Shown here in pieces: positions 1 to 24,940 of a stretch of 24,940 nucleotides of DNA. The stretch lies in IMG/VR virus record IMGVR_UViG_3300018080_000567, positions 1-24,940 of that record; one strand, given 5' to 3'. Within the stretch, counting starts at the first letter, position 1, and every line of letters begins with the position of its first letter. The stretch is from a virus. The notes beneath the pieces are model-generated. The model saw only the letters and a list, made by a program, of their open reading frames with translations. It was not told the DNA's origin and made no database searches. Position numbers and translations under genes: made by a program.

Positions 1-1319
1 CTGAATTTATCGGCATCATACTGAGTGATACGAGCGACGATATTGGCCGTGATGGCGGTAGCTGTGAATTCTGATCCGGCACGACCTGAAACGGCACAAA
101 TCGAGTCTTTATTAGTTTTAGTGTTCTCAATTGTGACTACCAACGACTTGGCATCTTCAAAACAAACATAGTCATCAAAGTTTCCAAAAAGGACTTCGTT
201 GTTTTTCGCTACCAATAAAGAACTCGAATCATAAACAGGAGTTTGAGGAGCTGAGAAATCTAGTGGGTCGTCACCTTCATATGAAGTGGCCCCTGTATCA
301 TCAGCAGCAGTTGAGAAACCGATTTTGTCGGCGATTGTGTTGGCGGTGTTTGTTCCCGTGTTCCACAAAAGAGTGAAAAGGGTCGATGTAGACGTGGCAA
401 TGGTGTATTTCCCGTCAGAATCACTATAAGTACAAGTAATGGTTTCTGGACTAAGCCCATCCATTGCGGTCTGGATTGCAGAACTTAATTCATGGGGATC
501 TTTATAGAACTGAGCAGTTACCTGAGCGGCGTATGTTCCGGTGTCATCTGTAAAATCGATATAGATATCAGAAGAAGTGATCTCGATTCCGTCATAGAAG
601 TACTCGTTTCCTTCTACCGTGAAAGCAACGTTGACAGCTTCACCGGCAGTGGCCGTGATTTCCATAGTTGTTGGACGACTTCCGGCCATCATCTCGGTGA
701 AACCACCATTTCCTCGGTAGTACCAAGTTGAGAATGTCTTATGACCTGTAGTTGTAGGCTTATAGAAAACCGCTTGACCGAGATTTACGCCTGATCCAGG
801 TGCTGCTGCTGGAGGAAGGTTAAAGCCCAAGTTAAGAGTATCGGTTGATACTGAAAAGACTGGTCGAATTCTAAATCCGTTAGTGGCGTCCTTGATCAAC
901 AAGGGTTGTCCTCTTTCAAACTCAACACCTTCACCGGCGTCTACAACAACTGTTCCCCGAGTTGTGGCATCTCCAGCAGTTGAACCACCGACTGTATCGT
1001 ACTCTGTGCCCTCAACTTCTTTGGCACCAAAACCAGCTTCAAACATAAGTCCAAAGTTTGGTTCTTGTCCTTCTACTCCTGAATGCTTCAAATAATGATT
1101 CAAACTGGCCGTAGGGTTTTCAAAACCCAGGATTGGAGCAGCTTGAACAAGTGAGTTTTGAAGCTCTTCGTTGGTAATGACCTCGAAGGCCGGTGACATC
1201 GTAAAGCCCGCCTGGAGCGCGATGTAATTGTCTGTTGCGGATGATGGAGCAACCGGAGTGCCCTCTGTTACCTCTTCGACGATGGCGCCGATGGTGCTTC
1301 TATTATTTACGTTGGCCAT
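1..1319 (-). CDS. Tail tube (major tail) protein, partial at left edge
   Basis: The reading frame opens at ATG 1319 and stays open to the left edge, giving 439 codons without a stop, so the C-terminus is missing. The start MANVNNRSTIGAIVEEVTEG followed by TPVAPSS is typical of siphovirus tail tube proteins. Later beta-rich stretches such as TTMEITATAGEAVNVAFTVE and EYFYDGIEITSSDIYIDF also fit the tube beta-sandwich. A central insertion carries a dodecapeptide-like patch, IADKIGFSTAAD with GDDPLDFSAPQ, as in elaborated tube proteins. It lies directly downstream of the tail-terminator candidate, the usual place for the tube gene. It should polymerise into hexameric rings forming the tail lumen. 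The family call rests on motif style and position and is fairly sure. The exact subfamily is not determined. Confidence 0.75.
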   Translation of the reverse strand, partial: MANVNNRSTIGAIVEEVTEGTPVAPSSATDNYIALQAGFTMSPAFEVITNEELQNSLVQAAPILGFENPTASLNHYLKHSGVEGQEPNFGLMFEAGFGAKEVEGTEYDTVGGSTAGDATTRGTVVVDAGEGVEFERGQPLLIKDATNGFRIRPVFSVSTDTLNLGFNLPPAAAPGSGVNLGQAVFYKPTTTGHKTFSTWYYRGNGGFTEMMAGSRPTTMEITATAGEAVNVAFTVEGNEYFYDGIEITSSDIYIDFTDDTGTYAAQVTAQFYKDPHELSSAIQTAMDGLSPETITCTYSDSDGKYTIATSTSTLFTLLWNTGTNTANTIADKIGFSTAADDTGATSYEGDDPLDFSAPQTPVYDSSSLLVAKNNEVLFGNFDDYVCFEDAKSLVVTIENTKTNKDSICAVSGRAGSEFTATAITANIVARITQYDADKF

Positions 1320-1328
1320 ATATCCCCC

Positions 1329-1784
1329 TTAAAACGCTTCGTTAATTCTTACAAATAAGCTTGTCTCGTAAAACAAAAAGTTGTTCTTTCCGCTATAGAT
1401 AAACCCGATAGGATCGGCAGAACCGAGTTGAACCTGCTCGATTGTGTCAGGTGACCCGCTATTATCTACATCGTAAAAAAAACTCTCCAGAGTGAACATA
1501 TCTTCCTCCAGATTTTTAATTATTGTATCAACTTTTACGACGTCTGACTCTAGTCGTGTCAATTCCCTCGTGAAAGTGATCCGAAATGTGTGCTCTTGAG
1601 TGAATTTGTCACAAAGTTGGTCTTCAATAAAGGTATGACCGGAGGTTCTTATCCCGTAGGAGTCTGAAAGTAGGTTATCCTTGTTATCCACGAGAGAATA
1701 TGGGTTAGGTATCCGCTTCTTTGTAGGGTAGAGAATCCCTAATTGAGTGACAAAATAGTCAAATGCGGTTGATATCTTACTCAT
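1329..1784 (-). CDS. Putative tail terminator / tail completion protein
   Basis: A 151-aa protein starting MSKISTAFDYFVTQLG. The ATG overlaps the stop of the upstream connector gene as ATGA, showing translational coupling, and the next gene downstream is the tail tube. The N-terminal helix followed by alternating beta strands (FRITFTREL, FIYSGKNNFLFYETSLFVRI) fits the small alpha/beta fold of tail terminators, which cap the tail and join it to the head. Length and position also fit. No catalytic motif is visible. The function is inferred from position and size, not from a diagnostic motif. Confidence 0.5.
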   Translation of the reverse strand: MSKISTAFDYFVTQLGILYPTKKRIPNPYSLVDNKDNLLSDSYGIRTSGHTFIEDQLCDKFTQEHTFRITFTRELTRLESDVVKVDTIIKNLEEDMFTLESFFYDVDNSGSPDTIEQVQLGSADPIGFIYSGKNNFLFYETSLFVRINEAF

Positions 1785-2647
1785 CGCTTCATGAACCCTT
1801 GTCGAGCACCCGCCTCACCCCGTGAAAGAATGCCATCATTGTTTAAATCGACGTCATAAATACTCGAATTGAGTCGTGACTGATATTCATTTCTTGCCTG
1901 GGTGCGGTTGTCTATATAGTCATCACCAAAAGAGGTGAAAATCAACTCGGCAGCTTTTGAGACAGTGGCGAGGGTAAACGTGTTTCTCTCAAGGATTTGC
2001 CCCTTGGAGCTGATAACGTTTTGCTTTTTTAGGTCTTGGACCAAAATCTCAGAGGCCTTTACACATTGCTCTTCCCAGTCGGTTTTTCCTGACTCGAAGG
2101 CGTCGAGGACGTTTGATCTGAGCAGATCCGGGTATTCGGCCCTAATGTCGTCGTCGTCACAGAACTTTTGCCCGATCCAGTCGAGGACTGTGGACGGTGT
2201 AAGATCATTCGCAAAAGATACTCGAACCCAATACTTGTCATAAACAATGGTTTCTCCTGATTGGTGTTGATTTCTACCATTAGAGAACTCAACATTTCCA
2301 GCAGCGTCGTATTTGCAGTCCGCTATTTCCCAGGCGTCGTTGATATTGGGAGTAAAGGTGACATATCCCGACTGGGTAAAAGCATCGGTCTCATCAAAGG
2401 TTTCTACCGCTTCCGCCCAGGTGTTGGTGCTTCCAGAGAAATATTCAACCTTTAGGCCCGTACTCACAACGCTTGGAGTGGAGAGTTTTACAAAGAAGTG
2501 ATTGAACGCACCAATATTGCCAATATAAAAATAGTCTTCAGCGGCCACAAAACTAAATGTGCGAGTACCGTTACGGTAGCGGTTAATAAGATTCGAGATA
2601 TCATCGATGATGTCGTTATCTGAATATAAAACACGGGTAAATCTCAT
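1781..2647 (-). CDS. Head-tail connector-like protein with N-terminal beta domain and C-terminal EF-hand loop
   Basis: 288 aa. Residues about 20-165 are beta-rich, with stretches such as DYFYIGNIGAFNHFFVKLS and YDKYWVRVSFA, and resemble a virion surface or adaptor sandwich. Residues about 170-262 are helical (LLRSNVLDAFESGKTDWEEQ and AAELIFTSFGDDYIDNRTQA), in the style of gp6/gp36-like head completion proteins. Residues 267-278, DLNNDGILSRGE, form a complete EF-hand loop with D1, N3, D5, G6, L8 and E12, so calcium binding is plausible. The start overlaps the stop of the hydrolase gene upstream as ATGA, and its own stop overlaps the tail-terminator start. A connector role in joining portal to tail is inferred. 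The beta domain looks like a fusion to the connector core. Confidence 0.5.
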   Translation of the reverse strand: MRFTRVLYSDNDIIDDISNLINRYRNGTRTFSFVAAEDYFYIGNIGAFNHFFVKLSTPSVVSTGLKVEYFSGSTNTWAEAVETFDETDAFTQSGYVTFTPNINDAWEIADCKYDAAGNVEFSNGRNQHQSGETIVYDKYWVRVSFANDLTPSTVLDWIGQKFCDDDDIRAEYPDLLRSNVLDAFESGKTDWEEQCVKASEILVQDLKKQNVISSKGQILERNTFTLATVSKAAELIFTSFGDDYIDNRTQARNEYQSRLNSSIYDVDLNNDGILSRGEAGARQGFMKR

Positions 2648-3225
2648 TTGTGATCCTCACTTTTTATCAACTCTCCACGAGATTTAAAGAATTCGTAGAG
2701 ATCCATAGGAGTCACAGTTTCCGCTCCCATTATTTGCGTAGGTTCAAAGTTATGCTTGTACTCCATTATATGCGTTTGGTAACAATGATTCACCAATTCA
2801 GAGCAGTAAAAAGCGTTTACACCTGCCTCGAAATAGTAGTCATACGGCAGTCCAATAAATCTCCTGGCATAATTTCCCGCATCAAGCCTCTCGTCTTCAG
2901 TGCCAATTCTGGGGCGAATAAGCATCACGTAATCCTTTGAAAAGAGAAACTTTGCTAAGGATTTCATAACAACCCCCTCGGCAATTGATTCAACTATCAT
3001 AGGAGGAGTGAACTCTTCTGAGGTGGTGACAATTGCCGAGTGGGTATATTCCCCCGGAATGAAAAAATTGGATAACTCGTACCGCCTTTTAGAGAGGAGA
3101 ATATCTCCAGGCCTAACCTTCTTTTCAATGTAGGAGTAAAAGGGATCATCAACTTTGCGGTGAATGGAAAGCTTCCCTAATAAATGAGTAAATGGATACG
3201 CAAATTTCAGGAGAGCTTTCCTCAT
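2644..3225 (-). CDS. YiiX/YebB-like permuted NlpC/P60 cysteine hydrolase (peptidase C92-like)
   Basis: 193 aa. The motifs appear in the circularly permuted order typical of the YiiX/YaeF group: RPGDILLSKRR at about 38-48, catalytic His62 in EYTHSAIV, Glu79 in IVES, then Cys141 in FYCSELVNHCYQ. Related enzymes cleave amide bonds in peptidoglycan peptides or lipid-linked substrates. The N-terminal 25 residues are basic and mildly hydrophobic but do not form a clear signal peptide. The gene sits between a TIM-barrel glycosidase-like gene and the connector gene, so it may be a virion-carried enzyme helping local envelope penetration. The fold call is good. The substrate is unknown. Confidence 0.72.
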   Translation of the reverse strand: MRKALLKFAYPFTHLLGKLSIHRKVDDPFYSYIEKKVRPGDILLSKRRYELSNFFIPGEYTHSAIVTTSEEFTPPMIVESIAEGVVMKSLAKFLFSKDYVMLIRPRIGTEDERLDAGNYARRFIGLPYDYYFEAGVNAFYCSELVNHCYQTHIMEYKHNFEPTQIMGAETVTPMDLYEFFKSRGELIKSEDHK

Positions 3226-3233
3226 AAAGTATC

Positions 3234-4205
3234 CTAGTATTTGGTAATCGTGCTTGTCTCACTGCTTGCGGTGAAATCGAGCTCAAACTTACCGTGTGTT
3301 GAGTATCTAAAATACTTATTCGCATCAGATTGGACATCATAAACTTCGTTATGCTCCATAATTCCCTCTACATCGGGACGAGTCCACATTTTGACAGCGG
3401 CAGAACTAGCACCGTGTAGGGTATTGGAACTTCCATGAGCATCAGCATCGGCCATAATGGAAGCGACATAAGTAAAATCAAACTTTGCTTGTCCGTTGAC
3501 GTCGGCATCATCAATTTGACAGAGAGTAGCGACATTAATCGGATCTTCCGCCACAACCTCGGCAATCGCCTCAAGTCTTGATTTCCACTGAGCAGCAGCT
3601 TCGTATTGAAGTGCTCCGCCACCGCCAAATGGGCCGTAACTAAAACTCTCCAAGAGATACCAGTCACAGTTATTAAGCTCTGACTCTAGCTCGTCTGGGT
3701 TATAAGTAGAATTAGGATAAGAGGCATCATTCTCAGTTCCAAGAACATGCTTAGGGTTCCAAGCGTTGATAAAGCATACCTTGGCATATCCCAACCCGTG
3801 AACAAATCTCACTCGGTCATTAAAGTCTTTTCTTTTCTTTCCATAGTCATAGCCAGACTCGTCAAAGAATATTCCATCAACTTCTAAGTCATCCCAGCGA
3901 CGTGCTTTGTAACAAAAGTCACCAAAATCAAGGTTTTCATCATACCCACCGGCACGAGCTGACCCTTGTTGTTTAGTTGAGACATATCCATAGATTTTAC
4001 ACCCAGGATTTAGCTCATAAATTCTCGGGATAATGACCTGAGTGTTGGCGTAATCCGCATGCCCTGGGTCTTGGACTCCATCACCGAGGACAATCATCGA
4101 GTACTGCGCCATATCCTGAGCGACTTTCTCATTAACCCAACCATTGGCGCTAGAATTGAACGAATTTGGGTAACCATAATAAAACAATACATTTAAAGGT
4201 TTCAT
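3234..4205 (-). CDS. GH114 / spherulin-4-like TIM-barrel glycosidase
   Basis: 323 aa, preceded by a strong GGAGG 6 nt before ATG. Motifs of the spherulin-4/GH114 type barrel occur in order: VLFYYGYP at the first strand, CKIYGYVSTKQQ at about 69-80, the acidic strand VDGIFFDESGYDYG at about 109-122 with D115/E116 as likely catalytic residues, and KVCFINAWNP at about 142-151. GH114 members include endo-alpha-1,4-polygalactosaminidases. Here the target could be a host capsule or exopolysaccharide. The last 60 residues are a separate beta-rich tail. There is no signal peptide, and it lies inside the virion structural operon next to a cysteine hydrolase, which suggests a particle-associated depolymerase. 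The fold is moderately sure, the activity is inferred. Confidence 0.6.
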   Translation of the reverse strand: MKPLNVLFYYGYPNSFNSSANGWVNEKVAQDMAQYSMIVLGDGVQDPGHADYANTQVIIPRIYELNPGCKIYGYVSTKQQGSARAGGYDENLDFGDFCYKARRWDDLEVDGIFFDESGYDYGKKRKDFNDRVRFVHGLGYAKVCFINAWNPKHVLGTENDASYPNSTYNPDELESELNNCDWYLLESFSYGPFGGGGALQYEAAAQWKSRLEAIAEVVAEDPINVATLCQIDDADVNGQAKFDFTYVASIMADADAHGSSNTLHGASSAAVKMWTRPDVEGIMEHNEVYDVQSDANKYFRYSTHGKFELDFTASSETSTITKY

Positions 4206-4214
4206 AGATCCTCC

Positions 4215-4814
4215 TTAATAAAGCAACCATCTGGAAACTGTAACCGAGTAATCTGCTGCGGTCGTTGCGCTATTTCCTATAAGGTTTTTCCATTGTTGCA
4301 GGAGAGTTATGGCGTTTGAAACATCGGCGGCGGTAACTTGGGAGCCTGGTACAATGCGCTGACTGTCCAATACGGCGACAATGTCCCCGATTTCGTTATC
4401 AAAATAGATTTGCTCATTTTCTTTTGCTCTCAAGTAAAGAGAGTGGCAATTAGTGGCGAACTCTTTTGTTTTTCGACCAAATTCCTCAACGGGTTCGGAG
4501 AGTTTAGTGGGTGTTCTCTCATCGTTTCCGTAAAGTGAGCGCATAATAGTCTGGAGATAATCCGCTGTGGTCAGTGCCGAGTTTTGGAAAAACTTATCAA
4601 CCTGCTCGGCAAAAGTGAGCATGTTTACCAATTCGTCCTTGGTGTTTTTTGTCTCTATTGTGGCGGCGTCTGATCCAAGTAAGGGGGATAAATCCGATGA
4701 AACTGACTCTTTCCAGTACATGTCGGAGATATCTTTTGCTTCAAACTGGAGCGCATTAAACTCTTTCATCATTAAAATTAGGTTTGTTTCTAAAAGCTTT
4801 GTTGAGACGATCAT
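4215..4814 (-). CDS. Hypothetical structural-operon protein, helical
   Basis: 199 aa, starting one base after the stop of the preceding gene, so almost certainly coupled. The protein is mainly helical (MIVSTKLLETNLILMMKEFN, LVNMLTFAEQVDKFFQN, DVSNAITLLQQWKNLIG). It contains a repeated phrase: NSALTTADYLQTIMRSLYGN at about 97-116 and NSATTAADYSVTVSRWLLY near the C-terminus, which points to an internal duplication of about 90 residues. I do not recognise the family. Its place among virion genes suggests a head- or neck-associated protein. Confidence 0.6.
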   Translation of the reverse strand: MIVSTKLLETNLILMMKEFNALQFEAKDISDMYWKESVSSDLSPLLGSDAATIETKNTKDELVNMLTFAEQVDKFFQNSALTTADYLQTIMRSLYGNDERTPTKLSEPVEEFGRKTKEFATNCHSLYLRAKENEQIYFDNEIGDIVAVLDSQRIVPGSQVTAADVSNAITLLQQWKNLIGNSATTAADYSVTVSRWLLY

Positions 4815-4815
4815 T

Positions 4816-5370
4816 TTATGTGGCCTTTGTAATAAATGTTACTCTTCTGTCTACTCTTCTTGTCCCGCCTACAGTTTTCCTACACTCAATTAAAACACTG
4901 GTGTTAAAGCATATTGGGCTTGTGGGGCAAAATTCAAAAATCTCATTGCTTCCAGTGACGTTAAAGCCAAGTGTGTTACAGATGATTTTTGTATAGCCAA
5001 TAGAGACTAAGGTGTTGACAGGAATATTAAATATTTCTTCACCATCTATGGTGAGTTTTATCTCAATATCGTCGTTGTTAAAGTCATGGATAAATCCATG
5101 AAACTTGCCACTACCAGAATAAGAATACGTTGACGCAAATGATGTCGTGAGCGTCTGAGCGGTTTCTGATGTCTCAATTCTATATTTCGAAGAAAAGCAA
5201 CCAACGGCCTTTTCCCCTTCGAGGTCTTCTGTTACCTCTGCAATGACTTCTAGTGCCGTCTTTCCACCGGAGGTTGTGCCAAGCTCTGCAACGTTGGCAG
5301 AGCCGCTTTCTCCAATGGCGACGACAGAATTGTCATTGTCATCTGTTCTATTAGAGTCAAAAATCGACAT
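4816..5370 (-). CDS. Hypothetical beta-rich virion protein
   Basis: 184 aa with a GGAGAC ribosome-binding site ending 5 nt before the ATG, overlapping the end of the 63-aa gene by 14 bases. The N-terminal 50 residues are polar and low in complexity (SIFDSNRTDDNDNS), and the rest alternates short beta strands (GKFHGFIHDF, IEIKLTIDGEEIFNIPV) with several cysteines. This looks like a particle surface or tail-associated beta-sandwich. No enzyme motif is visible and I do not recognise the family. Confidence 0.6.
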   Translation of the reverse strand: MSIFDSNRTDDNDNSVVAIGESGSANVAELGTTSGGKTALEVIAEVTEDLEGEKAVGCFSSKYRIETSETAQTLTTSFASTYSYSGSGKFHGFIHDFNNDDIEIKLTIDGEEIFNIPVNTLVSIGYTKIICNTLGFNVTGSNEIFEFCPTSPICFNTSVLIECRKTVGGTRRVDRRVTFITKAT

Positions 5371-5548
5371 GATCTGTCTCCATGGCCCTTTCCTCTTCTT
5401 CTGGTTTGCTTAAAATCTTCAACCAGCTTTCTAAACCCGCCATGGTTTCTTTCAAAACGTCAAATTCCCTGACGCCCATTTCGTATTTGGCCTTTTTTAA
5501 AAAAACCAAAGAATTCCCAAGATGTCTCTTTTTTTCTTTCTCGTTCAT
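5357..5548 (-). CDS. Small helical hypothetical protein
   Basis: 63 aa, highly charged and helical (MNEKEKKRHLGNSLVFLKKA, FDVLKETMAGLESWLKILS). It lies between the fibre-like protein and the beta-rich protein in the same orientation, and its 3' end overlaps the next start by 14 bases, as expected for an operon gene. Its ATG stands only 8 nt after the T-run of a hairpin, with GGTG as a weak ribosome-binding site. Function unknown. Confidence 0.55.
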   Translation of the reverse strand: MNEKEKKRHLGNSLVFLKKAKYEMGVREFDVLKETMAGLESWLKILSKPEEEERAMETDHVDF

Positions 5549-5553
5549 GTTTC

Positions 5554-5577
5554 ACCAAAAAAAGGGGGTTGCCCCCC
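5554..5577 (-). terminator. Intrinsic terminator-like hairpin with T7 run
   Basis: Read on the minus strand this is GGGGGG-CAA-CCCCC followed by seven T. It sits just after the stop of the 298-aa gene (5585) and just before the start of the 63-aa gene (5548). The stem is only five G-C pairs, but the T-run is immediate. Leaky termination or RNA 3'-end protection would lower expression of the downstream genes relative to the capsid genes. Confidence 0.6.
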
Positions 5578-5584
5578 TCGTAAG

Positions 5585-6481
5585 TTATGCAGCTTCGATT
5601 ACTCGAATATCTTGTGACCCAGATGGAGCAATTGCCCAAACATCAAGTGCTTCTCCAAACTCAAAAGTCATTGAAGCGCCCTTGGGAATTCGGATTCCAT
5701 TGGCCGTTGTTACGGTATTGGCCTCACCAACATAAATAGGTTGAGATCCCTGGTTTTGGATGATGACTGATTTTCTACCGGCCAAAGGTGTGGCGGCCAA
5801 TTCAAGTGCAGTTGTCGCAATTGTGGCGGTTGATGTTTGCCATCCTACGTTGTGCGAGTCGTTAGTGAAAACTCTTCGATAAAGGTCACCGAGAAGATCA
5901 AAACGATCACCAGTGGCAGAAAGTGCGCCAAGAGCTGAAGCAGTCGTTACGCCTCGACCACCGACCTTGATAGGGTTTCCCGAATCGGCATCGTCATCAG
6001 CTACTGAAGAAGTGAGATCAGCAGCAACTTTTAACTCTCCGTCGTTATTAAAAACGAGAGGATGAGCGTCTCCGTCGGCAGAAACGGGTGATCCACCGGC
6101 ATCTTGACGTACACCGTAAAGAGAAAAGCCATATCCACCACCAAAAGCGGCATCATTTTGCTCAAGATCAACGAGGTTAGTCTCGTCACCAATAGCGATT
6201 GAGTCTTGAGTGTTTACCAAGTCACGGATGTCGATATCAGTTCCCGAAACAGTAACAGAAGAGCCTGAAACATCGACTGAGTCGGTTGCAAATGCCAAAT
6301 CTCTGATATCAAGATCAGTGGCCGTTACAACAAGTGAGGCGTTGGCGATGTTGACATCGAGCGCCCCGGCAGTGTCATCTATTACAGTCCCAGATGACGA
6401 GATAATATAAGCACCGACCGCATGCGGTTCTGTGGGCGCTGTAGGATCGAATTCTAATTGATCAAGTGTAATTCCTGACAT
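5585..6481 (-). CDS. Fibre-like virion surface protein with repeat stalk and paralogous C-terminal domain
   Basis: 298 aa. Residues about 45-100 contain two copies of a beta repeat: VTATDLDIRDLAFATDSVDV and VSGTDIDIRDLVNTQDSIAI. A middle region (about 105-210) is glycine- and aspartate-rich. The last 80 residues (ELAATPLAGRKSVIIQNQGS, then IYVGEANTVTTANGIRIPKG) match the C-terminal domain of the 143-aa gene two positions upstream, so the two are paralogous. The stalk repeats suggest an elongated fibre or head-decorating spike. There is no cleavage or catalytic motif. A GGGGG ribosome-binding site lies near the ATG. Structural role inferred. Confidence 0.6.
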   Translation of the reverse strand: MSGITLDQLEFDPTAPTEPHAVGAYIISSSGTVIDDTAGALDVNIANASLVVTATDLDIRDLAFATDSVDVSGSSVTVSGTDIDIRDLVNTQDSIAIGDETNLVDLEQNDAAFGGGYGFSLYGVRQDAGGSPVSADGDAHPLVFNNDGELKVAADLTSSVADDDADSGNPIKVGGRGVTTASALGALSATGDRFDLLGDLYRRVFTNDSHNVGWQTSTATIATTALELAATPLAGRKSVIIQNQGSQPIYVGEANTVTTANGIRIPKGASMTFEFGEALDVWAIAPSGSQDIRVIEAA

Positions 6482-6493
6482 GGTTTCCCCCTT

Positions 6494-6811
6494 CTATGTC
6501 CAGTACATAATCTCAATTGTAACGGAGGTCTTGTTTGTCTGCATGTAAATCGTTGGAGATATTGCGTTAATATTGTCTATTGAAAGGACTGCTCCTTTCT
6601 CAATGGTAAAAAAGGTTGTGCCCGACTCCCCTGTGTTAAAGGCAATCTGGACTTTTGCATTTCTCTCCCTGGCACGGATCATGAACTGTTTGATATTGCC
6701 GGTTAAGGCCTGAGAGAATTCAGTATTGGCCGTACCTGGAGAGACGGGATTAACAATTGTTGGATTTGCGGCAGGAGATACACTCCTGACCGTACCGGTT
6801 GCGACTGACAT
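6494..6811 (-). CDS. Small beta-rich virion protein, possibly of the same domain family
   Basis: 105 aa. The ATG overlaps the stop of the 143-aa gene as TAATG. The sequence alternates short beta strands (IKQFMIRARERNAKVQIAFN, TTFFTIEKGAVLSIDNI, VTIEIMYWT). The order of strands, with a phrase like FTIEKGAVLSID in the place of IRIPKGASMTFEF, resembles the C-terminal domain of its two neighbours, though identity is low by eye. It is probably a capsid- or tail-surface protein. Confidence 0.5.
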   Translation of the reverse strand: MSVATGTVRSVSPAANPTIVNPVSPGTANTEFSQALTGNIKQFMIRARERNAKVQIAFNTGESGTTFFTIEKGAVLSIDNINAISPTIYMQTNKTSVTIEIMYWT

Positions 6812-7242
6812 TAGGCCATCTCCAGGATTTTAACCTTTATAGATTTTCCTGTTTCGGCCCTTCCATAAACCGTCACATCATTTGCTATATCAAAATTAAG
6901 AGATTCTTGGGGCGGGACTTCCCACCCACTCGTTGTTCCATTGACCGCATCCGCCGTGAGGTTGATGTCGCCGATGTAAAGTGTCTCTGTGTTGTCTAGG
7001 TTGCGAATGGAAATGGAATTTCTATTATTTAGTGGTGTAGCAGGCAGGGCCGTCGCTGTATCCGTGACGTCTAAAGTTGTAATCTTTATCGCCTCGGAGA
7101 GTCCACTAAAAGTAAATTCAAGATTTCCGCTTGAGACAACCGTGCGAACCGCAACGTCATCGTTGTCGTCACCGAGAAATTTGTTAACCTCTAAATCTTT
7201 AATGCTGTCTGCATCAGCAAACTTTGCCGTTGGTCTGGTCAT
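6811..7242 (-). CDS. Beta-domain virion protein, paralogue of the 298-aa fibre C-terminus
   Basis: 143 aa. Residues about 60-143 (ATALPATPLNNRNSISIRNL, ETLYIGDINLTADAVNG, WEVPPQESLNFDI, then AETGKSIKVKILEMA) align block by block with the last 80 residues of the 298-aa protein: ATPL-NRNSI-IRN, YIGD, G-W/IP and the final hydrophobic strand ending E-A. This suggests a small decoration or fibre-tip domain. The ATG stands 9 nt after the T-run of a hairpin and has no clear ribosome-binding site, which is odd for this operon. Confidence 0.6.
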   Translation of the reverse strand: MTRPTAKFADADSIKDLEVNKFLGDDNDDVAVRTVVSSGNLEFTFSGLSEAIKITTLDVTDTATALPATPLNNRNSISIRNLDNTETLYIGDINLTADAVNGTTSGWEVPPQESLNFDIANDVTVYGRAETGKSIKVKILEMA

Positions 7243-7251
7243 ATAAAAACC

Positions 7252-7275
7252 AAAAAAAGGGGCCTAAACCCCTTT
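7252..7275 (-). terminator. Intrinsic terminator-like hairpin with T7 run
   Basis: Read on the minus strand: AAAGGGG-TTTAGG-CCCCTTTTTTT. The stem is GGGG/CCCC extended by A-T pairs and followed by a T-run. It lies directly after the stop of the 138-aa gene (7277) and 9 nt before the next start. The sequence CCCCTTTTTTTGGT is shared with the hairpin at 5554-5577. It probably gives partial termination below the major capsid and decoration genes. Confidence 0.65.
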
Positions 7276-7276
7276 C

Positions 7277-7693
7277 TTATTTTCCGTCAGACGTGCAATG
7301 AAGGATGATATCAAGCTTACCGGCCGTAAGAGCAGCAACTCCTACTTCCATAAGTAAATCTTGATTGGCAGCAGTAGCGTCTACTCTGTAAACATCATCT
7401 ACGGGTAAAAGAGCACCGGCATACTGCTCAGAATAAAGAACTGCATCTTGAGCGTTTCCACCAAAGAAGTTAGTCATATATCCGTCTACATCACCTGTAT
7501 TTCCAAGTGTAAGTGTAGGAGTTCCACCAGAAGCAAGAAGAGTTTTTACTCTGATCTCGATTTTGTGAACAATTACGCCTTCTTTTAAAGCGTTGATGTT
7601 TTTGCGCAAAGGAATTGATCCAATGGCACCGCCATCTTTGGCGAAATCATATTCAAACAAGAATGTTTGCATTTCATTTTTTGGGTGACCCAT
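7277..7693 (-). CDS. Putative capsid decoration / head protein
   Basis: 138 aa, starting MGHPKNEMQTFLFEYDFAKD and mostly beta with small residues (LASGGTPTLTLGNTGDVDG, LMEVGVAALTAGKLDIIL). GGAG precedes the ATG at normal spacing and the gene overlaps the end of the 72-aa gene by 20 bases. It is the second gene after the major capsid protein and is followed by a terminator, the usual arrangement for an abundant capsid-associated protein. A decoration role is inferred from position and composition. The family is not recognised. Confidence 0.5.
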   Translation of the reverse strand: MGHPKNEMQTFLFEYDFAKDGGAIGSIPLRKNINALKEGVIVHKIEIRVKTLLASGGTPTLTLGNTGDVDGYMTNFFGGNAQDAVLYSEQYAGALLPVDDVYRVDATAANQDLLMEVGVAALTAGKLDIILHCTSDGK

Positions 7694-7892
7694 CTTTTAT
7701 CTCCGTTTCTTTTTTTAAGTTTGTTTTTCTCTCTTCTTCAAACCAAATATACCAAAGTCCATCAGGTCCAAGAATAGGCCGAGAAGGGATATACGTGCCT
7801 CGTCTATACTGTACGGCCGCAAACTTCCTGATGACTTCATCTGGATTCCTAGCTCGTACATAATTCGGTAGAACGTTTACCCCTACGGCCAT
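7674..7892 (-). CDS. Small hypothetical protein after major capsid gene
   Basis: 72 aa, starting MAVGVNVLPNYVRARNPDEV, with an aromatic core YIPSRPILGPDGLWYIWFEE and a basic lysine-rich tail. It starts 11 nt after the capsid stop and overlaps the 138-aa gene. It is probably a minor head protein. No known motif is seen. Confidence 0.55.
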   Translation of the reverse strand: MAVGVNVLPNYVRARNPDEVIRKFAAVQYRRGTYIPSRPILGPDGLWYIWFEEERKTNLKKETEIKDGSPKK

Positions 7893-7903
7893 AATTTAAA
7901 ACC

Positions 7904-8746
7904 TTAAGATACTTTTACGACTAATTTACCCTCTTGGAGAGTTTTTACACCGTAAAGTTGGTCAACTGCTACTCGTTTTGAGCCAGCACCGTATTCAATA
8001 GCTGATTGCTCATCAACCATTGGATCCATTTGAAAACCGATGGCGAGAGCTTCTCTATGGAAACCTACCATTACGCCATCAACAAAAGAATCTGATTGGA
8101 TGTTACTCATTACGAAGCGAAGACCGTAAGCTTGTCCCAACTCTCCAGAAACGAGAGGAATATTTGACCCATAACGATCAGCTTGAACAAAGTTAGCTAC
8201 TTGAAGAAGAAGCTTCTTTTGGGCCGGGCGGAACATAACAAAACGTCCTTCTTCTGGAGCATTTTGACTATCAAGATTCTCAACGATATCGAGGATGTTT
8301 CCTTCGATGGCACCGGCATTGTAAGTTACGTCGTTGGCAGCAGCGGCGTTATCAAGTAGTTCATTTAAGATGTCTTTATCTACTTGGCGAGCATGAGCAG
8401 AAGCAGCACGTCCAATTAAAGACTCTTCTAAGCGAAGACGACTTTGCATATCTGCTTTTTTCTTAATGATGTATTGAACAGTGGCGAGTTGGTCTAACTC
8501 AAGTTGATCTTCTGTGAAGACTAAAGCTTGAGCATCAGCTCTTTGGTTTTCACCAAGCTTTTGAACATCGAAAGATCCATGCTTAGGGAAAGAAATACTT
8601 CCGTGTCCCTTAATAGCAAACTCTGATACATCAGTTACCAAGGGACGAATTTTAGCTTGAGCAGCTAATTCACGTTGAACAGTTTCAACGATAAAATCCA
8701 TCTTGGTGACGGCGACTTCTGTGTTGTCATAAATTAGATCGGCCAT
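7904..8746 (-). CDS. Major capsid protein (HK97-fold type)
   Basis: 280 aa. The N-terminal part (VETVQRELAAQAKIRPLVTD, then GHGSISFPKHGSF) looks like the N-arm and E-loop region. The central part has the long spine helix and P domain (RLEESLIGRAASAHARQVDK, NILDIVENLDSQNAPEEGRF, VMFRPAQKKLLLQ). The C-terminal A domain includes GLRFVMSNI, a phrase typical of this coat family, and VDQLYGVKTLQEGKLVV. The gene follows the scaffold gene with a 10-nt gap and a GGAGAG ribosome-binding site. The length is short but normal for coat proteins made with a separate scaffold. It should assemble the icosahedral head. Confidence 0.85.
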   Translation of the reverse strand: MADLIYDNTEVAVTKMDFIVETVQRELAAQAKIRPLVTDVSEFAIKGHGSISFPKHGSFDVQKLGENQRADAQALVFTEDQLELDQLATVQYIIKKKADMQSRLRLEESLIGRAASAHARQVDKDILNELLDNAAAANDVTYNAGAIEGNILDIVENLDSQNAPEEGRFVMFRPAQKKLLLQVANFVQADRYGSNIPLVSGELGQAYGLRFVMSNIQSDSFVDGVMVGFHREALAIGFQMDPMVDEQSAIEYGAGSKRVAVDQLYGVKTLQEGKLVVKVS

Positions 8747-8756
8747 TTAGACTCTC

Positions 8757-9368
8757 CTATTCTTTAAAATTTCCTCTTAAAAACGCTTCCTTAAGCTCTT
8801 CACGAGACATGGACTTAAGATTTTTCGCACTTGAGGGAGTATTTGGAGCGTTATAGACGGGGAGAGTTTTGCCTTTTTTTGGGACAAAAAGAGTTGGATG
8901 CTCTTTAATGAATTTTCCCACTGCCATCTCGACCCCCATGGAATCCGGTTCTTTCGTGTCGGGATCTACGGCAATAGCGTCAAGATCCACATGACTTAAG
9001 TATTCCGGTTTAACGAGTTGCCCAGGTATTTGGTTTAAAACCGCCTGGATCTTTCGCGTATCCATTTCTTTTTGCTCAATCTCTTGAAATCTTGTTCGCA
9101 TGTTTTGAAGTTCTTCTTCGCGAGTTTTGAGAACTTTTTCATATTCCCCTTTCTCCAAAGCTTTTTCTTCTTCAACTCTTTGCTTGTAAGATCTCAGCTC
9201 CTCAAGCTCGGCCTTTTGGTGTTTGTGTTGATTCAAAAGCTTTTTATGAGACCCGTAAGAGACGGTTTTGTCTTCTACGATCTCAGCTTTTGGTTCTACA
9301 CTTTCACTCTGATTCGTTACTAACGACTCAGTGGCAGTTTCTAACTGTCCATTGTCCTTATCTTCCAT
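8757..9368 (-). CDS. Scaffolding protein
   Basis: I choose ATG 9368 (MEDKDNGQLETATESLV, 203 aa), preceded by AAGG 8 nt upstream. An in-frame GTG at 9398 would add ten residues but overlaps the previous stop and lacks a site. The protein is very charged, with a long coiled coil at about 45-115 (HKKLLNQHKHQKAELEELRS, EEEKALEKGEYEKVLKTREE) and a basic C-terminal tail (SREELKEAFLRGNFKE) suited to coat binding. It lies immediately before the major capsid gene. This length, composition and position are classic for an assembly scaffold that leaves the mature head. Confidence 0.8.
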   Translation of the reverse strand: MEDKDNGQLETATESLVTNQSESVEPKAEIVEDKTVSYGSHKKLLNQHKHQKAELEELRSYKQRVEEEKALEKGEYEKVLKTREEELQNMRTRFQEIEQKEMDTRKIQAVLNQIPGQLVKPEYLSHVDLDAIAVDPDTKEPDSMGVEMAVGKFIKEHPTLFVPKKGKTLPVYNAPNTPSSAKNLKSMSREELKEAFLRGNFKE

Positions 9369-9397
9369 TTTACATACCTTTTTTGATGCATTCAACA

Positions 9398-9946
9398 CTA
9401 ACTATTGAGCGACTTTAGTACTTCCTCACGAATGTTTCTAGCTATTTGGTTTCTTTCGGGGTCTGAAACCCTAAAAAAGGGTCTTGGGGTAGTCGTGTTT
9501 TTCCCAATACGCCCCGATTCGAGTCCGGTAATAATATCCGAGTGTCTGGCACTGGACCTGCCACCTGAAAGTGATCGGGTCCGATTGTTAAGGGCGAAAA
9601 CGATCAATTCCGCACCAGATGCCCGCCCTCTTACCGAGTCCAGGAGTTGACCCGTTGCTGAGATATTGGACCTTCCCGGTGTGGTCTTACTCGTAAGATT
9701 ACGCTGGTAACGTCGTCTTTGTTTCTTTGTAGAATCTTTGAGTGGTGCCAGGCGGGTTTGCTTCCCGGCATCATTTACCCCTTTACCGAGTCGGGTTCTT
9801 CTGACTATTTGTTCTGCCAGAATCCGAGCTTGCTTATTAAGAAAAGGCGCTCTCGTTCCAAACTTCTGAGCGGCCGTTATTTTCCCGTTGATGTCCTCGG
9901 TAATTCTCTTGAGTTGTCCTGATAAAATCTGATTAAGCGTCGTCAT
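9398..9946 (-). CDS. Phage virion morphogenesis / tail completion-like protein, copy 2
   Basis: 182 aa, strongly basic. It carries RLAPLKDSTKKQRRRYQRNL, then SATGQLLDSVRG at about 97-108, and near the end TPRPFFRVSDPERNQIARNI, the order seen in gp10/gpS-like head-tail joining proteins (basic helix, SG-LL-S strand, PRPFF motif). It overlaps the 166-aa gene by 14 bases, and the two share the TG/SG-(E/Q)LLDS signature, so they look like divergent tandem paralogues. Their place between portal and scaffold fits neck or connector parts. Confidence 0.55.
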   Translation of the reverse strand: MTTLNQILSGQLKRITEDINGKITAAQKFGTRAPFLNKQARILAEQIVRRTRLGKGVNDAGKQTRLAPLKDSTKKQRRRYQRNLTSKTTPGRSNISATGQLLDSVRGRASGAELIVFALNNRTRSLSGGRSSARHSDIITGLESGRIGKNTTTPRPFFRVSDPERNQIARNIREEVLKSLNS

Positions 9947-10433
9947 CCAAAAGCTCCCTTATCCGGGCAATTCTCTCAGCAACACGAGTGGCGTCTGTCC
10001 TGCGAGGATCGTACTGGTTTTGAATATCAACGAGTTCCGAGCGCTGAATGCCCAAATAATCACGTTTTTTGCCTCGAAGAGGGGTGGGATTACCGTATGT
10101 TCCCTTGATATTTCCCTCAGCTTTGGCATTAAGTTCTGTATCCCCGGCATCATACCCTATGGTAATTTGCCCCTTCCTTTGTTCCAAGAGTTTTAAAGAG
10201 TCGAGTAACTCTCCAGAGAGCGTTAAGTTTACTCGGGATTTTGATTTACCTGCGATTTCAAAATCTTTGCTTTCTGTGTAACTCTTGGAATAGCCGGGGA
10301 AGGATTTTCCAAACCTGTCCTTCCCTGCTTTCGATCTTTTCACAATGTGGTCAATCACCTCTTGAGCTACCGCCCTTCTTTGGATTTCATCCAAGTCTTT
10401 GCGTACCTTGATGGTGGTTTTCATTTGCGCCAT
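9933..10433 (-). CDS. Phage virion morphogenesis / tail completion-like protein, copy 1
   Basis: 166 aa. The ATG shares a base with the portal stop (TAATG). The order is a basic N-terminal helix, KAGKDRFGKSFPGYSKSYTE at about 35-54, VNLTLSGELLDSLKL at about 68-82, ITIGYDAGDTELNAKAEGN at about 90-108, and a basic helical end. The phrases K-G-FPGYS-Y and LTLSGELLDSL are typical of the phage virion morphogenesis family. It resembles the gene below it. It is probably a neck component or a minor head protein. Confidence 0.6.
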   Translation of the reverse strand: MAQMKTTIKVRKDLDEIQRRAVAQEVIDHIVKRSKAGKDRFGKSFPGYSKSYTESKDFEIAGKSKSRVNLTLSGELLDSLKLLEQRKGQITIGYDAGDTELNAKAEGNIKGTYGNPTPLRGKKRDYLGIQRSELVDIQNQYDPRRTDATRVAERIARIRELLDDDA

Positions 10434-11809
10434 TAGACTATTGTCCTCTCTCTTTCAATTCTTGCCATTTCTTCCTCTAGCTCTTCCGTGTTCATGTTGG
10501 GGTAGAGCTTAGAAATGAGCTTTTCTTGTGAAATCACTCCCGCATCTCTCTCCATTATAGCAACGGATACCTCTGTGGTCCTGTCAACCAAGGGTCGTGG
10601 AGGATCAAACTCTGTCGTGACTTCCCAGTTGTCTGGCAGGAGTGAAAAACCCGACAAGGATCCATTTGCCACCCAAAAATTATGCATATGCTGGAGTAGA
10701 TCCCAAAAAGCTGTCTCGTCGTTGATAAATGCTTTAATCGATTTGTTTCTTGCCTCAAAGGTATCCATCTCATCAATGATTTTTGAGATACCAGAAGCTG
10801 ATGCCGATCCATCCGTTGATCCAATAGAGCCAACTCTTATCCCCTTAGTTTCCATCCAAGTGGAGAATGTGTCCTTGATAAAAGAAAGCACCTTGTCCAC
10901 GTCTACATCGGGCTTAATTGTCCCAATTTGCGGAACTTTGTCAGATTGTGGGTCAGATTTGATGGCCCAAAAAGCATTTGGTGACATAACAATGTTTTTT
11001 GGGTCCGCGTCTATGGTGTAGACTATGGAAAAACATTGAAACATGATAGCACCCGCGAGGTCGGTGAGCTGGACAGGTAGAAGCTTGGAGAGTTCCAGGG
11101 TATCGGTGTCTTGCTGTGGAATTATGGAATATTCTGACCTATTCGCATAATAGAATGGAATCCGCTCATACGGATTAGTGGTATCTTCCAGCGGTTCACC
11201 GGTCTCGGGGTTTACCATTAACTCAGGGACAGGACGCCCTTCTGAGTCCATGGCAATAAATTCTTCATCTGTGTAAACAAACCAAATATCTAGCTCAGTC
11301 TCTTGTCCGCGAGAGTTTTTCATAAATCTCTTGCCGACAAATTCAAGAAAGTGCGTGACCCGTGTGGGGTCTACTAAATCGGATGAGTAGGTTAGAAACC
11401 TATCGAATGGGATAACTTTCAACTGAGGTTGTCCCATGTGAATAAAGGGTTTGAGAGCATACCCCTTAAAAAGCTGGGAAAATTCATCTGCGGTGTTCAT
11501 TCTCTCGTTAAAACGAAAGATATCTTCGTAATATTCTAAAGTTTCTTGGTTAGATGTGGCCGTACGAATGGGGTCCGTTCGGTATGTTTGGGCGAGTTTA
11601 TCAATAACTCTCCTAAGGATGTTAATCGGGTAAATTCTTGTTTTGATCTTCTGGTAATACTCATCTGATAAGGATTGCCTGAGGATTTCCATTACATATT
11701 TCAGTAAATTCCCCTGATAAATATCAAAAAGCTCTTTGTTTCTTTCAAGATAAAGCTTTTTATCCTCGATATATTTCGCCAGGATTACCAATTCATCTTT
11801 TAGCGCCAT
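10433..11809 (-). CDS. Portal protein
   Basis: 458 aa. The N-terminal part has the long helices and INILRRVIDKLAQTYRTDPI at about 63-82, then a beta wing (LKPFIHMGQPQLKVIPFDRF, FVYTDEEFIAMDSEG), and a helical clip/stem and C-terminal crown (GIRVGSIGSTDGSASASGIS, MEEEMARIERERTIV-like end). This order and length fit SPP1/P22-type portals, the dodecameric ring at the head vertex through which DNA is pumped. It follows terL by 7 nt and precedes neck-like genes, the standard order. Confidence 0.8.
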   Translation of the reverse strand: MALKDELVILAKYIEDKKLYLERNKELFDIYQGNLLKYVMEILRQSLSDEYYQKIKTRIYPINILRRVIDKLAQTYRTDPIRTATSNQETLEYYEDIFRFNERMNTADEFSQLFKGYALKPFIHMGQPQLKVIPFDRFLTYSSDLVDPTRVTHFLEFVGKRFMKNSRGQETELDIWFVYTDEEFIAMDSEGRPVPELMVNPETGEPLEDTTNPYERIPFYYANRSEYSIIPQQDTDTLELSKLLPVQLTDLAGAIMFQCFSIVYTIDADPKNIVMSPNAFWAIKSDPQSDKVPQIGTIKPDVDVDKVLSFIKDTFSTWMETKGIRVGSIGSTDGSASASGISKIIDEMDTFEARNKSIKAFINDETAFWDLLQHMHNFWVANGSLSGFSLLPDNWEVTTEFDPPRPLVDRTTEVSVAIMERDAGVISQEKLISKLYPNMNTEELEEEMARIERERTIV

Positions 11810-11816
11810 TATTTCC

Positions 11817-13964
11817 TCACAATTGTATAGTTTTAGACCTTCTGAAATTCACTTGGAACTCCCAATCTATCAAATAGTCCAGGCCATCGGAAAGATGGGT
11901 GAGTTTATCGTCTTTATCTTTCACTTTACTGTAATCAACTTTGTTTTGCTGGACCTTTTCAAAATCCTTAATAGTTTTCTTGCACGATGGGTCAACGATG
12001 ATTTGCCCGTGGGAGAGAAGACCATTAACCAGGATTTGCCTTTCCCTAAGCCTGGGGTTTGCTGCTTTATATCGGACTTGTTCTTGGGAGAACCCTAAAG
12101 AGTGGAGAGTTTGAACATCTGAGCGCCCTGATGTCTTACGGGACTTTCCCGAGGCATCACAGGTGATGATGACACGCCCTAGACCGAAGCGAGTAATAAT
12201 GGCCCTACCCATTTTAAGAGTGTCGGAATCGCCCTCTAGGAGTAACTCTCCAAAGACAAAGAGTGTTTTCTTGCCGTCTATGTAGCGAAGATGGGAAAAA
12301 GTTGCCGCCATTTTACCGACGTTAAAGTCGAGTCCCACATGGACTAATTCAGATTTGTCTTCTGTATTGGGGGCAACGTTTACTTTTCTCTGAAAGGCAT
12401 AATAAAAGTATTCACCACCAAGGCGGACTATTTGACCGGAGGCGAAGACTTTGAGCGACTGCTCGTCAAGGAGTCCCTCCAGTGTTTCCCGATAATTCTC
12501 GTCAATAAACGTATTTTCAGCGGTATCGGAATAGACAATCTTGAAAGCGTTAGGATTTTTTTCATTTCTTGCCTCCTGCTGCTCAACAAAGTCTTCGAGC
12601 CAACCATGAATGTCTTCCGGTGTCCCGGCCAGGCATTTTTGCTTATATTTCGCCTCCTTTACCCGAACCCGTCGGATCATTTCGTTGATTCTGACCCAGG
12701 GGACGAGGGAGAACTCGTTGATGAGGCAATAGGCAAGGTTGGGACCGGCGATTGGCTTTTCTGCGGTTAAGATATACAGCGGGCGCTTGTTCCAGACGAA
12801 GCGAAATTCTTTGTGAGTCTCATGGAACCAGTAGTGGGTGTTTTTGATCATTCCCACCGCCTCAAAGATTGACTCGAATGTGGGGAGAACGTCTCTTCTG
12901 AAGTCTGAGAAGGCGGGTACGAGAAAACCCCCGGCATGACCGCGATTCAAAATGGAGAGTTTAAGAGCTTTCCGGCACAGATAATAAGTTTTGCCTGAAT
13001 TGTGGTGATACATCCCATGTGCCAGGTAGTTATTAGATCCAAACACATGGAGATCCCAAAACCATTCCTTTTTTTTCTTTTCTATGGCAACTATTCTGCT
13101 GGTGGTTTTGGTGCAGGAGGAACCTAATGGCAAAGTACAATGTTGATCTGATATTTGAGCTAAGTGACGGAATAATGAAGTCAAGGGAGATTGCTGAAAT
13201 TGTCGGATGCCCCATAAAATATGTCCAAAAGATTTGGTTAAAAAACCCTCATTTAAAAAGGCCAAAGCAGGCGCCGCCTGTAGGAAAGTGTAATCCAGCA
13301 TACAAAACAGGTCGATCAATCCAAAAAGATGGTTACGCTTTAGTGTGCATCCCTCCTGGTCATCCATATGGAAGGTACTGGAAAGGCCCTGAAAAATACG
13401 GTCGAATTTATGAGCATCGAAAGGTAATGGAGGAGTATATTGGTCGCTATTTACTGCCATCTGAAGTCGTTGACCATATTGATGGATGCAGTCTCCATAA
13501 TGACATAAAAAATCTTCGACTATTTGACTCAAACAAGGATCATCTAAAAAAGACCTTAGCCGGGAAAACTCCTGATTGGTCACAGAGGGGACAAGAAAAC
13601 TTTGTCGGGAAAATTGCAAGGCCACCTCATCCAAGGATTGATACCTATCACCACCGACGCAAATCCGGTGCGATCCGTGTGCTTCAAATTCTCCGTGCTC
13701 ATGAATTACTCGATAAAGAATCCCCTTTTCTTTTGGGTACGGCACCGTACCTGGAAAAAGCGAAGGTTGACCTTGGCGATTTCTTGAAAAGTAAACTTGT
13801 GGCGAAAGAATATCTCCTACAGCGACATCGCCATTTGTGGTGTGCAGAATAGTTTTTTCCGAAACACAACCCAACCCACCTGAAAACAGCAGGATGTCGG
13901 TCTTGTCGTCGTCATAGCATATTTCTTGAGCGGGAAGCTTATCCCACCTGAGATCGATGTCCAT
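11817..13964 (-). CDS. terL: Large terminase subunit interrupted by an intein in Walker A
   Basis: The precursor is 715 aa. Residues 1-32 and 323-715 form the terminase extein (425 aa). Walker A is split: FSGGLG at 27-32, then SGKTYYLC from 323. Walker B looks like AYCLINEF, with Asn-Glu where Asp-Glu is usual. The nuclease has an RNase H-like set of acids: VGLDFNVG, IITCDASGK and LSDGLDYL (D693/D696). The ATP motor and nuclease package the DNA into the head with the portal. The ATG overlaps the small terminase stop as TAATG. Residues 33-322 are an intein, so ATP binding, and hence packaging, needs protein splicing. The antisense strand of the intein carries an HNH gene. Confidence 0.9.
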   Translation of the reverse strand: MDIDLRWDKLPAQEICYDDDKTDILLFSGGLGCVSEKTILHTTNGDVAVGDILSPQVYFSRNRQGQPSLFPGTVPYPKEKGILYRVIHEHGEFEAHGSHRICVGGDRYQSLDEVALQFSRQSFLVPSVTNQEFSRLRSFLDDPCLSQIVEDFLCHYGDCIHQYGQRLQMAVNSDQYTPPLPFDAHKFDRIFQGLSSTFHMDDQEGCTLKRNHLFGLIDLFCMLDYTFLQAAPALAFLNEGFLTKSFGHILWGIRQFQQSPLTSLFRHLAQISDQHCTLPLGSSCTKTTSRIVAIEKKKKEWFWDLHVFGSNNYLAHGMYHHNSGKTYYLCRKALKLSILNRGHAGGFLVPAFSDFRRDVLPTFESIFEAVGMIKNTHYWFHETHKEFRFVWNKRPLYILTAEKPIAGPNLAYCLINEFSLVPWVRINEMIRRVRVKEAKYKQKCLAGTPEDIHGWLEDFVEQQEARNEKNPNAFKIVYSDTAENTFIDENYRETLEGLLDEQSLKVFASGQIVRLGGEYFYYAFQRKVNVAPNTEDKSELVHVGLDFNVGKMAATFSHLRYIDGKKTLFVFGELLLEGDSDTLKMGRAIITRFGLGRVIITCDASGKSRKTSGRSDVQTLHSLGFSQEQVRYKAANPRLRERQILVNGLLSHGQIIVDPSCKKTIKDFEKVQQNKVDYSKVKDKDDKLTHLSDGLDYLIDWEFQVNFRRSKTIQL
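12999..13868 (-). other. Intein in terL (290 aa) without an in-frame homing domain
   Basis: The intein begins with Cys1 (codon 13868-13866) after GGLG and ends with His289-Asn290 (codon 13001-12999) before Ser+1 of SGKT. Block A is CVSEKTILHTTNGDVAVGDI. Block B is around 59-72 (EFEAHGSHRICV), with His67 at the catalytic histidine position and His64 where Thr usually stands. Block F/G is WFWDLHVFGSNNYLAHGMYH followed by HN, with Asp272 and the terminal HN pair in place. All classical splicing residues are therefore present. The middle (about 95-250) shows no LAGLIDADG or sense-strand HNH motif. It is the reverse complement of a separate HNH gene. Confidence 0.9.
13127..13852 (+). CDS. HNH homing endonuclease encoded antisense inside the terL intein
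   Basis: 241 aa on the strand opposite terL. A perfect AGGAGG at 13115-13120 lies 6 nt before the ATG. Residues 10-40 form a helix-turn-helix (KSREIAEIVGCPIKYVQKIW). Residues 62-92 are the usual GR-x-DGY-V-P-HP-G region. The HNH core is at 94-141: IYEHRKVMEEYIGRYLLPSE, VVDHIDGCSLHN, NLRLF, then His139. Key residues are H97, H117, D119, N125, N129 and H139. Residues beyond about 150 are basic and probably follow the antisense of the intein N-terminal block. The gene lies wholly within intein residues 6-248. The likely role is cutting intein-less terL alleles to drive spread of the intein. The enzyme family is certain enough, the target is inferred. Confidence 0.88.
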   Translation: MAKYNVDLIFELSDGIMKSREIAEIVGCPIKYVQKIWLKNPHLKRPKQAPPVGKCNPAYKTGRSIQKDGYALVCIPPGHPYGRYWKGPEKYGRIYEHRKVMEEYIGRYLLPSEVVDHIDGCSLHNDIKNLRLFDSNKDHLKKTLAGKTPDWSQRGQENFVGKIARPPHPRIDTYHHRRKSGAIRVLQILRAHELLDKESPFLLGTAPYLEKAKVDLGDFLKSKLVAKEYLLQRHRHLWCAE

Positions 13965-14374
13965 TAGAGGTAGACGTTTACCGTGTTATCGCTCTGGTCA
14001 ATCTCTCTCATGCCCAGTGCGGCCTTGGCGAAAAAGATCGAATAGGCGGTTTTCCCGACCCCTGTAACGCCATTTGAGTTGATGTGGACGTACTGGATCT
14101 GTTTACAGACTTTGTAAGCGTCGGCAAATTCTGGGTGTTTTTTCACCCATTCGTAAAAAGTGTCTTTTGAAATCCCTAGTTCAATACAAAAAGACTCGAA
14201 AAATGGAGGCGGATTTGGACGCTCTTCCATCACGGTGATCACTTCACCATTGGCCACTTTTTCGACTTCTTTCATGACGGTGAGGGGGACTGATTTGAAA
14301 TATTCAAGTAGTTTTTCGCAGTATTCTTCCCTATAGGTGCTTGGTCGTCCTACGGGTCTTTTTTTTTCTTCCAT
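13964..14374 (-). CDS. terS: Small terminase subunit
   Basis: 136 aa with AGAGGAATAA before the ATG. The start MEEKKRPVGRPSTYREEYCE is typical of TerS and homeodomain-like proteins. IELGISKDTFYEWVKKHPEF at about 64-83 is the helix-turn-helix that recognises the packaging site. The C-terminal part (TGVGKTAYSIFFAKAALGMR and IDQSDNTVNVYL) would form the oligomerisation and terL contact. It overlaps terL by one base. A TATAAT box and a palindrome lie upstream. It feeds phage DNA to the packaging motor. Confidence 0.8.
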   Translation of the reverse strand: MEEKKRPVGRPSTYREEYCEKLLEYFKSVPLTVMKEVEKVANGEVITVMEERPNPPPFFESFCIELGISKDTFYEWVKKHPEFADAYKVCKQIQYVHINSNGVTGVGKTAYSIFFAKAALGMREIDQSDNTVNVYL

Positions 14375-14384
14375 TTATTCCTCT

Positions 14385-14399
14385 ACTGTTACGAACAGT
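14385..14399. promoter_or_regulatory. Perfect 6-3-6 palindrome upstream of terS
   Basis: ACTGTT-acg-AACAGT is an exact inverted repeat lying 11 bp upstream of the terS ATG and downstream of the TATAAT at 14427-14432. It also overlaps a possible plus-strand -35 (TTGTGG at 14399-14404). This is a good shape and place for a repressor operator that could control terS and the divergent small gene. It could alternatively act as an RNA hairpin in the terS leader. Confidence 0.45.
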
Positions 14400-14426
14400 T
14401 GTGGTGAAGTTACAAACTCCTCTAAA

Positions 14427-14454
14427 ATTATAAAGTCTTTTTATTTTTTATTAA
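14427..14454 (-). promoter_or_regulatory. Candidate late promoter for the packaging/structural operon
   Basis: On the minus strand there is an exact TATAAT (14432-14427) within a very AT-rich stretch, about 50 bp before terS. The -35 at 17-bp spacing is poor (near TTTAAT), so an activator may be needed. It is the only strong -10 seen ahead of the terS-to-tail gene run. Confidence 0.4.
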
Positions 14455-14480
14455 AGAGATGCGCAACTAGGAGGGTGTTT

Positions 14481-14687
14481 GTGATTGAGACGACTGTCAG
14501 CTCTGTTTTCATGGAATCACCACCAGACGAATGGTTAAGTGAAGACGAACCGATGGAAGTGAGCCAACTCTCCCCTCCATTCGTTATGGTGACACAGCAA
14601 AAAGTGCCCTTTAAATCTTGGCGAAAGAGAAAGCACAACTTTAAGAATGTGATTTGCTCGGAGATTATTCTAGTCGATGAGGATTAA
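14481..14687 (+). CDS. Small hypothetical protein, divergent from terS
   Basis: 68 aa starting at GTG 14481, with a strong AGGAGGG at 14469-14475 five bases upstream. An upstream ATG in the same frame has no such site. The sequence is acidic then basic (FMESPPDEWLSEDEPMEVSQ, QKVPFKSWRKRKHNFKNVIC, EIILVDED). Its TAA shares bases with the TAA of the convergent 52-aa gene (TTAA at 14684-14687), the tight fit expected of two real genes. Function unknown. It may be a small regulator given its place between terS and the accessory block. Confidence 0.5.
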   Translation: MIETTVSSVFMESPPDEWLSEDEPMEVSQLSPPFVMVTQQKVPFKSWRKRKHNFKNVICSEIILVDED

Positions 14688-14842
14688 GAGAACATTATCA
14701 AAAGCATAACGAACAGAATAAAAACAGACACCATAAAAACAACGCCGATCATGTCTAGTTCGCAGCCGTTTTTTTGGCAAAGAAAGGCCGCGGTAGATGC
14801 TGCGGTTGTTACTGCTACGGTTGTTGTGCTGTAAATTTTCAC
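14684..14842 (-). CDS. Tiny membrane protein, two hydrophobic segments
   Basis: 52 aa from GTG 14842, whose G is the last base of the Nudix TAG stop, so translation is coupled. Residues about 6-20 (TTTVAVTTAASTAAFLC) are mildly hydrophobic. Residues about 30-52 (MIGVVFMVSVFILFVMLLIM) are a clear transmembrane segment, joined by CQKNGCELD. The ribosome-binding site is weak. It could be an accessory membrane or holin-like protein, but it is outside the lysis block. The reading frame fits the gap exactly and ends sharing its stop with the plus-strand gene. Confidence 0.45.
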   Translation of the reverse strand: MKIYSTTTVAVTTAASTAAFLCQKNGCELDMIGVVFMVSVFILFVMLLIMFS

Positions 14843-15438
14843 TAATAAAGCCCTGGCATATCGCCCTCGTAGTGATTAAACTCTTCGTATACATCGGCAT
14901 CTTCCCCTCTAGGTGCCTGAGAGAGAAGAACCCTCATAAGAATAAGAGAGAGTAGTGGTGCGGTATCCATGGTGACAATATCGTCATCTGTGAGCCAGTG
15001 AACGCTTGCCCCTTCTTCCCCTTTGGAACCATCGCCCTTGATTTCACCTTGCTCAAGATCGGTCACGTCTACGGTATAGAGATGGGTTACACTATCACTC
15101 ATCTTTGATCGGTAGCTTCTTCCCCAATATTCGAGATCGTCCTCTTTGACCAAAAAGCCGGTTTCTTCCATGAGTTCTCGGAGAGCGCACTCGCTTTCAG
15201 TCTCTCCTTCTTCTACTCCCCCAGTGACAGAGGTAAAGCTCATTCCTCCAAATACTGGGATGTTTTCCTCTCTTACGAGATATTCGACAACAATATTTGG
15301 CCCTGGGTTTTCGTTCTTTGCCCTTCTATAGGGGAGGATACAGACAGCTTGGTTGGTACCGGGGTGCCTGTAAAACGTGTACCATCCATCTTTTTTATAG
15401 ATATCGATGTGCTCATTTTTAAAAAGGTTCTCTTCCAC
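14842..15438 (-). CDS. Nudix hydrolase
   Basis: 198 aa from GTG 15438, with AGGAG 6-7 nt upstream. The full Nudix box lies at 73-95: G73, E79, R87-E88, E91-E92, G94-F95, matching GX5EX7REUXEEXGU exactly. The upstream beta strands (AVCILPYRR, NIVVEYLVREENIPVFGG) and the downstream HWLTDDD are typical of ADP-ribose or nucleotide-sugar pyrophosphatases. In phages such enzymes clean up or alter nucleotide pools, ADP-ribose or NAD metabolites. The substrate is not determined. It precedes a tiny membrane gene and follows a strong terminator, so it needs its own promoter, not confidently seen. Confidence 0.9.
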   Translation of the reverse strand: MEENLFKNEHIDIYKKDGWYTFYRHPGTNQAVCILPYRRAKNENPGPNIVVEYLVREENIPVFGGMSFTSVTGGVEEGETESECALRELMEETGFLVKEDDLEYWGRSYRSKMSDSVTHLYTVDVTDLEQGEIKGDGSKGEEGASVHWLTDDDIVTMDTAPLLSLILMRVLLSQAPRGEDADVYEEFNHYEGDMPGLY

Positions 15439-15457
15439 TCAACTCTCCTTTTTGGGC

Positions 15458-15498
15458 AAAAAAAAACGCCCCTGGAAAAGGTGATTAACCAGGGGCGT
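15458..15498 (-). terminator. Strong intrinsic terminator
   Basis: Minus-strand ACGCCCCTGG and CCAGGGGCGT form a perfect 10-bp stem (15489-15498 with 15466-15475) around a 13-nt loop, followed by about nine T (15458-15466). It ends transcription of the small gene at 15520-15771 before the Nudix gene. Confidence 0.88.
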
Positions 15499-15519
15499 CT
15501 TGTCTATATCATGTCTCGA

Positions 15520-15771
15520 CTAATAGCTACAAAGGGCAAACTTCGCATTAAAGTCCAGATTATAGATTTCAGCTTGAATATCGTCAGAAACATCTTCTTT
15601 TTTTAGTCGCTCTTTGAGTACAGCAGTGCAGTCTAAAAAACTACCAATAGCAAGTTCTAGCATTTTAGGATCGACATATTTGTGGTCATCCCGATCTTTA
15701 AGAATAGACTCAATCATTACATAAGCTTCGCCTTTTTTGAGCCTTTCGATTTCTTGATTAATTGTGTTCAT
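15520..15771 (-). CDS. Small helical hypothetical protein
   Basis: 83 aa from ATG 15771 (MNTINQEIERLKKGEAYVMI), chosen because GGGAGGG lies 5 nt upstream. The frame is open for 17 more codons without a site. It is helical and acidic (LELAIGSFLDCTAVLKERLK). It has its own promoter-like sequence upstream and a strong terminator downstream, so it is a single-gene unit. That suggests a host-takeover or regulatory small protein, but no motif is recognised. Confidence 0.65.
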   Translation of the reverse strand: MNTINQEIERLKKGEAYVMIESILKDRDDHKYVDPKMLELAIGSFLDCTAVLKERLKKEDVSDDIQAEIYNLDFNAKFALCSY

Positions 15772-15802
15772 GTTTGCCCTCCCAGTTTTATTTGGTAGGT
15801 CT

Positions 15803-15830
15803 ATTTTACCACACCGTGTCACATGATCAA
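15803..15830 (-). promoter_or_regulatory. Candidate sigma70-type promoter
   Basis: On the minus strand TTGATC (15830-15825), a 16-bp spacer and TAAAAT (15808-15803), about 32 bp upstream of the ATG at 15771. It is a fair match to the sigma70 consensus and is well placed for the 83-aa gene. Confidence 0.5.
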
Positions 15831-15914
15831 CCAGGGGTGAGCTAAGTGTTGGATATGTCGCTAGGCATAACTAGTTAAAAAAAGGGCGTTTTCCGATATT
15901 TTCAGGTTTTTCAT

Positions 15915-15929
15915 ATAAGTAAAACTTAT
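15915..15929. repeat. Perfect 6-3-6 palindrome
   Basis: ATAAGT-aaa-ACTTAT is an exact inverted repeat in the gap between the 97-aa gene and the 83-aa gene promoter. There is no T-run on either side, so a terminator is unlikely. An operator or small hairpin is possible. Confidence 0.35.
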
Positions 15930-15937
15930 TGATAATC

Positions 15938-16231
15938 CTATGTGCTTGATTCCTCATGGCCCTGGGGTTTGAAGGAGAGTTTCGCGGTAAACAAGCTTTC
16001 TTTCATGATCCCTTGAGAGGTCTTGTAAACAAAATCCATATTATTGGTTTCCATTATAGGGAGCCAACTCTCCATTCGTTCGTCATATATAAGGACTCGA
16101 CTAGGGTCTTTTGCCACTAGTGAGAAGATGATCATTTTAAGGTCATTTATTTTGAATGTGTCGGTGTTGTAGTAGGTGGAGAGTTTCTTGAGAGTCTCTA
16201 AAGTTGTCACACAATCCTCTAAAGAGATCAT
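15938..16231 (-). CDS. Hypothetical early protein
   Basis: 97 aa, starting MISLEDCVTTLETLKKLSTY, with AGGA about 7 nt before the ATG. It has a helical first half and a beta-like middle (DPSRVLIYDERMESWLPIM). It is divergent from the plus-strand replication genes across the 16.2-16.7 kb control region, so it may be an early regulator or host-interaction protein. No domain is recognised. Confidence 0.55.
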   Translation of the reverse strand: MISLEDCVTTLETLKKLSTYYNTDTFKINDLKMIIFSLVAKDPSRVLIYDERMESWLPIMETNNMDFVYKTSQGIMKESLFTAKLSFKPQGHEESST

Positions 16232-16261
16232 TTTCAGTCCTTTCTTAAATAATTTTTGTTG

Positions 16262-16312
16262 TTATCCACAGATTTAGAAAAGATATTCACATGTTTTGGC
16301 AAATGTGGATAT
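16262..16312. other. DnaA-box-like cluster, candidate replication origin
   Basis: TTATCCACA at 16262-16270 is an exact DnaA consensus box. ATATTCACA at 16283-16291 and TGTGGATAT (reverse of ATATCCACA) at 16304-16312 each differ at one base from TTATNCACA. Three sites in 51 bp lie in an AT-rich gap of about 450 bp between divergent early genes, next to the replication module, which fits an origin or a DnaA-controlled switch. Such sites can occur by chance singly, less so in a cluster. Confidence 0.4.
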
Positions 16313-16363
16313 AGGTATGACCTTGAGTGGTTGTTGTTACTATTCCTCTGAATAATTTAAAAA

Positions 16364-16452
16364 GCTCGGTAATGAAAATCACCAAGCAACGGGGGGCCAT
16401 TTGTGGGAATGACCCCCATGGCAATTGACTCTAGGAGCTTTTAAAATTCTAG
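16364..16452. promoter_or_regulatory. Intergenic control region with inverted repeats
   Basis: Within the gene-free stretch 16232-16677 there are three inverted repeats. GGTAAT-gaaa-ATCACC lies at 16368-16383 with one mismatch. A G-rich hairpin at 16392-16417 pairs GGGGG and CATT with AATG and CCCCC, with one internal mismatch. A 22-bp imperfect palindrome at 16431-16452 (CTAG...TTTTAAAA...CTAG, 8 of 11 pairs) has operator-like symmetry. The last two lie ahead of the plus-strand early genes. The rest of the gap holds DnaA-like boxes and one promoter candidate, and no gene. Confidence 0.35.
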
Positions 16453-16552
16453 CACGAAAATTGCTCGTCCTATGCCCCTATATCTCCAGGAAGCAACTAA
16501 TCGCAATGTTCTTCTAAAGATAGGCATTTAAACAAATAGAGGAAAAGAAGGT

Positions 16553-16580
16553 TTGTAAATACCACATTTCCAACTATTTT
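16553..16580 (+). promoter_or_regulatory. Candidate early promoter
   Basis: TTGTAA, a 16-bp spacer and TATTTT on the plus strand, about 95 bp upstream of the first replication-side gene. Each box matches the sigma70 consensus at four of six positions, so support is modest. Confidence 0.3.
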
Positions 16581-16677
16581 GCATCTCATCAATGAAATAG
16601 AATCGCGCCCAAAAAGGCCTTGTGTTTTATTTAGACTTAATGCATGCCAGTGGCTGACCCGCGACAAGGAGTTATGT

Positions 16678-17328
16678 ATGCATTTGGGTAACGTTATTTT
16701 GAATCAAAGGATTTCACCTTTAAAGAAAATTGAGCTCAACATTACTCAGGATGTTTTTGAAAAATTCAAAGACGAGTTCAAGAACTTCTCGCTTTCTGAG
16801 ATTGTTGAAACAATGATGATGAATGAGCTGGACCAAAGAACGATACAGCTAATTATTGCAAAGCTAGAGAAGTACCAGGGGCCAGGTTCGCGGCTTCCAG
16901 AGACCAAAGACCCTGAGGAGCTTCGTATTAGAGAGTTAGAACAAGAGCTTTTGCTTAAGTATACATATGGAGAGCTGATTACTCATGGCGCCATTGAGAG
17001 ATGGAAAGAAATCCTCACTGACGGTGAGTTTGAGCTTGCAAAAAAGCTTTTTCACAAGTCCACAAAGAAGACACAAGAGCGCTGGTTTATTAGGTTTAGC
17101 AAAGAGATCCTAGCGGATTGTTTTCGTGAGTTCGCCGAGTTTACCAATAGAAATCCAAACGAGTACCGCCTAACAAGTAATGGTAAATCAATGGTTTCCC
17201 TTCACTTTGCGCAGTGGATTCGCAATGAACATGAGAGAAGAAAACTCTCCTCTTCACAACGTAAACATAAGGCAGAAAAACTCATAGAAAGCTACAACCA
17301 AGAATTACCACTAGAACAAACCGCCTAA
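16678..17328 (+). CDS. Hypothetical early protein, possible DNA-binding regulator or replication factor
   Basis: 216 aa from ATG 16678 (MHLGNVILNQRISPLKKIEL), chosen because AAGGAG lies 6 nt upstream. A longer TTG start at 16579 has no site. Residues about 13-50 (KKIELNITQDVFEKFKDEFK, then FSLSEIVETMMMNEL) have a strand followed by two helices, like a ribbon-helix-helix or related DNA-binding unit. The rest is helical and charged (YTYGELITHGAIERWKEILT, ERWFIRFSKEIL) and ends acidic. It is the first gene of the plus-strand module, next to the DnaA-like sites, so a role in replication initiation or early control is possible. It is not recognised as a known family. Confidence 0.6.
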   Translation: MHLGNVILNQRISPLKKIELNITQDVFEKFKDEFKNFSLSEIVETMMMNELDQRTIQLIIAKLEKYQGPGSRLPETKDPEELRIRELEQELLLKYTYGELITHGAIERWKEILTDGEFELAKKLFHKSTKKTQERWFIRFSKEILADCFREFAEFTNRNPNEYRLTSNGKSMVSLHFAQWIRNEHERRKLSSSQRKHKAEKLIESYNQELPLEQTA

Positions 17329-17348
17329 TTTTGTTTACTTACAAATGC

Positions 17349-17376
17349 TTGACGCAGTTTATTCCTCGTGTATTTG
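17349..17376 (+). promoter_or_regulatory. Candidate promoter of the ERF-SSB operon
   Basis: TTGACG (17349-17354), a 16-bp spacer and TATTTG (17371-17376). The -35 is near consensus and the -10 is weak. The inverted repeat at 17363-17401 covers the -10 and the start region, suggesting control by a repressor. Confidence 0.4.
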
Positions 17377-17401
17377 TCCACCATAGATAAATGCACGAGG
17401 A
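17363..17401. promoter_or_regulatory. Long inverted repeat covering promoter and ribosome-binding site of ERF gene
   Basis: TCCTCGTGTATTT (17363-17375) and AAATGCACGAGGA (17389-17401) pair at 12 of 13 positions around a 13-nt loop. The right arm includes most of the GAGGAG ribosome-binding site of the ERF gene (ATG 17408), and the left arm overlaps the candidate -10. As DNA this could be a repressor operator, as RNA it could hide the ribosome-binding site. Both would put recombination genes under tight control. Confidence 0.55.
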
Positions 17402-17407
17402 GCTACT

Positions 17408-18010
17408 ATGACTGAAGAAAAGAAAGAAACTTTTTTTGATGTATTTGCAAAATGCCAGCAAGAATTTCCCACCCTTAAGAAAAACGCCACGGTTAAATAT
17501 GGCGGAACGAGCTTTAGTTACGCAACACTTGAGGCGGTTCTTGAGTGTGTCTTACCAGTGCTTAATAAGAGCGGCATATCTTTGATTCAAGAGATTGTAG
17601 AAGATGACAATGGTAAACTCTCCCTTACGACTTCCGTCCTTTACGAGGGCGATGTGGCGCTTAAAAACAGTTGCCCCCTACTCGTTGCTGGTAAAAAGAT
17701 GCAAGACCTGGGAACAGCACTAACCTATGCAAGACGGTATTCAATTCAAACTCTCCTAGGTCTTTGTGCTGAGGCGGACCTCGATGGAAACGTTGCTGAC
17801 GGCCCTAAACCGGCAGTATCAACAAAAATTTTTAATAAGCTTCGTTTCTTGGCAGGAGTTGACGAGCAAACAGTAAATGACTGGCTTAAAAAATGCAGCG
17901 TTAGCAAAATCGAGGCGTTACCGCTGGACAAATATGAATCTATATGTAATTGGATGCTTGATATCATTTCAAAAAACAATTCGCAGACATCAGACGATAT
18001 CAGCTTTTAG
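17408..18010 (+). CDS. ERF-family single-strand annealing protein
   Basis: 200 aa, GAGGAG 5 nt before the ATG. Residues about 28-60 (YGGTSFSYATLEAVLECVLP) and about 93-128 (GKKMQDLGTALTYARRYSIQ, then TLLGLCAEADLDGN) are the signature of the ERF annealing family. The middle strands (SLTTSVLYEGD) also fit. ERF proteins bind single-stranded DNA and anneal complementary strands in phage recombination and circularisation. The C-terminal 70 residues are a helical linker. SSB follows 8 nt downstream, and a resolvase lies in the same module, forming a recombination set. Confidence 0.88.
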   Translation: MTEEKKETFFDVFAKCQQEFPTLKKNATVKYGGTSFSYATLEAVLECVLPVLNKSGISLIQEIVEDDNGKLSLTTSVLYEGDVALKNSCPLLVAGKKMQDLGTALTYARRYSIQTLLGLCAEADLDGNVADGPKPAVSTKIFNKLRFLAGVDEQTVNDWLKKCSVSKIEALPLDKYESICNWMLDIISKNNSQTSDDISF

Positions 18011-18018
18011 GAGACAGT

Positions 18019-18441
18019 ATGAATTTTTCAATGAACAAAGTGATTATAGTAGGAAACGTTGTTAAAGATCCCGACTTCCTACAGCGTGATGGGCGAGACA
18101 TTGCAAATATAACAATCGCCACCGACCACGGAAAAGGTGAGGCAAAAAAAACAGAGTTCACTGACTGTGTTGGTTTTGGAGCTATTGCCACGACAATCGC
18201 TCGCCATCTTAAAAAAGGTGAGAAGGTTTATATTGAGGGACGAATCACTTATGACCGCTGGAAAGCAAAAGAATCAGAGGCCATGAATGTTAAGGCCAAA
18301 GTCATAATCAATTCCTTTAAATTTTTAAGCACCAAAGCATCAAAAGAAGGAAACACTGAAGAAAAAGATGCGTTTGCTCCAGTACAGCAACCCAATATGA
18401 GTGCGCCTAATCCGTTTAGCGTAGAAGATATTCCGTTTTAG
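18019..18441 (+). CDS. ssb: Single-stranded DNA-binding protein
   Basis: 140 aa, AGGAG 5 nt before the ATG. The OB-fold occupies residues 1-105: MNKVIIVGNVVKDPDF, IANITIATDHGKGE, FTDCVGFGAIATTIARHLKK, GEKVYIEGRITYDRW. A flexible linker leads to the acidic tip SVEDIPF, the protein-interaction tail of bacterial SSB. It protects single-stranded DNA and recruits repair and replication partners. Immediately downstream of the ERF gene, it probably works with it in annealing. Confidence 0.95.
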   Translation: MNFSMNKVIIVGNVVKDPDFLQRDGRDIANITIATDHGKGEAKKTEFTDCVGFGAIATTIARHLKKGEKVYIEGRITYDRWKAKESEAMNVKAKVIINSFKFLSTKASKEGNTEEKDAFAPVQQPNMSAPNPFSVEDIPF

Positions 18442-18447
18442 ATCGTT

Positions 18448-18795
18448 ATGGATGGAGACAGTATTAAAAGCGCTGAGTTTAACCAGTGCCTTGAAGAGTT
18501 TTTAGAAAGATTCAAAAAAAATTGTAACACATTTTATTTTGCAGGTGCCATTTGCGATAGCGATGATTTTATAAGCGGCTCTGAGTTTGAAGAATTATTT
18601 AAAAGATTTTCAAAAAATACTAGCGATGATTGTCACAGGTTTTACTTATTAGGTGCTCATGCTGCTTACATTGAAATGAGAAGGCAAATGGATAGAGAAA
18701 GAGCGTTTTTCCCTCCGGCAACCGAGGTCTTCATTACCGAGCAGCTTGCGGATCTATCCCATGAGCTTTGGTATAAAAATGAAGAAGACTGCTAA
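18448..18795 (+). CDS. Hypothetical early protein
   Basis: 115 aa, beginning MDGDSIKSAEFNQCLEEFLE, six bases after the SSB stop and without a good ribosome-binding site, so it probably relies on coupling. It carries a double pattern: AEFNQCLEEFLERFKKNCNT-FYFAGA and SEFEELFKRFSKNTSDDCHR-FYLLGA, about 40 residues apart, suggesting an internal duplication of a helical unit. The function is not recognised. Confidence 0.6.
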   Translation: MDGDSIKSAEFNQCLEEFLERFKKNCNTFYFAGAICDSDDFISGSEFEELFKRFSKNTSDDCHRFYLLGAHAAYIEMRRQMDRERAFFPPATEVFITEQLADLSHELWYKNEEDC

Positions 18796-18841
18796 ACACA
18801 ATTAATTTCTACATGCTAATGTCTCCGGCCTAGGAGGCATT

Positions 18842-19201
18842 ATGAAAATTTCCAAACTATTCGCGGACCAACTGGCACGTATCCATTTTGGCGTTGCCGA
18901 TAAAAAGAAACTCTCCAAATCAACATTTACCGCAGCTAGTGAGTACGCTTACCTTGTGGGGGCGGTAAAAACATTATTTGCCGTCTTGGAAGAAGAGAGG
19001 GTTGAACCCTTTGAGAGTAAGGAAGAAATGCATGGATTCCTCCAGGAGCGCTATCAAGAAGTGGCAGAAGCTTTACGCGTGAAGTACTTTTACAAGAGTA
19101 TGAGTAAATTTACGCTAGAGGAGGTGATTGAGCATGGTCAAGCACACGACAAGCATTTTCGAGAGAAGGCTAGGAGAGTTAAAAGAGATACTGGAGAATA
19201 A
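18842..19201 (+). CDS. Hypothetical early protein
   Basis: 119 aa, with TAGGAGG well placed before the ATG. It is helical and charged (TAASEYAYLVGAVKTLFAVL, ESKEEMHGFLQERYQEVAEA) with a basic end (HFREKARRVKRDTGE). Its last 68 bases overlap the next gene. No domain is recognised. Confidence 0.6.
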   Translation: MKISKLFADQLARIHFGVADKKKLSKSTFTAASEYAYLVGAVKTLFAVLEEERVEPFESKEEMHGFLQERYQEVAEALRVKYFYKSMSKFTLEEVIEHGQAHDKHFREKARRVKRDTGE

Positions 19202-19319
19202 CCGAGCAAACTACGAGCGTGACCCAAAAAGAATGGCCTTTTTGATGTCGTTGATTGAGCTGAATACGAGATTGGCCGAGATTTACAATGAAAAGCTTAG
19301 AAGAGAGATGATGAGATGA
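19134..19319 (+). CDS. Small coiled-coil hypothetical protein
   Basis: 61 aa from ATG 19134, with AGAGGAGG about 9 nt upstream inside the previous gene. An in-frame TTG at 19128 is too close to that site. The sequence is charged and helical (FERRLGELKEILENNRANYE, MSLIELNTRLAEIYNEKLRR). It overlaps both neighbours, by 68 bases upstream and by 4 bases (ATGA) downstream, which favours a real operon gene. Function unknown. Confidence 0.5.
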   Translation: MVKHTTSIFERRLGELKEILENNRANYERDPKRMAFLMSLIELNTRLAEIYNEKLRREMMR

Positions 19320-19651
19320 CTGAATTAAGATTTATGCATCCTGAAGATCTCCAATACATGGTTGATGAAGCGGTGAACACTGGTGATTTTGTAAAAACGT
19401 GTATTTATTACCAGGTTAAGCTTGTAAGCCATGAATTTCTCCAGGTTTGTGATTCTGAAAGTCCTTACGACTACCGTTTTGAACTCTCCCTGGTTCAAGA
19501 TGAGAACCATTATTCTGGATCATGCCCCGTAAGCCTTAAAAGAATAAAAACAAAGTCGGAATTCTTGGGAATGATTGACTCGATCATTGCTCAGTCATGC
19601 CGGAGCTTCACTGAGCAATTAAGTCCTAAAGAAAGAACGCTTTTTGACTAA
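19316..19651 (+). CDS. Hypothetical early protein
   Basis: 111 aa, ATGA overlap with the upstream gene. It begins MTELRFMHPEDLQYMVDEAV and has a beta-like middle (FELSLVQDENHYSGSCPVSL). Its TAA shares bases with the TAG of the convergent phosphatase gene (19648-19651). It is not recognised. Confidence 0.6.
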   Translation: MTELRFMHPEDLQYMVDEAVNTGDFVKTCIYYQVKLVSHEFLQVCDSESPYDYRFELSLVQDENHYSGSCPVSLKRIKTKSEFLGMIDSIIAQSCRSFTEQLSPKERTLFD

Positions 19652-20436
19652 AATCCTGCTGAATAGAGCATATTAAGGTCTGCATCAAAGAATGTGTAGG
19701 TGTCATTACTGGAATCGACTACCACAAAACCATAATCTGACACCCCCCACACTGGTTTCTTGGCCAGTGGGCGAAGTTTACCCCCTGCACCTGAGATAAG
19801 AAGACGAGTCCCTCTTTTTGTTCCCTCATCTGAGAGATGGTGGTCATGACCTGCTACGAATAGGTTGACCTTGCCGATAAATGCATACCTGTACATGGCC
19901 TTTTTGATGAAATTGACGTCCCCGTGGTCCCCGCTTGACCGGTAAGGGTGATGACCGAACACGATTTTCTTTCGACACGTGTCTTTTTTGACTTCTTTTC
20001 TTAGCCATTTCCATTGCTTAAATTTTACGCCATTTGTGTCGATGGAATAAAGACAATATCCGTCGATATCGAACTTGTACCAGAAGTGAGGAAATACGAT
20101 GTTGGGATAATGAAGCCCTACCTGGAGCCACGCATCGGGATCACCGTAATAGTCGTGGTTTCCGAGAGAGAGGTAAAACTTGGTTGTTCTCAAGAGTTCT
20201 TTATAGGGAGTGAGAAATTTAAGCATAAATTGAGCGTCATTGATTCCCTTGATACCGATCGGATAGACAACATCCCCAGTCACCATGATGGCGTCACATT
20301 TTGCGTTTTTCATGGCATCAGCAACTTTGTATTGCTCCTTCGTGCCCGTCCCCATGTCTCCTACAAAACATAAACGTTCTGCCTGTATCAATTGAACATT
20401 GATAAAAATTGCCAAAATCAATAGTAATTGTTTCAT
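19648..20436 (-). CDS. Secreted purple-acid-phosphatase-like metallophosphoesterase
   Basis: 262 aa from ATG 20436, with GGAGGG 7 nt upstream. A 13-residue upstream extension has no site. A signal peptide, MKQLLLILAIFINVQLIQA, is followed by the five metallophosphoesterase motifs: GDMG (D27), GDVVYP (D55, Y58), GNHD (N93, H94), FGHHP (H162/H163) and GHDHH (H197, H199). The GDxxY tyrosine marks the purple acid phosphatase side of the family, near TRAP-type enzymes. It would act outside the cytoplasm on phosphomonoesters, perhaps phosphate scavenging. It is on the opposite strand to the replication genes around it, which suggests a moron-type insertion. Confidence 0.85.
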   Translation of the reverse strand: MKQLLLILAIFINVQLIQAERLCFVGDMGTGTKEQYKVADAMKNAKCDAIMVTGDVVYPIGIKGINDAQFMLKFLTPYKELLRTTKFYLSLGNHDYYGDPDAWLQVGLHYPNIVFPHFWYKFDIDGYCLYSIDTNGVKFKQWKWLRKEVKKDTCRKKIVFGHHPYRSSGDHGDVNFIKKAMYRYAFIGKVNLFVAGHDHHLSDEGTKRGTRLLISGAGGKLRPLAKKPVWGVSDYGFVVVDSSNDTYTFFDADLNMLYSAGF

Positions 20437-20476
20437 TTGAGTACCCTCCGATAACAACGGTACTAAAAAGGCCACA

Positions 20477-20941
20477 ATGTTGAAATTGATTTTACATTTT
20501 TATTTCCCTCCTCTCTCGCAAAACAATATCGAAAGAAGCACCGTAGGAAAGGGGGGAAAGGCGAATATTCGCTATAAAACCGTTGAAGCAAAAAAGTATA
20601 AGGCCGAAATACTCAACATTGTTTCAAATCACCCGGATGCAAAGAAGTTTTCGGAGAGTTTTGATGAAAATGTCCATGCCTTGAAGATAGATTTCACCTG
20701 GTACATTGATCCACAAAAGCTTTTAACAAAAAAAGAAAAGAGGCTTTCGTTTAGAGGTGGTGATTGGGACAATTTCATCAAGTATACCCAAGACTGTATT
20801 ATGGAAGGACTTGAAATAAATGATTTCTATATCTACGCCGGTGCAGCGAAAAAGCTCCCGACCAAGGGCGCCGAGAGCTTCAAGGCAGAAGTGACAAGGA
20901 TTCCTCTATCAAGAATCAATTCATTTAAGCAATTCTTATAG
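20477..20941 (+). CDS. RusA-like Holliday junction resolvase
   Basis: 154 aa. The start LKLILHFYFPPLSQNNIERS resembles RusA strand 1, and the core FRGGDWDNFIKYTQDCIMEG with IND FYI at 92-119 has the catalytic acids: D96, D98 and D116. K102 fits the family's lysine. The central DD of RusA is ND here. RusA-type enzymes resolve branched DNA during recombination and clear it for packaging. It lies 40 bp from the divergently transcribed phosphatase, in the same direction as the ERF and SSB genes. The insertion of the phosphatase splits the module. Confidence 0.8.
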   Translation: MLKLILHFYFPPLSQNNIERSTVGKGGKANIRYKTVEAKKYKAEILNIVSNHPDAKKFSESFDENVHALKIDFTWYIDPQKLLTKKEKRLSFRGGDWDNFIKYTQDCIMEGLEINDFYIYAGAAKKLPTKGAESFKAEVTRIPLSRINSFKQFL

Positions 20942-20984
20942 GGTATGGAAAGGGTGGAAGTTCTTCCCCTCTCATTTTGAACCC
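20942..20984. terminator. Possible bidirectional terminator between convergent genes
   Basis: The gap between two convergent stops holds GGAAG-TT-CTTCC with partial extension on both sides, and T-rich runs near both ends. The stem is short, so support is weak. It is the only hairpin in the gap. Confidence 0.3.
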
Positions 20985-21242
20985 TTATAAGACTTGTTTT
21001 TTTTCGAGGACTTCTTTGATTTTCCCTTTGGCATATTCCCTCTCCTCTGGAATCTTAGAACGAAGTTTTCTAAGACCGATCACCATCTCTTGGATTTGTT
21101 CGCTCTCGTCTTCATCATCTTTTTTAAAGATTGATCCCAAAAAAAGAATGCCTTCTCTCAACATTGGGACAAACTTAATGATCTTTCCGACATACGGAAA
21201 CAAATCCGAAAAGCTTTTTATGATTTTTATAATCGAGCTCAT
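20985..21242 (-). CDS. Small amphipathic/basic hypothetical protein
   Basis: 85 aa, ATGA overlap with the upstream gene. The first 40 residues (IIKIIKSFSDLFPYVGKIIK, FVPMLREGILFLGSIF) are hydrophobic and amphipathic and could touch the membrane. The rest is a charged helix. It is the last gene of the lysis-side block, and a lysis or membrane role is possible but unproven. Confidence 0.55.
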   Translation of the reverse strand: MSSIIKIIKSFSDLFPYVGKIIKFVPMLREGILFLGSIFKKDDEDESEQIQEMVIGLRKLRSKIPEEREYAKGKIKEVLEKKQVL

Positions 21243-21529
21243 TCTTCCTCTTCTTCGCGTTGTTCAAATTCTCCTTTAATTTTGGCAACAAGTTCAAGTA
21301 CCCGTTGTCCAAGCTGCATGATTTCGCTGGAGTCAAGATCCTTAATTTCTGTAGGAATTTCTTTAAGTCCCTTAAAGGCCTTGTAAACAACTTTGTACTC
21401 CCCGAGAAGATCCTTAAGAACGAGTAAATCGTTTAACCTAATCTTACCATCTTTCATAACTTTCGCAGCAGTCATGACCATAAGTTCCATGGCATCTAAA
21501 ACTTCGCTTAACTCTTTAATATCCTTCAT
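21239..21529 (-). CDS. Small helical acidic hypothetical protein
   Basis: 96 aa, GGAGG ahead of the ATG. It is all helical (LDAMELMVMTAAKVMKDGKI, LLVLKDLLGEYKVVYKAFKG) and ends in a run of glutamates. It lies between the protease gene and the 85-aa gene with close spacing, so it belongs to the same operon. Its role is unknown. Confidence 0.6.
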   Translation of the reverse strand: MKDIKELSEVLDAMELMVMTAAKVMKDGKIRLNDLLVLKDLLGEYKVVYKAFKGLKEIPTEIKDLDSSEIMQLGQRVLELVAKIKGEFEQREEEEE

Positions 21530-21538
21530 AAACCCTCC

Positions 21539-22102
21539 TTAAAAGTCCCTTACGAAATATCCAACTGCGTAGGGAACGGTGTATTTTCTTGTATTATTCC
21601 AGTTGTATGCGTGGTTAAAACCCATTTTATGCGCCCATTCATGAGCTAAGTTTCCAGCAATATCTCGGTAAGTATTGTTGGAAAAAAATGAGTAGTAAAT
21701 CCACTGCGCTACCGTGTCGGGATACGTATATCCAATCACATTTCCCGCATCGTCATAATCAATAAAAAGAGTCATGTCCGCTTCATTGTCGTGAGTCGGT
21801 TGGAGAGTTTCTTTTCCGCTCATGAGTCTTTTGTAAACTTCTTCTCGGTTAAGACCTTTGGGCATTTTGAAGTTGTAAACTTTTTTTCGGTAAGTTTTGT
21901 ATCTCCACCATTTCCACTTGCGATAAGTCTCATAATACGAAAAAGACTTACACCAATTGTAAAATTCCTCTCCAGATAAAGCGTCGGCCATGTGATTGAC
22001 CGCATCTTTAACTTTTTGAAGGTCTCTTCCTGATAAATCTGCTCTTAAATCGAGTCTTACCGAGAACTTGGCAAACTCGTCCCGCTCTACATCTATAATC
22101 AT
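21539..22102 (-). CDS. Metzincin-type zinc metalloprotease
   Basis: 187 aa. HEWAHKMGFNH at 154-164 matches HExxHxxGxxH exactly: zinc ligands His154, His158 and His164 and catalytic Glu155. It is preceded by a helix (AGNLA) and followed by TVPYAVGYFVRDF, in the place of the Met-turn, but without a methionine. The N-terminal 100 residues are aromatic and basic (KSFSYYETYRKWKWWRYKTY). No signal peptide is visible. Release by the holin, or a role in the virion or lysis, is possible. It lies 9 bases after the M15 endolysin stop, in the lysis operon. A nine-G run lies just before the ATG. Confidence 0.8.
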   Translation of the reverse strand: MIIDVERDEFAKFSVRLDLRADLSGRDLQKVKDAVNHMADALSGEEFYNWCKSFSYYETYRKWKWWRYKTYRKKVYNFKMPKGLNREEVYKRLMSGKETLQPTHDNEADMTLFIDYDDAGNVIGYTYPDTVAQWIYYSFFSNNTYRDIAGNLAHEWAHKMGFNHAYNWNNTRKYTVPYAVGYFVRDF

Positions 22103-22111
22103 TCCCCCCCC

Positions 22112-22573
22112 CTATCGGCCCATGTGATCATTCCACTCCGAGGTACGTCTTACTTGGACGTGGGCATGGACCCCTTCGCCGTTTTGATTGTTGTGGACCA
22201 AAATAACTCTTTGTTTCATTGTCTTAGCTGATATGGCCCCGATATTGTAAAAGGGGTTGGGGATTCCGTCTATTTTTTTGGTTGTGACGAGGTGCTCTAA
22301 GCTTTCTTTGAGTTCATCAATGTCTATTTGAGTCCATCCGTGGACGCTTCTGACTGAAAAGTCGAAGGCCCTTCCTTGGTGCGTTCGGGATTTAGCTTTT
22401 AGCCTTTTATCTTCTTTTTCAGAGCGAATGATACTGGTAACGACAAATTTGATTCCGCGTTCAAAGCAGAAGGTGGAAATGTAGGAAAAGAGAAGAAGTA
22501 AATTAGGGTGAATGTAATTGAGATCTTCTAACTCTCCGATATTTTTAAACGTTACGATTCTTCGATATTGCAT
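22112..22573 (-). CDS. Endolysin, M15-type peptidase (VanY/DD-peptidase-like)
   Basis: 153 aa. The motif HQGRAFD (H65, D71) followed by HAH near 136-138 matches the zinc-binding HxxGxAxD and HxH pattern of M15 peptidases used as phage endolysins. The N-terminal half (LLLLFSYISTFCFERGIKFV) is the usual helical part. It is next to a holin-like and a second tiny membrane gene, the expected lysis set. There is no clear ribosome-binding site. A TATAAT box with a 17-bp spacer ends 6 nt before the ATG, so the mRNA may be leaderless. Confidence 0.82.
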   Translation of the reverse strand: MQYRRIVTFKNIGELEDLNYIHPNLLLLFSYISTFCFERGIKFVVTSIIRSEKEDKRLKAKSRTHQGRAFDFSVRSVHGWTQIDIDELKESLEHLVTTKKIDGIPNPFYNIGAISAKTMKQRVILVHNNQNGEGVHAHVQVRRTSEWNDHMGR

Positions 22574-22579
22574 AAATTG

Positions 22580-22608
22580 ATTATAGACATAAATCGCAAA
22601 AGCACCAA
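22580..22608 (-). promoter_or_regulatory. Candidate promoter giving leaderless endolysin mRNA
   Basis: Minus-strand TTGGTG (22608-22603), a 17-bp spacer, and an exact TATAAT (22585-22580). The ATG at 22573 is at the expected transcription start, 7 nt after the -10. The -35 hexamer directly abuts the preceding gene's stop (22609). Confidence 0.5.
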
Positions 22609-22734
22609 TTAATGGGGGTTTTCTTTGGGTTTTATTTTTTCTTCGATTTTTTCACAGCGTTTTTTGAAGTCAAAATCTTTGTAAATACCAACACTAATAA
22701 AAACAACGAGAACAAGAGCACCAAAGACTATCAT
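22609..22734 (-). CDS. Tiny single-pass membrane protein in the lysis block
   Basis: 41 aa from ATG 22734, whose A is shared with the stop of the holin-like gene (TGATG). Residues 2-18 (IVFGALVLVVFISVGIY) form a transmembrane segment, and the rest is a lysine- and glutamate-rich tail (KKRCEKIEEKIKPKENPH). AGGGA lies upstream. Size and place fit an accessory lysis protein (holin partner or spanin-like). A lipobox is absent, so it is not an o-spanin. Confidence 0.6.
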   Translation of the reverse strand: MIVFGALVLVVFISVGIYKDFDFKKRCEKIEEKIKPKENPH

Positions 22735-22886
22735 CAATCTTTCCCTATTTTATCGGCCATCTTTTCGATCAAGATTAGAATACGTTCTTGGCGTTTGTCG
22801 AACCTTATAATGAAATAGAGGCAAACGAATATGGGAAATCCGATTACCTCTATAAAATGTGTAACTTCTTTAAGAAGCCCAATCAT
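22734..22886 (-). CDS. Small holin-like protein (BhlA/YvrJ-style)
   Basis: 50 aa from ATG 22886, in ATGA overlap with the upstream gene. It has one transmembrane segment at about 11-28 (IEVIGFPIFVCLYFIIRF) followed by a charged helix (DKRQERILILIEKMADKIGK). The phrase GFPIFV plus a charged C-terminal helix is typical of BhlA/YvrJ-type holin-like proteins. It would make or regulate the membrane lesion through which the endolysin leaves. It is coupled by overlaps to both neighbours. Confidence 0.7.
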   Translation of the reverse strand: MIGLLKEVTHFIEVIGFPIFVCLYFIIRFDKRQERILILIEKMADKIGKD

Positions 22887-23335
22887 ACTGCGGCGATATA
22901 CTCGTCAATAAGGGCCAAAACCTCAGTTCTTTCCGCTTCAGTAAAGACAGATCCCGCTAAATCAAGACCCTGAATCACTGTTTTGGCCGTAGTGATGTCT
23001 CCTTGTAAAAGAAGTTTAACGGGAAGCTCAAAGCTGGTGCTCAAATCTTGGATTTGCTGGGCCGTAAGGCTTTTTGCTTCATTAATCACCGCTACTCGGT
23101 CAATCACCATTCCACCAAACATTCTTTTTTTCTGACGCTGCTTTTCTTTGGCCGTCCTGCTCACCTCGGTCGTAATATCTGTCTTTGTCACTGTATAATC
23201 ACTTGCCGATTGATACCCCCAGGGCCTTGCGAGACCCTGCTGCGTTGCAATCCAGGCATCGGCCTCTGCTTCTGTAGCAAATTTTGCTGAATTTGTTAGT
23301 TCGTCGAGCGTATTCTTAATTTCTACTTGCCACAT
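22883..23335 (-). CDS. Putative tail fibre-associated protein
   Basis: 150 aa between the tail fibre and the holin-like gene, the usual place of fibre assembly or tail-end proteins. MWQVEIKNTLDELTNSAKFA begins a short alpha/beta domain with an aromatic-glycine turn (ARPWGYQSASDYTV). The C-terminal part is helical and degradation-like in composition (LTAQQIQDLSTSFELPVKLL). It is not recognised as a chaperone family. The call is positional. Confidence 0.4.
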   Translation of the reverse strand: MWQVEIKNTLDELTNSAKFATEAEADAWIATQQGLARPWGYQSASDYTVTKTDITTEVSRTAKEKQRQKKRMFGGMVIDRVAVINEAKSLTAQQIQDLSTSFELPVKLLLQGDITTAKTVIQGLDLAGSVFTEAERTEVLALIDEYIAAV

Positions 23336-23347
23336 ATGAGACTCCTA

Positions 23348-24940
23348 TCAAGTTGTGAAAACACCTAATTTATAACATTCAATATAATTATAATTGCCAT
23401 CGGCCCTTAGTGAACGGGCGGCACCGTTATTTTGAAACAAAGAAACTTCCACGACATCCGACGCTGAAACATCGAGAACAGTTGAGAGCTGGATGCATTC
23501 CGTGTTGGCAACACTTCCAATTATCTCATTTGTGGCAGCAACAATAGTGCTGTTCACTTCAATCTGAATGTACATGTAGCCCGTATAAGTTGTGACCGTG
23601 GTAAATCCCGCAACAACATTGATAAAGTATTTCCCATCCGATGGAATGGTAATATCCCCGGTACCTGTGTTGTACATGGCGTTAGTGTCATAATCCTCTG
23701 TAGCAGGCGCCCATTTCACTACGGTGTTGTTGGCAAATGCTGTTCCCGCAGAATCTTTGGCCCTAAAACCAGTAAAAACGAGATCTGCCGCATTGAAAGA
23801 TGTGGTAAATCCAACAATTGGAACAGTGAATTCCATATCGACAAAATCCCCAGCGCCAAAGTTGACCGGAGAGTTATGAAGAACTACCTGATCAATGGCG
23901 CCGCCACCATTATCAAACTTAGGCGTCACTGTATTTGTGTCAAAATATGTGACTGATCCGGGTGTTCTTTCACTGGAGCCTACGACCTTGGCATAGCCAA
24001 GGGGCATTTCAACATCTGTTCCTAGAAGTTTTGCAGTGTCGATTGTTAGCCCACCAGGGATGTCGACTCTTAGGGTGGTTGCCGTTGTTGGAACACCCGA
24101 AGTTGAAACCCGTGCTCGTACCTCGATTGAATCCCCAACTCTTCTATAAAATCCTGTGTATGTCGTATTAGTTGACCAAGTACCCGTGGGCGTATAGGCC
24201 GTCCAGTCTCCCGTGGCCGTAACACCGCCCCCGCCAGATCCTCCAACAACCATCCATCTCGACTCGTCATTGTCATAGGAAAGGAGGATTGATGCGTTAT
24301 CTGCAAGGGATAAATCGTTTCCTGTTCCAGTAAAAATTCTATTGGCGGCCGTTCCACCTGTGTCATCATTGACTGTAATCGCCGAACCAGTGGCATTTTT
24401 GAGAATAAGAAACTGCTCTTCTCCACCAGCGGGGATCATGTCAATTGAGGTGAGCGAGGCGTTTGTAAGCCTAACAGTTGTCGTGGTGGGGGCCGTTAAA
24501 GTGGCATTTGCTCCAGTGGCAGCATCATCAGTTGAAACGCCGGAGACAAGAGCATCAATCTGGAGATTTCCCCCTGTGGTAGTAACTCCCGCGACATCTA
24601 GGGCACCTGCGACATCGGCAAGTCCGCCAACATAAAGATTTTCTTCAATCCCCACACCGCCTTCTGTGACAATGGCACCCGTATCTTTACTGGTAGAGGT
24701 AGTGGTGTTGGATTGGATTATTCTTCCCGAATGGGTTTTGTCCCCCGAGACTGTTTGGGCCGTGCCTACTGTCATGATTTCTGATTCACTGCCTACATCT
24801 CCAGCTTTCCAGCGAGAAGCAAGTGTTGAATCATAAGTGATCGACACGTTTGTGGCATCCGACATGGAAACCTCAATCTTCGAGTTCCCATCAGCGGCCG
24901 CTTGGTTTCCACCCTCGTTAAGAGTGAACTGGACCGATGC
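23348..24940 (-). CDS. Tail fibre protein with C1q-like tip, partial at right edge
   Basis: The frame is open from the right edge to the stop at 23348, 530 aa visible. An ATG at 24865 has a GAGG nearby but lies inside an open frame, so the true start is probably outside. The visible N-terminal part holds fibre-type repeats (TSKDTGAIVTEGGVGIEENL, YVGG). The middle has the W-TAYTPTGTW domain with YRRVGDSIEVRARV. The last 130 residues (FTGFRAKDSAGTAFANNTVV, then GDITIPSDGKYFINVVAGFT, ending YNYIECYKLG) form a C1q/TNF-like jelly roll, a likely trimeric receptor-binding tip. It probably binds the host surface. Confidence 0.75.
   Translation of the reverse strand, partial: ASVQFTLNEGGNQAAADGNSKIEVSMSDATNVSITYDSTLASRWKAGDVGSESEIMTVGTAQTVSGDKTHSGRIIQSNTTTSTSKDTGAIVTEGGVGIEENLYVGGLADVAGALDVAGVTTTGGNLQIDALVSGVSTDDAATGANATLTAPTTTTVRLTNASLTSIDMIPAGGEEQFLILKNATGSAITVNDDTGGTAANRIFTGTGNDLSLADNASILLSYDNDESRWMVVGGSGGGGVTATGDWTAYTPTGTWSTNTTYTGFYRRVGDSIEVRARVSTSGVPTTATTLRVDIPGGLTIDTAKLLGTDVEMPLGYAKVVGSSERTPGSVTYFDTNTVTPKFDNGGGAIDQVVLHNSPVNFGAGDFVDMEFTVPIVGFTTSFNAADLVFTGFRAKDSAGTAFANNTVVKWAPATEDYDTNAMYNTGTGDITIPSDGKYFINVVAGFTTVTTYTGYMYIQIEVNSTIVAATNEIIGSVANTECIQLSTVLDVSASDVVEVSLFQNNGAARSLRADGNYNYIECYKLGVFTT

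Follow-up and report, generated by a model that had tools for sequence, protein, structure and literature searches.

The terminase large subunit gene (terL) of the phage studied here most likely carries a mobile intein in its Walker A motif, with a homing endonuclease gene encoded antisense within the intein, a reading to which a probability of roughly 0.88 is assigned. The phage is represented by IMG/VR record IMGVR_UViG_3300018080_000567, of which positions 1 to 24,940 were analysed (the window, 24,940 nucleotides). Comparison with relatives makes it probable, though less firmly so, that this is a widespread and previously undescribed intein architecture, in which an HNH gene has been overprinted antisense on the intein. 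In the major clade, the C-terminal domain of the HNH protein would then be two-way coded with the catalytic blocks of the splicing (HINT) domain, leaving one stretch of DNA selected for splicing and homing on opposite strands.

The terL precursor is encoded by a single open frame (Table 1), with Terminase_6N and Terminase_6C matches above the Pfam cutoff. The intein site is the Walker A motif, GGLG/SGKT (the slash marking the insertion point), and taking the intein out restores the sequence LLFSGGLG/SGKTYYL. The residues of a class 1 intein are present, namely an N-terminal Cys (C1), a C-terminal HHN, and a +1 Ser, and the intein profile matches DnaB and DnaX mini-inteins. Using the Pfam model Intein_splicing, 42 of 54 members match at E<=0.01, the window intein's own match lying below the gathering score. 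The AlphaFold model of the intein reaches a pLDDT of 92-97 at residues 1-80 and ~260-290 and falls to 40-50 over much of the middle, and Foldseek matches it to DnaB, DnaE, and RecA mini-inteins, in line with a HINT fold. The low-confidence gap sits between splicing blocks B and F, the site of the endonuclease domain in canonical inteins, and this sense-strand middle has no endonuclease match in Pfam or PHROGs. An earlier note on this DNA had described a complete terL intein with both splicing ends and no in-frame endonuclease domain. The ends (C1...HHN/S), the restored GGLGSGKT, and the predicted HINT fold bear out the first part; as for the second, the middle is no more than the HNH gene translated in antisense, and the prediction leaves it unstructured. 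The same phage also carries a NUDIX hydrolase gene (14842-15438, minus strand).

Table 1. Coordinates of the terL precursor, its intein, and the antisense HNH gene in the window
Feature	Position	Strand	Details
terL (terminase large subunit) precursor ORF with intein	11817..13964	-	715 aa, one open frame
N-extein	13869..13964	-	32 codons; C-terminal end ...FSGGLG
Intein	12999..13868	-	290 aa, terL residues 33-322; C1 ... HHN, +1 Ser
N-terminal splicing (HINT) segment	13584..13868	-	Blocks A to B, residues ~1-95
C-terminal splicing segment	12999..13106	-	Blocks F and G, residues ~255-290; free of HNH CDS overlap
C-extein, remaining terminase with ATPase and nuclease domains	11817..12998	-	
HNH endonuclease gene	13127..13852	+	241 aa, ATG start; antisense, wholly within intein 13868-12999
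Shine-Dalgarno AGGAGG of HNH gene	13115..13120	+	6 nt upstream of ATG
Helix-turn-helix region of HNH protein	13142..13243	+	Residues 6-39
HNH catalytic core	13400..13561	+	Residues 92-145
Dual-coded stretch	13584..13852	both	HNH C-terminal domain (+) facing N-terminal splicing domain (-); in relatives, few substitutions at all three codon positions

On the opposite strand, the earlier note had read a full HNH enzyme with a helix-turn-helix, an HNH core, and an AGGAGG motif, and all of these are found (Table 1). The protein matches phrog_10730 (HNH endonuclease) at E 1.9e-46 and Pfam HNH_3 at E 3.7e-5, the latter slightly under the gathering score. Residues D116, H117, N125, N129, and H139 are invariant or nearly so, with H117, N125, N129, and H139 invariant among 54 relatives. 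The AlphaFold model of the HNH protein, built with 54 relatives, has a mean pLDDT of 86, and its top PDB match is I-HmuI (1u3e) with a probability of 0.99; since the core alone matches, the TM-score is low. A weak profile match to I-HmuI is likewise seen for the core. The HNH stop codon falls 16 bp short of the N end of the intein. HNH codon position 1 lies opposite terL position 1, HNH position 3 opposite terL position 2, and HNH position 2 opposite terL position 3. In the window, the near-invariant HNH residues G181, R184, I188, and L189 face intein block B (E60 to R68, including H67), and L203-G204 face intein K46-P45. When the HNH codons are shuffled synonymously, the terL frame acquires a mean of 7.8 stops, and 0 of 20,000 shuffles are stop-free, as the real sequence is, so that the nesting in the window is beyond chance. 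A promoter/terminator scan revealed no convincing promoter for the antisense HNH gene, as promoter-like matches are no more frequent than chance gives, and the plus-strand ones fall inside the gene.

The arrangement is not restricted to this phage. Loci were gathered by IMG/VR scans with HNH alignments and with the N-terminal splicing domain, and from bacterial genomes, and were profile-scored in six frames. An HNH gene nested antisense in the intein, with an identical codon phase, is present in 252 of 258 loci, these being the best-scoring matches (best 80 of 282 and best 80 of 509 relatives) with the same contigs partly repeated. The remaining six comprise three free-standing Streptomyces HNH controls, two intein-less alleles, and locus L091. 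After removal of redundancy, the HNH proteins form 132 clusters at 90%, 91 at 70%, and 23 at 50% identity, and the two-strand design occurs in at least 130 distinct relatives. C1 is found in 235 of 236 complete relatives, and both C1 and the HN/S, HN/T, or HN/C ends are nearly universal. The insertion is mostly at G/SGK or G/TGK, and five loci (L162, L163, L165, L168, and L171) have an antisense-HNH intein at a neighbouring site, GK/T. Twenty exteins were tested; they are of Terminase_3 or Terminase_6 type, apart from one without a Pfam family (L001) and a few further ones with weak matches only or with matches only to intein/Hint models. A Shine-Dalgarno-like motif precedes 73% of the relatives' HNH starts vs 5% of internal ATGs, a comparison in which the choice of start favoured such motifs. 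Among cultured phages, long HNH matches are found in eight Pectobacterium/Dickeya phages and Pseudoalteromonas phage PHS3, where the HNH lies opposite the terL strand, and full reading of three records (Koroua, Sabo, and PHS3) confirmed the nesting. Across 50,697 phage records, long HNH-family matches were restricted to these Pectobacterium/Dickeya phages and PHS3, with no actinobacteriophage among them, short matches having been partly inspected. A scan of viral contigs with the single window terL protein found nothing, and a plasmid search gave no match. The nested antisense HNH is thereby confirmed and far broader than first noted: the sense splicing blocks and the antisense HNH frame are both kept in 252 of 258 loci, and 241 of the 252 HNH frames appear intact. 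A broken HNH alongside an intact intein in every homologue, which the earlier note had named as refuting, is thus not what the loci show. An assembly error, the other worry raised in the earlier note, is ruled out, since the arrangement recurs in isolated Pectobacterium/Dickeya phages, in PHS3, and in a complete E. coli chromosome.

The nested HNH genes occur in two forms. In the long form, to which the window belongs, the HNH extends to within ~60 bp of the intein N end, while in the short form it ends ~120-260 bp from it, in or near the linker. Free-standing relatives match the HNH core only and are without the C-terminal extension. The HNH tree mostly splits long from short forms (5-6 changes vs 26-30 in shuffles), yet it does not fix a short-to-long direction, because the free-standing outgroups sit on long branches. 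With the root of the tree unsure, it could be inferred that overprinting on the splicing domain gave rise to the C-terminal domain of the HNH, and the two forms are a possible record of one gene coming to overprint another. In about five lineages, the HNH has decayed and the intein has been kept. For example, the HNH of locus L250 is split by a nonsense change with the intein frame intact, and N-terminal HNH deletions with an intact intein frame are seen in loci L203, L225/L227, L248, and L255. With the N-terminal half of the HNH deleted in frame, the inteins of these five loci are down to 203-224 aa and are natural intermediates on the way to mini-inteins. Decay of the HNH with retention of the intein is as expected if selection for homing lapses and splicing stays essential, and the loss of the HNH in some relatives means that it is dispensable for terL function. 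It could be argued from these lineages that the element is also degenerating in the present phage, with an intein that still splices and an inactive HNH. However, the window HNH is full length, retains its catalytic residues, and is preceded by a consensus Shine-Dalgarno sequence, which makes such decay unlikely here.

Evidence for mobility comes from sequence identities and from empty alleles. HNH proteins share 53-63% identity between hosts with exteins sharing just 20-28%, and an HNH identity so far above that of the exteins points to movement between unrelated terL genes. An Enterobacter prophage has a 1008-bp intein that Escherichia phage PHB10 and E. coli ET729 lack precisely, to the codon boundary, and E. 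coli 63-2 likewise lacks, at the exact boundary, the 1008-bp intein of E. coli MEI003. In total, 783 E. coli genomes, 63-2 among them, match the MEI003 terL at >=90% identity, and the intein is covered by MEI003 alone. The +1 serine codon is AGY in two intein alleles (L086 and L098) and TCN in three empty ones (L096, L097, and L259), a difference that is possibly a trace of co-conversion or target immunity. These observations also bear on the idea that the HNH is a terminase-associated packaging nuclease, which would aid terL, take no part in homing, and lie antisense in the intein by chance. Some phage HNH proteins do aid terminases (PMC11855218), and the HNH gene sits in terL wherever the extein is classifiable. 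Yet hundreds of E. coli genomes have a close terL without the intein and hence without this HNH, the HNH decays while terL and the intein remain intact, one HNH family serves unrelated terL types, and the predicted structure matches a homing enzyme, I-HmuI. A packaging role without homing is improbable, more so than decay of the HNH in this phage.

Both frames of the nested pair are under selection. In 33 lineages, defined at the 60% HNH identity level, synonymous shuffles predict 245 sense-frame stops and none is observed; the test is slightly circular, as intein ends were required, and a set without that filter agrees. Free-standing HNH relatives have 14, 3, 5, and 23 stops in the same antisense phase, and a single sense stop, possibly an error, occurs in one of the 252 nested loci (L105). 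Differences per codon were counted separately for terL positions 1/2/3 in 19 independent close long-HNH pairs (17 in a first version). The exteins (0.189/0.127/0.497) show normal sense coding, and the non-overlapped intein ends give 0.123/0.064/0.396 and 0.120/0.072/0.379. In the intein middle (0.135/0.341/0.112), change is fast only at HNH third positions, in 19 of 19 long-form pairs and likewise in 3 of 3 short-form pairs; evolution of the middle is therefore that of an HNH gene, leaving the sense protein there free except for stops. In the splicing domain overlapped by the HNH, the long-form values (0.070/0.104/0.121) indicate constraint on both strands, whereas the same part, not overlapped in the short-form pairs (n=3), gives 0.074/0.047/0.377, which is normal sense coding and thus isolates the effect of the overlap. 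The comparison of synonymous-site constraint in both frames accordingly places the HNH frame under protein-level purifying selection opposite a stop-free sense frame. With >100 lineages in which splicing domain and nuclease constrain the same DNA, the family offers a large natural data set on two-way coding.

It could also be considered that the insertion is removed as RNA, as an intron whose endonuclease gene runs antisense (the Didymium rDNA case), or that it is never removed, as in the ShiLan element. Both kinds of element exist (PMC9548176, PMC11855218), but the sense frame is stop-free in all 33 lineages, the intein splicing residues are complete, a HINT fold is predicted, and an unremoved insertion would break the essential Walker A loop; group I/II intron identity was also rejected, as no Rfam intron family matches over 11800-14400. 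Either form of this explanation is very improbable. That the HNH frame is a functionless, passive antisense ORF arising from the codon composition of the intein has next to no probability, for while codon bias can in general generate long antisense ORFs, this one belongs to a recognised HNH family with invariant catalytic residues and free-standing relatives, has a Shine-Dalgarno motif ahead of 73% of its starts, and changes about three times faster at HNH third than at HNH second positions despite the former being terL second positions.

The nesting has consequences for database annotation. In RefSeq, the terL of MEI003 (NZ_CP071263.1 151257-153544, L098) is a pseudogene without its N-terminus, with the HNH entered as an opposite-strand gene, while in PHS3 (KX912252.1 17336-19314, L005) terL is annotated from downstream of the intein and the HNH as a separate gene. 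Taken together with the Pectobacterium phages (L003 and L004), such terL genes are labelled as pseudogenes, given a downstream start, or called "hypothetical", probably because pipelines refuse nested antisense genes. An annotation fault is thereby exposed.

The following mechanism could be proposed for the mobile Walker A intein. The sense strand would give a terL precursor, from which the HINT domain (the first ~95 and last ~36 intein residues) would excise itself, the ~150 residues between the HINT halves being a tolerated linker whose sequence is just the HNH gene read in antisense. The opposite strand, once transcribed, would give from its own ribosome-binding site a helix-turn-helix HNH endonuclease related to I-HmuI, which is encoded in a phage group I intron. 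In a terL gene without the intein, this enzyme may cleave the conserved Walker A codons, after which repair by recombination would copy the whole block by gene conversion, delivering splicing domain and endonuclease together; for the recombination step, the Erf-type protein encoded by the window phage (17408-18010, plus strand) is a candidate. The central proposal of the earlier note, that the mobility enzyme is supplied from the other strand, is supported by purifying selection on the HNH frame, conserved nesting, and the lack of an in-frame endonuclease.

The textbook intein is a single-frame element in which the endonuclease is part of the intein protein. The present element shares with PI-SceI and TliVMA (PMC8966425) the HINT domain, the position of the endonuclease information, which lies between blocks B and F, and the homing logic. 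However, the endonuclease of PI-SceI and TliVMA is a domain of the intein protein, whereas that of the window is a protein of its own, encoded on the other strand; with no endonuclease match in the sense middle, assignment to the in-frame class was rejected. The insertion in the Walker A region of terL is shared with the mycobacteriophage terL P-loop inteins, and the searchable text of that mycobacteriophage intein survey has no mention of an antisense endonuclease (0 matches for "antisense" or "opposite"; PMC5050341). In the literature searched, which excludes a 2025 preprint on actinobacteriophage inteins of "non-canonical architecture" (10.1101/2025.01.02.630785), no antisense endonuclease inside an intein was found. 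Antisense homing endonuclease genes are known from rDNA group I introns, such as L2066 of Didymium squamulosum encoding I-DsqI (PMC9548176), where the gene likewise runs opposite to the strand of the self-splicing element. Yet that system involves eukaryotic rDNA, RNA splicing, and a His-Cys box enzyme (PMC9548176), and as a group I intron carries no sense protein, no two-way protein coding is needed there. Of the published systems found, the ShiLan element comes nearest (PMC11855218, 2025); its "hidden" HNH lies out of frame within a methylase gene of an actinophage. Both it and the window element have an HNH in another frame of a stop-free, seemingly mobile insertion, with distantly related HNH cores. 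While the ShiLan HNH lies on the host-gene strand, with no splicing domain and no detectable ribosome-binding site, the window HNH is antisense, inside a true intein, equipped with a Shine-Dalgarno sequence, and overlaps the splicing domain, and a ShiLan-type insertion was rejected for the window on account of the opposite strand and the splicing domain. By every feature testable, the element is a member of the intein family, and its enzyme is an HNH endonuclease by motif and fold; what was not found described is the coding arrangement. With the two functions divided between the DNA strands, neither co-translation with the host protein nor release from it is required of the endonuclease.
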